Positions 1 through 64,000 of a stretch of DNA of 64,000 nucleotides are shown here, piece after piece (positions within the stretch are counted from its first letter, which is position 1; every line of letters starts with the position of its first letter). The DNA lies in the NCBI RefSeq assembly GCF_010093065.1, contig NZ_CP048113.1, positions 4,402,001 through 4,466,000 on the forward strand, given 5' to 3'. Source of the DNA: Chitinophaga agri. Its GTDB lineage: Bacteria; Bacteroidota; Bacteroidia; Chitinophagales; Chitinophagaceae. The translations under genes and the position numbers were made by a program. The notes beneath the pieces are model-generated. The model did no database searches, was not told the DNA's origin, and worked only from the letters and a program-made list of their open reading frames with translations.

Positions 1-445
1 TGACTGTACGCGGATGTTCCTCTTCGTTGATCTCTTCCATCCGTTCATTCTTTTCCAGGCTTGCTGCTTCCAGCAAACGGCTGTAAGCGGCAGGCGCCTG
101 TGCAGGGCGTAACCACCAGATAGCGGCACCGGCAGTGATACATAATAATGCAGCGGCCCAGTACCAGTAGCTGTACCGGCGTATTTTTACCGGTGTACTG
201 TCATGCTGCTCCATGTGCATATGGATATCTTCCCACAATGCCTGTTCTTCTGTTGCGCTGAGCTGAAAAGCCGGTAGCTGTGCCGCTGCCAAGATAATGG
301 CTTTAGCCTGCTCCATAGCCTCCCGCTGTGTGGGATATTCGGCGAAAATAGCTGACCAGTGCGCACTGTCTTTACCTTCTTTTACCCATGCCACAAAAGA
401 GTCGTCGCAGACAAAATCTGCTGTATCGTATACTGAATAATCCAT
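1..445 (-). CDS. FecR family anti-sigma factor, N-terminal part (truncated by window edge)
   Basis: About 148 codons are visible, starting at the ATG complementary to 443-445 and running off the left edge. The N-terminus (MDYSVYDTADFVCDDSFVAWV) is the short cytoplasmic domain typical of Bacteroidota FecR proteins, which holds the partner ECF sigma factor. A hydrophobic segment near codons 87-105 (about 130-190 in the window) is the single membrane span; the periplasmic FecR domain lies outside the window. It sits 91 nt downstream of the ECF sigma gene on the same strand, the usual order for such pairs. In these systems a TonB-dependent receptor normally signals through FecR; none is seen next to it here, so its receptor would be to the left or elsewhere. 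Confidence 0.8.
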   Translation of the reverse strand, partial: MDYSVYDTADFVCDDSFVAWVKEGKDSAHWSAIFAEYPTQREAMEQAKAIILAAAQLPAFQLSATEEQALWEDIHMHMEQHDSTPVKIRRYSYWYWAAALLCITAGAAIWWLRPAQAPAAYSRLLEAASLEKNERMEEINEEEHPRTV

Positions 446-536
446 AGCATTATGTGCCTTCCGACAGTAGTTATGATCATAAAGGCAGGGATGGGGCGTT
501 TTAACTCACCTGCAGGGAAAAAAATTTTGGCAGCGT

Positions 537-1085
537 TTATTTCCAGTTCTCACGCATTTTGAGAACGGCCCGTTGCACGAGGTTACGCACGGATTGCTCA
601 TTGATCTGCAGGATACCTGCTATTTCATCCCAGCTGAAATTATCATAGAAACGCAGTCGGATCACTTCCTGCTGGCGTTCCGGCAAGCGGGACAGGAGGT
701 ACTGCAATTTTTGCGTCAGTAACAGGTATTCTTCTGTTCGTATTGTAAGCTCTTCTATTGATTCTGTTTGTAAAGATGTCGTAGTAGCTATCGTTTTGAT
801 ATCGGCCAACCGGTAAAGACGACGGCGTAAGGACCGGAAGAGGTAGTATTTAATGGAGGTTGTATCGGAGAGGTTGCTGCGGGTGCGCCAGAGGTCTGCG
901 AAGAGATCCTGCATGGCATCTTTGACAAGTGCGGCATCCGGTACAAGGTGGTAGCCATAGTTATACAAGGCGCCTGCATGACGCCGGTACATTTCACTGA
1001 AAGCCTGTACATTCCCTTGTTTAAAAGCAGTCCATAGCTCGTGGTCTGCTATGGCCGTCTGGTTGATATTTTCGGACCCCGCCAA
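537..1085 (-). CDS. RNA polymerase ECF-type sigma-70 factor
   Basis: A 182-residue protein with sigma region 2 around residues 25-90 (FSEMYRRHAGALYNYGYHLV, then the DAMQDLFADLWR helix) and sigma region 4 around residues 125-178 (LPERQQEVIRLRFYDNFSWDEIAGIL, a helix-turn-helix). Length and sequence fit the Bacteroidota group of ECF factors that work with FecR and SusC-like receptors. The FecR-type gene follows on the same strand. Upstream are several hairpins ending in T-runs on the same strand, so transcription reading in from upstream is probably attenuated. Regulon unknown. Confidence 0.9.
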   Translation of the reverse strand: MAGSENINQTAIADHELWTAFKQGNVQAFSEMYRRHAGALYNYGYHLVPDAALVKDAMQDLFADLWRTRSNLSDTTSIKYYLFRSLRRRLYRLADIKTIATTTSLQTESIEELTIRTEEYLLLTQKLQYLLSRLPERQQEVIRLRFYDNFSWDEIAGILQINEQSVRNLVQRAVLKMRENWK

Positions 1086-1150
1086 TTTACCTCGTTTAAA
1101 GCAATGCCTTTAAAGTACAAGCTATAAAAATAAAATTAAACGGTATAGAA

Positions 1151-1180
1151 AATAAAAGGGGCCTGATGAAAATCAGGCCC
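1151..1180 (-). terminator. Rho-independent terminator-like hairpin
   Basis: Perfect 8-bp stem GGGCCTGA (1159-1166) with TCAGGCCC (1173-1180) and a 6-nt loop. On the minus strand it is followed by a T-rich tract. It lies upstream of the sigma gene, so it ends a short upstream transcript rather than that gene. Confidence 0.6.
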
Positions 1181-1219
1181 TCCCCAAATTAACCATTAAA
1201 AAAACTCATTTGAATTTTG
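1151..1219 (-). ncRNA. Putative short terminator-ended RNA (unit C)
   Basis: On the minus strand a promoter-like TATTTTTG (1226-1233) precedes a roughly 65-nt stretch ending in the hairpin at 1159-1180. The stretch contains GGTTAATTTGG just before the hairpin, resembling GGTTAAATGG in the neighbouring unit at 1316-1395. No coding potential is apparent. Expression is inferred, not seen. TATTTTTG also directly follows a GGCGGAA/TTCCGCC hairpin (1234-1250), so it could instead be the tail of another terminator. Confidence 0.25.
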
Positions 1220-1315
1220 CTGTATCAAAAATAGGCGGAATCTTTCCGCCATCTGTTAATCGTAAGTTAATGATTTCAAATTCTTTCGGAAGGGATCATG
1301 GTAAGGGGGAGGTGC

Positions 1316-1348
1316 AAAAAAAAGGCCCCCGCAAGAAATTGCAGGGGC
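1316..1348 (-). terminator. Rho-independent terminator
   Basis: A 10-bp stem with one mismatch (GCCCCCGCAA at 1325-1334 with TTGCAGGGGC at 1339-1348) followed on the minus strand by eight T residues (1316-1323). Strong intrinsic terminator geometry, with no protein gene directly upstream of it. Confidence 0.75.
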
Positions 1349-1395
1349 TTACCATTTAACCTATATTCTGTACTGTAGCATCAAATTCTTAAACA
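1316..1395 (-). ncRNA. Putative short terminator-ended RNA (unit B)
   Basis: A minus-strand segment of about 80 nt ending in a strong terminator. It starts after an AGAATTTG element and contains TTTGATGCTACAG and GGTTAAATGG, both echoed in the unit at 1151-1226 (TTTGATACAG, GGTTAATTTGG). This suggests tandem duplication of a small transcribed element upstream of the ECF sigma gene. No Rfam family is recognised from memory. Confidence 0.3.
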
Positions 1396-1555
1396 TTTTT
1401 CAGGGGTTATTACATTTTAGACTTGTCATTCATCACTCACATCAACCGCTAAAGTGTCTCCCTCAAATATTTGCTGTATCTAAGACTGACTATTATAACC
1501 GAAGTTTAACCGGCACCGGAAATTTTTTTCAATTTTATTCTAACTTGCTTTTAAT

Positions 1556-2509
1556 ATGAACAGGATAGACCGTCTTTCCGCCATTCTCATTCAGTTACAG
1601 GGCAAGAAAATAGTGAAGGCAGCCGAGATCTCGGAGCGCTTTAACATCAGCCTGCGTACAGTATACAGGGACGTGAGGGCCCTGCAGGAAGCGGGTGTGC
1701 CGATTGGAGCGGAAGCCGGCACCGGTTATTACCTGGTGGAAGGATACCATCTGCCACCTGTCATGTTCAGCCGGGAAGAGGCGGCCGCCCTGCTCACCGG
1801 TGAAAAACTGATGGCCAACCTGAGTGATCATTCCAACAGGAAAGAATTCAGTAATGCCATGCAGAAGATCAAAGCCGTGCTGCGGGGCAGTGAGAAGGAT
1901 TTCCTGGAATCACTGGAGGATAATATTGCGGTTGTCAGTCGCCGCCCACCGGTAGGAGAGGAGTTCCCCAACCGGTTCCTTTCTGATATTCAATATGCAC
2001 TGGGTAAGCAGCAGATGCTGCAACTGGACTACTTTGCCATGCACAGTGAGACACTGACCAAGCGGGAGGTGGAACCCATTGGTATCATATATACGAGTGG
2101 CAACTGGCACCTGATAGCCTGGTGCCGTTTACGTCATGGTTACCGGGATTTCCGGATGGATCGTATTAAAAATGTGTCAGTATCGGCTGACAGCTATGAT
2201 AAAACCCGCCATATTACGCTGAAAGAGTATATGGACCGTTATGGAGAGTATGAGGCCCAGGCCCATATGGTAAAGCTCCGGTTTCCGAGGGCCTTTGCCC
2301 GTCGTATCGGGGATCAGAAGTTTTATTATGGTCTTGTAGAAGAGCAGGCAGTAGGTGAATGTATAGAAATGACCTTCCTGGCGCCCTGCCTGGAGTGGTT
2401 TGGCCGCTGGTTGCTGGTATGGGGATCTGTACCCGAGATTATCTCTCCCGCCGAGCTGGCGGATAAAATGAAGGAACTCGCCCTGGAAATAAAACAACAT
2501 TATTTGTAA
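1556..2509 (+). CDS. YafY/PafC-type WYL-domain transcriptional regulator
   Basis: A 317-residue protein. Residues 1-60 form an HTH_11 winged helix (AAEISERFNISLRTVYRDVRALQEAGVPI). Residues about 140-225 carry a WYL ligand-sensing domain (LDYFAMHSETLTKREVEPIGIIYTSGNWHLIAWCRLR) and the remainder is the WCX extension. WYL proteins usually repress or activate adjacent genes in response to a ligand or nucleic-acid fragment. The next gene on the same strand encodes a GyrI-like small-molecule-binding protein, a common partner in Bacteroidota, so local regulation is plausible. Specific target unknown. Confidence 0.9.
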   Translation: MNRIDRLSAILIQLQGKKIVKAAEISERFNISLRTVYRDVRALQEAGVPIGAEAGTGYYLVEGYHLPPVMFSREEAAALLTGEKLMANLSDHSNRKEFSNAMQKIKAVLRGSEKDFLESLEDNIAVVSRRPPVGEEFPNRFLSDIQYALGKQQMLQLDYFAMHSETLTKREVEPIGIIYTSGNWHLIAWCRLRHGYRDFRMDRIKNVSVSADSYDKTRHITLKEYMDRYGEYEAQAHMVKLRFPRAFARRIGDQKFYYGLVEEQAVGECIEMTFLAPCLEWFGRWLLVWGSVPEIISPAELADKMKELALEIKQHYL

Positions 2510-2715
2510 TCCCTGCTGACATAAGGCTGTCACTTCCCCTTTTTTACTTTGTATCAGTAACGATAAATCCTTACTGAATGAAACTACATCTGTGGTGTCA
2601 CTGGCTATTGCTGGTCATTGGCCTGGTGCACCAGTTCCTGGTATATGAACAACCCTGCGTTATTACGCACAGGCGCACACGTATTTCTTACCCATGCAAT
2701 ACTAAACTAGCTGTT

Positions 2716-3315
2716 ATGTTAAAAACTGATCTTACGAAAGTACACAAGGAGCTGTATACAGCGAAATCACAACCGGCACTGATATTCGTTCCGGCTGGAC
2801 ATTATGTGGCGATCACAGGTAAGGGCGATCCCGACGGACCCGTATTTGCAGAGAGCACACAAGCGTTATATACTGCTGCCTATAGCGTTAAGAATGCCTA
2901 TAAACAGGCCGGGCAGGACTTTACAGTCAGCAAGCTGGAAGGTACCTGGTGGGTGGAACAGGAAGGTTATCCTCGGGATGCGCCCAGGGAGGAATGGCAC
3001 TGGCAGTTGCTGATCCGTATGCCCGATTATGTGACCAGCACCATTGTACAGCATGCGCTGAAAACAGCTTTTCAGAAAAAGCAGCTACCCCTGTTACAGA
3101 AAGTATCGCTGGTAACGCTGGCGGAAGGCAGAAGTGTACAGATATTGCACACAGGCCCTTATTCGGAGGAACCTGCGACACTGAAAGTGATGGAACACTT
3201 CATAAAGGAGGAAGGACTGGTATACAACGGCCGGCATCACGAGATCTATCTATCAGATCCGCGTAAGACAGCGCCTGCGAAAATGAAAACCATTTTACGG
3301 CAACCAGTAAAGTGA
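2716..3315 (+). CDS. GyrI-like small-molecule-binding domain protein
   Basis: A 199-residue protein beginning MLKTDLTKVHKELYTAK. The GyrI-like/SOUL-type fold is indicated by LIFVPAGHYVAITGKGDPDGP and, in the C-terminal half, RSVQILHTGPYSEEPATLKVMEHF with YNGRHHEIYLSDPRKT near the end. These domains bind amphipathic small molecules. An in-frame ATG at 2578 would add 46 residues with no resemblance to the family and possibly lying in the leader, so 2716 is preferred. A promoter-like TTACTTTG lies near 2544. The gene follows the WYL regulator by about 200 nt and is convergent with rnc, whose stop is 13 nt away. Confidence 0.8.
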   Translation: MLKTDLTKVHKELYTAKSQPALIFVPAGHYVAITGKGDPDGPVFAESTQALYTAAYSVKNAYKQAGQDFTVSKLEGTWWVEQEGYPRDAPREEWHWQLLIRMPDYVTSTIVQHALKTAFQKKQLPLLQKVSLVTLAEGRSVQILHTGPYSEEPATLKVMEHFIKEEGLVYNGRHHEIYLSDPRKTAPAKMKTILRQPVK

Positions 3316-3327
3316 AATAAGAAGGAA

Positions 3328-4089
3328 TTATTTTTCGCCGAGCCCCAGCAGTTCGATGGCCTGCTGTGCAGCTATCTGGCTGGCGTCTTTTTTATTGAAA
3401 GCTTTGCCGCTGCAGATCAGTTCACCATCTACGACAGCACCGACGGTGAATATGCGACGGCCGTTATCCATTTGTTCTTCCAGCAGGTCAAACTCCAGGA
3501 CTTTGCCATGCTTATTTGCCCAGCCGTATAGCTTGTTCTTGTGGTTCATTTCTACATTTTCCAGTTGCTCCAGGTCAATGTAGGGAACGAGCAGCCGTTG
3601 ATGCACGAACTGTTTGGTCCTGTTATATCCTTTGTCAAGGTATACAGCACCCACAAGCGCTTCAAGTGTGTTACCGAAGATCTGGCTGATCTTCAGGAAG
3701 CTGTTGTATTTATCGTAGATAGTCAGTTTACGCAGCCCCATTTTGATAGCGATATCATTGAGCTGCTGACGGTTAACGATTTTAGACCGCATTTCGGTCA
3801 GGTAGCCTTCTGTTTTGTAAGGATACTTTTTAAAGAGGTAATCCCCTATAATAGCGCCAAGGATTGCGTCGCCAAGATATTCCAGGCGCTCATTGCTTTC
3901 GAGGAACTTCTCTTTGCTGGATCGATGGCTTAACGCCACTTCATACAACGAGAAGTTGCCCGGGGCAAATCCCAGCAAATTATAAAGGTCCTTGTAGAGG
4001 CTCCTTTTTTTCGGAACGAATCGATATAAAAATCCTGGCAGTAATTTCACACAATCAAGCAACAAATTTTTTGAAAATAACGGAAGCAT
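3328..4089 (-). CDS. rnc: Ribonuclease III
   Basis: A 253-residue double-strand-specific endoribonuclease for rRNA processing and RNA turnover. The family signature NERLEYLGDAIL lies near residues 66-77, with further acidic metal ligands (NTLEALVGAVYLDKGY near 140-155). A double-stranded-RNA-binding domain occupies about residues 180-250 (NKLYGWANKHGKVLEFDLLEE to KKDASQIAAQQAIELL). The ATG start lies inside the 3' end of fabF, giving a 35-nt overlap and so translational coupling; the first residues (MLPLFSKNLLLDCVKLL) are hydrophobic and not part of the core fold. Last gene of acpP-fabF-rnc. Confidence 0.95.
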   Translation of the reverse strand: MLPLFSKNLLLDCVKLLPGFLYRFVPKKRSLYKDLYNLLGFAPGNFSLYEVALSHRSSKEKFLESNERLEYLGDAILGAIIGDYLFKKYPYKTEGYLTEMRSKIVNRQQLNDIAIKMGLRKLTIYDKYNSFLKISQIFGNTLEALVGAVYLDKGYNRTKQFVHQRLLVPYIDLEQLENVEMNHKNKLYGWANKHGKVLEFDLLEEQMDNGRRIFTVGAVVDGELICSGKAFNKKDASQIAAQQAIELLGLGEK

Positions 4090-5308
4090 TATGTCCTCCG
4101 AAACCGAAGGTATTACTTAATGCAGCGTTGATTTCTCTATGTTGTGCGACGTTAAAGGTAAAATTTAATTTGGGATCCAAGTCTGGATCTTTCGTGAAAT
4201 GATTAATGGTGGGAGGTACAATACCATGTATTACAGACATAATAGCAGCGATGGCCTCGATTGCGCCCGCAGCACCTAAAAGGTGTCCGGTCATGGATTT
4301 CGTGGAACTGATGTTTAGATTATAAGCATGTTCCGCGAAAACCTGCTGTATAGCTTTTACTTCCGCAATATCACCGAGGGGTGTGGAAGTTCCGTGCACA
4401 TTAATATAATCAATATCATGGGGCTGCAGTCCCGCATCTGCTAAAGCCAACCGCATTACGTTCATAGCGCCCAGTCCTTCCGGATGAGGTGCAGTAAGGT
4501 GATAGGCATCGGCAGTTGCGCCGCCTCCGGCCAATTCAGCGTAAATTTTGGCTCCTCTTGCCGTCGCATGTTCATAGGATTCTAACACCAGCCCTCCTGC
4601 GCCTTCCCCCATAACAAAGCCATCTCTGTTTAAATCAAAGGGGCGGGAAGCAGTTGCCGGGTCATCATTTCGTTCAGACAGGGCCTTCATCGCATTAAAC
4701 CCACCTATACAGGCTTCGTTAATAACGTTTTCTGAACCACCGGTGATCATCACGTCCGCTTTACCATACTGAATGTAGTGCATCGCTTCAATGATCGCAT
4801 TGGTAGCGGAAGCACAGGCAGATACTACGGAGAAGTTAGGACCACGGAAACCGTGACGGATGGAGATATGGCCTGCGGCAATATCAAGGATTAACCGGGG
4901 AATCAGGAAGGGGCTGAAACGGGGAGTTCCATCACCCTGACCAAATTCTTTCATTTCCTGGCAGAAATTGATCATTCCACCAATGCCAGAAGCCCAGATC
5001 ACCCCAACTCTGTCCACATTGACAGTATTGCGGTCAATCCCGGCGTCCTGTACTGCCTGGTCAGCAGCAATTACGGCTGTTTGTGTAAAAGGATCCATCT
5101 TGCGTGCATCCTTCTTGTCCAGGTAATTGGTAGCGTCAAAGTTCTTCAGTTCGCAAGCAAAACGGGTCTTGAACTTGGCAGCATCAAAATGTGTAATAGG
5201 GCCGGCACCGGATACACCGTCCGTCAATCCCTTCCAGAAATCGGATACGGAATTGCCGAGCGGTGTAAGTGCGCCTAAACCTGTAACGACTACTCGTCTT
5301 GGTTGCAT
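4055..5308 (-). CDS. fabF: Beta-ketoacyl-[acyl-carrier-protein] synthase II
   Basis: A 417-residue condensing enzyme that elongates acyl-ACP with malonyl-ACP in the cytoplasm. The catalytic Cys is in SVVSACASATNAI (about residue 165), and the two histidines are in NVHGTSTPLGD and SMTGHLLGAAGAIEA. Full length for FabF, starting MQPRRVVVTGLGALTPLG. It follows acpP by 24 nt and overlaps rnc by 35 nt, so the three genes form one operon. Confidence 0.97.
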   Translation of the reverse strand: MQPRRVVVTGLGALTPLGNSVSDFWKGLTDGVSGAGPITHFDAAKFKTRFACELKNFDATNYLDKKDARKMDPFTQTAVIAADQAVQDAGIDRNTVNVDRVGVIWASGIGGMINFCQEMKEFGQGDGTPRFSPFLIPRLILDIAAGHISIRHGFRGPNFSVVSACASATNAIIEAMHYIQYGKADVMITGGSENVINEACIGGFNAMKALSERNDDPATASRPFDLNRDGFVMGEGAGGLVLESYEHATARGAKIYAELAGGGATADAYHLTAPHPEGLGAMNVMRLALADAGLQPHDIDYINVHGTSTPLGDIAEVKAIQQVFAEHAYNLNISSTKSMTGHLLGAAGAIEAIAAIMSVIHGIVPPTINHFTKDPDLDPKLNFTFNVAQHREINAALSNTFGFGGHNASVIFKKFVA

Positions 5309-5332
5309 TAAAACAAATCTGATTAAGTAGGA

Positions 5333-5569
5333 TTATTTCACATGTTCTTCCAGGTAAGCAACTGCCTGGCCAACAGTAGTAATAGTTTCAGCTTGTTCGT
5401 CAGGAATGGAGATGTTGAATTCTTTTTCGAATTCCATGATCAGTTCTACCGTATCCAAAGAGTCAGCGCCCAGGTCGTTGGTGAAGCTAGCTTCAGGAGT
5501 TACCTCAGCTTCGTCAACGCCCAATTTGTCAATGATGATCTTTTTAACTCTTGATGCAATGTCTGACAT
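5333..5569 (-). CDS. acpP: Acyl carrier protein
   Basis: A 78-residue acidic protein ([20 protein letters not shown]...) with the phosphopantetheine attachment serine in the [11 protein letters not shown] motif. It carries growing acyl chains for FabF, encoded next. A longer frame starting at 5605 would add 12 residues from the leader and cross the promoter-like element, so the ATG at 5567-5569 is chosen. First gene of the acpP-fabF-rnc operon. Confidence 0.97.
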
Positions 5570-5602
5570 AATTTTAAGTGTTTTTGGTTTAAAACTTGAG
5601 TG

Positions 5603-5632
5603 CAAAAATATAATTTTTCTTGAATTGACAAG
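5603..5632 (-). promoter_or_regulatory. Likely promoter of acpP-fabF-rnc
   Basis: On the minus strand TATTTTTG (5603-5610) matches the Bacteroidota -7 consensus TAnnTTTG. A CTTG at 5629-5632 sits at about the right distance (18 nt) for the -33 TTG element. It lies 34 nt upstream of the acpP start. The rest of the 5570-5947 gap between the divergent operons shows no gene. Confidence 0.5.
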
Positions 5633-5901
5633 AAAGCATGCAAATTTTAGGGGTCAGACTTTAGTTGTATACGCCTGAAACCCTGTACTACAAAGGATTT
5701 CCCCACCGATTATTAATAACGGAAATTACTATTACCCCGTCTAAAAGACACTTCCGGGGGCTTATCCACACCTATATATATGAAGCTGGTATCCAAATAT
5801 AGCTCCTTGCCACTCAACAGCCTAATCAGCCACCTATATACCCCTACAACACAATTAACTTTAATTAACACTGCGACCATCGAAGCAGCAATCCCATTTA
5901 T

Positions 5902-5909
5902 TAAATTTG
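5902..5909 (+). promoter_or_regulatory. Promoter -7 element candidate for the RND efflux operon
   Basis: TAAATTTG matches TAnnTTTG and lies 39 nt before the adaptor start codon. A good -33 element is not obvious, so this is a partial match only. Confidence 0.4.
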
Positions 5910-5947
5910 CCCGGATTATCCCTTCTATATTAAACTAATACAAGCTC

Positions 5948-7036
5948 ATGGCCGGCAATAAGAAGATCCTGACAACGGTTTTGTTCGTGGTAGTGGCAGC
6001 TGTCATTATCCTTTTTATTATTAACCGCGTAAAAGCTCCGGGAAAGAAAGGTGAAAATGCACCCGAAAAGCCTGCTGCCAAAGGTGGCGGTGGTCCAAAA
6101 AACCTCCTGGTAGATGCATATGTGGTGAAAACTACCTCTCTGGATGAAACCATTGAAGCGAGCGGTACCCTGCAAAGTAATGAAGAGGTACAGGTACAGG
6201 CCGAAATCACCGGCCGTATCACAGGACTCTTTTTCAAAGAAGGTACCCAGGTAGCCAAAGGCGCCCTGCTGGTAAAAATTTATGACGAAGACCTGAAAGC
6301 CCAGCTGCAAAAACTTGAACTGCAGAGGGAACTGGCTAAAACCACCCTCGAAAGACAGGAAAACCTGCTTAAGATCAATGGTATCAGCCGCCAGGATGTA
6401 GACGTTACCCGTAACCAGGTAAGCGCATACGGTGCTGATATTGAATATACCCGTACGCAGCTGCAGAAAACTGAACTCCGCGCTCCCTTCTCCGGGCGCC
6501 TCGGTCTCAGGAACGTCAGCCTGGGTGCTGTCGTGTCTCCTACTACGATTATCACTACCCTCCAGCAGATAGATCCGCTGAAAGTGGACTTCTCCGTGCC
6601 TGAAAAGTACCGCACTGCCATCAGTCAGGGCGATGTGGTCGATTTCAAAGTAGCCGGCGATCAGCAAACGTATAAGGGTAATATCTATGCCATTGATCCG
6701 AAAATTGATCTCTCCACCCGTACGATCAAGATCAGGGCTATCGTACCTAACGCAGGTAAACTGCTTCCAGGTGCCTTCGCCCGTGTACTGATCTCTCTGA
6801 AAAATATGCCCGACGCTATCATGATCCCTACTCAGGCTGTTATACCTGGTACACGCGATAAAAAAGTAGCCATTGCTGACAGCGGAAAGGCGAAATTTGT
6901 AATTGTTGAAACAGGCATCCGTAACGCAGATAATGTACAGATCACCAGCGGTCTCAGCATAGGTGATACTGTTATTACCAGCGGTTTAATGCAGATCAAA
7001 CCAGGTGCTGTACTGAAGTACAATGGTATTAAATAA
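5948..7036 (+). CDS. RND efflux periplasmic adaptor (membrane fusion) subunit
   Basis: A 362-residue protein with an N-terminal membrane anchor (about residues 7-24, TTVLFVVVAAVIILFII) and no lipobox. A barrel-sandwich/lipoyl half (VQVQAEITGRITGLFFKEGT) is followed by a helical hairpin (about 108-160), the second lipoyl half (TELRAPFSGRLGLRNVSLG) and a beta-barrel domain (DPLKVDFSVPEKY). It bridges the inner-membrane pump and the outer-membrane channel encoded immediately downstream (gaps of 25 and 15 nt), so all three form one operon. Substrate cannot be told from sequence. Confidence 0.93.
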   Translation: MAGNKKILTTVLFVVVAAVIILFIINRVKAPGKKGENAPEKPAAKGGGGPKNLLVDAYVVKTTSLDETIEASGTLQSNEEVQVQAEITGRITGLFFKEGTQVAKGALLVKIYDEDLKAQLQKLELQRELAKTTLERQENLLKINGISRQDVDVTRNQVSAYGADIEYTRTQLQKTELRAPFSGRLGLRNVSLGAVVSPTTIITTLQQIDPLKVDFSVPEKYRTAISQGDVVDFKVAGDQQTYKGNIYAIDPKIDLSTRTIKIRAIVPNAGKLLPGAFARVLISLKNMPDAIMIPTQAVIPGTRDKKVAIADSGKAKFVIVETGIRNADNVQITSGLSIGDTVITSGLMQIKPGAVLKYNGIK

Positions 7037-7061
7037 GAACGGACAATTAAAGTTATAGATC

Positions 7062-10000
7062 ATGAGTCTTCCTTCGCTATCTCTTAAACGTCCCGTATTT
7101 GCCATCGTAATGAATATCATTATCGTGATATTCGGCCTGGTGGGATTCAACTTCCTCGGGGTAAGGGACTTCCCCGCTATCGACCCGCCTATTGTGAACG
7201 TGCGGACTTCATATGCCGGCGCAAACTCTGATATTATCGAAACCCAGATCACCGAACCGCTGGAAAAATCCATCAATGGTATCGCGGGTATCAAAAATAT
7301 TTCTTCCAGCAGCAGCCAGGGTACCAGTAATATTACCGTCGAGTTCGAACTGAGTATTGACCTCGAAGCTGCCGCCAACGATGTACGTGACAAAGTATCA
7401 CAGGCACTCCGTAGCCTTCCTCCGGATATTGATGCTCCTCCTGTTGTGTCAAAAGAAGATGCAAACTCTGACTATATCCTGTCTATGACGGTACAGAGTA
7501 ACATCCGTAATCAGCTCGAGGTGACTGAATATGCCAACAACGTATTACTCGAAAGACTCCAGACCATCCCCGGTGTCAGCTCCATCCGTATCCTTGGTGA
7601 AAAGAAATTTGCCATGCGCCTATGGATGGATCCCGCCCGCCTGTCGGCCTACAGTCTGACGCCTACGGATGTACAGGCCGCGCTTGCCAAAGAAAACGTG
7701 GAACTGCCTTCCGGAAAGATTGCCGGTAACGCAACAGAACTAACGGTGCGTACCTTCGGCCGCCTGAACACAGAAGAAGACTTCAATAACCTCATTATTA
7801 AAAATGAGAATGGTAATGTGATCCATTTCCGGGATATCGGACAAGCTGTACTCGGACCTGAAAACGAAGAAACCATTCTGAAGGAATCTGGTGTTCCAAT
7901 GATCGCACTGGCACTCACTCCTCAGCCAGGTTCCAACTATGTAGCTATTACTGATGAGTTCTACAAACGTTACGACCAGTTGAAAAGAGACCTTCCTGAT
8001 GATATCACCACCAATATTGCTATCGACAATACTAAGTTCATCCGCAAGTCCATCGAGGAAGTAGAAGAAACACTGATCGTCGCCCTGGGTTTGGTGATCA
8101 TCATCATCTACCTCTTCTTCCGTGACTGGCTGATGGCCTTCCGTCCGCTGGTGGATATTCCTGTGTCACTGATCGCTGCATTCTTCATTATGTATATCTG
8201 CGGCTTTACCATCAACATCCTCACGCTGCTCGCTATTGTACTGGCTACAGGTCTTGTGGTGGATGATGGTATTGTGGTCACGGAAAATATTTACAAGAAA
8301 ATAGAAGCGGGCATGCCGCGTATGAAAGCGGCAAAAGAAGGTTCTGAAGAGATATTCTTTGCTGTTATCGCAACCTCTATCACACTCGCATTTGTATTCC
8401 TACCGATCGTTTTCCTGCAGGGCTTCGTCGGACGACTATTCCGCGAGTTTGGTATCGTGGTAGCAGGAGCAGTATTAATATCTGCTTTTGTATCATTGAC
8501 GCTGACGCCGGTACTGAACGTAAAACTGGGTCGTAAAACACATAAGCATTCATGGTTCTATGAAAAGACAGAGCCATTCTTCACTGGCATGGAATCCGGC
8601 TATCAGCGTGCCTTAGAAGGATTTATGAAGATTCGGTGGATAGCGACGCTGATCATCATGGCCTGTCTGGCGATGATCTGGTTCATCTTCGAGAACTTAC
8701 AGTCTGAGCTGGCCCCGATCGAAGATCGTAGTCAGTTCCGTCTTTCTATCAGTGCACCTGAAGGAACTTCGTTCGATTACATGGAATCTTACATGAATCG
8801 TCTGACCGACTTCATGAACGATTCTATTCCTGAAAAGAAGATCCTCATTACAGTGACTTCTCCAGGCTTCGGCGGTGGTGCCGTTAACTCCGGCTTTGCA
8901 AACGTTGTGCTGAGTGAGCCGAACGAACGTTACCGTTCACAGAAAGAGATCGTGAACATGGTGAACCGTAACATGTTCCGCTTCCCTGAAGGGAAGGTGT
9001 TCGCTATTGAGCAACAGACGATCCAGGTGGGACGCCGTGGTGGTCTACCGGTATCGTTTGTATTGCAGCATATCAACTTCGATAGTCTATCATCCGTACT
9101 GCCTAAGTTCATCGACGAGGCAAACAATAATCCAACCTTTGGTGCGGTGGACGTAGACCTGAAGTTTAACAAACCGGAACTCCGTATTCAGATCAACCGC
9201 GCCAAAGCCAGTGAGTTAGGCGTTTCTGTAGATGATATCTCACAAACTTTACAGCTGGCATTAAGTAACCTGCGCTATGGCTACTTTATTCGTAATGGTA
9301 AACAATACCAGGTAATGGGACAGGTGTATCGTGGTGCACGTGATAAGCCAACTGACCTGCAGAACATTTATGTGCGTAACAGCCGTGGTGAAGCGATCCA
9401 GCTCGATAACGTTGTAACGATCGAAGAAGAAACGAGTCCTCCGATCATCTACCACTTCAACCGGTATAAATCTGCTACAATCTCTGCGAGCCTTGCACCC
9501 GGCAAGACGATCGGAGATGGTATCAAGGCGATGTATGGTATTTATGACAAACTGAAACAACAGGGCGTATTAAATGATAACTATGTATCTGCACTGGCCG
9601 GTTCTTCCCGTGACTATGCAGAAAGTGGTTCCAATACCATGTTCGCACTGGTACTCGCACTGGTACTGATCTACCTGGTACTGGCCGCGCAGTTTGAAAG
9701 CTGGGTCGATCCGTTTATCATCATGCTGACGGTACCGCTGGCGTTTGCAGGAGCGCTGTTATCATTGTGGATATTTGGTCAGACATGGAACATCTTCTCA
9801 CAGATTGGTGTAATCATGCTGATAGGTCTCGTAACAAAGAACGGTATCCTGATCGTGGAGTTTGCGAACCACAAGCGCGATGAAGGCATGTCCAGAAGCA
9901 AAGCTGTAATTGAAGCATCCGCGATGCGTTTGCGTCCCATCCTGATGACAAGCCTTGCCATGGCCCTGGGTGCGCTGCCTATTGCGATGTCACTGGGAGC

Positions 10001-10175
10001 GGCTGCTACCAGCCGTATTCCATTGGGTATCGTGATCGTGGGTGGTATCGTATTCTCACTGATACTGACACTATTTGTAATTCCAGCTATGTATACCTTC
10101 CTGTCCAGAAGAAAACCTGCGTCAGAAAGGATGAATGAAGAAGAAGAAGAGGAGACCGTCAAGGTGCATGCATAA
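7062..10175 (+). CDS. RND efflux transporter permease (AcrB/MdtB-like)
   Basis: A 1037-residue proton-driven inner-membrane pump of normal family length. There is an N-terminal span (RPVFAIVMNIIIVIFGLVGF), two large periplasmic loops and two blocks of membrane helices. The proton-relay aspartate pair is in TGLVVDDGIVVTENIYKK (around residue 404). The second half repeats the fold (LVLALVLIYLVLAAQFESWVDP; GLVTKNGILIVEFANHKR). Middle gene of the adaptor-pump-channel operon. The C-terminus is a Glu-rich tail. Confidence 0.96.
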   Translation: MSLPSLSLKRPVFAIVMNIIIVIFGLVGFNFLGVRDFPAIDPPIVNVRTSYAGANSDIIETQITEPLEKSINGIAGIKNISSSSSQGTSNITVEFELSIDLEAAANDVRDKVSQALRSLPPDIDAPPVVSKEDANSDYILSMTVQSNIRNQLEVTEYANNVLLERLQTIPGVSSIRILGEKKFAMRLWMDPARLSAYSLTPTDVQAALAKENVELPSGKIAGNATELTVRTFGRLNTEEDFNNLIIKNENGNVIHFRDIGQAVLGPENEETILKESGVPMIALALTPQPGSNYVAITDEFYKRYDQLKRDLPDDITTNIAIDNTKFIRKSIEEVEETLIVALGLVIIIIYLFFRDWLMAFRPLVDIPVSLIAAFFIMYICGFTINILTLLAIVLATGLVVDDGIVVTENIYKKIEAGMPRMKAAKEGSEEIFFAVIATSITLAFVFLPIVFLQGFVGRLFREFGIVVAGAVLISAFVSLTLTPVLNVKLGRKTHKHSWFYEKTEPFFTGMESGYQRALEGFMKIRWIATLIIMACLAMIWFIFENLQSELAPIEDRSQFRLSISAPEGTSFDYMESYMNRLTDFMNDSIPEKKILITVTSPGFGGGAVNSGFANVVLSEPNERYRSQKEIVNMVNRNMFRFPEGKVFAIEQQTIQVGRRGGLPVSFVLQHINFDSLSSVLPKFIDEANNNPTFGAVDVDLKFNKPELRIQINRAKASELGVSVDDISQTLQLALSNLRYGYFIRNGKQYQVMGQVYRGARDKPTDLQNIYVRNSRGEAIQLDNVVTIEEETSPPIIYHFNRYKSATISASLAPGKTIGDGIKAMYGIYDKLKQQGVLNDNYVSALAGSSRDYAESGSNTMFALVLALVLIYLVLAAQFESWVDPFIIMLTVPLAFAGALLSLWIFGQTWNIFSQIGVIMLIGLVTKNGILIVEFANHKRDEGMSRSKAVIEASAMRLRPILMTSLAMALGALPIAMSLGAAATSRIPLGIVIVGGIVFSLILTLFVIPAMYTFLSRRKPASERMNEEEEEETVKVHA

Positions 10176-10190
10176 ATTATCAGCAACTAC

Positions 10191-11504
10191 ATGAAACGAA
10201 CACTTTTATATTTCTCTTTGCTGCTTTGTACTGCTGCACACGCCCAGCAGATACTCACACCAGATCAGGCCATAGATCTCGCATTGAAGAACAACTACGA
10301 TATCCGTCTGGCAAAGAATGATGCCGCAATCACTGCTAATGATTATGCATATGCTAATCTTGCGTTTGCGCCACGCGTCAACGGAACTGCGAATAAGAAC
10401 TGGACCGCTACACAGACTAAACAGGAATTTGCGAATGGCAATAAACGTGATACCAGTGGTATCCGCGCCAGCACCTTGAGTGCGAACGTGAACCTGGCAT
10501 GGACACTGTTTGACGGTCTGAAAATGTTTGCGACCAAACAAAAACTGGAATCACTACGTGACCTGGGTGAGCTGGCCGTAAAAGACCAGGTGATCAATAC
10601 AGTGGCCAATGTGATTGCCGGATATTATAATGTCGTGCAGCAAAAACAACAGTTACGTAATCTCTCTGAACAGCTGTCAATCTCTGAAGAAAGAGTGAAA
10701 TTGTCAGATGCTAAATTCCAGACTGGTCTGGGACCTAAGACGGACTGGCTGCAATCAAAAGTAGACTATAATGCACTGAAGGCATCCTATCTGCGTCAGC
10801 AGACATTGATCGACCAGAGTAAGGCCACGCTGAACCAGCTGATGGCTGTTGAAGCAGGCAATACGCAATATGATGTAATGGATACGATTCCGCTGAATCT
10901 GGACCTTTCCTATGCCGGATTAAGACAGGAAGCATTACAGAAGAACACAGGTATTAAAGTCGCCCAGCAAAACCTTACCGTATCACAACTGCAGCTAAAA
11001 GAGAGCAAGGGTGATTTCTTCCCGGTGATCAATTTCAACTCTGCCTACAACTACTCAAGGGTGAACTCAAATGCAGCGACCAACTCCTTCAGTCCGGTGT
11101 ATAATCAGAATGGCGTACTGACTTATGGATTCTCGGCCACCATACCGATCTTCAATGGACTGAACGTCAGGCGTCAGGTGAATGCAGCTAAACTGAACGT
11201 AGGCTATCAGCAGCTGGCACTGGAAAATACCCGCACACTGGTAGACCTTTCCCTGACAAGCGCTTTTAAAGACTACGAATATTATAAAACAGCAGTGACA
11301 CTGGAAGACGAAAACCTGGGACTGGCGAGGGAAAATGTGATGGTGGCAATGGAACGTTTCAGACAGGGGGTAAGTACAGTCATAGAAATGAAGGAGGCGC
11401 AGCAAAGTCTGGAAGATGCCTACAACAGGCTGATCAACGCCAGATACAATATTAAGCTGGCGGAAACGCAGTTATTACGACTGAATGGTATGCTGGTGAA
11501 ATAA
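10191..11504 (+). CDS. TolC family outer-membrane efflux protein
   Basis: A 437-residue protein with a cleavable signal peptide (MKRTLLYFSLLLCTAAHAQQ). It has the two internally repeated OEP halves with long coiled helices (residues about 25-215 and 235-435). LTPDQAIDLALKNNYDIRLAKNDA and, near the end, ENVMVAMERFRQGVSTVIEMKEAQQSLEDAYNRLINARYN are typical. It forms the outer-membrane duct for the upstream adaptor and pump and is the last gene of the operon, followed by two terminators. Confidence 0.95.
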   Translation: MKRTLLYFSLLLCTAAHAQQILTPDQAIDLALKNNYDIRLAKNDAAITANDYAYANLAFAPRVNGTANKNWTATQTKQEFANGNKRDTSGIRASTLSANVNLAWTLFDGLKMFATKQKLESLRDLGELAVKDQVINTVANVIAGYYNVVQQKQQLRNLSEQLSISEERVKLSDAKFQTGLGPKTDWLQSKVDYNALKASYLRQQTLIDQSKATLNQLMAVEAGNTQYDVMDTIPLNLDLSYAGLRQEALQKNTGIKVAQQNLTVSQLQLKESKGDFFPVINFNSAYNYSRVNSNAATNSFSPVYNQNGVLTYGFSATIPIFNGLNVRRQVNAAKLNVGYQQLALENTRTLVDLSLTSAFKDYEYYKTAVTLEDENLGLARENVMVAMERFRQGVSTVIEMKEAQQSLEDAYNRLINARYNIKLAETQLLRLNGMLVK

Positions 11505-11540
11505 CATGCGAAAATAGATGGGTACTAAATAAAACGAGAT

Positions 11541-11568
11541 GATGCCGGCTTATATAGCCGGCATCTTT
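11541..11568 (+). terminator. Terminator hairpin after the efflux operon
   Basis: Stem GATGCCGGCT (541-550) with AGCCGGCATC (556-565) followed by TTT. A short T tract, but correctly placed 37 nt after the tolC-like stop. Confidence 0.55.
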
Positions 11569-11572
11569 AACT

Positions 11573-11606
11573 AAAAAAGCGTCTACCGGAGGGCAGACGC
11601 TTTTTT
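11573..11606. terminator. Bidirectional rho-independent terminator
   Basis: GCGTCT (11579-11584) pairs with AGACGC (11595-11600), with six A on one side and six T on the other. It serves both the efflux operon and the convergent gene ending at 11627. Confidence 0.8.
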
Positions 11607-11626
11607 AATATGCAAATAATGATTGA

Positions 11627-12391
11627 TCATTCATCTGGTTTCCTGGCCGGAGACGCATTGACTTTATCCTGCTGATAGTGTTTATAACTGTCTTTTATAA
11701 AAAGCATCAGGTCATAGTCAGTAGCATCCTGGAGGAACTGATAACCTGGTCTATAGCGCAGCATGAAACTATCCAGCTCGTCACCGCTCAGTTTTGTCAT
11801 GCGGCCCACCAGCTCCGGACTGTATCTGTTGTCGATATATTTCTCTTTTTCCCAGTATACCAGCTGCTCCTGGAAGTGTTCTTTCTTTTTACGGGCCTTA
11901 CTGGGCACCAGGTACGTCAGGGCCGTAATAGGGTTAGAAGGCAGTGTTTTTAACACATCAACAGCACCGGGCTTATGATAGTTAAAATATTTACCATATT
12001 CCTCACGGGTGGCAATAGAGTCTTTTTTATGATCACCTCTGCTAATTACATTGACTTCACTCAATCCTATGACCTGACGTGTCAGGTACACATTGATGAA
12101 CATGGAGGTGGCTGGAACAGTAATATCTTTTTTGTAATAACCCAGGAGCGAAAATTCCAGTGTATCCCCAGGCAGGGCATCTATGGCAAAACGGCCACTT
12201 TCATTACTGATGGTACCCATACGGGAAACTTTATTAACAATCGTAACGCCTGGCATACCAGCTCTGCTATCTGATTCCGCGATCATACCAGATACGCGTA
12301 CCTGCTGCGCGTCCGCATGCTGCAGTAAGAATAACAGGCAAAAAAACAGTGCTCCGATGCTACCGGAAAGTTGTATAAATCGTCTAGGCAT
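11627..12391 (-). CDS. Secreted carboxypeptidase-regulatory-like domain protein
   Basis: A 254-residue protein with a signal peptide (residues 1-28, ending QHADAQQ). Residues about 30-118 form a CarboxypepD_reg-like beta-sandwich (VRVSGMIAESDSRAGMPGVTIVNKVSRMGTISNESGRFAIDAL... DTLEFSLLGYYKKDITV), the fold that opens many SusC receptors, here without a receptor. The C-terminal half (about 119-254) is charged, rich in Lys and Tyr, and has no domain I recognise. Stand-alone gene convergent with the efflux operon. Role unknown; probably periplasmic or cell-surface. Confidence 0.75.
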   Translation of the reverse strand: MPRRFIQLSGSIGALFFCLLFLLQHADAQQVRVSGMIAESDSRAGMPGVTIVNKVSRMGTISNESGRFAIDALPGDTLEFSLLGYYKKDITVPATSMFINVYLTRQVIGLSEVNVISRGDHKKDSIATREEYGKYFNYHKPGAVDVLKTLPSNPITALTYLVPSKARKKKEHFQEQLVYWEKEKYIDNRYSPELVGRMTKLSGDELDSFMLRYRPGYQFLQDATDYDLMLFIKDSYKHYQQDKVNASPARKPDE

Positions 12392-12613
12392 CGCTCAAAT
12401 TTAGTTTTCCCAGCGCAAATGAAAAGTTAAAAAATAGTTCTCTGACGACAGACTACAGTCTATAGTATATAGGAAACAAGCAATAAACTTAGGATTTTTA
12501 TTGCGAATAAACAGCCTCTTCCGCTGGTGAGACAAATAATTTACTATGGATTGTTCCCTGATTACCCATATCTCAGAACTATATTATTATCTTTATTCCT
12601 TATTTCAAAGACT

Positions 12614-13531
12614 ATGCCTCACAGGATCTTATTTGCAACGCAACGTTATCAGTATCTGAAAGACAGGTTATTAGCGCTTGTTCCGGAATGGGAGGAAGGG
12701 ATATTGGACATCCGGGATTTTCCGGACGGGGAACACTATCACCGGATCAAATCTCATGTCACAAATAAAGAGGTGATCCTGGTGGGGGGCACTATAGACG
12801 ACAAGGAAACCTTAGAACTTTTTGACATAGCTCATGGCTGTATCCAGGAAGGAGCCTGCGCGGTAAATATCGTGATCCCGTTTTTCGGTTATTCTACGAT
12901 GGAGAGAGCGGTTAAATCCGGGGAAATTGTCAAGGCAAAAACCCGTGCGATCTTATTTTCAACATTGCCACCTACCGCAGCGGGGAATAAAATAATAATG
13001 CTGGACCTACATGTGGATGGTATTACTTACTACTTTGAGAATAGTATCCGTCCGGTACATCTGTATGGTAAAGATCTTGTAAAAGAAGCGGCACTTGACA
13101 TAGCCAATAACCGCTCTTTTGTGCTGGCAAGCACAGATGCTGGTCGTGCGAAATGGGTGGAGTCGCTGGCCAATGATCTGAACGTATCTGCCGCCTTTGT
13201 ATTTAAAAAACGGCTTTCCGGAGAAGAAACACACGTTACTGCCATCAGTGCAGATGTAAGAGATAAGCTCGTTATCATCTACGATGATATGATCCGCACC
13301 AGTGGATCGCTTATAAACGCAGCGGAGGCGTATTTACAGGCGGGCGCATCAGAAATAGCAGTTATCACTACGCACGGTATTTTCGCCGGCAACGGGTTTA
13401 ATAAGATCAAACAAAGTGGTATCATCAGCCGGGTAGTATGCACCGATACGCACCCGAATGCATTTACCATTAACGATGATATGCTCACGATAAAATCAGT
13501 TGATAAAATAATTGCAGACTACTTTAACTAG
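12614..13531 (+). CDS. Ribose-phosphate pyrophosphokinase-like protein
   Basis: A 305-residue protein resembling PRPP synthetase. An N-terminal phosphoribosyltransferase-like half holds FPDGEHYHRIK and IVIPFFGYSTMERA; the centre has MLDLHVDG; the C-terminal half has the PRPP-binding loop VIIYDDMIRTSGSLINAAEAYL. Canonical Prs has an RQDRK-type loop after FGY, but here it reads STMERAVKSG. This may therefore be a divergent paralogue rather than the housekeeping enzyme. An upstream GTG (12527) would add 29 hydrophobic residues unlike the family, so the ATG at 12614 is preferred. Monocistronic. Confidence 0.8.
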   Translation: MPHRILFATQRYQYLKDRLLALVPEWEEGILDIRDFPDGEHYHRIKSHVTNKEVILVGGTIDDKETLELFDIAHGCIQEGACAVNIVIPFFGYSTMERAVKSGEIVKAKTRAILFSTLPPTAAGNKIIMLDLHVDGITYYFENSIRPVHLYGKDLVKEAALDIANNRSFVLASTDAGRAKWVESLANDLNVSAAFVFKKRLSGEETHVTAISADVRDKLVIIYDDMIRTSGSLINAAEAYLQAGASEIAVITTHGIFAGNGFNKIKQSGIISRVVCTDTHPNAFTINDDMLTIKSVDKIIADYFN

Positions 13532-13783
13532 CAATACTCAATAGCACCCCCATTTTCTTAGAGTATGCCGTTGGCAAGATGTTTGATATACAGCGCAATA
13601 GAAGGGATTGCTGTGTAGAGGGGAAACCAATGCCATGGCATGCCATGCCATTACTCAGGGGAAGGACCATTGTTAAAAGACTGTCGCATCTTACTTCAAT
13701 TTTTTTAACCGGAAAACTATAGTACAACATCCGCGGGATGGCTGTGACTGCGTGTTTCATACCACGATAATTACGGCCAACTG

Positions 13784-13819
13784 TTGATAGTCAGATGCAC
13801 ATTTTTAATTTGCATCTGA
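13784..13819 (+). promoter_or_regulatory. Candidate promoter with overlapping inverted repeat upstream of susC
   Basis: TTG (13784-13786) and TAATTTG (13806-13812) are spaced 19 nt, close to the Bacteroidota TTG/TAnnTTTG arrangement. A perfect inverted repeat TCAGATGCA (13791-13799) / TGCATCTGA (13811-13819) straddles the -7 element and could be an operator or RNA hairpin. The remainder of the 13532-13963 gap holds only a short GGCATGCC palindrome cluster near 13635. Confidence 0.4.
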
Positions 13820-13963
13820 AATTAATCGGTCGTAGCCTCATTGTGAAGTTCGATTACGTTGTATTATAGTTAGCAGAGAAGATTAGTAGAATTATCATAG
13901 AAATATAGATAGAAGCAGTTACCCCTGCTTCAAAAAATTTGTAACCAAATCTTACTATACAAG

Positions 13964-16900
13964 ATGAGAAGCCATGTACTCAACTGGTTGTGGCTGTGCT
14001 TTGCCTTTTTCTGTAGTGTACAATCCGTAAAAGCAGGCACACGCGTTAACCACTCCTATTTCAAAACCAGCGCTGAGATAACAACATATCAGCCCACAAT
14101 TACAGCCTTTGTTCCCTTTCAGCAGAAAGATACAACTGTAAAACCCACTACCAGCCCGGTAGTTATTACCCCTTCATCTGCCGCGAAAGACACATCAGGT
14201 AGAAAGAAGGATACTACACAACCTGCTGCTGCATCTCCTGTAGTGATCACACCAAACTCAGGTGCGAAAGATACTACCGGTAAACAGGCAAAAGACACCA
14301 GCACACCGGCGGCCGTGATCACGCCTAATGGAGACACCAGTAAACCCAGAACGGCAACAGCTTCCGACAGTACACGCAGGGCTGTACAGGATACTACGGC
14401 TAAGCCTAAAAGGGATACTGCACTGATATTACCCGCCGACTCCAACACACTGAAAAAAGAGATCGGTCAGTTCAGTCTGAAAGGTACGGTAAAAGAAGCA
14501 GGCGGTAGTCCCGTACCCGGCGCACAGGTGCTGAATACGAGCACAAAACAAGGCGTAGCCGCGGGACCTGATGGTAGCTTTACGATAAAGGCTTCTCTGA
14601 ATGATACTATCAAAATATCCGCACCCACTTTCGCAGAACAATCCATTCCACTTGAGTCACAGGAACCTCTCACAGTGAGCCTTACAGCTGCCTCGGCCGG
14701 TAAGAAGGAACTCAAGGAAGTAGTGGTAACGGCACTTGGTATACAGAAGAATACCCGGGCTGTCGGCTATGCAGTAGAGGAAGTGTCAGGTAGTTCGGTA
14801 CAGGAAGCAAAAGAAGTCAACTTTGTTAATGCGCTGACAGGTAAAGTGCCTGGTTTGCAAATCAATACCAACACTGGTTCCATGGGTGGTTCCACTAAAA
14901 TAACCATTCGTGGTGTGAAATCCATTCTGGGTGATAACAACGCCTTTGTCGTAGTAGATGGTACGCCATTTATCAACAACAACACTAACCAGGGCGGTCA
15001 GCTCAATGGTGGTGGTGGTTACGATTACGGTAGCTCACTGCAGGATATCAATCCGGAAGATATCGACAACATTTCTGTACTCAAGGGTGCAGCTGCGACG
15101 TCTCTGTATGGCAGCCGCGGCGCCAACGGCGTGATGCTGATCACTACCAAGAAGCGCCCTGAAACATCCGGTGGTATCGGTGTTACGTATAGCATCAATG
15201 CACAGATGGACCAGGTATATGTGTTACCGAAATACCAGAATGAATATGGTGGAGGCACCGGTGGTAAGTTCGATACACTATACTATAACCAACATCCGGA
15301 AGCTTTCCTTAACGAAGGTGCTGCTACATATGATGACAACAACGGTTTAGGCCGTTATGACCTGCTGGTAAAATATTATGATGATGCGTCATGGGGTCCG
15401 AAACTGGATGGCCGCCAGGTGCGTCACTACTGGTCATGGGACAAAGACAAGGGCAATCCTGACTTTGGCAAAACAGCTCCCTGGAGCGCGAATCCGAACA
15501 ACGTGCGGGATTTCTACAGAACGGGGTACACCCTCACCAACAATATTGCCATGTCTGGTACGAACGATAAAGGGTACTTCCGTCTTTCCTATGGTAATAT
15601 GACACAAACTTTCGTATTACCGAACGCGGACATGCGCAGGAACAATATCTCTTTCAATGGAGGTTATGAAGTAGCGGAAGGACTGCGTGGTGTAGCCTCT
15701 GTTAACTATAGCGTAACAAGAGCAAATGCCCGCCCTGGTACTGGTTTTACCGGACCGAACCCAACGCTGCAGTTCACGATGTATGGACAACGCCAACTGG
15801 ATATGGAGCGTCAGAAAAACTACCAGTATGCGGACGGTTCACAGATCACCTGGAACCGTAAGGCATGGAACGATCCTGCACCATTATCCAGCAATGGCCC
15901 TTACTGGAACCGCTATATGGACTATGAAACAGATAGCCGCAACCGTTTATTTGGTAACGCCGGACTGGACTGGGATGCAACGAAATGGCTGAGCTTCAGT
16001 GGCCGTGTATTCATGGATGATTATAACACACTGGAAGAAGAAAGAACTGCGAAAGATTATTTCATCGGTGGATATATTAAACGTGTACGTACTTCCAGAG
16101 AGCTGAACTATCAGTTAACTGCAAACATCAATAAAGATTTCGGAAAAGACTTCAAACTGAATGCAGTACTGGGAGGTAACATTATGCACCGTAAATGGAC
16201 GACTACTGGCGGTAGTACAGTAGGAGGACTGATCATACCAGGTACTTATAATCTGAACAACTCTCTGCAAACAGCGCAACCTATTGATGAATTCTTCGAG
16301 AAACAGATCAATTCAGGCTTCGCCACTGCATCCCTCGGTTACAAGAACTATCTGTTCCTGGAGCTGACCGGACGCGCTGACTGGAGTTCTGCGCTGGCAA
16401 GTGAAAACAATCCATACTTCTATCCATCTGCTTCTGCATCCTTCGTCTTCTCCGATCTGCTGAAGGACTGGAAATGGCTGAGCTTTGGTAAACTGCGTGC
16501 AAGTGCATCACAGGTAGGTAGCGATACTGATCCTTACCAGATCTATGACACTTATCAGTTCATACCTCCATTTGGTAACTTCCCGGCTACGCAGCTGACC
16601 GCTATTAAATACAATAAGTCACTGAAACCTGAGCGTACAAGAGAATATGAAACAGGTGTCTCCCTGAAGTTCCTGGACGATCGTGTGGGTGTTGACTTCA
16701 CTTACTACGACAGGATCACCAGAGACCAGATCCTTCCATTGCCAATCTCTACTGCAAGCGGCTTCACAAGCACGATTGTCAACGGAGGTACCGTACAGAA
16801 CCGTGGTATTGAAATTGGTCTGAGTCTGAATCCCATCCGTCTGAAAAATAGTTTCCGCTGGGATATCAACGCTAACATCGCACGTAACCGTAACAAACTG

Positions 16901-17647
16901 CTCGACCTGGATATTCCACAATATAACAGCTCACTGCCGGTATTGCTGATCGGTACAGACCGCAGAACAACGAAGGTATCTGTTGCTGCTTATGTAGGGA
17001 AACCAATGGGTACGTTACTGGGAACAGATTATGTATACGATGCACAGGGACGTAAGATCGTCGGTCCTGATGGTTTGTATAAGATCACAGACAACCCGGT
17101 CCCTATCGGTAACGCCTATCCTGATTTCGTAGGAGGTGTGACGAACAGCTTCACCTATAAAGGTGTTTATTTATCAGCACTCATCGACTTCCAGAGTGGT
17201 GGTGACTTCTTCTCCTATACCAACATGTATGGTAAAGGCTCCGGTTTGCTGGATATCACTGCCGCCAACGGAGTGAGAGAGAAAGGTATCATTGCAGACG
17301 GTGTGACGGAAGATGGTAAACCAAATGAAGTAGTACTGGATGCAGCTACTTATTTCCAGAACAATGAAGGTCGCAATCTGAGCAGGGCGAACCTGTATGA
17401 CGCGAGCTACATTTACCTGCGTGAGGTAAAACTCGGCTATAATCTGCCAGAAGCCTGGTTCAAGAAAGTACATGCACAAAGCGCACGTCTTTCTCTGTAC
17501 GGACGTAACCTCTGGCTGATGAAATCAAATGCACCGAACGTAGACCCTTCCAACATTATCAACTCCTCTTCCAATATCCAGGGGATTGAAGGTGGGGCAT
17601 TACCATCACTGCGTTCCTATGGTATTAACCTGAATGTATCATTCTAA
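13964..17647 (+). CDS. SusC/RagA-type TonB-dependent outer-membrane transporter with repeat linker
   Basis: A 1227-residue protein: signal peptide (1-24), an unusual Thr/Pro/Lys/Asp-rich segment (about 55-165), a CarboxypepD_reg-like domain (about 168-250, SLKGTVKEAGGSPVPGAQVLN), plug domain (about 255-380, KELKEVVVTALGIQKNTRAVGY and NALTGKVPGLQI), and a 22-strand-type barrel ending in the aromatic-terminal NLNVSF. It imports a ligand energised by TonB, paired with the SusD-like lipoprotein 11 nt downstream. The linker contains three VITP units (residues 64-70, 91-97, 115-121). No glycan-degrading enzymes flank the pair, so the ligand may be non-glycan. Confidence 0.95.
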   Translation: MRSHVLNWLWLCFAFFCSVQSVKAGTRVNHSYFKTSAEITTYQPTITAFVPFQQKDTTVKPTTSPVVITPSSAAKDTSGRKKDTTQPAAASPVVITPNSGAKDTTGKQAKDTSTPAAVITPNGDTSKPRTATASDSTRRAVQDTTAKPKRDTALILPADSNTLKKEIGQFSLKGTVKEAGGSPVPGAQVLNTSTKQGVAAGPDGSFTIKASLNDTIKISAPTFAEQSIPLESQEPLTVSLTAASAGKKELKEVVVTALGIQKNTRAVGYAVEEVSGSSVQEAKEVNFVNALTGKVPGLQINTNTGSMGGSTKITIRGVKSILGDNNAFVVVDGTPFINNNTNQGGQLNGGGGYDYGSSLQDINPEDIDNISVLKGAAATSLYGSRGANGVMLITTKKRPETSGGIGVTYSINAQMDQVYVLPKYQNEYGGGTGGKFDTLYYNQHPEAFLNEGAATYDDNNGLGRYDLLVKYYDDASWGPKLDGRQVRHYWSWDKDKGNPDFGKTAPWSANPNNVRDFYRTGYTLTNNIAMSGTNDKGYFRLSYGNMTQTFVLPNADMRRNNISFNGGYEVAEGLRGVASVNYSVTRANARPGTGFTGPNPTLQFTMYGQRQLDMERQKNYQYADGSQITWNRKAWNDPAPLSSNGPYWNRYMDYETDSRNRLFGNAGLDWDATKWLSFSGRVFMDDYNTLEEERTAKDYFIGGYIKRVRTSRELNYQLTANINKDFGKDFKLNAVLGGNIMHRKWTTTGGSTVGGLIIPGTYNLNNSLQTAQPIDEFFEKQINSGFATASLGYKNYLFLELTGRADWSSALASENNPYFYPSASASFVFSDLLKDWKWLSFGKLRASASQVGSDTDPYQIYDTYQFIPPFGNFPATQLTAIKYNKSLKPERTREYETGVSLKFLDDRVGVDFTYYDRITRDQILPLPISTASGFTSTIVNGGTVQNRGIEIGLSLNPIRLKNSFRWDINANIARNRNKLLDLDIPQYNSSLPVLLIGTDRRTTKVSVAAYVGKPMGTLLGTDYVYDAQGRKIVGPDGLYKITDNPVPIGNAYPDFVGGVTNSFTYKGVYLSALIDFQSGGDFFSYTNMYGKGSGLLDITAANGVREKGIIADGVTEDGKPNEVVLDAATYFQNNEGRNLSRANLYDASYIYLREVKLGYNLPEAWFKKVHAQSARLSLYGRNLWLMKSNAPNVDPSNIINSSSNIQGIEGGALPSLRSYGINLNVSF
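14126..14458 (+). repeat. Degenerate coding repeat in SusC linker
   Basis: The encoded segment repeats SPVVITPxSxAKDT-like units: SPVVITP at residues 64-70 and 91-97 and PAAVITP at 115-121 (spacings 27 and 24 residues), mixed with KDTT/KDTS motifs. It is low-complexity, lies between signal peptide and the first folded domain, and is absent from the second SusC in this window. Confidence 0.7.
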
Positions 17648-17658
17648 AACTGAGTTCA

Positions 17659-19116
17659 ATGTTGAAAAGATTCTTAATATACGCATGGCCGGTATTATTC
17701 ATCTTTGTGATGATGGCAGGATGTAAGGACCTGGATGAGATCAATCATGATCCGACCAAGCCTACAGATACGGAGCCGGCCTATCTGCTAACGAGTGCGC
17801 AGAAGAGTTCTATGGATTTTTTATACAGCACGCTACAGAACGGCTATATAGGTATGCAGTATGCGCAGTACTGGACCGGTAATTCACGTGTGAATGATGC
17901 GCAGTATGCAATTGATGAAAACAACAATACAGCACTGTGGAACGCGATGTATAATTCATTGCATAGTCTGGACAGAATTATTACCATCAATAATCAACGG
18001 GGTAACAATCCGGCAGCAAAAAATCAGAATGCCATTGCAGGTATTATGAAGGTATGGCTGTTCCAGGTATTGACAGATGCTTATGTGAATGTGCCATATT
18101 CACAGGCATTAAAAGAAGGTGAAAATATCACGCCTGCCTACGATAAGCAGGAGAACATTTACACCTCACTGATCGATACGTTGCAGCGGCAGATCAGTGC
18201 CCTTGATCCAGCACAACCGACATTTGATGCAGGTGACGTGATCTACAATGGTAACGTGGCTAAGTGGAAAGCGCTGGGCCATTCATTGTTGCTCCGTCTT
18301 GCGATCCGTATTGCAGATGTTTCACCAGAGAAAGCCAGAACAGTGATCGAAGCAAACTACGCATCTGCCATGACTGACAATGGAGGCGATGCAAGATTTA
18401 ACTATCTGACCACGGCGCCCAATAAATTCCCGATGAGTGATATTGACAGGGAGATCTCCGATTTTTTTGTGAGTAAAACATTAGTGGATTATATGCAGAG
18501 CCTGAATGATCCGCGTTTACCGGTATATGCAAGACCATCTGTAAACGGACCTATTAATGGACTGGAATATGGCAGAAGCGCCAATGATCCTGGCAGACTG
18601 GCGCCCGCGAATTACTCTTATCCGGGAGTAAGGATCTATTCAGATACGATGCCGGGCATCCTGATGACTTATCCGGAAGTAGCATTTACATTGGCAGAAG
18701 CGGCAGCAAGAGGCTGGAATGTAGGAGAGGGGGCACCGGCATTATATGAAAAAGGTATCCGCGCTTCTATGGCCTTCTGGGGGATAACCACCGGTGTGGA
18801 TGAATACATTACCAGTGTTCCTTACGATGCGGGAGACTGGAAAAATGTGATCGGTACACAGAAATGGCTGGCATTATATCCACAGGGTTTCCAGGCGTGG
18901 TTTGAACGCCTGCGTTTAGACTTTAAGCAACCGAACGGAGATTCGCTGTTTATAGCGCCATATTCCGGCTCACTTGATCAGAATGTGCCATATGTGCCAT
19001 CCCGGCTGACCTATCCGCTGGCGGAGCAAACGCAGAATGCGGCAGCTTACCAGAAAGCGGCAGCAGACATAAAGGGAGATACAAAGGCGAGTAAGAGCTG
19101 GTGGGATCTGAATTAG
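17659..19116 (+). CDS. SusD/RagB family lipoprotein (SusD-like_2 type)
   Basis: A 485-residue surface lipoprotein with lipobox MMAGC near residues 19-23, followed by KDLDEINHDPTKPTDTEPAYLL, the opening typical of the SusD-like_2 subfamily. TPR-like helices follow (VWLFQVLTDAYVNVPYSQAL; YPEVAFTLAEAAARGWNVGEGA), and the end is the usual KSWWDLN-type tail. It caps the SusC barrel encoded just upstream and captures ligand. Same operon as SusC; terminator at 19165-19195. Confidence 0.93.
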   Translation: MLKRFLIYAWPVLFIFVMMAGCKDLDEINHDPTKPTDTEPAYLLTSAQKSSMDFLYSTLQNGYIGMQYAQYWTGNSRVNDAQYAIDENNNTALWNAMYNSLHSLDRIITINNQRGNNPAAKNQNAIAGIMKVWLFQVLTDAYVNVPYSQALKEGENITPAYDKQENIYTSLIDTLQRQISALDPAQPTFDAGDVIYNGNVAKWKALGHSLLLRLAIRIADVSPEKARTVIEANYASAMTDNGGDARFNYLTTAPNKFPMSDIDREISDFFVSKTLVDYMQSLNDPRLPVYARPSVNGPINGLEYGRSANDPGRLAPANYSYPGVRIYSDTMPGILMTYPEVAFTLAEAAARGWNVGEGAPALYEKGIRASMAFWGITTGVDEYITSVPYDAGDWKNVIGTQKWLALYPQGFQAWFERLRLDFKQPNGDSLFIAPYSGSLDQNVPYVPSRLTYPLAEQTQNAAAYQKAAADIKGDTKASKSWWDLN

Positions 19117-19164
19117 GAACACAACTATCCTCCATAGATTCCCGCTGTCTGCGATGACAGCATT

Positions 19165-19196
19165 AAGCCCTGGCTATCAGCCGGGGCTTTCCTTTT
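19165..19196 (+). terminator. Rho-independent terminator of the first susCD operon
   Basis: An 11-bp stem (19165-19175 with 19179-19189, one G-T pair) and a 3-nt loop, followed by TTCCTTTT. Confidence 0.8.
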
Positions 19197-19260
19197 ACGG
19201 GTGAGATATTAGCATCAAAACGAATATCCTTACGAGGTACTTTTCGAAGTCTGGGTATAC

Positions 19261-19293
19261 AAGCGACGAACAAGCGACGAACTAGCGACGGCC
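19261..19293. repeat. Short tandem repeat, 11-bp period
   Basis: AAGCGACGAAC occurs twice in tandem (19261-19271, 19272-19282) followed by a degenerate copy TAGCGACGGCC. It lies in the 390-nt gap between susD and the YcxB-like gene, which otherwise shows no gene beyond the terminator. Confidence 0.6.
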
Positions 19294-19509
19294 AAGCGGT
19301 ATGCAAATGACGGTATAGCAAAAGCGGCCGAAGGCGAACAGCCAGGGTGATACTTCTCATTATTCACTATACCGGTGGCGAGTAACTACTATAAATTAGC
19401 TGTAAAAGGGCTCCAGACGGCTATACAGACCATAAACAGCAAAGGCCAGGCTTAGTCAGCCAGTTGATGACAGGCGTCTTTAAACGGAGCGATATGCTAA
19501 TTACAGCAA

Positions 19510-19989
19510 TTAGCTGATCTTGTCTTTGGCCAGACGGCTAAATTCCTGGTGAGCGTCTTGTGATTTGAATGCACTGGTAGGTACGAGAAAGAAATTCTTT
19601 TTGCCTCTGTAAAGGAAAAAGAAGTTTTTAGCTTCCACAACTTTCGTGAAGGTACTCCAGGAGAGGAGGCGCTGTTGTTCACTGGTACGGGTGGAAATGG
19701 TGATACCTTCCTCTGAATATTTCAGGTGGATATCATCTTTGAAAGTGGCGGCTTTGTTATAAATGGAAACGGGCAGGAGGAACCAGAAGACAGTGACAAT
19801 GAGTATGATCATACCAACGATCCCTATCAGGGCGCCTATTGTAACGATGTCGAACGCAAATCCGGCCATTGTAAAGGCCAGCAGGATGAAGAGTGTGTTG
19901 CGGAATACTTTTATTTCTCCCAGCTGCAGAAAATGATAGCGCAATGCATTCAATACCTCCTCCTTATTGTAACTAAACTCCAAATGCAT
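19510..19989 (-). CDS. YcxB-like membrane protein
   Basis: A 159-residue protein with two adjacent hydrophobic spans (residues about 30-50 and 52-72), then a soluble C-terminal domain (HLKYSEEGITISTRTSEQQRLLSWSTFTKVVEAKNFFFLY, FFLVPTSAF) matching the YcxB family pattern in memory. Function of the family is unknown. It sits 18 nt downstream of the Lys/Glu-rich secreted-protein gene, probably cotranscribed. Confidence 0.7.
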   Translation of the reverse strand: MHLEFSYNKEEVLNALRYHFLQLGEIKVFRNTLFILLAFTMAGFAFDIVTIGALIGIVGMIILIVTVFWFLLPVSIYNKAATFKDDIHLKYSEEGITISTRTSEQQRLLSWSTFTKVVEAKNFFFLYRGKKNFFLVPTSAFKSQDAHQEFSRLAKDKIS

Positions 19990-20007
19990 TATGGCAAGGC
20001 AAACTTT

Positions 20008-20583
20008 TTATTTATTAACGGGGAGGGTCATCTGACTCTCCATATCATCTCTACGGCTGACAGGTGCATATTTCTTACGGTTAGCAACTGGTTTTTTCAC
20101 ATTGGAGGTACCGTCTGACAGGTCATCCTCACTTAAGCCTGGAAAGTTATTCTTTACGAACTGAAAATACTGTTGTAATGTTTTAGGATCTACTTTGAAG
20201 GGGAAGGCCAGTTCGTTACCGGTTGTCTTCAGCAGTTCATTGTTATTGATCCGGGATTCGTTCTGAAGATACCATTTATAAAGGTCAACGATGCCTTTTT
20301 TAAGTTCCTCTTCATACATTTTATCACCATCCTGGTCTTTGGGTAACATCCATACGTATTCCTCCACCCGGGTAGGGCGGGCTACTTTCGTTAGCGTTAC
20401 AGACTTATCATCGCAATTAGCAGTCTTACTTCCGGCTTTTTCGCCTTCTTTTTCCTTTTCCTTCTCCTTATCTTTCTCTTTGCTGGCTTTGGTTTTATCC
20501 TCGTCCTTCCATATTTCGCTACTTGCGCTGGCTGATGCGGCTGAGGCTAAAGATACCAACAGCAGGAACAACAGCTTCTTCAT
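20008..20583 (-). CDS. Secreted protein with Lys/Glu-rich low-complexity segment, unknown function
   Basis: A 191-residue protein with a signal peptide (MKKLLFLLLVSLASAASASA). A highly charged stretch at residues about 27-52 is mostly KEK/DKE repeats. The remaining domain (about 60-170) contains YVWMLPKDQDGDKMYEEELKKGIVDLYKWYLQNESRI. I do not recognise the family. Likely periplasmic or exported. It starts the two-gene unit with the YcxB-like gene. The A/G-rich coding bias of the charged stretch is local only. Confidence 0.6.
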   Translation of the reverse strand: MKKLLFLLLVSLASAASASASSEIWKDEDKTKASKEKDKEKEKEKEGEKAGSKTANCDDKSVTLTKVARPTRVEEYVWMLPKDQDGDKMYEEELKKGIVDLYKWYLQNESRINNNELLKTTGNELAFPFKVDPKTLQQYFQFVKNNFPGLSEDDLSDGTSNVKKPVANRKKYAPVSRRDDMESQMTLPVNK

Positions 20584-20670
20584 AGTGTTAAAATTTGTAA
20601 GTCTAAAACTACAAAATGAAAATTATAAATCCTAAACTAATTGTCCGGCGGCAGGAGCTGAAGGGCGGTC

Positions 20671-20703
20671 AAAAAACAAAAGCAATGGATAAACCATTGC
20701 TTT
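20671..20703 (-). terminator. Minus-strand rho-independent terminator with no assigned gene
   Basis: A 10-bp perfect stem (20679-20688 with 20694-20703) followed on the minus strand by a T-rich tract (complement of AAAAAACA). It points to a transcript coming from the right through the AT-rich gap. Confidence 0.6.
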
Positions 20704-21102
20704 CGAGAGTCATTTTACATTGCATGATGATTCACGCCTGTAGGAATATCTGGTTTTTCATAGGACAGTAACCATAATAAAATTAATACAATAACAAATA
20801 TAATAAATATTTATTGTAAGATAGATTGGGGGATAAATATTTGAAATCCTTCAATTTATCAGGAGCATTTTTAAAAAGCTGGAAATAAAATAAAAGGTTT
20901 GTTAAAAATCCAGAACCAGACTTTTTACGGATATATATAAAATAAATTAAATTGACCCTGAAAGCATTGTAAGGGGGGATAAATATAAATACCAAGCCAA
21001 CTGTCAACTGTATGAGAATATTTCTGAATAAAGCTGCTGAAACGAGTGTGTAGAGAAAGAAATTAAAATTTTACTGGGGAACAGCGTGTAAGAACGAACT
21101 GG

Positions 21103-21167
21103 ATAAAAAGAGTAAGGGCACCTGGAAAGGCGCCCTCAATTTGTTACTATCCTATGAAAACCCTATT
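21103..21167 (-). ncRNA. Putative short terminator-ended RNA (unit A)
   Basis: On the minus strand TACATTTG (21174-21181) matches TAnnTTTG with TTTC 20 nt upstream (21202-21205). About 50 nt further is a hairpin (21116-21122 with 21129-21135, one mismatch) followed by TTACTCTTTTT. The spacer reads ATAGGATAGTAACAAATTG, loosely like ATAGGTTAAATGG in the unit at 1316-1395. Predicted length is about 60 nt. No expression evidence. Confidence 0.35.
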
Positions 21168-21173
21168 TGAATA

Positions 21174-21205
21174 CAAATGTAAGGGCATGTTATTTTTCTT
21201 TGAAA
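21174..21205 (-). promoter_or_regulatory. Promoter candidate for the short RNA
   Basis: A full TAnnTTTG match (TACATTTG) with a near TTTG -33 element (TTTC) at 20-nt spacing, facing the hairpin-ended element. Confidence 0.4.
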
Positions 21206-21276
21206 TTTTAAAGCCACAATAACAAATCATTAACAAAGGCAGTGGTCGTGTCCTACCTCAATTCCTTTACAGTATT

Positions 21277-21310
21277 GAATTTAGCTTATTCAGACTTTTT
21301 TGCTAAATTC
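21277..21310. repeat. Inverted repeat GAATTTAGC/GCTAAATTC
   Basis: Perfect 9-bp arms (21277-21285 and 21302-21310) with a 16-nt T-rich spacer, about 350 nt upstream of the GGGP synthase gene. Role unknown. Confidence 0.5.
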
Positions 21311-21626
21311 GTTAACAAACCACCGATTATTATTGCTGGGTTTGGCCGTTTTACTGCCATTTGATCCGTTCATTATCTCCTGATATTTACCTAATGCTAT
21401 CCGAACGATCGCTCATTTAAGTACTTGACAAAAGGGTTAAAAAAGTATAATTTTATTTGATATGACGCTGATTTAATCTTTTTATTTTCATTTGATTACA
21501 GGGAATAAATGGCCTGAAGATTGCTTTATAAACAGGTCAAACCCTTACTGGCTGGGAATTTGCTCGAATAGAAAATGAATAATATGCATATTCATTTAGC
21601 AATGTGACTTATTACCGAAAAATTTA

Positions 21627-21634
21627 TACATTTG
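21627..21634 (+). promoter_or_regulatory. Promoter -7 element of the GGGP synthase gene
   Basis: TACATTTG matches TAnnTTTG and lies 25 nt before the ATG. The -33 position has no clear TTG. Confidence 0.45.
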
Positions 21635-21659
21635 CGACAACCGGAACAATGCTATTTTA

Positions 21660-22418
21660 ATGCACAATAAAATATACAATTCTTTTATCGATAGGAAAGC
21701 GAAAGGCCAAAAGTCATTCGCAGTACTGATTGATCCGGATAAGGTAACTCCTGCTGACATAGCAGACCTGGCGGCAAAATGTACAGCAGCTAAGGTGGAT
21801 TACATCTTCCTTGGCGGTAGTCTTGTGATCACCAACCACCTCGACGAATGCGTACAACAGTTTAAGACACTGTGTGATATTCCTGTAGTGTTATTTCCTG
21901 GCAGCCCGTCTCAGGTTTCCCGTTATGCCGATGCATTGCTTTACCTGTCTGTGATATCCGGACGTAACCCCGAGTTGCTGATAGGGCAACATGTGTTATC
22001 TGCTCCTGCGGTAAAAAAGAGCGGCCTGGAAGTTATCTCTACCGGTTACATCTTAATTGACGGCGGTGCACCTACTACTGTATCTTATATCAGTAATACC
22101 ACACCGGTCCCTTCAGACAAAGACGACATCGCCATGTGTACTGCTATGGCAGGCGAGATGCTGGGAATGAAAGTAGTCTTTATGGATGCCGGCAGTGGCG
22201 CCCGTAAGCCTATTACAGAGAGTATGATCTCCCGCGTAGCCAGCCAGGTATCGGCTCCTATCATTGTAGGCGGAGGTATCCGCGACGCCGAAAAGGCCTA
22301 TCTCAACTGCAAAGCAGGTGCTGATATTATCGTGGTAGGAAACGCCATAGAGAAAGAAACATCGCTGATCAAAGAAATGGCCGACGCCGTACATGCTGCT
22401 GCGCCTGTGCTGAAATAA
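21660..22418 (+). CDS. Geranylgeranylglyceryl/heptaprenylglyceryl phosphate synthase family protein
   Basis: A 252-residue TIM-barrel prenyltransferase of the PcrB/GGGPS family, which joins sn-glycerol-1-phosphate to a polyprenyl diphosphate. Landmarks in order: LIDPDK (about 23), FLGGS, LFPGSPSQVS, YLSVISGRNPELLIGQHV (about 99-116), STGYILIDGG, VVFMDAGSGARKPI, IIVGGGIRD and GADIIVVGNAIEKE with the phosphate-binding loops. The pattern fits group II enzymes known from Bacteroidota and archaea. The true prenyl donor and product in Bacteroidota are not settled here. Monocistronic, convergent with the LytTR gene. Confidence 0.92.
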   Translation: MHNKIYNSFIDRKAKGQKSFAVLIDPDKVTPADIADLAAKCTAAKVDYIFLGGSLVITNHLDECVQQFKTLCDIPVVLFPGSPSQVSRYADALLYLSVISGRNPELLIGQHVLSAPAVKKSGLEVISTGYILIDGGAPTTVSYISNTTPVPSDKDDIAMCTAMAGEMLGMKVVFMDAGSGARKPITESMISRVASQVSAPIIVGGGIRDAEKAYLNCKAGADIIVVGNAIEKETSLIKEMADAVHAAAPVLK

Positions 22419-22430
22419 TACCTTTTTAAA

Positions 22431-22476
22431 GCAAAAACGCTGATTATCGTAATCATTACAATAATCAGCGTTTTGC
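22431..22476. terminator. Bidirectional terminator between convergent genes
   Basis: A long stem in which GCAAAACGCTGATTAT-like bases (22431-22447) pair with ATAATCAGCGTTTTGC (22461-22476), flanked by A and T runs. It ends the GGGP synthase and LytTR transcripts. Confidence 0.8.
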
Positions 22477-22495
22477 TTTTAGTTTTATCCTGGTC

Positions 22496-23224
22496 TCAGA
22501 GACTCATCATCTCTTTGAACTTAACCGCCTGCCTGCGACTTACCTCGATCTTTTCTCCCCCACGCATTTCCAGTAACAGCCCACCATTGAAATAGGTGTC
22601 TATCTTTTCGATCATCCTCAGGTTCACAATATGCTTTCTGTTGGCCCTGAAGAAAGTCCGTTCGTCCAGACGCTCTTCCAATGCATTTAATGACTTCAGT
22701 ATCAATGGTTTATTTCCTTCAAAATACACTCTGGCGTAGTTGCCTACGCTTTCAAAGAGGCGGATCTCCTGTAATTTTACAAACCAGCAGCGGTCACCAT
22801 CCTTCACAAATACCTGGTCATTTTCAGAAAGTATAGTGCGGATAGCACCTGCTTCAGCCTGCCGTTCTTTTTCTTCCAGCTGATGCAACTTCTGGATGGC
22901 ATCTGCCAGTCTCTTCGGCTCAACAGGTTTCAACAGGTAATCCAGCGCATTGTACTCAAATGCTTTTAGTGCATGCTCATCGTAAGCTGTGGTGAAGATC
23001 ACCTGAGGCGCTTTTTCCAGTTCTGCCAGCATGTCAAAACCTGTCTTATCCGGCATTTGTATATCCAGGAATAGCAGGTCAGGATGCAGTGTTTCAATTT
23101 TTTCCAGTCCGTCCTTTGCATTTACGGCTTCTCCCACTATGACTATCTCAGGGTGGTCAGCCAGTAATTTCTTCAGTTCGCTTCTGGCCAGGCGTTCGTC
23201 ATCGATTATCAAAGCTTTTTTCAT
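22496..23224 (-). CDS. LytTR family response regulator
   Basis: A 242-residue protein: receiver domain at residues 1-115 (KKALIIDDERLARSELKKLL with the DD pair, phosphoacceptor Asp in LLFLDIQMP, Thr in IFTTAYDEHALKAF, Lys in YLLKPVE) and LytTR DNA-binding domain at about 145-240 (FFRANRKHIVNLRMIEKIDTYFNGGLLLEMRGGEKIEVSRRQA). The ATG at 23222-23224 is preferred over a TTG two codons upstream. The gene for its histidine kinase lies 37 nt upstream on the same strand. Confidence 0.94.
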   Translation of the reverse strand: MKKALIIDDERLARSELKKLLADHPEIVIVGEAVNAKDGLEKIETLHPDLLFLDIQMPDKTGFDMLAELEKAPQVIFTTAYDEHALKAFEYNALDYLLKPVEPKRLADAIQKLHQLEEKERQAEAGAIRTILSENDQVFVKDGDRCWFVKLQEIRLFESVGNYARVYFEGNKPLILKSLNALEERLDERTFFRANRKHIVNLRMIEKIDTYFNGGLLLEMRGGEKIEVSRRQAVKFKEMMSL

Positions 23225-23261
23225 GAGCAATTACTTTTAAACTTGGCGCGAAATACTACAA

Positions 23262-24302
23262 TTAGAACAACGGCATCAGCACTATGGCTTCTACCGTTTC
23301 CCCGTTTTTATTATAAATATTAAAAGATGCCTTGTTGCCATACAGGAGACTCAACCTTTGTCGTGTACTCTGCAGACCGAAACCATGTCCGGTCGTTGCT
23401 TCCCCGCCGATCTGTCCTGTGTTCTCAATGGTGATCTGGTGTTGCATATCCTTCACATGAGAGCCGATGATCACTGTTCCCCCGTTGATTGTCCTGGAAA
23501 TACCATGTTTAATGGCATTTTCCACTAACGTTTGTAACATCATGGGGGGAATAGGCAGTTCCAGTGTTTCCGGATCTATATCGTACTGTACCTTCAGGCG
23601 TTCTTCAAACCGGATGGTCTCTAATGCAAGGTAATCTTTTACTATATCCAACTCATTTTCCAGGTTCACTGTTTCGGCTTTTTCCACCTGCATAGAGCTC
23701 CTGAGTATATTAGAAAGCTCTGTGATGGCTGTCCTTGCCCGCTGGGGGTTCTCATCTACCAGTGCCCGGATACTGTTCAGGGCATTGAAAATAAAATGAG
23801 GGTTCAGCTGCGATTTGATCGTTTTCAGCTCCAGCTCCTTTACGGTACTTTCCAGTTTAAGCTTATCCACCTGGCTATTCCTGCTTCGCTCTATATAATG
23901 CCATACGAAGTAAATCAGCCACCAGATGGAGGTGATCAGAAATATTGGTAGCAGGAAGGTCAGCGTCGTCTGATCGGTCAGGGCCCTTTGCTGCCAGGAA
24001 TACCTGTAAAGATTACCAGCGATGGTATTTCCCACATAAATAATAACACCTGAACTGACAGTAAGTGCGAAAAAAAGCAGCATCTGGCTCTCAAAACTGT
24101 ACTGGAACCAGTTCAGCCTTTTGATAATACTACGGAGCACATGAGTGGCCAGTATACCGAAAAACATGATCAGCAGCAGGTTTATCAGGAAATACGACCC
24201 CAGAGAACCGGCAAAGGAATAGGCAAAAAAGAGGTTGACTACTGCGTACGCCGTCCATCCAAGGATCTGACACCACCAATATCTTGATATTCGTTTAAAC
24301 AT
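23262..24302 (-). CDS. LytS-type sensor histidine kinase
   Basis: A 346-residue protein: four predicted membrane spans in residues about 10-140, a coiled linker, then a His_kinase domain with the phosphorylated His in SQLNPHFIFNALNSI (about residue 170) and an ATPase domain (MMLQTLVENAIKHGI; GHGFGLQSTRQRLSLLYG). There is no long periplasmic sensor domain, so it probably senses through its membrane segment. Forms a two-component system with the LytTR regulator encoded next. Confidence 0.94.
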   Translation of the reverse strand: MFKRISRYWWCQILGWTAYAVVNLFFAYSFAGSLGSYFLINLLLIMFFGILATHVLRSIIKRLNWFQYSFESQMLLFFALTVSSGVIIYVGNTIAGNLYRYSWQQRALTDQTTLTFLLPIFLITSIWWLIYFVWHYIERSRNSQVDKLKLESTVKELELKTIKSQLNPHFIFNALNSIRALVDENPQRARTAITELSNILRSSMQVEKAETVNLENELDIVKDYLALETIRFEERLKVQYDIDPETLELPIPPMMLQTLVENAIKHGISRTINGGTVIIGSHVKDMQHQITIENTGQIGGEATTGHGFGLQSTRQRLSLLYGNKASFNIYNKNGETVEAIVLMPLF

Positions 24303-24452
24303 CTATCTGAAAATTAGTAAACTACTGCTACATTTCAAAAATACCGATGTGCTTAGCCCAGCCGGGGCTAAATGTTATGAATGGGGGCCTTTATTGTCAG
24401 AATGCAGAATTGTGGGGATGTATGGAATGGATGTACATTAGCACATTATTTG

Positions 24453-24460
24453 TACTTTTG
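24453..24460 (+). promoter_or_regulatory. Promoter -7 element of dxs
   Basis: TACTTTTG matches TAnnTTTG and lies 25 nt before the preferred dxs start, supporting that start over the longer upstream frame. Confidence 0.5.
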
Positions 24461-24485
24461 TTTATTAAATCCTGCATCAAGAAGT

Positions 24486-26411
24486 ATGAATATTACGCCG
24501 GGCCCTCTTTTGGGCAAGATCGAAACCCCTGCTGACCTGCGGAATCTCAGTAAAGAGCAACTGCATGAAGTAAGTGAAGAACTCCGCCAGTTCATTATTG
24601 ATGTTGTCAGTGTGCACGGTGGCCATTTTGCGGCCAGCCTTGGAGTCGTAGAACTGACTGTCGCAATGCACTATGTATTTAACACCCCTTACGACCAACT
24701 GGTGTGGGACGTCGGTCACCAGGCGTATGGCCATAAAATTCTTACAGGCAGAAGGGACGTTTTCCATACCAACAGAAAATATCACGGTATCAGTGGTTTC
24801 CCGAAAAGAGAGGAAAGTGAGTACGACACCTTCGGTGTAGGTCACTCTTCTACCTCTATTTCAGCGGCGCTGGGTATGGCAATGGCCTCCAAATACAAGG
24901 GCGAGACTGACCGTCAGCACATTGCCGTAATTGGTGATGGAGCCATGACAGCCGGTATGGCGTTCGAAGCCCTCAACCATGCGGGTGTGGCTAACGCCAA
25001 TGTGCTGATCATTCTCAATGACAACTGCATGTCCATTGACCCGAATGTAGGCGCGCTTAAAGAGTACCTGACAGATATTACAACTTCTCCGACCTATAAC
25101 AAGCTGCGTGACGATGTGTGGAACCTGCTCGGCAAACTGCCGGTGGGCAAACGCTTTACCCGTGATATGGCTTCCAAACTGGAAGCTGGTCTAAAGGGTG
25201 TCGTTTCCAGCTCCAGCAACCTGTTTGAGTCGCTGAAACTCCGTTATTTCGGCCCGATTGATGGTCATAATATCGTGAAACTTGTCGATACCCTGCAGGA
25301 CCTGAAAGATATTCCCGGCCCGAAACTGCTCCATATCGTAACTACCAAAGGGAAAGGGTATGCTCTGGCAGAAAAGGACCAGACGACCTGGCATGCACCA
25401 GGCCTGTTTGATAAAATCACTGGTGAGATCTTCAAGAAACAGCCGGAGAAACCACAGCCTCCTAAATACCAGGATGTCTTTGGTCACACCATTATTGAAC
25501 TGGCAGAGATGAATAAGAACATCATGGGAATTACACCTGCGATGCCTTCCGGTTCCTCTCTAAAATTCATGATGGAAAAAATGCCTGACCGCGCTTTTGA
25601 CGTGGGTATCTGTGAACAGCATGCGGTAACCCTCTCTGCCGGTTTAGCGACACAGGGTATGCGCGTATTCTGTAACATTTACTCTTCCTTCTTCCAGCGT
25701 GCTTATGACCAGGCATTACATGATGTAGCGATACAGAAGCTGCCGGTTACCTTCTGCCTGGACCGTGCAGGTCTGGTAGGAGAGGACGGTCCTACACACC
25801 ATGGTGCTTATGACATCGCTTATATGCGTTGTGTGCCTAATGTGATCATCAGTTCGCCGATGAACGAAGAGGAACTCCGCAACCTTATGTATACCTCCCA
25901 GCTGGCAGAACAGCAATATCCATTTATCATCCGTTATCCGAGAGGACAAGGTGTAATGCCTGACTGGAAACAGCCTTTCCGTGAGATCAAGATAGGCACA
26001 GGTCGTAAAGTACGCAGCGGAAAAGATATCGCTATCCTTTCCCTGGGCCATCCGGGCAACTTTGTTACAGAAGCCTGCAAAGAACTGATGGCTGATGGAC
26101 TGCAACCTGCTCACTATGATATGCGTTTTGTAAAACCACTGGACGAAGCCATGCTGCATGAGATATTCAGTCAGTTTGACAAGATCGTTACTGTGGAAGA
26201 TGCAGCAGTTACCGGTGGGTTTGGTAGCGCTATCCTGGAATTTATGGCGGCTCATGGCTACAAAGCCGATGTACGCATGCTGGGTATTCCTGACCGTATC
26301 GTTGAACATGGTAAACCGGAAGAACTGCACCGCGAGTGTGGTTATGATGCTGCAGGTATTGCGGCAGCAGCACGGGCCATGCTGAAAGAAAAGATCACCG
26401 TTACTGCCTGA
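24486..26411 (+). CDS. dxs: 1-deoxy-D-xylulose-5-phosphate synthase
   Basis: A 641-residue thiamine-diphosphate enzyme condensing pyruvate and glyceraldehyde-3-phosphate, first step of the MEP isoprenoid pathway. Landmarks: VDVVSVHGGHFAASLGVVELT (near residue 40), GHQAYGHKILTGR, the ThDP GDG...N motif (VIGDGAMTAGMAFEALNHAG... ILNDNCMS), YFGPIDGHN and, in the C-terminal half, DRAGLVGEDGPTHHGAYDIAYMR. An upstream ATG at 24381 would add 35 residues encoded across the promoter-like TACTTTTG, so 24486 is chosen. Terminator at 26437-26487. Confidence 0.96.
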   Translation: MNITPGPLLGKIETPADLRNLSKEQLHEVSEELRQFIIDVVSVHGGHFAASLGVVELTVAMHYVFNTPYDQLVWDVGHQAYGHKILTGRRDVFHTNRKYHGISGFPKREESEYDTFGVGHSSTSISAALGMAMASKYKGETDRQHIAVIGDGAMTAGMAFEALNHAGVANANVLIILNDNCMSIDPNVGALKEYLTDITTSPTYNKLRDDVWNLLGKLPVGKRFTRDMASKLEAGLKGVVSSSSNLFESLKLRYFGPIDGHNIVKLVDTLQDLKDIPGPKLLHIVTTKGKGYALAEKDQTTWHAPGLFDKITGEIFKKQPEKPQPPKYQDVFGHTIIELAEMNKNIMGITPAMPSGSSLKFMMEKMPDRAFDVGICEQHAVTLSAGLATQGMRVFCNIYSSFFQRAYDQALHDVAIQKLPVTFCLDRAGLVGEDGPTHHGAYDIAYMRCVPNVIISSPMNEEELRNLMYTSQLAEQQYPFIIRYPRGQGVMPDWKQPFREIKIGTGRKVRSGKDIAILSLGHPGNFVTEACKELMADGLQPAHYDMRFVKPLDEAMLHEIFSQFDKIVTVEDAAVTGGFGSAILEFMAAHGYKADVRMLGIPDRIVEHGKPEELHRECGYDAAGIAAAARAMLKEKITVTA

Positions 26412-26436
26412 CAAGCGGCTGTAGCAGCAAAATAAC

Positions 26437-26487
26437 AGAAAGCCACCGGTTATGACCATTGCTCATACAGGTGGCTTTCTTATTTTT
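26437..26487 (+). terminator. Terminator of dxs
   Basis: Perfect 11-bp stem AGAAAGCCACC (26437-26447) with GGTGGCTTTCT (26470-26480), 22-nt loop, then TATTTTTA. It ends only a few bases before the next start codon, so the downstream gene probably depends on read-through or a promoter inside this stretch. Confidence 0.75.
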
Positions 26488-26492
26488 ATGAT

Positions 26493-27545
26493 ATGGATGA
26501 ATTGTATGTAAACTTCCGGATCAGGGAGGTGGTAAAAGAAACAACAGACACATTTACCTACAGACTGGAAACAGTTGACGGGCAACCATTAGACTATCAG
26601 GCAGGGCAATTCATTACTTTTCTTATCTACCTGCACGGTACGGAATACAGGAGGTCCTATTCCTTCAGTTCTGCTCCTGGTATTGATGCTTATCCATCGG
26701 TAACGGTGAGAGAAAAGCAGAATGGTGAGATCTCCCGTCATATACTGCGCAACTGGAAAGCCGGCGATCAGCTCACTGCCCTTCTTCCTTCCGGACGATT
26801 TACCCTTCCGGGATACAGCACTATTCCAAGAGATATATTTCTGTTTGGTGCAGGTAGCGGTATCACGCCATTGTATGCTATTCTGAAAGATGTGTTACAT
26901 CATGAACCTACCGCACATGTGAAACTGGTATACAGTAACCCATCGGAGCAGCGTACTATCTTCCATAAACAACTACTGGAGCTGTCAGCACAGTATCCCG
27001 ACCAGCTGCATATCATTCATCTTTATAGTAGCGAACCGCCTGATCACCTGGTACGCAGGCTCAGTAATATGTCGCTCGAGCCACTGGTACAACAGCATCT
27101 GCGTTATAATAAACAGGATGCTCAGTTCTTCGTATGCGGCCCTCCTGAATATATGCGTATGGCGCTCTTAACGCTCACTTTTATGGGCTTTGAAGAGGAA
27201 CAGCTGCATAAGGAGAACTTTGTTGTAAATACAGCCCCGCAGCTGGCAAGAATAGGCGTCCCTGATGATACGTCCCTGAAGAATGTAACATTACATTTGC
27301 GTGGAGGAATACATACGCTCTCTGTTCCCGGCAACCGCAACATACTTTCTGCTGCGCTTGCCGAAGGCATAGCGATACCATACAGCTGTAAAGGCGGTGT
27401 TTGTGGCTCCTGCACGGCACGATGTACAAAAGGTAAAGTGTGGATGGCCCTGAATAATGTGTTAACGGACAAAGAAATTGAGCAGGGTTTCGTCCTCACC
27501 TGCACCGGTTATGCAGCCAGCGCGGAGGTAGCAATTGAGATCTGA
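26493..27545 (+). CDS. Ferredoxin-NADP reductase-like protein with C-terminal 2Fe-2S ferredoxin domain (PaaE-like)
   Basis: A 350-residue flavo-iron-sulfur electron-transfer protein. The FAD-binding barrel is at residues about 1-100 (EYRRSYSFSSAPG contains the RxYS flavin motif), the NAD(P) domain at about 105-235 (IFLFGAGSGITPLYAIL; FFVCGPPEYM), and the plant-type ferredoxin domain at about 260-350 with cysteines in CKGGVCGSCTARC and LTCTGY. The architecture is that of phenylacetyl-CoA epoxygenase reductase, but no paa genes are nearby, so the partner oxygenase or acceptor is unknown. It follows dxs by 81 nt with a terminator between. Confidence 0.88.
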   Translation: MDELYVNFRIREVVKETTDTFTYRLETVDGQPLDYQAGQFITFLIYLHGTEYRRSYSFSSAPGIDAYPSVTVREKQNGEISRHILRNWKAGDQLTALLPSGRFTLPGYSTIPRDIFLFGAGSGITPLYAILKDVLHHEPTAHVKLVYSNPSEQRTIFHKQLLELSAQYPDQLHIIHLYSSEPPDHLVRRLSNMSLEPLVQQHLRYNKQDAQFFVCGPPEYMRMALLTLTFMGFEEEQLHKENFVVNTAPQLARIGVPDDTSLKNVTLHLRGGIHTLSVPGNRNILSAALAEGIAIPYSCKGGVCGSCTARCTKGKVWMALNNVLTDKEIEQGFVLTCTGYAASAEVAIEI

Positions 27546-27561
27546 CTACCTGTGTACAGGA

Positions 27562-27936
27562 TCACGAGAAAGACCTGAATTTCTCGAACTCGTCCTGCAG
27601 TTCATTATACAACTTTCTAAAGGTGTTCATGCGGTCCTGCATAGCATCGAAGTCCTCTACCGGACGATCATCATGTAGGATAGCGGGCTGACCGTTATTG
27701 GATATTTTCTTGGAGCATTGTTTCAGATCGTGCCGTAACTCATCTGCTTTTTCTTCCTGGCAGATGAACTGGTTCTGGAAGTGCTCGATCTGAGCCAGGG
27801 ATTCATCGTCAGTTTTATGGCGGGAAAATACTTCTAACTGACTACGCATTGACCGGATAGACTCCCTGGTTGCAATCACTTCGTCTCTCCAGTTACTGAT
27901 CTGTTCAATGTCTGAGGTTTGTGCGGAAACTTCCAT
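27562..27936 (-). CDS. Small coiled-coil protein of unknown function
   Basis: A 124-residue, highly charged helical protein (MEVSAQTSDIEQISNWRDEVIATRESIRSMRSQLEVF...) with heptad-like spacing through most of its length. I do not recognise a family. The ATG at 27934-27936 is preferred over an in-frame codon at 27969 because the longer version adds an unrelated hydrophobic start. Convergent with the FNR-like gene. Cytosolic, no signal peptide. Confidence 0.55.
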   Translation of the reverse strand: MEVSAQTSDIEQISNWRDEVIATRESIRSMRSQLEVFSRHKTDDESLAQIEHFQNQFICQEEKADELRHDLKQCSKKISNNGQPAILHDDRPVEDFDAMQDRMNTFRKLYNELQDEFEKFRSFS

Positions 27937-27969
27937 GTGTATTGATTTTAACGTGAAATAATTAAGCAA

Positions 27970-28338
27970 TACAATATTTGTCCGTTACATATACCTAAGG
28001 TACAAACCTTTTTTTATATAGGATACAGTAAATAAATACACTGCTAAAACCTGCTACAACAGCCGTTTCCGCTTGCGTTCCTCATCAATATTTTCCGATG
28101 TGCATAACAATAAAATCATCTGCCATGAGTGTTAATCGCTTACAGTGTGTGCACGAAATACAATAGCAGCGAAACATTGCATTACAAAAACAACAATATC
28201 AGCCATTACCCGGAACACAGTAGCGGCAAGGATTGTGTGGGATATCAGTTGCTATTCCATCAGCATGATTACGCTGACATAACGAAAATTTTATTTATTA
28301 AAAAATAATAAAAATGATGTTCTTATAATATTTAGCCC
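27970..28338. other. Intergenic stretch before the tRNA
   Basis: AT-rich sequence with no open frame of gene-like composition; only the tRNA promoter at its right end is recognised. Confidence 0.4.
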
Positions 28339-28346
28339 TACATTTG
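28339..28346 (+). promoter_or_regulatory. Promoter -7 element of the initiator tRNA gene
   Basis: TACATTTG matches TAnnTTTG and ends 8 nt before the mature tRNA 5' end, so transcription would start almost at the tRNA. Confidence 0.55.
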
Positions 28347-28354
28347 CATCACAT

Positions 28355-28426
<72 letters not shown>

Positions 28427-28436
28427 CAAAGAAAAA

Positions 28437-28462
28437 GGCCGAATTAGTTCGGTCTTTTTTTA
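28437..28462 (+). terminator. Terminator of the tRNA gene
   Basis: GGCCGAA (28437-28443) pairs with TTCGGTC (28448-28454), with a 4-nt loop and then seven T. It lies 10 nt after the tRNA. Confidence 0.85.
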
Positions 28463-28520
28463 TTTACACCCTTCAGATCTATTCATCCTCATCGCGGATG
28501 CTGCCTGATAAAAACGATAA

Positions 28521-28553
28521 CTGCTGTACAGAAGAGTGACTCCCATACAGCAG
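28521..28553 (-). terminator. Possible terminator downstream of dps
   Basis: CTGCTGTA and TACAGCAG form an 8-bp stem with a 17-nt loop. On the minus strand it is followed by a T-containing but interrupted tract, so support is moderate. Confidence 0.35.
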
Positions 28554-28598
28554 CTGCGTTAAAATTATTCAGACATGCTTATTACGGCTTCTACGTAA

Positions 28599-29075
28599 TT
28601 ATCTCAGATATGCATTATACATCCATACTATTTTTTCCTGTTCACGGATGTAGGTAGTGATCAGATCATTGGTACCATCATCACCTACTTCATCACTCAG
28701 TGCAGAGACTTCTCTTTCGATCTCTATTAATGACTGCAGCCCCGAAAGCACATGCTGTACACAAGCGATATCTTTACCTTCATTCTTCACTTCTGCAATA
28801 ACAGATTGTTCAATATAGTCAGAGAAAGCATGTGTAGGTGTGAAACCTAATGTTAGTATCCTTTCAGCTATTTCGTCAATCTTTGTCAGCGCATCTGTAT
28901 ACAGCTCTTCAAATTTCACATGCAATGTGAAGAACTTGTCACCACGTATATTCCAGTGAAACCCGCGCACATTCATATAAAACAACTGATATGTTGCGAG
29001 CAGCACATTCAGCTTTGCAGCCAGCTCTTTGGATGTTTTTTTCTCAAGACCGATGTTCGTAGTTGCAGTACTCAT
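28599..29075 (-). CDS. Dps family DNA-starvation/ferritin-like protein
   Basis: A 158-residue four-helix ferritin-like protein. The ferroxidase ligands at the dimer interface are in FHWNIRGDKFFTLHVKFEELYTDALTKIDEIAERI (His, Asp, Glu positions as in Dps). It oxidises and stores iron and protects DNA during oxidative or starvation stress. It lies with pirin, OsmC and YceI genes on the same strand, a grouping consistent with oxidative-stress defence, though spacings suggest separate promoters. Confidence 0.94.
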   Translation of the reverse strand: MSTATTNIGLEKKTSKELAAKLNVLLATYQLFYMNVRGFHWNIRGDKFFTLHVKFEELYTDALTKIDEIAERILTLGFTPTHAFSDYIEQSVIAEVKNEGKDIACVQHVLSGLQSLIEIEREVSALSDEVGDDGTNDLITTYIREQEKIVWMYNAYLR

Positions 29076-29102
29076 ATCCTTAAGATTTTTGGGTAATAGT
29101 AA

Positions 29103-29813
29103 TTAACTCATCGGTACGTCAATCAACAAAAAGTCTGCCGCTTTAAGTGCTTTGATAGTGGTGCTATCGTAATTGCTTAGCCCAATAGCATCGCGGCGTT
29201 TCAGCACTTCACCTGCCACTTCCACTTCACCGTCCAGCACAAAAAGATAGGTACCCTGCTGTGCCATTTTAGGCGTGATCTCCACACTTTGTCCCTCATC
29301 AAAATGACCAAGAGAGAACCAGGCGTCCTGGTTGATCAACAGCGCATCACTATCTGCTTCGGGAGATACAACTACCTGCAGTTTATTTTGCCTGTCGGCG
29401 AGATCAAATGCCTTCTGCTGATAGCGCGGAGTAATGTTACGTAATTTGGGGAAGACCCATATCTGCAGGAAGTTAACAGGATCTGTTTTAGAGGCGTTAA
29501 ATTCTGAGTGAGCAATACCACTGCCGGCGCTCATGATCTGCACTTCATTACTGCGGATGATCTCGTGCCTGCCTGTGTTATCACGGTGTTCTAAAGAACC
29601 ACTTAGTGGGATGGATACTATCTCCATATTATCATGCGGATGAGTACCAAAGCCCATTCCACCTTTAACTATATCGTCGTTGAGTACACGTAATGCACCG
29701 AAATGAATACGTTCCGGATTGTAATAACCTGCGAAGCTGAATGTATGATAACTCTGCAACCAGCCATGATTGGAAAAGCTACGGGTATCGGCCCTGTGAA
29801 TGATTTTTTCCAT
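29103..29813 (-). CDS. Pirin family protein
   Basis: A 236-residue bicupin. The N-terminal cupin has the metal-binding His and Glu set (FGTHPHDNMEIVSIPLSGSLEHRD; NEVQIMSAGSGIAHSEFN), and HTFSFAGYYNPERIHFGALRVLNDD is the pirin signature. YhaK/pirin proteins act as redox-related regulators or quercetinases; activity here is not known. The ATG at 29811-29813 (MEKIIHRADTR) is preferred over a codon 15 residues upstream. It ends 28 nt before dps and may be cotranscribed with it. Confidence 0.92.
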   Translation of the reverse strand: MEKIIHRADTRSFSNHGWLQSYHTFSFAGYYNPERIHFGALRVLNDDIVKGGMGFGTHPHDNMEIVSIPLSGSLEHRDNTGRHEIIRSNEVQIMSAGSGIAHSEFNASKTDPVNFLQIWVFPKLRNITPRYQQKAFDLADRQNKLQVVVSPEADSDALLINQDAWFSLGHFDEGQSVEITPKMAQQGTYLFVLDGEVEVAGEVLKRRDAIGLSNYDSTTIKALKAADFLLIDVPMS

Positions 29814-29904
29814 AATTGATGTTCTCCTTTTTACAACACAAATATCCACATTATACAAAGGCTGGTAAATGGATAGCTTGATGAAAACGGTGTACTATTT
29901 ATTA

Positions 29905-29947
29905 CAATAAAAAAGTCCTGTTCTTATGATAGAACAGGACTTTCTTT
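29905..29947. terminator. Bidirectional terminator below the OsmC gene
   Basis: A 13-bp perfect stem (29912-29924 with 29931-29943) flanked by A and T runs. It separates the pirin promoter region from the OsmC gene end. Confidence 0.8.
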
Positions 29948-29966
29948 TACTATTTTTTTCCTCCGG

Positions 29967-30377
29967 TTATACCAGCTCAGCGTCCAGTGTAATCTCAGTA
30001 TTCAGCAGTTTTGAAATCGGGCAGTTAGTTCTTGCTTCTTCTGCCAGCTCAAGGAATTTATCCTTATCCAGACCAGGAACAGTGGCTTTCAGCTCCAGGT
30101 GGCTGCTGGTGATCGCTCCATTTTCCAATGTAATGGTAGCTTTAGTGTCGATATTCTCAGGAGTAAAACCAGCGCCTGAAAGCAGAAAGCTGAGCTTCAT
30201 GGTAAAGCAACCAGAATGCGCAGCTGCTATCAGCTCCTCAGGATTAGTACCGGTACCATCTTCGAAACGGCTTTTGTAGGAATAAGCTGTATTATTCAGT
30301 ACACCAGACTGTGAGCTTACTGTACCATTTCCATCTTTGCCAGTACCTTTCCAGTTAGCGGATGCAGTTCTTTTCAT
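29967..30377 (-). CDS. OsmC family peroxiredoxin-like protein
   Basis: A 136-residue protein with the two reactive cysteines of the family, in AAHSGCFTMKLSF and in EARTNCPISKLLN. OsmC/Ohr proteins reduce organic hydroperoxides with thiols. The opening MKRTASANWKGTGKDGNGTVSSQSGVLNN is typical of the OsmC rather than Ohr branch. Part of the local stress-related group. Confidence 0.93.
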   Translation of the reverse strand: MKRTASANWKGTGKDGNGTVSSQSGVLNNTAYSYKSRFEDGTGTNPEELIAAAHSGCFTMKLSFLLSGAGFTPENIDTKATITLENGAITSSHLELKATVPGLDKDKFLELAEEARTNCPISKLLNTEITLDAELV

Positions 30378-30504
30378 GATAAATGCGTTTGATTAGATTA
30401 ATGAATATGTGAATGATCGAGGTGGTTAATCTTCCTGAAATTACTATTCTTTTTGCTTTGGCGCGGGTTATATCACGTAGATTTTTCTCTACAGAGTGTT
30501 ATAA

Positions 30505-30536
30505 AATAAAAAGCCGGATGAATTACTTCATCCGGC
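30505..30536 (-). terminator. Minus-strand terminator downstream of the YceI gene
   Basis: GCCGGATGAA (30513-30522) pairs perfectly with TTCATCCGGC (30527-30536), with a T-rich tract on the minus strand. The rest of the 300-nt gap (30378-30677) shows no gene. Confidence 0.7.
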
Positions 30537-30677
30537 ACACACTATTGCTGGCAATCATCCTCAAAAAAACCTCTTTCAACACACCATTGCCCTCACTAAT
30601 CCCTGTGTCTATATATCCTTTAGTCCCCGCTATTCAACCTTGTACTGATTGCAATGGCTGATTGCCAGTTACGCAAA

Positions 30678-31205
30678 CTAAGCCTGTTTCACCAGCTGTA
30701 CACTCGCCTGTAACTTCACCTCTTCACCCAGCATCAAACCGCCATTGTCGGTTACAGCGTTAAATGAAACTCCGAAATCCTTTCTGTTAACTTTACCTTT
30801 TATCTCAAAGCCAGCTTTCGTCTGACCATATGGATCTTTTACGATACCGCTAAATTCTACTGCCAGTTCTACCGGTTTAGTAACACCACGCAGCGTCAGG
30901 TCACCAGTAATTTTATAATTCTCATCGTCTACTTTCTTCACACCGGTAGAAACAAAGGTGATCTTTGGATACTGAGCAGCGTGGAAGAAATCTTCAGCCT
31001 GTAAGTGCTGGTCGCGCTGTTCGTTCTTAGTCGTGATACTGTCTACATCTGCTTCAAAAGAGATCTTAGCGTCAGTGAAATCATCGCTGCTGCTTTCTAC
31101 AGTACCATCGTATTTACCAAAGTATCCGGTCACGTTAGTGATCATCAGGTGTCTGATCTTGAATTCTACATCGCTGTGAGTTGAGTCGATTTTCCAGATT
31201 GCCAT
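30678..31205 (-). CDS. YceI family lipocalin-like protein
   Basis: A 175-residue beta-barrel protein starting directly with the mature fold (MAIWKIDSTHSDVEFKIRHLMITNVTGYFGKYDG), with no signal peptide, so probably cytosolic. The YceI pattern continues with HLQAEDFFHAAQYPKITFVSTGV and DLTLRGVTKPVELAVEF. Family members bind polyisoprenoid-like lipids; exact ligand unknown. Stress-induced in other bacteria, in line with its OsmC, pirin and Dps neighbours. Confidence 0.93.
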   Translation of the reverse strand: MAIWKIDSTHSDVEFKIRHLMITNVTGYFGKYDGTVESSSDDFTDAKISFEADVDSITTKNEQRDQHLQAEDFFHAAQYPKITFVSTGVKKVDDENYKITGDLTLRGVTKPVELAVEFSGIVKDPYGQTKAGFEIKGKVNRKDFGVSFNAVTDNGGLMLGEEVKLQASVQLVKQA

Positions 31206-31471
31206 AACTTTAAGTGTTTTTAGTTTTTTTAAGTACGTTTTTTTGTTGATGTCTTATGTCTTATTCGTAACTGATGAACAACTGACCGTTTACCTTTTGC
31301 TTTTGCTTTCCTTCACTTTTGTCTTTCGCTCTGCTGTCTGTCATATCTGTTTCATTAAGACAGTACAAAAATACACGTTGCAACAAATGTTAGGAATGGA
31401 TAAAAAGACTTAATCGGTGTACTTTTTTTTGACCGAATCATTAATCGCACATTATCAATCACTTATAATTA

Positions 31472-32371
31472 TCAGGCATTTGCCTTGGAGGCGTCTTTAA
31501 ACTCAGAAGGGGTCTGATTGGTGTACTTTTTAAAGAAACGGCTGAAATAGTGGGGGTCTTCGAAGCCGAGTTTATAGGCAATCTCCTTAGCGGAGAGGTC
31601 TGTATTATATAAATAGCGTTGTGCTTCCAGTATGACGCGGTTACGAATGTGTTCTCCAGCCGTGATACCAGACAACTGCTTACTGATCTCGTTCAGTAAA
31701 ACCGGCTTTATATGGAGGATACCGGCATAATCTGACACATTTTTCAGGGTGGTATACTGTTCCTCTATCAGGTTCTTAAACTGGAGGAAAAGCGAGCTAT
31801 TATGTGTAGCATGCTGCTCAGGCGCTGCCAGCATACTGCTACCCTTAATGCGGGATGCCAGTACCAGGAAATAGCGTAACAGACCGTGAAAAGCAGTTTC
31901 GTACTCTGCCTCCTGCTGCTGTACCTCTTTCATCATCATGTGCACGACCATCTCAAAGTCTTTCTCCTGTTCCTGTGTAAGCGTGATGACACTGCTGAAC
32001 TGGTTGTTGAAGAAAAGAGAAGAGTTGATTCCCATCAGGGTAGCCGCCTGGTCTTTCAAACACATAAACGCATCCTGAAAAGCGATCATGTATCCTTCGA
32101 TCCTGTCGCTGAAATCCATGGTATGAACCTGCCCCGGCGCCAGGAAAAACAGGGTATTTTTCTTTACAGCATGGGTTACCGTATCAATGGTATTGATCAG
32201 TTGCCCTTTTTTTATCCAGTAAACAGTATAAAAGTCATGTCGGTGTGGAACACCATTGCTGGCTAAGAACCCATCCCCCAGCTCACACAGTCCGGACACC
32301 ATGAATTTCGGGTCTGCCTGTGCATACCTCGGTAAAGACACTATTTCTATATGGCCACGTTTATCACTCAT
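31472..32371 (-). CDS. AraC family transcriptional regulator (cupin + HTH)
   Basis: A 299-residue protein: N-terminal cupin sensor (VPHRHDFYTVYWIKKGQLINTIDT; LFFLAPGQVHTMDF) and C-terminal double helix-turn-helix (LSAKEIAYKLGFEDPHYFSRFFKKYTNQTPSEFKDA). Its start codon overlaps the scpA stop (ATGA-type 4-nt overlap), so it is translated from the scpA message at least in part. Targets unknown. The neighbouring downstream YceI and OsmC genes are possible but unproven targets. Confidence 0.92.
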   Translation of the reverse strand: MSDKRGHIEIVSLPRYAQADPKFMVSGLCELGDGFLASNGVPHRHDFYTVYWIKKGQLINTIDTVTHAVKKNTLFFLAPGQVHTMDFSDRIEGYMIAFQDAFMCLKDQAATLMGINSSLFFNNQFSSVITLTQEQEKDFEMVVHMMMKEVQQQEAEYETAFHGLLRYFLVLASRIKGSSMLAAPEQHATHNSSLFLQFKNLIEEQYTTLKNVSDYAGILHIKPVLLNEISKQLSGITAGEHIRNRVILEAQRYLYNTDLSAKEIAYKLGFEDPHYFSRFFKKYTNQTPSEFKDASKANA

Positions 32372-33150
32372 TCCAGGGTACCGGCAACTTCAACCTCCCG
32401 GTCTTCAGGTTCTATGTAATCAATTATAAAGTTATTTCTGCCTTCTCCTACCATGATGCCCATGTATTTCATCTGTACAAGCTCCAGCATCCCCAGGAAA
32501 AGGAAGATGGCGTGCACCCTGTCCTGGCAGAGATCAAAGATCTTTTCAAATGAAAGCGTCTTCTCTCTGCTGGCAAGGTCCAGCATATATTCACGGGAGC
32601 TCTCCATAGTATATTCGTATTTATATACGACGTGCTGAGGTTTGTTCTCCCGTTGTTTTACCCGTTGCATAACCTTTTCAAAGGTCTGGGTCAGCTTAAA
32701 AAGCGTCAGTGTCTGTATCTCAGTACCCTCGCTGGTCGACTCTCCGATACTGGCGAGCTCTTTGGCTATATTACCACGTTTGATCTGCAACATACGTTCG
32801 GCCTCGCGTTCTGCGAGTTCCACCGCTGCCTGCTTGAAACGTTTGTATTCTAATATTTTATCAATTAACTCCTGCCGCGGATCTATTTCTACCCCCTGTT
32901 CATCCAGCTCCTTACGGGGCAACAGCATCTTAGCCTTGATACGCATCAGGGTAGAGACGAACAATATAAATTCGCTTGCCAGCTCAATATTGAGCGACTC
33001 CAGATGGTGGATATAATCAAGGAAATCGTTGGTAATAGTGGTAATGGGGATATTATAGATGTCCAGCTCATCTCTCTCAATAAAGAAGAGGAGCAGGTCA
33101 AACGGCCCCTCAAACTGGGGTAATTTTATCTTGTAGGAGTTGTCATTCAT
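32368..33150 (-). CDS. scpA: Segregation and condensation protein A
   Basis: A 260-residue kleisin that links SMC and ScpB in chromosome condensation. The family opening YKIKLPQFEGPFDLLLFFIERDELDIYNIPI is at residues 6-36 and LMRIKAKMLLPRKE follows. A winged-helix end (about 185-245) contains SFEKIFDLCQDRVHAIFLFLGMLELVQ. An in-frame ATG at 33171 adds 7 residues and is possible; the MNDNSYKIKLP start is chosen by comparison with family N-termini. Overlaps the AraC gene. Confidence 0.93.
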   Translation of the reverse strand: MNDNSYKIKLPQFEGPFDLLLFFIERDELDIYNIPITTITNDFLDYIHHLESLNIELASEFILFVSTLMRIKAKMLLPRKELDEQGVEIDPRQELIDKILEYKRFKQAAVELAEREAERMLQIKRGNIAKELASIGESTSEGTEIQTLTLFKLTQTFEKVMQRVKQRENKPQHVVYKYEYTMESSREYMLDLASREKTLSFEKIFDLCQDRVHAIFLFLGMLELVQMKYMGIMVGEGRNNFIIDYIEPEDREVEVAGTLE

Positions 33151-33246
33151 ATTGTTATGTATGGCTTTCACTTGTATTCCGGCGGCTTTTCTGCCTGTTC
33201 CCTTCTCAAGTGAAAGCCATCAAAAATAACCAAAAATTCCTGCTCA

Positions 33247-34197
33247 TCAGAATTTGGCGGTAAATCCGACCCCAATCACCTGCTTCACCTGCAGTCTGGG
33301 TCCCAACACGCCTGTCTTCTCATTAGTGAAAACGCGTACATCGTCATCGTAGATCATATCTAGTGAGACATTCGCAGTAATATATTTATTGACCTGCAGG
33401 TTCAGACTATTTGTCCAGAAAAGGTCGAGATTCTCAGGGTTATGTTTGTAATTGGAATAAAGGTCCATCCTTGTTTTATATGTTATATTCTTTGCAAGGG
33501 GCTTTACCCAGTTCACGGTCAGATACGCACCGATTTCAGTCTTTACATGTTTGCCCGTATCTACCCCAAATGCACCCTGTGACGCCAGCCGGTCATCCAT
33601 GACAATGACATAACGCGCGGTGACAGGAGAAAAGAATACGGAGAGCTGATCACTTGGCTTGTAGTCAAGACCAGGAGAGAGCAGCACATAGGCAGGAGCG
33701 AAGAAACGGGAAACCAGTGAAGGTTTTACAGAGTCTACATTAGAATAAAGATACCCATCTGTAAACTGCGTGCGGACATCTAACAAGGCACTGAGAAAGA
33801 GGTTTTTACCTATTTCATAACCGTACTTTGTGGTCAGTCCGATACGGTCATCACTCTTACGACCACCAAGGCTGGTCGTGTTAACATAACCATAGGCCAG
33901 GTCGAGTACGTTATCCCAGTTATGCTTTCCTTTTTTATAAAAAGCATATGCATTCAGATTAGAAGCTACGGAGAAGGAGAATTTATCACCACCCGCAGCC
34001 CAGTTTGTCAGGCTTCCCTGGTTAATATTCAGATTGAAGATGCCACCTTTCTTCCATAAAGCAGGAACGGTATCAGCGGCGTCTTTCTTGATTCTTCCGC
34101 TGGCTTCTTCCCTGGATGTCTTCATCCAGTCGCTCTGTGCATACAGCGTCTGGAAGCATACCAAAAAACAAATAATAGTCAGGACGGATTTTCTCAT
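33247..34197 (-). CDS. DUF3078 domain-containing putative outer-membrane protein
   Basis: A 316-residue protein with a signal peptide (MRKSVLTIICFLVCFQTLYAQ). Alternating beta-strand sequence covers the rest (GGIFNLNINQGSLTNWAAGGDKFSFSVASNLNAYAFYKKGKHNWDNVLDL), the Bacteroidota DUF3078 pattern, and the C-terminus ends in Phe (GFTAKF) like a beta-barrel. Function unknown; probably an outer-membrane barrel. Not tightly linked to its neighbours. Confidence 0.85.
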   Translation of the reverse strand: MRKSVLTIICFLVCFQTLYAQSDWMKTSREEASGRIKKDAADTVPALWKKGGIFNLNINQGSLTNWAAGGDKFSFSVASNLNAYAFYKKGKHNWDNVLDLAYGYVNTTSLGGRKSDDRIGLTTKYGYEIGKNLFLSALLDVRTQFTDGYLYSNVDSVKPSLVSRFFAPAYVLLSPGLDYKPSDQLSVFFSPVTARYVIVMDDRLASQGAFGVDTGKHVKTEIGAYLTVNWVKPLAKNITYKTRMDLYSNYKHNPENLDLFWTNSLNLQVNKYITANVSLDMIYDDDVRVFTNEKTGVLGPRLQVKQVIGVGFTAKF

Positions 34198-34320
34198 CAG
34201 TGTAAATAATTAATAATGCTATGGATAATAGTGCCGTTATATGGGCGTTACGAACATATCGCGTTATATCAAACGCGGTCGCAAAAATATAAAACCGGGA
34301 GGAAAATTTCGGGGATTGGA

Positions 34321-34355
34321 AAAGAAAAGCCGGACACAGGGGCCCGGTCCGGCTA
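34321..34355 (-). terminator. Terminator of mscL
   Basis: AGCCGGAC (34329-34336) pairs with GTCCGGCT (34348-34355), with a T-rich tract on the minus strand; 11 nt after the mscL stop. Confidence 0.65.
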
Positions 34356-34365
34356 TAAAATCAGC

Positions 34366-34800
34366 TTATTTATTCTTTAATGCATCACGGATCTCCATGA
34401 GCAGTTTTTCCTGTGTAGTTGGCGCTGGTGGTGCTGCTGGTGCGGGTGCTTCTTCCTTCTTCTTACGCATCGTGTTGATAAACTTCACCACCAGGAAGAT
34501 GCAGAACGCGATCAATATAAACTCAATAATTGTCTGTATGAATGCCCCATAAGCAAGTACTGTAACACCCTTTTCCTTCGCTTGGGCGAGCGTTGTCACA
34601 GGCGTGTCGCTGGAGCCAAGCTGAACAAACTTCTCTTTAAAATCAATTTTACCGGTGACCATACCAAGTATAGGCATGAATATATTCTCAACCAGCGAGT
34701 TTACGATCTTCTGAAACGCACCACCGATGATCACACCGACAGCCAGGTCAATAACATTGCCACGGGTAGCAAACTCTTTAAATTCTTTGAAAAAAGACAT
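34366..34800 (-). CDS. mscL: Large-conductance mechanosensitive channel
   Basis: A 144-residue homopentameric inner-membrane channel that opens under hypo-osmotic shock. The first span contains the pore motif GNVIDLAVGVIIGGAFQKIVNSLV (about residues 14-37); the second is at about 80-102 (GAFIQTIIEFILIAFCIFLVVKFI). An Ala/Pro-rich C-terminal linker and the short terminal helix follow. Normal family length. Confidence 0.95.
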   Translation of the reverse strand: MSFFKEFKEFATRGNVIDLAVGVIIGGAFQKIVNSLVENIFMPILGMVTGKIDFKEKFVQLGSSDTPVTTLAQAKEKGVTVLAYGAFIQTIIEFILIAFCIFLVVKFINTMRKKKEEAPAPAAPPAPTTQEKLLMEIRDALKNK

Positions 34801-34879
34801 AACACAACTTTTTAAAGGGTGAAGACAATCAGTCGCTAAGATAGCTATTATAAGTTATAACGTTTAATACACATACATT

Positions 34880-35626
34880 TTACTGTTCCAGGTTAGGATA
34901 CTGCATGCTGAACGAGCGAAGTGTATCCCTCAACGTTTGTGCCACCACGTATTCTTTATACCAGTTCTTATCTGCCGGTACTACAACCCATTTGATGTCA
35001 TTGCATTGTTCAAGTGCATCTTCATACACCTTTCTGTATTCTTTCCAGAGCTTTGCCTCTACTGCGTCACTTTTATTATACTTCCACATCTTTCGTGGAT
35101 CTTCCAGTCTTTCCTGTAGTCTTTTGCTCTGTTCTTCCTGAGAGATATGCAGATAGAATTTAAGGATAGTTGTATTGTTATCTTCAGCGAGCAACCGTTC
35201 AAAATCATTGATGGCGCGCATCCTTTTTTCAGCGGTTTCATCGTCGATCCATTTATGGACACGCTGTATCAGAATGTCTTCATAATGAGAACGGTTAAAC
35301 ACCTGTATCATTCCTCTCGCAGGGGCGTGACGGTGTACACGCCACAGGAAGTCATGCTCTTTCTCTTCATCAGTCGGCGCCTTAAACGATTTCACGTTAA
35401 TACCCTGTGGGTTCATGTTGCCAAGTACTTTCCGGATGAGTCCATCTTTGCCGCTGGCATCCATTCCCTGCAAGATGATCAGAATAGCATGTTGGTGCTC
35501 GGCATACAATAGGTTTTGCAATTCATCCAGCTCCTTCAGGATTTCCTTCGTCATTATTTTGATCGCTTCTTTCTCCATTCCTTCGGGTGGGGTAGTGCTG
35601 ATATCGGATAATCTGATCTTACTCAT
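34880..35626 (-). CDS. Polyphosphate kinase 2 family protein
   Basis: A 248-residue P-loop kinase: Walker A GMDASGKDGLIRKV (about 54-67), then HDFLWRVHRHAPARGMIQVFNRSHYEDILIQRVHKW, the PPK2 signature with the conserved RSHYE, and WVVVPADKNWYKEYVVAQTL near the C-terminus. PPK2 enzymes transfer phosphate between polyphosphate and nucleoside mono- or diphosphates; the class cannot be fixed by eye. Monocistronic between mscL and the divergent DMT exporter. Confidence 0.92.
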   Translation of the reverse strand: MSKIRLSDISTTPPEGMEKEAIKIMTKEILKELDELQNLLYAEHQHAILIILQGMDASGKDGLIRKVLGNMNPQGINVKSFKAPTDEEKEHDFLWRVHRHAPARGMIQVFNRSHYEDILIQRVHKWIDDETAEKRMRAINDFERLLAEDNNTTILKFYLHISQEEQSKRLQERLEDPRKMWKYNKSDAVEAKLWKEYRKVYEDALEQCNDIKWVVVPADKNWYKEYVVAQTLRDTLRSFSMQYPNLEQ

Positions 35627-35747
35627 GCAAAAAGGGTTAGTTGATCTATTTGTAACAAAATATACTCCGAAGTGTTGTCATACAACGAAATTCTACTCAA
35701 CCATGTAGTAAAATATTCGGACCTTGCACGTTTAAAATAGACCTATC

Positions 35748-36617
35748 GTGAACAACCGTGCCATTCACTGGAGCATCTTTATTCTCTTATCTCTGACCTG
35801 GGGCAGCTCATTCATTCTGATGAAAATTGGCCTGGAAGCCCTTTCCCCATATCAGGTGGCCAGCCTTCGACTGTTAAGTGCAGGCATTGCATTATTACCC
35901 TTCTTTTTCAAATTTATCCGTCAGACGCCGCTGAACAAGATACCCATGATCATTCTGTCGGGCATCCTGGGGAACCTTTTACCCGCATATCTTTTCTGTA
36001 TTGCAGAAACACGTATAGACAGTGCACTGGCAGGTATCCTGAACAGCCTTGTACCACTGATGGCGTTACTGGCAGGCTTCTTTCTATTTCGTTCGCCTAT
36101 TGTAAAGAAACAATTACTGGGGATTGGCCTGGGCCTGTTGGGAGTCGTGCTGCTGTTTGCCGTGAAGGGCGTCAATGCCGGTTACTGGTATTACGGCCTG
36201 TGGATCGTAGTGGCCACTATTTGTTATGGATTGAATATAGCCCTGGTACATCATCACCTGAAAGGATACAGTTCATTGCAGCTTGGATCTATTGCGCTGT
36301 TCTTTTGTGCAATGTTTGCCCTGCCGGTACTGATCTTTACCGGCTTTTTCAGTATACTATCCGGGCCTGCCATTCCCTGGAGCGCATTGGGAGCCAGCGT
36401 GACTCTGGGTATATTGGGCAGCGGTATTGCCTCTGTTTTATTCTATATACTGATCAATAAGGCAGGTGCAATGTTTGCCTCTATGGTGACCTATGCACTG
36501 CCGGTAGTTGCCATAGGCTGGGGCTTACTGGCGGGAGAAAAGATCTCCGTTCTTCAGGTATTATGTATGCTGGTGATCCTTGCGAGTGTATATATTGTCA
36601 ATAAAGCAAAACGCTGA
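35748..36617 (+). CDS. EamA/DMT family transporter
   Basis: A 289-residue inner-membrane protein with ten predicted helices and two repeated EamA halves (LSLTWGSSFILMKIGLEALSPYQVASLRLLSAG near the start; LLGVVLLFAVKGVNAGYWYYGLWIVVATICYGLN in the middle). It probably exports metabolites or amino acids. The start codon is GTG. Convergent with frr across a shared terminator. Confidence 0.9.
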   Translation: MNNRAIHWSIFILLSLTWGSSFILMKIGLEALSPYQVASLRLLSAGIALLPFFFKFIRQTPLNKIPMIILSGILGNLLPAYLFCIAETRIDSALAGILNSLVPLMALLAGFFLFRSPIVKKQLLGIGLGLLGVVLLFAVKGVNAGYWYYGLWIVVATICYGLNIALVHHHLKGYSSLQLGSIALFFCAMFALPVLIFTGFFSILSGPAIPWSALGASVTLGILGSGIASVLFYILINKAGAMFASMVTYALPVVAIGWGLLAGEKISVLQVLCMLVILASVYIVNKAKR

Positions 36618-36637
36618 TCCGAAGGACCAGCGTTTTG
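36607..36637. terminator. Bidirectional terminator between DMT exporter and frr
   Basis: CAAAACGCTG (36607-36616) pairs with CAGCGTTTTG (36628-36637), with short T and A tracts inside the stem ends. Confidence 0.7.
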
Positions 36638-36667
36638 TATAACTTCTTATAGTAAGTTTAGTCTTTG

Positions 36668-37231
36668 TTAGATCACCATGATCTCTTTCTCTTTCTGAGC
36701 GGTATGTTTGTCTACCATCTCAATAAATTTGTTGGTCAAACCCTGTACATCTGCTTCCGCATCTTTAGCAGAATCTTCACTCAGACCTTCCTTCTGCAGT
36801 TTCTTGATCGATTCGATCGCATCTCTGCGGATGTTTCTGATAGAAACTTTTGCCTGTTCGCCTTCACCTAATGCACGTTTTACAAATTCTTTCCTTCTTT
36901 CTTCTGTTAATGGCGGCAGGAACAAACGGATGATAATACCATCGTTCTGTGGGTTAATACCGATATTGGAAGCAATGATGGCCCTTTCGATTGGCTGGAG
37001 CATATTCCTTTCCCATGGCTGCACAGTCAGGGTACGGGCATCAGCCACAGTAATGTTGGCTACCTGCGCAAGTGCGGTAGGCGCACCGTAGTAGTCTACC
37101 ATGATGCCGTCGAGTATCTGCGGATTAGCTTTACCGGCCCTGATCTTAGTGAGTTCCTGTTCCAGGTGTCCGATTGCCTTACGCATAGTGGCGGAGGTAT
37201 CTTCTATAATTAACGTTAGATCATCTTGCAT
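36668..37231 (-). CDS. frr: Ribosome recycling factor
   Basis: A 187-residue protein that splits post-termination ribosomes together with EF-G. Typical sequence: KAIGHLEQELTKIRAGKANPQILDGIMVDYYG (about 18-49), LTVQPWERNMLQPIERAIIASNIGINPQNDG, and the C-terminal helix with IRRDAIESIKKLQKEGLSEDSAKDAEADVQ. Full length. Single gene on the minus strand, about 100 nt below the WecA-like gene. Confidence 0.96.
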   Translation of the reverse strand: MQDDLTLIIEDTSATMRKAIGHLEQELTKIRAGKANPQILDGIMVDYYGAPTALAQVANITVADARTLTVQPWERNMLQPIERAIIASNIGINPQNDGIIIRLFLPPLTEERRKEFVKRALGEGEQAKVSIRNIRRDAIESIKKLQKEGLSEDSAKDAEADVQGLTNKFIEMVDKHTAQKEKEIMVI

Positions 37232-37332
37232 AGCAAAAAATAATTAAGTGCCTGCAAACCTACAGGATTTATCTGAATTTGGAAAGTCGGAACAGGGGAG
37301 ATGGTCCCGGTACAAGATAACCGGGCCTGAAA

Positions 37333-38487
37333 TTATTTATCCTGGAGAACACCCTTTGTGCTTACACGCAGGATTTTAGGATGATTTATAGCCGTCTGGG
37401 CTTCACTGGCAGCATCGCTGATTGCGGCAACAGCCATAGCACGCAGCATAGCCTCCCTTCTTTTCTTCATCTGGTAAAGTATACCGGTGAGGAGCAGGGC
37501 AGAACCAAGTATCACGCTTAACAGATAAGCGGAACCAATATTCTGCAGGGCAAAAGCCAGACCGATATAGCCTGCATTGATGCTCACCATTACGATGGTC
37601 GTCTGTCTGTGATTCAAACCGAGCTCCAGCAGGTAGTGGTGGATGTGGTTACGGTCAGCTGAAAAAGGCGACCTTCCATGCATCATACGGATAGCAAAAA
37701 CGCGCAAAGTATCGAAAAGCGGCATCACCAGAATAGCGATAGCCACAATAGGTACGGAGTTTACAGGCAGCTTTCCTGCCGGATTACCAGCTACATCGAT
37801 GAATTTGATCACCAGGATCGCATTCACCAGACCTACCATCAGAGACCCGGTATCACCCATGAAGATGCGGGCAGGAGAAATGTTATAGATCAGGAATGCA
37901 GCAAGTCCACCTGACATTGCAAATCCCATTACAGCATACAACAGCTCACCGGTATACAGGAAATAGGTACCCATTACACCGGATACCAGCATACCAATAC
38001 TGCCCGCCAGGCCGTCAATACCGTCTATCAGGTTGAAGGCGTTAATGATCACCAGGAATGTAAAGTAAGTAAGCAGCAGGCTGATATATGGAGGCAGGGC
38101 TTCTATTCCCAATATGCCATACATACTATTGATCTGCAAATTACCGAGGTATATAACTGCGAAAGAAGCCATTAACTGGCCAATAAGTTTCTTTAAGGGG
38201 GAAAGTCCAACAATGTCATCCTTCATGCCAACCATGAAAATAACAATAAACGCAGCGACCATGTACTGAAATGGGGAATCGGCAAAAGCAGGTACGCACA
38301 CTGCAGATGCCATCACAAATCCTGAAAAAAAACCGATACCTCCTAAAGTTGGTATGCGTGCTTTGTGTGATTTCCGTTCGTCCGGTTCGTCATAAAGATG
38401 CTTCAATTCTGCAACCCTTATTAACACAGGTATCGCAAAATAGGTTATAACAAAACTCAGGACAGTCGCAATTAAAACATTCTCCAT
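37333..38487 (-). CDS. WecA/MraY-family polyprenyl-phosphate glycosyl-1-phosphate transferase
   Basis: A 384-residue polytopic membrane enzyme with about eleven helices. Catalytic acidic motifs: MVGMKDDIVGLSPLKKL, FNLIDGIDGLAGSIG and FMGDTGSLMVG, plus the HGRSPFSADRNHIHHYLLELG histidine loop typical of WecA-type enzymes. It transfers a sugar-1-phosphate to undecaprenyl phosphate, starting O-antigen, teichoic-like or capsule synthesis. The WecA branch is favoured over MraY because of the histidine loop; the sugar is not proven. Confidence 0.9.
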   Translation of the reverse strand: MENVLIATVLSFVITYFAIPVLIRVAELKHLYDEPDERKSHKARIPTLGGIGFFSGFVMASAVCVPAFADSPFQYMVAAFIVIFMVGMKDDIVGLSPLKKLIGQLMASFAVIYLGNLQINSMYGILGIEALPPYISLLLTYFTFLVIINAFNLIDGIDGLAGSIGMLVSGVMGTYFLYTGELLYAVMGFAMSGGLAAFLIYNISPARIFMGDTGSLMVGLVNAILVIKFIDVAGNPAGKLPVNSVPIVAIAILVMPLFDTLRVFAIRMMHGRSPFSADRNHIHHYLLELGLNHRQTTIVMVSINAGYIGLAFALQNIGSAYLLSVILGSALLLTGILYQMKKRREAMLRAMAVAAISDAASEAQTAINHPKILRVSTKGVLQDK

Positions 38488-38509
38488 GTTGGGAGGGGCT
38501 TGATTCCTG

Positions 38510-38543
38510 CAAAGATATTAATTCCAACCAAATGTGTATCAAA
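38510..38543 (-). promoter_or_regulatory. Promoter candidate of the WecA-like gene
   Basis: On the minus strand TATCTTTG (38510-38517) matches TAnnTTTG, and TTTG (38540-38543) lies 22 nt upstream as a -33 element, slightly long spacing. Confidence 0.4.
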
Positions 38544-38663
38544 AAAACTGGAAATTAAAAAGAATTGAGCCTTAATCACTAAAAACCTTTAGCTTAGAGA
38601 CTAAATATGCCAGATTCTATCTAAATTCTATTAATTTAGCAATCTCAAAAATTTGCAATTATC

Positions 38664-39500
38664 ATGCCTCAGTTGAAAGACATAGCAACTCAAATAAGAC
38701 GGGATATAGTTCGTATGGTGCATGGCTGCCAAAGCGGCCATCCAGGCGGTTCTTTAGGATGTGCAGATTTCTTTACCGCCCTTTATTTTAAGGTGATGCA
38801 GCATAAGCCGCAGCCTTTTGAAATGGACGGTTTAGATCAGGACCTGTTTTTCCTTTCCAACGGGCACATTTCTCCAGTATTCTACAGCACTTTAGCCCAT
38901 GCAGGCTATTTTGACAAAGCAGAACTGGCCACTTTCCGTAAACTCAATTCCCGCCTCCAGGGTCACCCTACTACACACGAACACCTTCCAGGTATACGGG
39001 TAGCTTCAGGTTCCCTAGGCCAGGGTATGAGTGTGGCTATCGGTGCTGCACTCTCCAAGAAATTAAATAATGACGATCGTCTGGTATTCTCCCTCCATGG
39101 TGATGGAGAGCTGGAAGAAGGTCAGAACTGGGAAGCGATCATGTTCGCTCCTCACCATAAAGTGGATAATCTGATCGTAACAGTTGACTGGAACGGCCAG
39201 CAGATCGACGGTACCGTTGAGGATGTAGCAGGTCTGGGTGATCTGGAACCTAAGTTTGCTGCTTTCGGTTGGAAAGTACTGCACATGAATGGTAATGACA
39301 TGGATGAAGTAGTGGCGACACTGGAAAAGGCAGTTAGCCTGACCGGTCAGGGCCAGCCTATCGTTATCCTGATGAAGACAGTAATGGGTCAGGGTGTTGA
39401 CTTCATGGAAGGTCACCACGAATGGCACGGTATAGCTCCAAGTGATGAGCAACTGGCCAAAGCACTGGCACAGTTACCAGAAACACTGGGTGACTACTAG
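38664..39500 (+). CDS. Transketolase, N-terminal (ThDP-binding) subunit
   Basis: A 278-residue protein equal to the first half of transketolase: GHPGGSLGCADFFTALYF, LSNGHISPVFYSTLAHAGYFD, VASGSLGQGMSVAIGAALSKKL, and the ThDP GDG...N motif (SLHGDGELEEGQNWEAIMFA ... TVDWNGQQIDG). It needs a separate C-terminal subunit (pyrimidine-binding half), usually the next gene. Here the next 200 nt are non-coding and the following gene is convergent, so the partner is not in this window. Confidence 0.92.
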   Translation: MPQLKDIATQIRRDIVRMVHGCQSGHPGGSLGCADFFTALYFKVMQHKPQPFEMDGLDQDLFFLSNGHISPVFYSTLAHAGYFDKAELATFRKLNSRLQGHPTTHEHLPGIRVASGSLGQGMSVAIGAALSKKLNNDDRLVFSLHGDGELEEGQNWEAIMFAPHHKVDNLIVTVDWNGQQIDGTVEDVAGLGDLEPKFAAFGWKVLHMNGNDMDEVVATLEKAVSLTGQGQPIVILMKTVMGQGVDFMEGHHEWHGIAPSDEQLAKALAQLPETLGDY

Positions 39501-39581
39501 TCCGTTAAGAATCTGGCAACAATACATAAAAAAGGACCTGGTGTGGTAGTAACAATACCACCGCTGGTGACTAACATACTG

Positions 39582-39622
39582 AACCAGGCTGTTCCTGATA
39601 GTGAATAGCCTGGTTTATTATT
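39582..39622 (+). terminator. Terminator of the transketolase subunit gene
   Basis: AACCAGGCT (39582-39590) pairs with AGCCTGGTT (39607-39615), followed by TATTATTT. Confidence 0.65.
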
Positions 39623-39637
39623 TCGCTATTACCTCAA

Positions 39638-39664
39638 TAAAAAAGCCTCCGGATACGGAGGCCT
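39638..39664 (-). terminator. Terminator of the rbfA-permease unit
   Basis: GCCTCCG (39645-39651) pairs with CGGAGGC (39656-39662), followed on the minus strand by six T. It sits 38 nt after the permease stop. Confidence 0.8.
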
Positions 39665-39701
39665 GTAATAAATTATAACTGACTTCTAGGAACAATATGT
39701 A

Positions 39702-40931
39702 TCAGGTCGCTTTTAACTCAATAGCCTGACGGCCAGCCCTTCTCGCCGGATACCAACTCGCGGCTCCTGCGATGACAATGATAGTCACACTTACCAGCAG
39801 AAAATCGGAAACATGCATGCTGACAGGATATGCATTTACCAGGAAAGAATCCTCCTCCAGCTTGATCAACCCAAAATGCTGCTGTAAAACACAGAACAGA
39901 ATACTGATCCCGAAGCCAATGAGCGTACCTATTCCGGCAATGATCATCCCTTCTGCGAGGAAGATACGTGTGATCAGCTGCGGACGCGCACCCATCGCCT
40001 TCAGAATGGTGATATCCTTCTGCTTTTCCATTACCAGCATATAGAGGCAGCCGATCATATTGAACGCTGCGATCACCAGGATAAAACTCATAATCACATA
40101 TACAGCCCACTTCTCCGTTTGCATAATAGCATATAGCGCCTGGTTCTGCTCATAGCGGGTTTCGATAGTAAACCTGTCTCCCAGCAATTCCTTTAATCTT
40201 CGTTTCAGCACATTGTCATCCAGTCCGGATACACCCTTTACTTCCAGGGCAGACATCTCATGTTCATTCATGCCCAGCAGTCCGCGCATGAACGCAATAT
40301 TGGTCAGCACGTACTTGCTGTTAAACTCCTGCTGGATATTGAAAGACCCTGCAGGATACAATATGCCACTACCCAGCGCGTCTTCAGGCGTCGTCACACT
40401 GGTGACATTCCTGCGCGGCAGGTATACACTCAGTGGTGTCAGATCTCTTTCAATGTCTACTCCCAGTGCCATGGCCAGCTCTATACCAAGTATCGCCGAG
40501 TAACCGTCATTTTCACTGCCAGTATTAAACTTACCCTGCTCCATACTTTTATCTACAGCAGCAACTTTGTTATAGTTACTGTCCACGCCTTTCAGAATAG
40601 CGATGGTCTGATCTCCCTGCCCGTACCGTAATACAGCTTTCTCTTCCACAACCTCTGTAATATAGGCAACGCCCTTTACCCCCGAGATCTGCTTTAGCTG
40701 ATCTGGAGAGAGTGTGATACTTTTGCCGCTAACCGCACTGATTTTGACAGAGGGATAGAAAGTAGAATATAGAGATTTTACCAGTCCTTCAAATCCGTTG
40801 AAAACGCTGAGAATAACAATCAGCGCGCCTGCACCCACCGCAATTGCCGAAACACTTACCCAGGCGATGATATTGATGGCATTGGTACTTTTTTTAGCCC
40901 TGAAATAACGGGATGCGAACTGCCAGATCAA
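39702..40931 (-). CDS. LolC/LolE-family ABC transporter permease (FtsX-like)
   Basis: A 409-residue protein with one N-terminal span (about 17-45, IAWVSVSAIAVGAGALIVILSVFNGF), a large periplasmic domain (about 46-265), and three C-terminal helices containing the FtsX/MacB motif (QKDITILKAMGARPQLITRIFLAEG). Family members extract lipoproteins for transport to the outer membrane. The ATPase partner is not adjacent. It follows rbfA by 12 nt and shares its operon, an arrangement seen in other Bacteroidota. Confidence 0.9.
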   Translation of the reverse strand: MIWQFASRYFRAKKSTNAINIIAWVSVSAIAVGAGALIVILSVFNGFEGLVKSLYSTFYPSVKISAVSGKSITLSPDQLKQISGVKGVAYITEVVEEKAVLRYGQGDQTIAILKGVDSNYNKVAAVDKSMEQGKFNTGSENDGYSAILGIELAMALGVDIERDLTPLSVYLPRRNVTSVTTPEDALGSGILYPAGSFNIQQEFNSKYVLTNIAFMRGLLGMNEHEMSALEVKGVSGLDDNVLKRRLKELLGDRFTIETRYEQNQALYAIMQTEKWAVYVIMSFILVIAAFNMIGCLYMLVMEKQKDITILKAMGARPQLITRIFLAEGMIIAGIGTLIGFGISILFCVLQQHFGLIKLEEDSFLVNAYPVSMHVSDFLLVSVTIIVIAGAASWYPARRAGRQAIELKAT

Positions 40932-40943
40932 TGTTAAGCTGTT

Positions 40944-41321
40944 TTATTTATTGTTTTCCCTCTCTGCGTCGTCTTCCTTGATCTTTTTGAACAGTTCGTC
41001 CATTTTGAAGATATACTCCAGGGTATCGTCCAGGAACAGGGTGAGTTCGGGTATGCGACGTAACTGTTTGCCTACGCGGTTGCCCAGATCCTTCTTAATT
41101 TCACCCATTCTTTCCTTGATACGGTTCACCATTTCATGGTTATCAGCTATCTTGAACATGCTCAGGTATACCCTGGCCTCGAGCAGGTCGGGAGTAACTT
41201 TTACGGAAGAGATGGAGATCATTCCCCCATCTACCACGTTAAATCCCATCCGCTGAAATATTTCACTCAGTTCTTTTTGTAACAGCTGTCCTATTTGTTT
41301 CTGTCTTTTGCTTTCCTGCAT
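40944..41321 (-). CDS. rbfA: 30S ribosome-binding factor A
   Basis: A 125-residue KH-type protein needed for 16S rRNA maturation. MQESKRQKQIGQLLQKELSEIFQRMG opens the fold, VKVTPDLLEARVYLSMF is the central strand region and RIPELTLFLDDTLEYIFKMDELFKKI is the typical end. First gene of a two-gene operon with the permease. Confidence 0.94.
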   Translation of the reverse strand: MQESKRQKQIGQLLQKELSEIFQRMGFNVVDGGMISISSVKVTPDLLEARVYLSMFKIADNHEMVNRIKERMGEIKKDLGNRVGKQLRRIPELTLFLDDTLEYIFKMDELFKKIKEDDAERENNK

Positions 41322-41464
41322 AATGTTTAAAGATTTGAGATTGTATTAACTTGCATCCTTAATTCAATCTTCTCCGGCAAAGATAAGGAAACAGGCATGT
41401 GCTGACAGATATAAATCGGTTCCTGCCCCGGAAAAGCGAAACAGATAAGATAAATAATCGTAAG

Positions 41465-43297
41465 ATGAAGACTTTTTTCAGGTTGCTGAGTTTGTCGAAG
41501 CCCTATCACCACTATGTTCCGGAATATATTGTGTATGTTATTCTGTATACGGTCTTCGGGCTGCTGAACTTTACACTACTGATTCCATTGCTAAACGCAC
41601 TATTTGACATTGAAAAGCATGAGGTTGTCAGCCAGCTACCCGATTTTTCATTTACTGCAAAGTACTTCATAGATCTATTCTATTATAATATTAATGAGCT
41701 ACTTATAAAGTATAATGGTAATAAGTTTGCGGTACTGGTATATGTCTGTACCGTACTTTTCATCACTATCATACTAAAAAATCTTTTCGGATATCTCAGT
41801 CAACGTACGCTCACTCGTGTACGGGTTTCCATGGTGCGAAGGATGAGGGAAAAGGTCTTTTACCAATACAGTCATCAGTCTCTGGGCTTTTTCCACAATG
41901 AACGTAAAGGCGACCTGTTGTCTGTTGTCAGCAGTGATGTGGTAGAAGTCGAAAACTCTGTGATCACCTCTATGCAAACCATCCTGCGTGACCCCCTGGT
42001 GATCATTTCCACGTTCGTAGCACTTTTCAACATATCAAGAGAGCTTACGTTTTTCGCTATCCTGTTCTTCCCGATATCTGGTCTGTTGCTCAGCTCTGTA
42101 TCTAAAAAGTTGAAAAAGCAATCCACCGTAAGCCATGGACTACTCGGTAAAATATTGAATATCAGTGAAGAAACACTTTCGGGCATTCGTATTATCAAGG
42201 CATTTAATGCTGAAAGCTTCATTAACAGTAAATTTTCAGAAGACAACCAGGCATATGCAGACAATATCAAATCAATGCAAAACCGACGTGAGGCAGCCTC
42301 TCCCGTATCTGAGATCCTGGGAGTAATGGTGGTGATCGTCATCATGTTATATGGTGGTAATCTGATATTATCTGGCTCCAATGCACTGACAGCGTCCACC
42401 TTTATCGCCTACCTTGGATTCTTTTTCCAGATACTGGCACCGGCGAAATCTATGGGTACCGCTATTACCGCCCTACCTAAAGGACTGGCTGCTGGTGAAC
42501 GTCTGCTGCGTATCATGGATGCACCTAATCCGATCAGTGATAAAGAAAATGCAGCTGCATTGGCTGGCTTCGAAAAAAATATTGAATTCAGCAATGTCAC
42601 GTTCGCCTATAACGAGAAGCCTGTACTTAAAAACGTACAGCTCACTATCGACAAGGGCCGTATGGTCGCCCTGGTAGGTAAAAGCGGTGCTGGTAAATCT
42701 ACGATGGCCGACCTGATCCCCCGTTTCTATGACGTAACTGGCGGTGCTATCCTCGTAGATGGTAAAGATATCCGTGACGTCAAAATGCATGATCTGCGTG
42801 CGCAGATAGGCATGGTATCGCAGGAGGCTATACTTTTTAATGACACAGTATTCAATAATATCGCCTTTGGACAGCCCGATGCAAACAGGGAAGAAGTGAT
42901 CAAAGCCGCTAAGATCGCCAACGCACATGAATTTATTGCGCAACTGGAAAATGGCTATGACACACCTATCGGTGATCGTGGTATGAAACTGAGCGGAGGG
43001 CAGCGGCAGCGGCTGACCATAGCCCGTGCTATCTTCAAAAATCCACCTATCCTGATACTGGATGAAGCCACTTCCGCACTGGATACCGAGTCAGAAAAAC
43101 TGGTGCAGGATGCACTGGACAGACTGATGGAAAACCGTACAACCATCGTTATTGCACACCGTTTATCCACTATCCAGCATGCCAATGAGATCATTGTAAT
43201 GGACCAGGGCGAGATTAAGGAACGCGGTACACACGATGAGCTGATCACAAAAGACGGCATTTACCGGAAACTCGTGGAAATGCAGGAATTCAAATAA
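41465..43297 (+). CDS. ABC exporter, fused permease and ATPase (MsbA-like)
   Basis: A 610-residue half-transporter: six helices in residues about 20-330, then an ATPase domain with Walker A GKSGAGKST (about 396-404), signature LSGGQRQRLTIARAIF and Walker B ILILDEATSALD, plus the H-loop (IVIAHRLSTI). Probably a lipid or drug flippase; MsbA-like function is likely because no dedicated substrate genes flank it. The ATG at 41465 (MKTFFRLLSLSKPY) is preferred over one 22 codons upstream. Terminator at 43320. Confidence 0.9.
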   Translation: MKTFFRLLSLSKPYHHYVPEYIVYVILYTVFGLLNFTLLIPLLNALFDIEKHEVVSQLPDFSFTAKYFIDLFYYNINELLIKYNGNKFAVLVYVCTVLFITIILKNLFGYLSQRTLTRVRVSMVRRMREKVFYQYSHQSLGFFHNERKGDLLSVVSSDVVEVENSVITSMQTILRDPLVIISTFVALFNISRELTFFAILFFPISGLLLSSVSKKLKKQSTVSHGLLGKILNISEETLSGIRIIKAFNAESFINSKFSEDNQAYADNIKSMQNRREAASPVSEILGVMVVIVIMLYGGNLILSGSNALTASTFIAYLGFFFQILAPAKSMGTAITALPKGLAAGERLLRIMDAPNPISDKENAAALAGFEKNIEFSNVTFAYNEKPVLKNVQLTIDKGRMVALVGKSGAGKSTMADLIPRFYDVTGGAILVDGKDIRDVKMHDLRAQIGMVSQEAILFNDTVFNNIAFGQPDANREEVIKAAKIANAHEFIAQLENGYDTPIGDRGMKLSGGQRQRLTIARAIFKNPPILILDEATSALDTESEKLVQDALDRLMENRTTIVIAHRLSTIQHANEIIVMDQGEIKERGTHDELITKDGIYRKLVEMQEFK

Positions 43298-43319
43298 CAG
43301 ATCATTCGCAATTAAGCAT

Positions 43320-43361
43320 ACAAACAGGGGGTGTCTCGGTACCGAGACGCCCCCTGTTTGT
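43320..43361. terminator. Long perfect-palindrome terminator
   Basis: A hairpin with 21-nt arms (43320-43340 against 43341-43361), almost fully self-complementary around GGTACC, ending in TTTGTATAT. It lies 23 nt after the ABC exporter. The T-run is short for an intrinsic terminator. Confidence 0.65.
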
Positions 43362-43548
43362 ATATCCCATATCGTTGAACTGACGGCAAACCCTCTCTGA
43401 TCCGCTGTTTCCATTCATCATTATTAACCATTAATTAGCTCCGCCGGGGCTGCTATGGTACTATTTTTGCGGCCTTTTGGCCCTACATCCGTATGGTCTG
43501 TGATATTTTACCAGAGACTTATTATTCACACAAAACAAGCATTCACCT

Positions 43549-45081
43549 ATGATTTCCATTATCATTCCGGTTCTGAATGAAGGGGCTACATTACGTCAGG
43601 TAATCAAAACCATCAAAAAGACGACAAGAAAAATTGAGATCATTGTGGTTGATGATAATTCCAATGACAATTCAGTAGAGCAGGCTTTGAAGGAAAATGT
43701 GCGTGTCATCACCAGTAGTCAGCGGGGTAAAGGTATATCCATGAGAGAGGGAATGATGGCGGCTAAGAATGATATTGTCATGTATGTAGATGGCGACATC
43801 CTCACCTATCCGGAGAATATAGTGGAATTACTGACAGATCCTATTGTGGATGGAAAAGCTGATTTCGTTAAATCCTATTTCGAGCGACAGGCGGGCAGAG
43901 TAACACAGCTGGTTGCCAAACCGCTCCTCAGTATTCTATTCCCGGAACTGGCTACTTTCAATCAACCACTTAGCGGCATGGTCGCAGCCAGAAAATCATT
44001 ACTATCAAACGTACAGTTTGAAAATGACTACGGCGTGGATATCGGCCTGTTGATAGATCTGCATGTACAGGGCGCACGTATTACAGAAGTAAATATCGGC
44101 CGCGTCGAAAATGCCATGCAGACATGGGAGCAGCTGAGCAAGATGTCCAGAGAAGTATCACGTACAATTCTGCGTAAAGCAGAAAACATCCCGCAGGAGA
44201 ACCTGGAAACACTGGGTAATATCAATATCATCCGCGAGCAAATGGAATATTCCATTCTGGAATCTATTGACAAACTCCATAAAATGGTCATCTTCAACCT
44301 GGATGAGACAATTTTCCGGGAAGACTACCTGATGGCAGCCGCTACAGAATTTGGCTTTGAGAGCACCTTGAAACAGATACGTGGACATTTCACAGATCCT
44401 ATCACTGTCATTGAACACACTGCCACCCTTTTCCATGAAAGGAATCTCGCAGAACTACTGGAGGTAGCAGATGAGGTATCGCTGGTCCCTGATATTAAGG
44501 CTGTTGTACGTGAGCTAAAGAAGCGTGGATACACGGTTGGGCTTATTACAGATGGTTTCGAATGTGTAGCCCGCCATGTAAGGAATAAGCTGGGCATGGA
44601 CTTCGTTTTTGCGAACAGGCTACATCTCTTTAATAGCGTGGCTACAGGAGAAGTGACTATTCCGGACTACTTCCTTTGCACAGATAAAAATGCACCTTCA
44701 CAACCGCCGGTGTATTGTAAGAGCAATATATTAACCTATATTGCAGACAAATACCACGTTACACCACAAAATATTATATATGTTGGCAGTGGTGCTGATG
44801 GTAATGAGCTGTTGAAAGAAGCTGGAATCGGTGTCGCATTTGATGCAGTAAGTACAGAAGCAGAGAATATTGCAGATAAAATTATTCCCGGCCCATGGAT
44901 GGAACCGTTGTTGCAGATAGCCCAGGCCAGTCCTGAGAAGTTTAAGCTTCGCTTACCAGCGATCAGCAAGAAACAGGCAAGACGGATCGGCGTAGGCAGC
45001 CTTATCGGATTAGCGTCCGCAGGTTTGGTTTACCTGGCGGCCAGGCAACTTACGAAACGAAAAAAACAAGAGGTCTCATAA
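43549..45081 (+). CDS. GT81-like glycosyltransferase fused to a degenerate HAD (SerB-like) domain and a C-terminal membrane anchor
   Basis: A 510-residue three-part protein. Residues 1-220 form a GT-A fold (IIIPVLNEGATLRQVI, VVDDNSNDNS, metal-binding DGD at 81-83) whose segment RVTQLVAKPLLSILFPELAT resembles glucosyl-3-phosphoglycerate synthase (GT81). Residues about 245-460 form a SerB-like HAD fold, but motif I reads FNLDET (N250 replaces the nucleophile Asp) and motif IV reads GSGADG (S414 and G418 replace acidic residues). Residues about 480-500 are a membrane anchor near the C-terminus. The HAD part is probably inactive or repurposed. The donor, acceptor and product are inferred from family likeness only. 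Confidence 0.75.
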   Translation: MISIIIPVLNEGATLRQVIKTIKKTTRKIEIIVVDDNSNDNSVEQALKENVRVITSSQRGKGISMREGMMAAKNDIVMYVDGDILTYPENIVELLTDPIVDGKADFVKSYFERQAGRVTQLVAKPLLSILFPELATFNQPLSGMVAARKSLLSNVQFENDYGVDIGLLIDLHVQGARITEVNIGRVENAMQTWEQLSKMSREVSRTILRKAENIPQENLETLGNINIIREQMEYSILESIDKLHKMVIFNLDETIFREDYLMAAATEFGFESTLKQIRGHFTDPITVIEHTATLFHERNLAELLEVADEVSLVPDIKAVVRELKKRGYTVGLITDGFECVARHVRNKLGMDFVFANRLHLFNSVATGEVTIPDYFLCTDKNAPSQPPVYCKSNILTYIADKYHVTPQNIIYVGSGADGNELLKEAGIGVAFDAVSTEAENIADKIIPGPWMEPLLQIAQASPEKFKLRLPAISKKQARRIGVGSLIGLASAGLVYLAARQLTKRKKQEVS

Positions 45082-45117
45082 AGATAGTCTCCTTGAAGCC
45101 CCTGTTTATTTACACTG

Positions 45118-45151
45118 GCGTTCCTTCTGACAAAGAGGGGACGCTTTTTTT
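45118..45151 (+). terminator. Terminator of the glycosyltransferase-HAD gene
   Basis: GCGTTCC (45118-45124) pairs with GGGACGC (45138-45144, one wobble), then seven T. Confidence 0.75.
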
Positions 45152-45280
45152 ATGGTCACATCACTCCTGATGTTGCTCTAACACAATAAAGATCACGCAG
45201 TGTAGTACTACGACACCTATATGCCGTAAATAACTGCCATGTCGCTATGGGCATTGACGCTGAGGAACATTGCTATCAAT

Positions 45281-45358
45281 AAAAAAATCCTGATCTTCCC
45301 TCCGCAGTCACACACAGGCAATGCCATACTGTGCTTAACGGATTTTAGATCAGGATTC
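45281..45358 (-). terminator. Wide-loop terminator of the ileS-dksA-like unit
   Basis: AATCCTGATC (45286-45295) and GATCAGGATT (45348-45357) form a perfect 10-bp stem around a 52-nt loop, with seven T following on the minus strand. The large loop is unusual. Confidence 0.55.
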
Positions 45359-45382
45359 TTTCCTATGAGGATGTGTAATTCC

Positions 45383-46429
45383 TTATTTGCTTTTCGCCAG
45401 TTTCGCTTCGATACTCAGGGTTGCATGCGGTACAGCGCGCAGCCTTGCTTTATCGATGAGCTTACCGGTTACACGACAGATACCATAAGTTTTGTTTTCG
45501 ATACGTACGAGCGCTTTCTCGAGGTGATCGATAAACTGGATCTGACGGCTGGCCATCTGGTTCAGCTGCTCTCTTTCCTGAGAACCACTGCCATCTTCCA
45601 TGCTCATGTATTTGTTCTCAGTATCATCAGTACCTGCTTCGTCTTTACGAGTGATCAGGCCCTGCAGATAGACCAACTCCTTCTTTGCTGCCTCCAGCTT
45701 TTTCAGGATCAGTTCTTTAAATTCCTGCAGATCAGCATCACTGTAACGGTAAACAGGACCGGACGGCTGTTCAGGCTGATCGAGAACAGATTTAGTAAAC
45801 TCTGGTTGGTAGGTTACTAATGTGGCTGCTTTAGATCCACCTTTTTTATCAGCTTTCTCAGTACGTTCTGCTGGCTTTTCTGCTTTCGCAGGAGCAGCCT
45901 TTTCAGCTTTCTGTACTTTTTCTGCTGGCTTTTTTACGGCGTCTTTAGCAACTACTTTTTCTTTATCGTCTTTTTTATTTACTGGCATTATTACTTCTTT
46001 TTCTTCTGGCTTGGAAATTAGTTTTTCTTTATCTGTAGTAACGCCGGGCGTCACCACTTTCTTTGTATCAGGCACTTTCGCGGAAGCGGCAGGCTTAGCA
46101 GAAGCTACTGCAGCTTTTTTTACTTCAGATTGAGGCACCGCCTGTGCTGCTACGGGTGCTTTCTTTACTACAGATTTACCTGACGAAGCCGCCTGAGTAA
46201 CTGCTGATTTTTTGGCAACAACTTTTTGGGTCGCAGTTGGTTTGACCTGCTGAGTAGCAACTTTAGGCGCTGATGTTTTTGCGGTAGGCTTTGCTGTCGC
46301 TGACTTCTTCACTGCGGACTTTGCCACTACAGCTTTCTTGTCAGGAGGAGCTTGCTTTACCGATGCTTTTTTCGCCGGTGCTGCTGCTTTTTGGGTCTTT
46401 TTACTAGCAACTTTCTTACTTGTTGCCAT
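45383..46429 (-). CDS. DksA/TraR-like protein with long Lys/Ala-rich N-terminal tail
   Basis: A 348-residue protein. Residues 1-205 are Lys/Ala/Pro/Val-rich, disordered and histone-H1-like (AAAPAKKASVKQAPPDKKAV and similar). Residues about 225-348 are the DksA/TraR coiled coil and C-terminal domain (YRYSDADLQEFKELILKKLEAAKKEL; YGICRVTGKLIDKARLRAVPHATLSIEAK). Only one of the four zinc-ligand cysteines remains, as in many Bacteroidota homologues. DksA-type proteins bind RNA polymerase through the secondary channel. It starts 4 nt after ileS ends, so they are cotranscribed. The tail suggests DNA or RNA binding. Confidence 0.85.
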   Translation of the reverse strand: MATSKKVASKKTQKAAAPAKKASVKQAPPDKKAVVAKSAVKKSATAKPTAKTSAPKVATQQVKPTATQKVVAKKSAVTQAASSGKSVVKKAPVAAQAVPQSEVKKAAVASAKPAASAKVPDTKKVVTPGVTTDKEKLISKPEEKEVIMPVNKKDDKEKVVAKDAVKKPAEKVQKAEKAAPAKAEKPAERTEKADKKGGSKAATLVTYQPEFTKSVLDQPEQPSGPVYRYSDADLQEFKELILKKLEAAKKELVYLQGLITRKDEAGTDDTENKYMSMEDGSGSQEREQLNQMASRQIQFIDHLEKALVRIENKTYGICRVTGKLIDKARLRAVPHATLSIEAKLAKSK

Positions 46430-46433
46430 GGGA

Positions 46434-49400
46434 TTAGCTTTTTTTGTTAACTAATACGTTGAATGTCAGATCATTTACTTCAATTTCAATTCCATCCTGT
46501 AATTCCGGCACTAATTCCAGACTATCTGCCAAAATTTCCGTGCAAATATAGTCATTATAGTTAATAATCGCCGATTTCAAGCTCTCGATTACTGCCACTT
46601 TTACCTGTATTCTGTCAGTCAGTTCAAAGTCATTGTCTTTCCTGATTTTCTGAATACGGTTGACTAGTTCACGCGCATTACCTTCATCCAGCAATACTGG
46701 TGTAATAGTAATATCGAGCGCCACTGTAAGTGGGCCCTTATTAGCTACGGTCCAACCGGGAATATCTTCTGAGATGATCTCTACGTCAGATAACTGGATA
46801 GGCAGTTGTTCATCTTCAACCTGAAGGATAAATTCTCCGTTACGTTCGAGGGATGCGATATCGGCAGCAGAGAATGCATTGATCAAAGCAGCAACTGCTT
46901 TCATCTTCGCTCCCATCTTGCCACCCAGGGATTTATAGTTTGGCTTGATCTTTTTCTTGATGAAACCTTCCGTTTCCGTAAGATACTCAATACCTTTCAC
47001 ATTCACCTCACTTTTTATCAGATCCTCAATTTTTTCTATTTGATCTTTAATGTGAATGTTTTGAACGGGTATCAATATCTTTTGTAACGGTTGACGCACC
47101 TTGATATTAACCTTTTTTCTAAGTGACAGCACCAGCGAGGAAATATCCTGCGCAAGCTGCATCCTTTCCTCCAGGTCGGCATCAATTGCGGCCGAAACAA
47201 CGGATGGGAAATTCATGTGATGAACAGATGCCTCCCCATGGCGACCACTCACGTTATTGAGGTTGCCAAATAACCAATCTGCAAAGAACGGAGAAACAGG
47301 GGCCATTAAACGGGCCAGTGTTTCCAGGCACTCGTACAAGGTCTGGTAAGCAGATATCTTGTCCTGTGCATACTCACCTTTCCAGAAACGGCGACGACAC
47401 AAACGAACATACCAGTTACTCAGGTGTTCGTCTACAAAAGTCTGTATCGCCCTACCGGCCTGGGTAGGCTCGTAGTCGTCCAAAAATCCTGTAACGTCTT
47501 TTACCAGTGTATTCAGCAGGGATATAATCCAGCGGTCTATCTCCGGACGCTCTTCCAGTGGAACATATGCTTCCTGGAAAGTGAATTTGTCCAGGTTGGC
47601 ATACATAGCGAAGAAATTATACGTATTATACAGGGTGGAGAACAATTTACGTTGCACCTCCCGGATGCCCTCTACATCAAATTTCATGCTATCCCAGGGA
47701 GATGCATTGGTAATAAGATACCAACGTGTTGCGTCCGCCCCATATTGTTCCAATGTAGCGAACGGATCCACAACATTACCCACACTCTTACTCATCTTGT
47801 TCCCGTTCTTGTCAAGAACAAGGCCATTCGATACAACTGTCTTATAGGCAACACTGTCAAACAACATCGTTCCCAGTGCATGCAGGGTATAGAACCATCC
47901 GCGGGTCTGGTCAACACCCTCGGCGATGAAATCGGCAGGGAAGTTCTGTGAGAAAGTCTCCTTATTTTCAAATGGATAATGCCATTGCGCATACGGCATC
48001 GCACCACTATCAAACCATACGTCTACCAGGTCTGGTTCACGATACATCAACTGACCTTCATGGTCGAAGATGAGGTTGTCAACCATTGGTTTATGCATGT
48101 CAACCTCTTCCAGAGATGCTTCTGTCACTGGTACGCAATAACTGCTTACCATGTCTGTCTGACTGAAATTAGCCAGTCCCAGATCCACCAATGTCACTTC
48201 CTCATTAGCTATCTTCTTCCTGATCTTCTCAATATTGATGACATTCTTTTCCTGCTCTTCCTTTGTAGCATTTGCAAACTGTGCATTATGTGCAGCGACA
48301 CGTTTACTCAATGCGCTGTCTTCATTTAAGATGTCCGCCTTGAGCTCGTCTTTTTTCACAAATAATAGCGCGCCTACCAGTTCTTTCTTTGCACTCAGGC
48401 ATTTCTGCACTGCACCTTCCGGACTATCCTCTTTCACAGCAACTGTTCTCCATACCGGCAGCGGCGTACCCCAGAAACGGCTACGGCTCAGGTTCCAGTC
48501 TACCAGGTTCTCCAGCCAGTTACCAAAACGGCCGGTACCAGTAGTAGCCGGTTTCCAGTTGATGGTCTTGTTCAGTTCCACCATCTTCTCTTTCACAGCA
48601 GTCGTACGGATAAACCAGGCATCCAGCGGATAATATAATACCGGTTTATTGGTACGCCAGCAGTGAGGGTAAGTATGTTCGTATTTCTCTACCTTGAATG
48701 CACGGTTCTCTCTTTTCAGTTTAACCGCGATATCAACATCTACGTCCTTATATTCCGGATCGCTTTTGTAATTCTTTACATAACGGCCACCAAACTCACC
48801 CACTTCATCCAGGAATTTACCCTGACGGTCTACCAGTGTCAGTATACCAATATTATATTTCTGTCCAACACGATAGTCATCCGCACCAAAGGCAGGGGCG
48901 GTGTGTACGATACCGGTACCATCTTCAGTAGTAACGAAGTCACCCAGTATTACACGGAACGGATCGCCGGATTCAGGCTGCACATAAGGCAGTAACTGCT
49001 CATAACGGATATTTTCCAGCTGGCTACCTCTGCACACAGACAGTATCTGCCATGGAATAACCTTGTCACCTTCCTTATAGGCGGCGAAATCGCCATCTTC
49101 ACCTTCCGGCTTAAAGTATTTACCCAGCAGGTCCTTCGCCATCACCACAAACTGCGGCAGGTGAGTATATGGGTTGAATGTGCGTACGAGCGCATATTCA
49201 ATATTAGCGCCCACAGTCAGACCCAGGTTAGAAGGAAGTGTCCATGGAGTGGTAGTCCAGGCCATGAAGAATACTTCCGCAGCCGGGTCTATTTTCCTCG
49301 CTTCTTCAAAGAGAAAAGCTGATTTATCAGATTCAATTGCTTTGAACTGCGCAACAACAGTCGTGTCTTTTACCTCTTTATAGCAACCTGGCATATTCAG

Positions 49401-49985
49401 CTCATGAGAGCTAAGACCCGTACCTGCAGCAGGGGAATACGGCTGGATACTTACGCTTTTATATAACAGGTTTTTTTTATACAATTCACTTAGACACCAC
49501 CATAGTGACTCTATATAATTATTATCAAAGGTGATATATGGAGCGTTCAGGTCTACCCAATAGCCCATTTTACGGGTCAGGTCATCCCACTTATCTTTGA
49601 ATTTTAATACCTCTGTGCGGCAGGCCTTATTATAGTCCTCAATGGAAATTGTTTTACCGATGGCCTCTTTAGTAATGCCGAGCATTTTTTCTACACCCAG
49701 TTCCACAGGTAAACCGTGGGTATCCCATCCACCTTTACGTTTTACCTGGAAACCGCTCATCGTCTTATAACGGCAAACCAGATCTTTTAAGGTACGGGAA
49801 ATAACGTGGTGAATACCTGGCATACCGTTCGCACTCGGCGGACCTTCATAAAATACGAAAGGAGTGGCACCTTCGCGTATGGACACGCTTTTCTCGAAGG
49901 CCTGGATTTTCTCCCAGTTTGCCAATATATCCTTCTCTATCTGCGGTAAATTCAGCTGATTATATTCCTGATATTTGCTGGCCAT
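46434..49985 (-). CDS. ileS: Isoleucyl-tRNA synthetase
   Basis: A 1183-residue class I synthetase. The HIGH-type motif is in YEGPPSANGMPGIHHVISRTLKD (about 48-70), the editing domain lies in the middle, and the KMSKS loop is in GLVLDKNGNKMSKSVGNVVDP. Anticodon-binding helices and a C-terminal extension follow (VKGIEYLTETEGFIKKKIKPNYKSLGGKMG). Length is normal for Bacteroidota. First gene of an operon with the DksA-like gene. Confidence 0.97.
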   Translation of the reverse strand: MASKYQEYNQLNLPQIEKDILANWEKIQAFEKSVSIREGATPFVFYEGPPSANGMPGIHHVISRTLKDLVCRYKTMSGFQVKRKGGWDTHGLPVELGVEKMLGITKEAIGKTISIEDYNKACRTEVLKFKDKWDDLTRKMGYWVDLNAPYITFDNNYIESLWWCLSELYKKNLLYKSVSIQPYSPAAGTGLSSHELNMPGCYKEVKDTTVVAQFKAIESDKSAFLFEEARKIDPAAEVFFMAWTTTPWTLPSNLGLTVGANIEYALVRTFNPYTHLPQFVVMAKDLLGKYFKPEGEDGDFAAYKEGDKVIPWQILSVCRGSQLENIRYEQLLPYVQPESGDPFRVILGDFVTTEDGTGIVHTAPAFGADDYRVGQKYNIGILTLVDRQGKFLDEVGEFGGRYVKNYKSDPEYKDVDVDIAVKLKRENRAFKVEKYEHTYPHCWRTNKPVLYYPLDAWFIRTTAVKEKMVELNKTINWKPATTGTGRFGNWLENLVDWNLSRSRFWGTPLPVWRTVAVKEDSPEGAVQKCLSAKKELVGALLFVKKDELKADILNEDSALSKRVAAHNAQFANATKEEQEKNVINIEKIRKKIANEEVTLVDLGLANFSQTDMVSSYCVPVTEASLEEVDMHKPMVDNLIFDHEGQLMYREPDLVDVWFDSGAMPYAQWHYPFENKETFSQNFPADFIAEGVDQTRGWFYTLHALGTMLFDSVAYKTVVSNGLVLDKNGNKMSKSVGNVVDPFATLEQYGADATRWYLITNASPWDSMKFDVEGIREVQRKLFSTLYNTYNFFAMYANLDKFTFQEAYVPLEERPEIDRWIISLLNTLVKDVTGFLDDYEPTQAGRAIQTFVDEHLSNWYVRLCRRRFWKGEYAQDKISAYQTLYECLETLARLMAPVSPFFADWLFGNLNNVSGRHGEASVHHMNFPSVVSAAIDADLEERMQLAQDISSLVLSLRKKVNIKVRQPLQKILIPVQNIHIKDQIEKIEDLIKSEVNVKGIEYLTETEGFIKKKIKPNYKSLGGKMGAKMKAVAALINAFSAADIASLERNGEFILQVEDEQLPIQLSDVEIISEDIPGWTVANKGPLTVALDITITPVLLDEGNARELVNRIQKIRKDNDFELTDRIQVKVAVIESLKSAIINYNDYICTEILADSLELVPELQDGIEIEVNDLTFNVLVNKKS

Positions 49986-50037
49986 AAAACAATTCTCCGC
50001 CCTTTGACGTTATTAAAAGTAGTTGATTAAAATTCTG

Positions 50038-50045
50038 CAAAGTTA
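50038..50045 (-). promoter_or_regulatory. Promoter -7 element of ileS
   Basis: TAACTTTG on the minus strand matches TAnnTTTG, 53 nt before the ileS start. No clear -33 element. Confidence 0.4.
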
Positions 50046-50231
50046 CGAATTTTACAGCAGCCTTGAAGAGACCGTGTTACGAAAAAGATGGTTTTGCTTT
50101 TAATTGTGGATTTTTTTTGTATTTTTACCGGGCATTAGTTCGTTGATTACTTTTTGGCATTGTTTTGGTAACTACGACGGAAGAATAAGTTGAAGAACTC
50201 AACCCAATTGAAAAACCATATCTGATTATTT

Positions 50232-50696
50232 ATGAAAAAGTTAGTATTAATAATTTGTGTGGCATTCATATCTTCCGGCACAACTTTTGCACAAAAAAAA
50301 TCAGCAAAAAAAACAAAGAAGGTAGTTGCGAAGAAAGAGGTAGTAGCTCCTGTGGCTGTAAAGGATGCGTTTCAGCAGAACTTTGCAGTAACAGACGCGA
50401 AGTGGTCAAAGAACTACAGTGGTCATTGGGTAGCGAACTTTACTAAAGAAGACGTAAAGACTACGGCCGAATATGACGCTGATGGTAAGTGGGTAGCAAC
50501 CCGTAGTACATATGCAGCAGACAGGTTACCTGAAATGGTATCCTCTACGCTCAGATCTAAATATCCAACCGCTACTATTAAAGACGGCTGGAAAATAGAA
50601 AGATCAGATGTAGCTGCATATTATAAGGTTAATATTCAGGATAACGGTGTAGAGAAATCAGTGTTAGTAAATGAAGGTGGCACCGTATCAGAATAA
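50232..50696 (+). CDS. PepSY-like secreted protein
   Basis: A 154-residue protein with a signal peptide (MKKLVLIICVAFISSGTTFAQ), a short Lys-rich linker and a PepSY-like (beta-lactamase-inhibitor-like) domain with its duplicated beta-alpha pattern (DAFQQNFAVTDAKWSKNYSGHWVANFTKEDVKTTAEYDADGKWVATRSTY). Such periplasmic proteins are common in Bacteroidota with unknown function. Monocistronic; terminator at 50744. Confidence 0.8.
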   Translation: MKKLVLIICVAFISSGTTFAQKKSAKKTKKVVAKKEVVAPVAVKDAFQQNFAVTDAKWSKNYSGHWVANFTKEDVKTTAEYDADGKWVATRSTYAADRLPEMVSSTLRSKYPTATIKDGWKIERSDVAAYYKVNIQDNGVEKSVLVNEGGTVSE

Positions 50697-50743
50697 TAAC
50701 CACATTAATTAGTATTTCATAGGTATAGGGATAAATAGGACAG

Positions 50744-50777
50744 ACCCTGCTCTTTTGGGCGGGGTTTTCTTTTTTTT
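50744..50777 (+). terminator. Terminator of the PepSY-like gene
   Basis: ACCCTGC (50744-50750) pairs with GCGGGGT (50759-50765, one wobble), followed by a long T-rich tract. Confidence 0.8.
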
Positions 50778-50842
50778 GTAACTACCATACTGTCACTCCC
50801 CAATACATAATGTCATAACCAGCGACTATCTGACGTAACAAT

Positions 50843-50876
50843 AAAAAAACCGTCTCGTAAGACGAGACGGCTTTTA
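50843..50876. terminator. Bidirectional terminator-like hairpin
   Basis: CCGTCTCGT (50850-50858) pairs with ACGAGACGG (50862-50870), with seven A on the left (T on the minus strand) and TTTT on the right. Confidence 0.7.
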
Positions 50877-50993
50877 TGTAATTACGGTAGAGAACTTACT
50901 AGACAAAATTGCACTTTTCCAAAAGGTCAAAATTGGTGTTGATGAGGTGCAAAAATTGATGGCTTTACTCTTTTTGCCCAGTAAGCTCTCTCC

Positions 50994-51155
50994 ATGGTCA
51001 AATCTGATAAGGAAGCTTATAAGGAAGATCGGGATAGATATCTGCCGATCGTGATACAAAGAAACACCAATAATCCGGTTAGTGTTTTTGTATTCGGGAA
51101 AAGTAATGATCAAATCGGGAAAAAGCGGCAGACAACTTTCACATCCGGACAATAA
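50994..51155 (+). CDS. Possible small hydrophilic protein, unknown
   Basis: A 53-codon frame from ATG at 50994 to TAA at 51153-51155 encodes a charged, protein-like sequence (MVKSDKEAYKEDRDRYLPIV, then IQRNTNNPVSVFVFGKSNDQ). An upstream in-frame stop excludes a longer version. A terminator at 51200-51236 follows. A 92-codon minus frame overlaps it and looks less protein-like. It could be a remnant of a longer gene. No recognised family. Confidence 0.3.
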   Translation: MVKSDKEAYKEDRDRYLPIVIQRNTNNPVSVFVFGKSNDQIGKKRQTTFTSGQ

Positions 51156-51199
51156 TCGCCAACACCTTAATAATCAATAAGATAAAATGTTACGTTCAT

Positions 51200-51236
51200 A
51201 AAAAAAGCCTGACCGTTTCGGATCAGGCTTTTTCTT
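51200..51236. terminator. Bidirectional terminator before the Cys-rich AraC gene
   Basis: A stem around AAGCCTGA / TCAGGCTT (about 51205-51230, one mismatch) flanked by A and T runs. It ends the AraC transcript and could also end the small frame at 50994. Confidence 0.75.
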
Positions 51237-51265
51237 TTATTGGAAAAAATCATTCACATTTCCAC

Positions 51266-52189
51266 TTATCTAAGTAACAATTCACAAGGTTTCAGGCCTG
51301 TATGTTTCTTGAATGCAGTAGAGAAGTGAGAAATACACGAGTACCCCATCAGGATGGCTACTTCAGAAACAGACATGCCTCTTTCGTATAACAGACTCTT
51401 TGCTTTCTCCATTCTTTCCTTCTGGAAATAATCATAGATCGTCGTACCGTACATCGCTTTGAACCCCTTTTTCAGGTAACATTCATTCATCGCCACACGA
51501 CGGGCCAGATCACGGATAGTAATCGGCGCATCCAGCTGCTCCAGGAGAATATCCCTGGCTTTTTCTATCTTCTCACGATCTTCCAACTGTGTCAGGAAAC
51601 GACAGCCAAAACGATCATCCGTATCATTCTGTACAAACTGATCAGAGCTGAACAATAACAATTCCAGCGCCTTGCTCTGCAGGAAGATGTTTTTCAGCGC
51701 ACCATCATAATTATGGTGCACCATCTGCTCCAGTACTTCCTTGGATTTGGTGCTCGGCTGAATTGTCTTTACAAAAGGCTTGCGGGACTGCATATCAAAA
51801 AGGGTAGAATTAGTTGACCCTTTCTGCAGCGATTGTATGAAAGAAGGCTGAAATTTTACAGTGATCATGTCGATGGAAGGAGACTTCTGTACACAGTTGT
51901 CCCTATGCCCATCCGCACATACACGGTCGGTACAACCCGGATTCTGACAATATTTATTACCAGCTACACAATAGCGTAACTCTATAGCAGCTGTCTGTCC
52001 ACGTTTGGCAGGTTGGTATACCACCATGGCAACATCTTCTACAGGCAACGGACGATCATACGTAAACCGCTGCAAAGAAAAATCGAGACAGTCCGGCACT
52101 GCAACAGTGTCACTTTCTGCCAGCTGCAGCTGATCGCTCATAGCGGGCTGCCTGATAGCCAATGCTAATATATCCTGTACCTCTTTCAC
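51266..52189 (-). CDS. AraC family regulator with Cys-rich N-terminal segment
   Basis: A 307-residue protein. The C-terminal HTH pair (residues about 220-305) contains ITIRDLARRVAMNECYLKKGFKAMYG and SVSEVAILMGYSCISHFSTAFKKHTGL. The N-terminal half has a dense cysteine patch (YCVAGNKYCQNPGCTDRVCA, continuing to DGHRDNC; six cysteines in about 30 residues), which could bind a metal or respond to redox. Targets unknown; it lies divergent from the DUF748-like gene. Confidence 0.85.
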   Translation of the reverse strand: MKEVQDILALAIRQPAMSDQLQLAESDTVAVPDCLDFSLQRFTYDRPLPVEDVAMVVYQPAKRGQTAAIELRYCVAGNKYCQNPGCTDRVCADGHRDNCVQKSPSIDMITVKFQPSFIQSLQKGSTNSTLFDMQSRKPFVKTIQPSTKSKEVLEQMVHHNYDGALKNIFLQSKALELLLFSSDQFVQNDTDDRFGCRFLTQLEDREKIEKARDILLEQLDAPITIRDLARRVAMNECYLKKGFKAMYGTTIYDYFQKERMEKAKSLLYERGMSVSEVAILMGYSCISHFSTAFKKHTGLKPCELLLR

Positions 52190-52438
52190 GCCATTCGTTT
52201 GTTAAATCCATCACAAAAATAGGCATTCAAAATTTATTCAGAAGCGGTTTGACATTCAGGTTACAATTGCAAATGCCACCTAACTCTGTTAGAATGGCAA
52301 AATAAGATTACAGATCAACCACTTATAATTCATTGATGAATTTCAATATTTTTATGAGTGGTTGAAAAAAGACACCCACTTTCTATTTTCCAGTGACTCA
52401 GCATAAAGACAATGGTATGAATTTAGGCTATCTTGTAT

Positions 52439-54121
52439 ATGATGGAGAAACGATCAATATTTAAAAGACTCTGGGTAAAAATACTTTTGTCCTTCGGGAT
52501 CCTAATCCTGCTGTTACTAGGCACCGCCTGGTTCATCGGACAACGATGGAACAAACAGATCCAGTGGCAGCTACGTGCCTATGTACAGGAAATGTCTGAC
52601 AGTCTCTACACCCTCCGGTATAAAGAGCTGGCACTCAATCCGATCACTGGCAGTCTTACTATCGAAAAGGTAAGCCTGATAAGAGATCCTGACGTCTATA
52701 AACGCCTGCAGGAGCGTCAAAAGGCTCCCAAGCTGATTTATAGTTTTACGGCAGATAAGATCGACCTGAATTACTTCAGGGTATGGCGCTACTTTATTAA
52801 AAAAGAACTTAATGCCGGCTCGCTGATAGTCGATAACCCCATTGTCATGCTGGAATATAACATGTCCAACAAAGACACCTCCGCTCCCCGAAACGCTTAT
52901 CAGAACATCTCTTCTAAAATAAAGTCGCTCTACCTGGGCACCCTCCGGTTTGATCATATCAACCTCAAATACACGGTTGTCAAACCTGATAGTGGTCTGG
53001 TTATGACACATCTTGAGGATCTCAGGGTACAGGTTAAGGACTTCCTGATCGACTCAATGGCACTGGAAGACCCGACCCGTTTTCTTTATGCGCGGAATTA
53101 TGAATTTGGTTTGAAGGAGTACCGGTACCGTACGCCAGACAGCCTGTATTGGATGCATGTAAAGAATGTAGCGTACAGTGCTGAGGAACAAACGCTACGT
53201 ATCGGGCAGTTTGCCGTGGAGCCGCGTTACAACAGGGCTCAGTTTGACATAAAAGCCAAAACACAGCGGGACCGGTTTGATATGCAGCTGAATGATATCG
53301 AATTGGCGCAGTTAAAGCCCCGCATGCTGCTGGAGCAACAGGTGATCTGGGCCAATAAGCTCACTATCAGCAGCGGAAACCTGGATATTTACCATAACCG
53401 GAAGTTACCCGATGGTCCGGGCAACAAGCTCGGGGGATATCCTAATCAGATATTCAAAAGACTGGCTATACCAATATATATAGATACACTGATTGGCAAA
53501 AAGACCGACCTACTGTATACAGAGATCAGTCCTAAGTCAGAAGAAGCTGGTAAACTGAGTTTTAAACATGTACATGGTACATTCCGGAATGTGACCAATA
53601 TAGATAGCATGGTGGCCAAAAATCCAAACATTACGATCGATCTCAATGCGATCCTGATGAACAGTGGCAAACTGGCGGCCCATTTTGACTTCTCCATGCG
53701 GGATTCCAGTGGGCAATTTGGTGTATCAGGTCAGCTGAAAGATATGGACGGCCGGGAACTGAATCCTGTGCTGAAGCCCCTGGGGATGGTGGAAATCAAA
53801 TCCTGTCAGATCCATGACCTTACATTTAGTATGACCGGCAATGAACGCCGGGCAGCCGGACGTGTAAAATTCCTGTATAGTAACCTGAAAGTGAATATTT
53901 TAAAGAAAGAAGACGGTTCACACGAATTTAAAAAGAAAGGGTTGATGAGCTTTCTGGCCAATGCCCTTGTTATAAAAGATGCTAACCCTGAAAAAGGGGA
54001 GACCCGTCTGGCTAATCCGAGATATGAGCGGGATATCAGAAAATCCTTCTTCAACCTCGTCTGGAAAACATTATTCACCGGTATCAAGGAAACTGCCCTG
54101 GGAGAAAATTCCCCCATCTGA
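52439..54121 (+). CDS. AsmA/DUF748-like membrane-anchored protein
   Basis: A 560-residue protein with one N-terminal membrane span (about 12-34, WVKILLSFGILILLLLGTAWFIG) and a long periplasmic region of beta-rich repeats (LTIEKVSLIRDP; DKIDLNYFRVWRYFIKKELNAGSLIVDNP; TLRFDHINLKYTVV) resembling DUF748/AsmA bridge proteins that act in envelope lipid transport. Family assignment is by pattern only. ATG at 52439 is used; a second ATG follows at once. Ends 128 nt before gyrB, which has its own promoter. Confidence 0.6.
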   Translation: MMEKRSIFKRLWVKILLSFGILILLLLGTAWFIGQRWNKQIQWQLRAYVQEMSDSLYTLRYKELALNPITGSLTIEKVSLIRDPDVYKRLQERQKAPKLIYSFTADKIDLNYFRVWRYFIKKELNAGSLIVDNPIVMLEYNMSNKDTSAPRNAYQNISSKIKSLYLGTLRFDHINLKYTVVKPDSGLVMTHLEDLRVQVKDFLIDSMALEDPTRFLYARNYEFGLKEYRYRTPDSLYWMHVKNVAYSAEEQTLRIGQFAVEPRYNRAQFDIKAKTQRDRFDMQLNDIELAQLKPRMLLEQQVIWANKLTISSGNLDIYHNRKLPDGPGNKLGGYPNQIFKRLAIPIYIDTLIGKKTDLLYTEISPKSEEAGKLSFKHVHGTFRNVTNIDSMVAKNPNITIDLNAILMNSGKLAAHFDFSMRDSSGQFGVSGQLKDMDGRELNPVLKPLGMVEIKSCQIHDLTFSMTGNERRAAGRVKFLYSNLKVNILKKEDGSHEFKKKGLMSFLANALVIKDANPEKGETRLANPRYERDIRKSFFNLVWKTLFTGIKETALGENSPI

Positions 54122-54183
54122 TTTCCGCAGGCGAAATTGTGGATATCAACAGTTCAAAAAGCACCTTTTAAATATGGAAATAA

Positions 54184-56229
<2,046 letters not shown>

Positions 56230-56263
56230 TCCTCGTCTATAATTAATAACGACATCCTTCATA

Positions 56264-56299
56264 GAAAGGGCCGTCCGCCATAAGCGGATGGCCCTTTTG
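56264..56299 (+). terminator. Terminator of gyrB
   Basis: A 14-bp perfect stem (about 56265-56278 with 56284-56297) and TTTTG after it. Confidence 0.8.
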
Positions 56300-56365
56300 C
56301 TTTGTAGCAAGGTCATCCTGTACCGGAACCTCACAATAGCCTACCTTAACGGCACCTGATCGGCT

Positions 56366-56460
56366 TACTAATACATCACTTCAAGGGCACCTAAAGGGCA
56401 CTTCAATATCTCAGGGATATTGAAGTGCCCTTTAGGTGCCCTCGAAGTGATGTATTAGTA
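56366..56460. repeat. Long near-perfect palindrome (95 nt)
   Basis: Two 45-nt arms (56366-56410 and 56416-56460) are complementary except for one A-C position (56383 with 56443) around a 5-nt TCAGG loop. Each arm carries two AAGGGCAC-type repeats. There is no T-run after it, so it is not a normal terminator. It lies 137 nt after the gyrB stop and over 200 nt before the next gene. It could be a small fold-back element, a REP-like structure or a recombination site. Confidence 0.85.
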
Positions 56461-56675
56461 CTCAGTTAGTATAATAATCTGACCGGTATAAACACCCGAA
56501 AACGTACGATATCCACCTTTCCCCTAACTACTTCCTTGTCAGTCCATTGCCCGCCCATTGCCGTTTTATTGCCTCATACCTGTTAAAAAACTTATAAATA
56601 TTTTATTTAATTCATCAGAAACAGAGTAATTTGCAGTCCTATTTATCACTATACCTGAAAGAAACAACCTGTCCT

Positions 56676-57137
56676 ATGAAACTCTACTCCCTTCTGGGGT
56701 TCCTGTGCCTCTGCCTCGTAACCTTCACCTCATGTGAAAAGGATAAAGCAGTACTGGCATCCGGTTCCTGTGACTTCAAATTTGATGGTGCTTCTTATAC
56801 CGCTAATACTACGTATGGAGAAGTATTCGATACTACCGCAATTGGTAAAAAGGTATTACTGATACAAGGCCTGACCAGTAACCTGAATAGTGCGATCGCT
56901 ATAATGGTGGTGTTCCCTGATACATTAAAGACGGGTACTTTTACGAATACAGACCATGCAAATGTCATATTCACCTCGTCTATATCTGGTGCAGAAGCAT
57001 ATGAAAGCAAAACAGTGTCAATAAAGATTACAAGCATAAATAGTAAGTATGCCGAAGGCACATTCGACGGCATTTTAAACAATGGCGAAAAAGAAAAGCC
57101 ATTAACGGACGGAAAGTTTAAAGTAAACATTAATTGA
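56676..57137 (+). CDS. Small secreted lipoprotein of unknown function
   Basis: A 153-residue protein with a signal peptide and lipobox (CLVTFTSC, acylated Cys near residue 20). The mature part is beta-rich (SCDFKFDGASYTANTTYGEVFDTTAIGKKVLLIQGL; TGTFTNTDHANVIFT; KYAEGTFDGILNNGEKEKPLTDGKFKVNIN), a pattern common among Bacteroidota surface lipoproteins, but I do not recognise the family. The ATG at 56676 gives the proper signal peptide; a codon at 56631 would add 15 extra residues. Terminator at 57171. Confidence 0.75.
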   Translation: MKLYSLLGFLCLCLVTFTSCEKDKAVLASGSCDFKFDGASYTANTTYGEVFDTTAIGKKVLLIQGLTSNLNSAIAIMVVFPDTLKTGTFTNTDHANVIFTSSISGAEAYESKTVSIKITSINSKYAEGTFDGILNNGEKEKPLTDGKFKVNIN

Positions 57138-57170
57138 TCATCGTTTTTTTTTGAAATCTTTTTCCATCAT

Positions 57171-57200
57171 GTCCTGCCTTTCAAGGCGGGACTTTTTTTT
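57171..57200 (+). terminator. Terminator of the lipoprotein gene
   Basis: GTCCTGCCTT (57171-57180) pairs with AAGGCGGGAC (57183-57192, one wobble), with eight T after it. Confidence 0.85.
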
Positions 57201-57258
57201 GGTTAATATCTGCCTATAGATAGTCAAGAATCATAAAAAGGTTAGCTCCCTTCCAATC

Positions 57259-57266
57259 TACATTTG
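57259..57266 (+). promoter_or_regulatory. Promoter -7 element candidate of the second susCD operon
   Basis: TACATTTG matches TAnnTTTG, 87 nt before the SusC start. The -33 region is not clear. Confidence 0.4.
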
Positions 57267-57353
57267 GGTCATATCACTATAAGTCATTTGCGCAGATGAC
57301 GGGATCAGTTATTTAGAGGGGAAATCACAAAAACCAATATCTAATCTCGTTGT

Positions 57354-60300
57354 ATGAAAAGAAACGTATTTCACCTGCTGGCGTTGCTGGCGGGACTGCT
57401 ACTCTATTCCTCAATATTTGCACAGACAAGAGGAGTAGAGGGAACAGTGACCGATGAAAAAAAACAGCCTGTCAGCTTCGCCTCCGTCATCGTTAAAGGC
57501 ACATCCAAAGGGACAACCACCGCGCAGGACGGCTCGTTTAAACTGGATGTATCCCCTAATGCCATACTGGTTATCCGTGCTGTCGGATATACGGTTAAAG
57601 AGATTCCAATTGGTAATGAACAACACTTCAATATCACGCTCACAGAGAATGCCAGCGATCTGAATGAAGTGGTCGTAACTGCATTGGGCGTTAGAAAAGA
57701 GAAAAGGAACCTCACCTTCAGCGCACAGGAAGTAAAAAGCGATGAGATCCTGCGTGCCAGAGAACCGAATGTATTAAATGCGCTGACTGGTAAAGTAGCC
57801 GGCGTACAGATCACCAGTTCCTCCGGTATGCCTGGTAGTTCATCCCGTATAGTCATCCGCGGTATTACGTCCATTTCCGGAGAAAACCAGGCGCTGTTTG
57901 TAATGGATGGTGTTCCTATTAATAATGATGAAAGTGGCGGCACCTATAATGGCGGTTCAGGCACTAACAGGCTGGCAGATATAGACCCTGCTACTATTGA
58001 AAGTATCAATGTCCTGAAAGGCGCCGCTGCTACTGCACTATATGGTTCTGCCGGGGCACGTGGCGTTATACTGATCACCACTAAAAGAGGGAGTGCAGGA
58101 CGTAAACCAACAGTCAGCATTTCGTCAGGATTGTCTTTTGAGAAGACTATCTATCCTGATCGTCAATACCTGTATGCTCAGGGAGACAAAGGTGTATTCT
58201 TTGATGGAGATACGCGAAAAAGCAGTACTTCCTGGGGCCCACGCATGGATACTTTAACTGCCAATGGACAAAAGGTTAAAGCACATCATCCGCTGGACGA
58301 ATTTTTCAGAACTGGTGTTACATCTAACAGTACCGTCAGCGTCTCCGGAGGAGGGCCGACATCTAATTATTTTATGTCGTATTCCTACTTCGATCAGAAG
58401 GGTACCATTCCAAATACGTCATATGCCCGTCATAGTGCGTTCGCAAAATTCAGCACACAGATACTGGAGAATCTGAATGCTACCTTCCAGATGACCTATT
58501 CTACGGCCAATAACAAAAAAATGCCGGAAGGTTACGGACTCGAATCTCCTCTCTGGACTGTATTCTCCGCACCCGTGTCCTACGATCTCAAACCGGCACT
58601 GAATCCGGATGGTTCACAGCGCCTGTATCGCTATAGCCGTAACAATCCATACTGGGTGCTGGACAATGTGCTGAACACCACCGTTGTTAACCGATTCCTG
58701 CCTGTATTCACATTTGTATATACACCGTTTGACTGGCTCTCTGTAACTGAGCGCGCAGGTGCTGACATTTATACTGATCAGCAAAACTATCACGTGAACA
58801 TGAACGATATTACTTATGCTACCGGGTTAACGTATAATACAAACAAGAACTTCAGGCAGTTCAACCATGACTTCATTGTTCAGCTGAGAAAACAATTCGA
58901 TAAAACGAATGTAAGTCTGATGCTGGGTAACAACGTCTATTCCGAACACGGTGATTTCATGACCGTATTAGGTCTGGGACTGGCCAAGGCAGGCTACTAC
59001 AACATGGCCAGCGCGTCTGCGATCACGTATACCGGCACAGAATACCTGCGCAGAAAAATAGGTTTCTACGCACAGGCTGAGGTAGATTATAACCGCATGC
59101 TGGTATTATCATTAACGGGCAGATACGATGGCAGTTCTGTATTATCCAGAGACAACGCCTACTATCCGTATGGCTCTGTTGCCGGCGGATTTATCTTCTC
59201 TGAATTATTCAGGGACGACAGACTGAAAAAAGCGATCAACTTCGGAAAGATCAGGGCTTCCTATGCTACTGTCGGTAATGATAATGTAAAACCGTATGCC
59301 ACGACCACGCCTTACTATCAGGCTACGATCTATGGTGATGTGAGCAGTAACCTGACCTTCCCCTATAATGGACAGAACGGGTTTCTCATCAATACAGCTG
59401 TAGGTAATCCGAATCTGAAAAACGAATTGCAGAAAGAGTATGAACTGGGTCTTGAAATGAAAATGTTTGAAAGCAGGATAGGATTAGAAGCCTCCTATTT
59501 CAACAGACACATGTCACAGGGCATTGTTGAAAACATCTCTCTTGCCAATTCTACCGGCTACGCCAGCACGACCATCAACTCGGCGAAGATGTCAACAAAA
59601 GGGGTTGAAATATTATTGAACCTGACACCGGTAAAAACAAAAGACTTCAGCTGGGATATGACGATCAACTACACAAAGCTGAAACAACGTGTAGAGCAGG
59701 TGAGTGACAAACTGGGGCAAACCAGTATCGGTGGCATCTATGCGAAAAACGGTGAGCCATGGGGATTGCTGTTTGGAACTAAATACGCACGTACAGCAGA
59801 TGGTCAGCTGCGCATCAATGATGCAGGTTTACCTTATGCCTCCGGTGAATTTGAAGCAGTAGGCAACATTACACCCGACTGGATAGGAGGGATCACCAAT
59901 CAGTTCCGCTACAAACAATTCAACCTGAGTTTCTTCTTTGATACAAAACAAGGCGGTGACGTCCTCAACTCTGATGACGGATATGGCCTTTACTATGGCA
60001 CTTCCAAACAGACAGAGAACAGGGCCGACAGGGTAGTGGCCGGTGTCAGTGACGCAACAGGTGCCCCTAATAAACAGGTAGTAACAGGACAGGCTTATTT
60101 CCAGCAGATCAGCGGTATTACAGAAGCCTTTATACAGCATGCATCTTATATCAAACTGCGTAACGTAAGCCTCTCATACACATTCAGCAAAGGTGCATCC
60201 AGACGCATTCCGTTCAAAGATGCCGCTATCGTGCTGACAGGCCGCAACCTGTGGATCCATAAAGACAAGAGTTTTACAGGCGGAGACCCCGAGGTGAACT

Positions 60301-60392
60301 CATGGGGCGCTGGTAACGGCGGACTAGGGGTATATACCTTCTCTGCACCAACCAGCCGTTCATTTGACTGCACTTTAAAATTCACGTTCTAG
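57354..60392 (+). CDS. SusC/RagA-type TonB-dependent outer-membrane transporter
   Basis: A 1012-residue protein: signal peptide (1-23, ending SSIFAQ), CarboxypepD_reg-like domain (about 26-100, GVEGTVTDEKKQPVSFASVIVKG), plug (about 103-230, NEVVVTALGVRKEKRNLTF and NALTGKVAGVQI), and a barrel ending in FDCTLKFTF. It imports a ligand with the SusD-like protein encoded 13 nt downstream. It lacks the repeat linker seen in the other SusC of this window. No flanking hydrolases, so the substrate is unknown. Confidence 0.95.
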   Translation: MKRNVFHLLALLAGLLLYSSIFAQTRGVEGTVTDEKKQPVSFASVIVKGTSKGTTTAQDGSFKLDVSPNAILVIRAVGYTVKEIPIGNEQHFNITLTENASDLNEVVVTALGVRKEKRNLTFSAQEVKSDEILRAREPNVLNALTGKVAGVQITSSSGMPGSSSRIVIRGITSISGENQALFVMDGVPINNDESGGTYNGGSGTNRLADIDPATIESINVLKGAAATALYGSAGARGVILITTKRGSAGRKPTVSISSGLSFEKTIYPDRQYLYAQGDKGVFFDGDTRKSSTSWGPRMDTLTANGQKVKAHHPLDEFFRTGVTSNSTVSVSGGGPTSNYFMSYSYFDQKGTIPNTSYARHSAFAKFSTQILENLNATFQMTYSTANNKKMPEGYGLESPLWTVFSAPVSYDLKPALNPDGSQRLYRYSRNNPYWVLDNVLNTTVVNRFLPVFTFVYTPFDWLSVTERAGADIYTDQQNYHVNMNDITYATGLTYNTNKNFRQFNHDFIVQLRKQFDKTNVSLMLGNNVYSEHGDFMTVLGLGLAKAGYYNMASASAITYTGTEYLRRKIGFYAQAEVDYNRMLVLSLTGRYDGSSVLSRDNAYYPYGSVAGGFIFSELFRDDRLKKAINFGKIRASYATVGNDNVKPYATTTPYYQATIYGDVSSNLTFPYNGQNGFLINTAVGNPNLKNELQKEYELGLEMKMFESRIGLEASYFNRHMSQGIVENISLANSTGYASTTINSAKMSTKGVEILLNLTPVKTKDFSWDMTINYTKLKQRVEQVSDKLGQTSIGGIYAKNGEPWGLLFGTKYARTADGQLRINDAGLPYASGEFEAVGNITPDWIGGITNQFRYKQFNLSFFFDTKQGGDVLNSDDGYGLYYGTSKQTENRADRVVAGVSDATGAPNKQVVTGQAYFQQISGITEAFIQHASYIKLRNVSLSYTFSKGASRRIPFKDAAIVLTGRNLWIHKDKSFTGGDPEVNSWGAGNGGLGVYTFSAPTSRSFDCTLKFTF

Positions 60393-60405
60393 TAAATCAC
60401 TCAAC

Positions 60406-61797
60406 ATGAAAAGACCATTCATTATAACGTCATTACTGGCCGTTTTAACGCTGTCAGCATGCAACAAGTTCCTGGACGTCAATTCAAATCCAAACGTGCC
60501 TTCTGACGTCTCTGAATCACTTTTACTGGCACCACTGGAAGCAAGTGTGTCACAATATATTGCTGCAGGCAATGCGGCTACATTGGTCAACCAATGGATG
60601 CAGAACTGTGTTCCCAATCAGCCGATGCCTAATACGGCAAATTATATGGTGACAAGTTCCAACTTTGATGACTTCTGGAACTCCTACTATGTCATCGTAC
60701 TGAATAACCTGAGCATACTCGACAAACAGGCCACCGCCAATGGCAATCCGAAGTATGCCGGTATTGCGAAAGTACTGACCGCCTATACAATAGGCACTGC
60801 GACTGATCTTTGGGGAGACATTCCCTATTCAGAGGCATTTACAGGCACCGGCAATACAACACCTGTATACGACAAGCAGGAAGATATTTACAAAAGCATA
60901 CAATCCTTGCTGGATGAAGCGATCACACAGCTGCGATCCGACGAAGGTAAAACGCCCGGCTCTGACGACTATTACTTCGCAGGTGATATGTCTAAATGGG
61001 TAAAAGTGGCCTACACACTGAAAGCACGTTACTACATGCATCTTACAGAAGCACCGGGATATGACGCTAAAACACAGGCCAACCTGGCATTGGCAGCACT
61101 CAGTAATGGCATGAGCAGTAATGATGACGACTGTGCATTCACTTACAATGGTACTTCTACTTCTTCCAATGCCTGGTACCTGCATTTCTATAACACATCT
61201 ACGCTAGTGCTCTCTTCGCACTATGTAGATTCGCTGGTGAAATACGCAGATCCGCGGTTACCATACCTGGTAAGCAAAGCAGAGAATACAGGACAATATA
61301 ACGGCAATGTGATTGGTACAGGTGCCGGCGCGTTACAGGACTTCTCAGTAGCCGGCAGCTTTTATGGAGGCATCGCTTCAAAAGTATACATCTTAAATAC
61401 AGCGGAGGCCTTATTCCTCAAAGCAGAAGCCACCTACATCACAAGCGACTATACAGCGGCACAACCTATATTCAGGGAAGCCGTGACTGGTAATCTTGTT
61501 AAACTGGGTATTGACACCAACAGTGTGTCTGCAAAAACATTCCTTTCCAAAAGAGGAGTACTTCAGGCAAACAATGCCTTACAACTGATCATCGAAGAAA
61601 AAGCAACCGCTAATTTTCTTTCCATAGAAAACTATACTGACTGGAGACGTACAGGTTACCCTGCACTGAAAATGATACCTAATAACACGGTGACAAACCT
61701 GCCACGCAGATTCCTCTATCCGTTGAACGAGATCACGGCTAATCCGAGAGCGTTACAAACTGCGAAGCTGACGGATAAAGTATGGTGGGATAGCTGA
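60406..61797 (+). CDS. SusD/RagB family lipoprotein (SusD-like_2 type)
   Basis: A 463-residue surface lipoprotein with lipobox LTLSAC (acylated Cys about residue 19) followed by NKFLDVNSNPNVPSDVSESLLLAP, the subfamily opening. TPR-like helices follow (IAKVLTAYTIGTATDLWGDIPYSEAF; NTAEALFLKAEATYITSDYTAAQ), and the C-terminus ends DKVWWDS. Second gene of the operon with SusC. Terminator at 61817. Confidence 0.93.
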   Translation: MKRPFIITSLLAVLTLSACNKFLDVNSNPNVPSDVSESLLLAPLEASVSQYIAAGNAATLVNQWMQNCVPNQPMPNTANYMVTSSNFDDFWNSYYVIVLNNLSILDKQATANGNPKYAGIAKVLTAYTIGTATDLWGDIPYSEAFTGTGNTTPVYDKQEDIYKSIQSLLDEAITQLRSDEGKTPGSDDYYFAGDMSKWVKVAYTLKARYYMHLTEAPGYDAKTQANLALAALSNGMSSNDDDCAFTYNGTSTSSNAWYLHFYNTSTLVLSSHYVDSLVKYADPRLPYLVSKAENTGQYNGNVIGTGAGALQDFSVAGSFYGGIASKVYILNTAEALFLKAEATYITSDYTAAQPIFREAVTGNLVKLGIDTNSVSAKTFLSKRGVLQANNALQLIIEEKATANFLSIENYTDWRRTGYPALKMIPNNTVTNLPRRFLYPLNEITANPRALQTAKLTDKVWWDS

Positions 61798-61816
61798 GTG
61801 ACTAAAGTATCACAAT

Positions 61817-61854
61817 AAAAAAAGGGAGCATGCCTGATGGCTGCTCCCTTTTTT
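61817..61854. terminator. Bidirectional terminator
   Basis: GGGAGCA (61824-61830) pairs with TGCTCCC (61842-61848) with flanking A and T runs extending the stem. It separates susCD from the convergent SIMPL gene. Confidence 0.85.
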
Positions 61855-61871
61855 ATGCATGCTAACAGCAA

Positions 61872-62579
61872 TTATTTAATGAAGAATACGGCTCTTACTT
61901 CAGCACGTACTTTGATCTTTTTGAATGAAGAAGCATCAGCTGTTTCAGCAGCAGCTGCTGAACGCACCATCATGTTAGAGAAAACAGGCTGAACATCAGA
62001 ATAATTATCAGTGTTGATTTCCTGTACCTCCAGCACGCCATCGATATTACTGTTGATGGCATCCAGCATATAAACAGCTTTTGCTTTAGCAGCCTGTAAT
62101 GCTTTTATTTTTACCTGTTTGCGGTAATCTTCCATTTTGCTGTGTGTATAGCTGCTGATGTTTACGCTCTCAATACCTTCGTCATCCACTGCGCCAAGGA
62201 TGCTGTTTACCTTATCCAGGTTGCTCAGCTTAAGACGATATTGTTTACGCGCCATGAAATCCGGATCTTTTTTCTTTTTGGTCCACAGCTGATCGTAGTT
62301 GCTACCAAACACATTAGCAATGGTCAGGTCTTTGGATGAGATACCTGCTTCTTTTACTGCTTTCTGGAGTTGTACCTCCAGCGTATTCATGTCTACTTTG
62401 GTTCCTTTATCTTTATACTCGCGCAGTGCGATATCCAGATAGATCTCATCAGGCGTGATCTCTACCTCTGCGGAGCCTGTTACTTCAATCTTCTTAACAG
62501 GAGGTCTGTTATCTGTCTGCTGTGCCTGTGATAAAGACGCTATTAATAATCCTGCCATTAAAAACATTACCTTTCTCAT
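61872..62579 (-). CDS. SIMPL (DUF541) domain periplasmic protein
   Basis: A 235-residue protein with a signal peptide (MRKVMFLMAGLLIASLSQAQ) and a SIMPL/DUF541 domain (about 28-230): KKIEVTGSAEVEITPDEIYLDIALREY and KMEDYRKQVKIKALQAAKAKAVYMLDAI are typical. Members are periplasmic or outer-membrane oligomers of uncertain role in the envelope and in stress tolerance. The ATG at 62577-62579 is preferred because the 57 upstream codons have no signal peptide character. Divergent from the lectin-domain gene. Confidence 0.9.
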   Translation of the reverse strand: MRKVMFLMAGLLIASLSQAQQTDNRPPVKKIEVTGSAEVEITPDEIYLDIALREYKDKGTKVDMNTLEVQLQKAVKEAGISSKDLTIANVFGSNYDQLWTKKKKDPDFMARKQYRLKLSNLDKVNSILGAVDDEGIESVNISSYTHSKMEDYRKQVKIKALQAAKAKAVYMLDAINSNIDGVLEVQEINTDNYSDVQPVFSNMMVRSAAAAETADASSFKKIKVRAEVRAVFFIK

Positions 62580-62802
62580 ACTGTTGTGATTTGATGTTAA
62601 AATGAATATTAGTTTCCGTTGTTCGCCTATATGATGCGGCAAAATATTCCGATTCCATAAAAGGGCAAAAAAATATTTTGTCAGTATACCAGGCCCCAAC
62701 ACTTTACGATTAAAGATATATGGGGCGTCTGACTGTAACGGATGAGCCATAGATATGTTACACTGAATATTTTATTTATTTTACTGACACAGTAATAAGC
62801 CT

Positions 62803-64000
62803 ATGACCAGAATTTTGTTGGTTTTGATAGGATTGTCATGGCTACTTTTATTATCCCATACACCGGTACAAGCCCAGCTACAGACTCCTTATATATTGAA
62901 TGGGGCTGCGACACAACGGACGTGCAACTGCTATGTTTTAACGGAAGATCAGGGTACTTCGAGCGGTACAGTATGGAATAAGAATAAGATCAGCCTGAAC
63001 GATTCATTTGACTACTTTTTTGATGTAAACCTGGGATGCAAGGATGAAAATGGTGCAGATGGCATCGGATTCATTCTGCAAACACAGGGCACCAACCTGG
63101 GGGCCACTGGTCAGGGGATCGGCTTTCAGAATATCAGACCATCGCTGGGAGTGATCATTGATACATGGCAGAATAGCGACGATGGTGACCCTTATTACGA
63201 CCATGTGTCCATTCAGATCAATGGAGACATTTCGCACAGCAGCACTAACAATCTGGCCGGTCCTGTTACGGCACTGGCCGGAAGCGACAATATTGAAGAC
63301 TGTAACTGGCATATCTTCCATATCAAATGGAATGCGGTCACTAAACAACTGGATGTCAGCATTGATGATTCGCTGCGCCTGCGTATAACCAAAGACTTGG
63401 TAACCGATGTATTCGGCAACGACCCTATGGTATATTGGGGCTTTGGCGCTGCTACCGGAGGAGCGTCCAATAAACAACAGTTCTGTGCGGCACTCCGTCC
63501 TGAATTACAGTTTGACAACAACCAGTTATTCTGTGACGGGTCAGCCATCGTCTTTGAGGACGACTCCAAATCATTTGGTACCATCACCCGCTGGCGATGG
63601 GATTTCGGCGATGGAACTACATCTGCAATAGCAGATCCTCCTCCTCATACCTACGCAAAACCTGGTAAATACCAGGTAAAAATGATCATAGAAGATAACA
63701 GTGGATGTGTGTCTGACACGATGAAGCAGGACATTACAATTGGCAGTTATCCGGTGCCTGACTTCTCTTACGATTCTCTTTGCACAGGAAGACCCATCAG
63801 CATCAGGGATCAAACAACCGTCGCTGTTGGTACGCTTCGTCAGTGGACATGGGACATGGGTAACGGGGTGATAGATCATTCATCATCGCCGGTCATCGCC
63901 TATGATAACACAGGGAATTACACAGTGACCTTGCAGGTCATGACAGCAGAAGGCTGCGGCGCAGCCACCACGAAACAGGTAAACGTATATCCCACACCTG
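62803..64000 (+). CDS. L-type lectin and PKD domain surface protein (cut by window edge)
   Basis: About 399 codons visible, open to the right edge. A signal peptide (residues 1-25, LLVLIGLSWLLLLSHTPVQA) leads to an L-type-lectin-like domain at about 28-230 (FFDVNLGCKDENGADGIGFILQTQ; VIIDTWQNSDDGDPYYDHVSI; VYWGFGAATGG). PKD repeats follow (WRWDFGDGTTS from about 265; WTWDMGNGV from about 350). This order is typical of large Bacteroidota adhesins that end in a gliding or secretion C-terminal domain, which would lie beyond the window. Role in carbohydrate binding or adhesion is inferred. Confidence 0.8.
   Translation, partial: MTRILLVLIGLSWLLLLSHTPVQAQLQTPYILNGAATQRTCNCYVLTEDQGTSSGTVWNKNKISLNDSFDYFFDVNLGCKDENGADGIGFILQTQGTNLGATGQGIGFQNIRPSLGVIIDTWQNSDDGDPYYDHVSIQINGDISHSSTNNLAGPVTALAGSDNIEDCNWHIFHIKWNAVTKQLDVSIDDSLRLRITKDLVTDVFGNDPMVYWGFGAATGGASNKQQFCAALRPELQFDNNQLFCDGSAIVFEDDSKSFGTITRWRWDFGDGTTSAIADPPPHTYAKPGKYQVKMIIEDNSGCVSDTMKQDITIGSYPVPDFSYDSLCTGRPISIRDQTTVAVGTLRQWTWDMGNGVIDHSSSPVIAYDNTGNYTVTLQVMTAEGCGAATTKQVNVYPTP

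Follow-up and report, generated by a model that had tools for sequence, protein, structure and literature searches.

A GT81-like glycosyltransferase fused to a SerB-like HAD domain without catalytic acids and carrying a predicted membrane tail in Chitinophaga

Results

The window analysed here is a 64,000-nucleotide stretch of the Chitinophaga agri genome (contig NZ_CP048113.1). Its forward strand, which encodes all parts of the protein described below, carries at 43549..45081 a gene of 510 codons plus stop, for which full-length homologues exist. Matches of sequence and structure model identified an N-terminal GT-A domain of the GT81/GpgS-like kind (residues 1-215, 43549..44193) and a SerB-like HAD domain (residues 245-457, 44281..44919) that is catalytically degraded. 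The two are joined by a helical linker (residues 216-244, 44194..44280) in the AlphaFold2 model, of low confidence at residues 234-243. A hydrophobic segment with basic residues on either side (approximately residues 480-498, 44986..45042) lies near the C-terminus. The preliminary description of this sequence had claimed a fusion of a GT81-like transferase with a HAD domain lacking its catalytic acids, and our analysis confirms that the fusion is real for the 510-aa Chitinophaga-type protein.

The transferase half is nearest to GpgS both by sequence and by the fold of the model, which upholds its assignment to GT81. Ordinary GT2 enzymes, named beforehand as the grouping that would speak against this assignment, were rejected as closest kin since GpgS was ahead in both comparisons, though Pfam places the domain in Glycos_transf_2. 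The score against NF010496, the NCBIfam GpgS equivalog, was 164.7 bits (170.4 in the genome search), below the curated cut-off of 262; two intact short relatives (defined below) likewise fell below it, at 187.8 and 165.1 bits. Besides the window protein, the same genome gave six weaker NF010496 matches, the best at 55.4 bits.

According to an excerpt of PMC2581804, Lys114, Asp134 and Glu232 form the donor-site network of M. tuberculosis GpgS, Leu209, Tyr229 and Met269 line the sugar pocket on its other side, the metal is bound by the second Asp of Asp134-X-Asp136, and Val186 and Thr187 touch the carboxylate of 3-phosphoglycerate; the equivalent of Glu232 in mannosylglycerate synthase is Asp192. 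The equivalents in the window protein, counted by hand on a pairwise alignment with the chain numbering shifted by 4, are K61 (Lys114; 43729..43731), D81 and D83 (Asp134 and Asp136) of the DGD motif at the metal/nucleotide site (residues 81-83, 43789..43797), V118 and T119 (Val186 and Thr187) within GRVT (residues 116-119, 43894..43905), L141 (Leu209), Y161 (Tyr229), D164 (Glu232) and M199 (Met269). Among these pocket and contact residues, only Glu232 differs. The GpgS loop residue His258 is also replaced, by Asn188. Another acceptor or donor is therefore possible, because the GpgS cut-off is missed and both His258 and Glu232 are exchanged.

The C-terminal half has the SerB/HAD-IB fold by sequence and by model, in agreement with the preliminary description. 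The loss of the catalytic acids and the survival of the Thr and Lys motifs described there were also read directly in the window protein. Compared with SerB/HAD-IB enzymes such as M. jannaschii PSP and H. pylori 3m1y, the nucleophile Asp is replaced by N250 in motif I, FNLDET (44296..44298), and both Asp of motif IV (44788..44802) are replaced, by S414 and G418. T334, the Ser/Thr of motif II (44548..44550), and K391, the Lys of motif III (44719..44721), are retained. The HAD half scored 88.5 bits against TIGR00338 (curated cut-off 144.15) and 43.1 against TIGR01488 (cut-off 45); the two intact short relatives pass TIGR01488 (65.2 and 62.1) and miss TIGR00338 (119.3 and 109.8). Its best PDB sequence match was the 1l7o/1l7p chain with Asn at the nucleophile position (61.2 bits versus 58.9 for the wild-type chain). 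In phosphoserine phosphatase, Asp11 is the nucleophile, and an excerpt of PMC6321591 reports crystals of the D11N mutant with phosphoserine bound; Asn at this position is thus compatible with binding, which says nothing on binding by the window protein.

In genome G000, the disabled HAD half is itself the best TIGR00338 match (89 bits, below the cut-off) and the next reaches 24.3 bits, so that the phosphoserine phosphatase of serine synthesis, if present there, is of another kind. In a search limited to phosphatases of the MPGP type, none of the 79 genus genomes had one over the TIGR01486 cut-off, and weak TIGR01486 matches at E <= 0.001 occurred in 50 of them. Some tailed proteins carry the source names “phosphoserine phosphatase” or “HAD-IB family phosphatase”; their residues argue against that activity.

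The C-terminal segment reaches a Kyte-Doolittle maximum of 1.86 over 17 residues, and the AlphaFold2 model places a helix at 482-509. The membrane span proposed earlier is therefore likely by hydropathy and modelled helix, and the segment is probably a single-span tail anchor, which would locate the tailed protein at the membrane. Averaged over 17 residues in the same way, maximum hydropathy was at least 1.47 in all 64 tailed family members, and none of the 83 intact ones exceeded 0.09.

The family survey yielded 157 distinct proteins from 191 loci. We call a protein intact when it keeps all four acids at columns 250, 252, 414 and 418; 83 proteins are intact and 74 are not, the latter comprising 64 tailed and 10 untailed. 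The HAD site is damaged in every tailed protein (64/64), and the hydrophobic tail occurs in no intact one (0/83). Among the tailed proteins, 51 have N250 and six E250; another six keep D250, have lost both the second motif I Asp and the Thr, and carry Asn at 414; one keeps motif I and has D414G. For the Foetidibacter-type group, where the aligner left a gap at column 252, inspection by eye gave the second Asp changed to Ser, Asn or Gly, with one residue missing. The 10 untailed non-intact proteins include two truncated ones, one with E250 (L164) and seven with both motif I Asp but without the first motif IV Asp (two also T254I, one K391L). Some of these seven may be active, as only the first motif IV Asp is missing among the four acids. 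L164, the second copy of genome G187, is short, has the motif I FELDYAAA and lies beside HK, MscS and DUF389 genes, a separate loss of phosphatase residues in a stress context.

The intact proteins are short fusions, mostly of approximately 457 aa and mainly on Bacteroidota contigs, with the same two domains in the same order as the window protein and roughly 36-52% identity to it. Six intact short fusions (L040, L048, L049, L064, L071 and L083) are on contigs labelled Ignavibacteriales, Schekmanbacteria, Peribacteraceae, Syntrophaceae, an archaeon and KSB1; since all of these are labelled metagenome bins or uncultured, transfer or mis-binning is possible.

The two halves differ in what the tailed clade keeps. 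K61, D81, D83, V118, T119, L141, Y161 and M199 are identical in all 64 tailed proteins and in 82 or 83 of the 83 intact ones (K61 in 82), and the GT81 equivalents of DxD, Lys114 and Thr187 are thus present throughout the tailed set. D164 occupies the Glu232 position in 82/83 intact and 64/64 tailed proteins, and Asn the His258 position in 81/83 and 64/64, with His in two intact proteins. In the HAD half, T254 is found in 83/83 intact versus 25/64 tailed proteins, K289 in 83/83 versus 4/64 and E359 in 82/83 versus 0/64. The full C385/H387/C390/C420 set is present in 81/83 intact, 8/10 non-intact untailed and 0/64 tailed proteins. Ser/Thr334 together with Lys/Arg391 persists in 63/64 tailed proteins. 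The alignments are strong evidence that the tailed clade has kept the transferase residues and lost the phosphatase residues, and the transferase half looks functional. The near-fixed C/H/C/C set of intact HAD halves (e.g. L112 and L185) possibly forms a metal or redox site. A site of this type is not known to be typical of SerB.

In a tree of the GT half (121 rows), the tailed proteins came together as a single set of 37 rows (SH-aLRT 99), placed among intact forms. After removal of three long rows, GT-only and HAD-only trees of 118 rows each, the latter built without the motif columns, both set the 37 tailed rows apart by a single branch (SH-aLRT 99 each). On the GT tree, three changes are needed for presence or absence of the nucleophile Asp and seven for any of the four acids. 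These are quick, unrooted trees with SH-aLRT values only, in which most inner branches are not starred. We infer that the change ran from intact to disabled, a direction that rests on the position of the tailed clade among many intact forms in unrooted trees.

At a threshold of E <= 1e-40, 72 of the 79 genus genomes carry one copy or more, 74 copies in all, and the other seven carry none. At the family level, 44 of 147 sampled genomes had a match at E <= 1e-40; at the order level, 18 of 198 had one at E <= 1e-60. Genome G008 has one tailed and one intact copy. All 74 genus copies were read, as 76 rows of which two are second fetches of the same copy, and the transferase residues listed above are identical in 76/76 rows. 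The tailed kind accounts for 72 copies, of which 71 are full length and one has only 407 aa, from a genome of 65% completeness. Short copies also occur in two genus genomes, intact in G194 and with E250/G414 in G187. N250 is found in 71 of the 72 tailed copies and is thus a fixed lineage trait; a local mutation or sequencing error was ruled out by the same count. The preliminary description had reasoned that homologues mostly keeping Asp would reduce N250 to a local mutation; outside the tailed clade Asp is indeed mostly kept (83/157 proteins have all four acids), but among the tailed copies of the genus all except one have N250.

Motif IV of the 71 N250 copies has both Asp in 28, Asn-Asp in 22, Ser-Gly (the state of the window copy) in 14, Ser-Asp in four and other or missing residues in three. 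Because these states vary among N250 copies, they suggest that N250 came first in the sequence history and that motif IV was lost later and unevenly. The remaining tailed copy, in G155 (L182/L151), has D250 with G414: its motif I is FDLDHT (D250, D252 and T254) and its motif IV GGGIND, the nucleophile having been retained or regained inside the N250 clade.

Selection was compared between the domains. For N250 pairs at 88-99.5% identity (87 pairs), median dN/dS was 0.021 for the GT half (86 usable pairs), 0.044 for the HAD half (82) and 0.101 for the tail (78); at 78-88% identity (167 pairs), the medians were 0.034 (107), 0.086 (91) and 0.143 (80). Intact short pairs at 80-99.5% identity (32 pairs) gave 0.038 for GT (13 usable) and 0.052 for HAD (15). 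Pairs with saturated dS were dropped; these dN/dS values are indications, because the pairs overlap and are not independent and the remaining dS is near saturation. In the tailed group, HAD dN is approximately twice GT dN. The low dN/dS indicates that the HAD half is under purifying selection, and its excess over GT that it is less constrained than the transferase. The marks of a pseudophosphatase, namely a kept fold, missing catalytic residues and retained selection, were thus all found at the level of sequence and model. The two complete active sites expected of a bifunctional synthase-phosphatase are not present in the window protein.

Near intact genes, those for Usp, DUF389, CitMHS, ClC, MscS and a two-component pair recur, often with gaps of a few bases; neighbour families were named by Pfam from one representative each, and one further recurrent membrane-like family has no Pfam name. 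At least one of these families lies within three genes in 48/83 intact, 3/10 non-intact untailed and 0/64 tailed loci, and is the immediate same-strand neighbour, no more than 100 bases away, in 38/83, 2/10 and 0/64, respectively; among loci with at least five visible neighbours the counts are 32/54, 1/4 and 0/32, and all these figures describe a contrast and are not a test, because the families were picked after the clusters had been seen, gene calling was crude and many tailed loci have short flanks only. In L041, L045, L051, L185 and L095, the gene directly upstream of the intact fusion encodes a DUF389 membrane protein, the two touching or overlapping at their ends, and in the first three a CitMHS-type gene follows the fusion. 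This gene order suggests that a DUF389 gene may form part of an operon for ion or osmotic stress.

In 43/64 tailed loci, the next gene upstream on the same strand is an ABC exporter, and most Chitinophaga tailed genes have this exporter upstream and a DksA-like gene downstream. The exporter of the window (41399-43297) occurs in some Chitinophaga and not in others with the same genes on either side, and is absent in L009, L166 and L180. Flavihumibacter-type tailed genes, beside which no ABC gene was seen, adjoin a gene that we take, from recognising the protein, to encode pyruvate dehydrogenase E2. A general link of the fusion to the ABC exporter was ruled out, as no ABC gene lies at these three loci and none was seen at the Flavihumibacter-type loci.

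Discussion

Our analysis places the tailed proteins in a single clade that has kept the GT81-like site, lost HAD acids and carries a hydrophobic tail; at the level of sequence and model, both domains are identified, the HAD half is under purifying selection and the gene neighbourhood contrasts with that of the intact fusions. From these observations we infer the substrate, product, ligand and membrane location as well as the structural or regulatory role of the HAD half. With moderate confidence, we favor a reading in which an enzyme that had been a solute synthase fused to its phosphatase was put to new use in Chitinophagaceae: it became a membrane-anchored transferase, and its HAD half now has a structural part or binds a phospho-ligand. 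The ancestor would have been a two-step enzyme: its GT81-type half would add a hexose from an NDP-sugar to 3-phosphoglycerate, and its C-terminal HAD phosphatase would strip the phosphate to give glucosylglycerate or a close relative, a stress solute. In one Chitinophagaceae lineage, a membrane anchor would then have been added at the C-terminus and the phosphatase chemistry lost, through substitutions that differ between sublineages, with stress genes no longer adjacent. The tailed transferase would still work, leaving a phosphorylated product at the membrane, and the HAD half would be kept to position or regulate the transferase, as a module that is structural or binds a phosphate ligand.

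The structural and ligand-sensing roles of the disabled half appear about equally likely. Binding of a ligand or regulation of the transferase, as put forward in the preliminary description, is thus possible. That the HAD half is purely structural, packing on the GT dimer or presenting the GT to the membrane with no ligand, is a credible candidate that falls short of probable; a scaffold would have no need of Ser/Thr334 and Lys/Arg391, yet these are near-fixed in the tailed clade. The same pair, the match to the phosphoserine phosphatase chain with an Asn nucleophile (crystallised with phosphoserine as D11N, according to the excerpt of PMC6321591), the 28 of 71 N250 genus copies with both motif IV Asp and the purifying selection on the HAD half would all fit a phospho-ligand sensor, in which 3-phosphoglycerate, phosphoserine or the product switches the transferase and links glycolytic state to membrane sugar transfer. 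We regard this sensor as a tentative possibility, since K289, E359 and the C/H/C/C set are lost and motifs I and IV vary between sublineages, more like freedom from the old ligand. The simple version, in which the old substrate is still bound, is weakened because pocket residues fixed in intact proteins are mostly lost in tailed ones. A more specific proposal is rather doubtful: a HAD pseudophosphatase, Asn-fixed in Chitinophaga, might read a phosphorylated metabolite and gate a membrane-tethered GT81 transferase whose phosphorylated product has its own role.

Other explanations fare less well. Some chemistry in the HAD half, through a substitute nucleophile, deamidation of the Asn or another type of reaction, could be read from the D250, D252 and T254 of the tailed G155 copy and from the motif IV pair of the 28 N250 copies; the equivalent of the Asp11 nucleophile (excerpt of PMC6321591) and both motif IV acids are absent in the window copy, however, and sister sublineages lost other residues, which makes this improbable. 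We give similarly little credence to a new membrane acceptor, a phospho- or glycerolipid, used together with the neighbouring ABC exporter. The exporter upstream of 43/64 tailed genes and the hydrophobic tail would suit it, but L009, L166 and L180 have no ABC neighbour, none was seen beside the Flavihumibacter-type genes, and GRVT at the 3-phosphoglycerate contact is unchanged. The view that the HAD half is decaying sequence and the transferase the sole function of the fusion is disfavoured as very improbable: in the tailed group, dN of the HAD half is roughly double that of GT, as decay would have it, but median dN/dS is 0.044 and 0.086 in the two identity bands and 71 of 72 tailed genus copies are full length.

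The preferred reading, redeployment of a fused solute enzyme, can be compared with known systems. The solved GpgS proteins of GT81 (M. tuberculosis and M. hassiacum) are not fused to a phosphatase, unlike the window protein. The short fusion differs from the window protein in its C/H/C/C set, in having no hydrophobic tail and in often lying beside stress or ion-transport genes. According to an excerpt of PMC10873239, GgpPS of Marinobacter and others carries both the sugar transferase and the phosphatase on a single chain, as here, although its phosphatase is N-terminal and its solute a different one. The mannosylglycerate synthase used in C. glutamicum is described as bifunctional in an excerpt of PMC8490865, and its solute also differs. 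The excerpts of these two sources contain no mention of a disabled phosphatase or membrane tail in either enzyme. By analogy with the fused solute enzymes (excerpt of PMC10873239), and because of its stress neighbourhood, the intact fusion is consistent with a single-chain synthase-phosphatase making a glycerate-type solute.

Separately, GT81 enzymes, pseudophosphatases and fusions of a synthase with a phosphatase are all known; their combination is new, and no description of the fusion or of its disabled form was found in the excerpts consulted from the openly licensed PMC literature. The preliminary description gave no precedent for the whole arrangement. The unusual part is the tailed, disabled clade; the fusion itself is widespread and has all four acids in over half of the sampled relatives.

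The short intact fusion looks like a way for Bacteroidota to make a glycerate-type compatible solute with a single chain. The tailed clade is a series of natural variants: half of a two-step enzyme has been inactivated by several routes, with its partner left intact. It therefore allows one to test directly what role a bacterial HAD pseudophosphatase has after losing its chemistry. In one lineage, a two-step enzyme seems to have been put to a different purpose.
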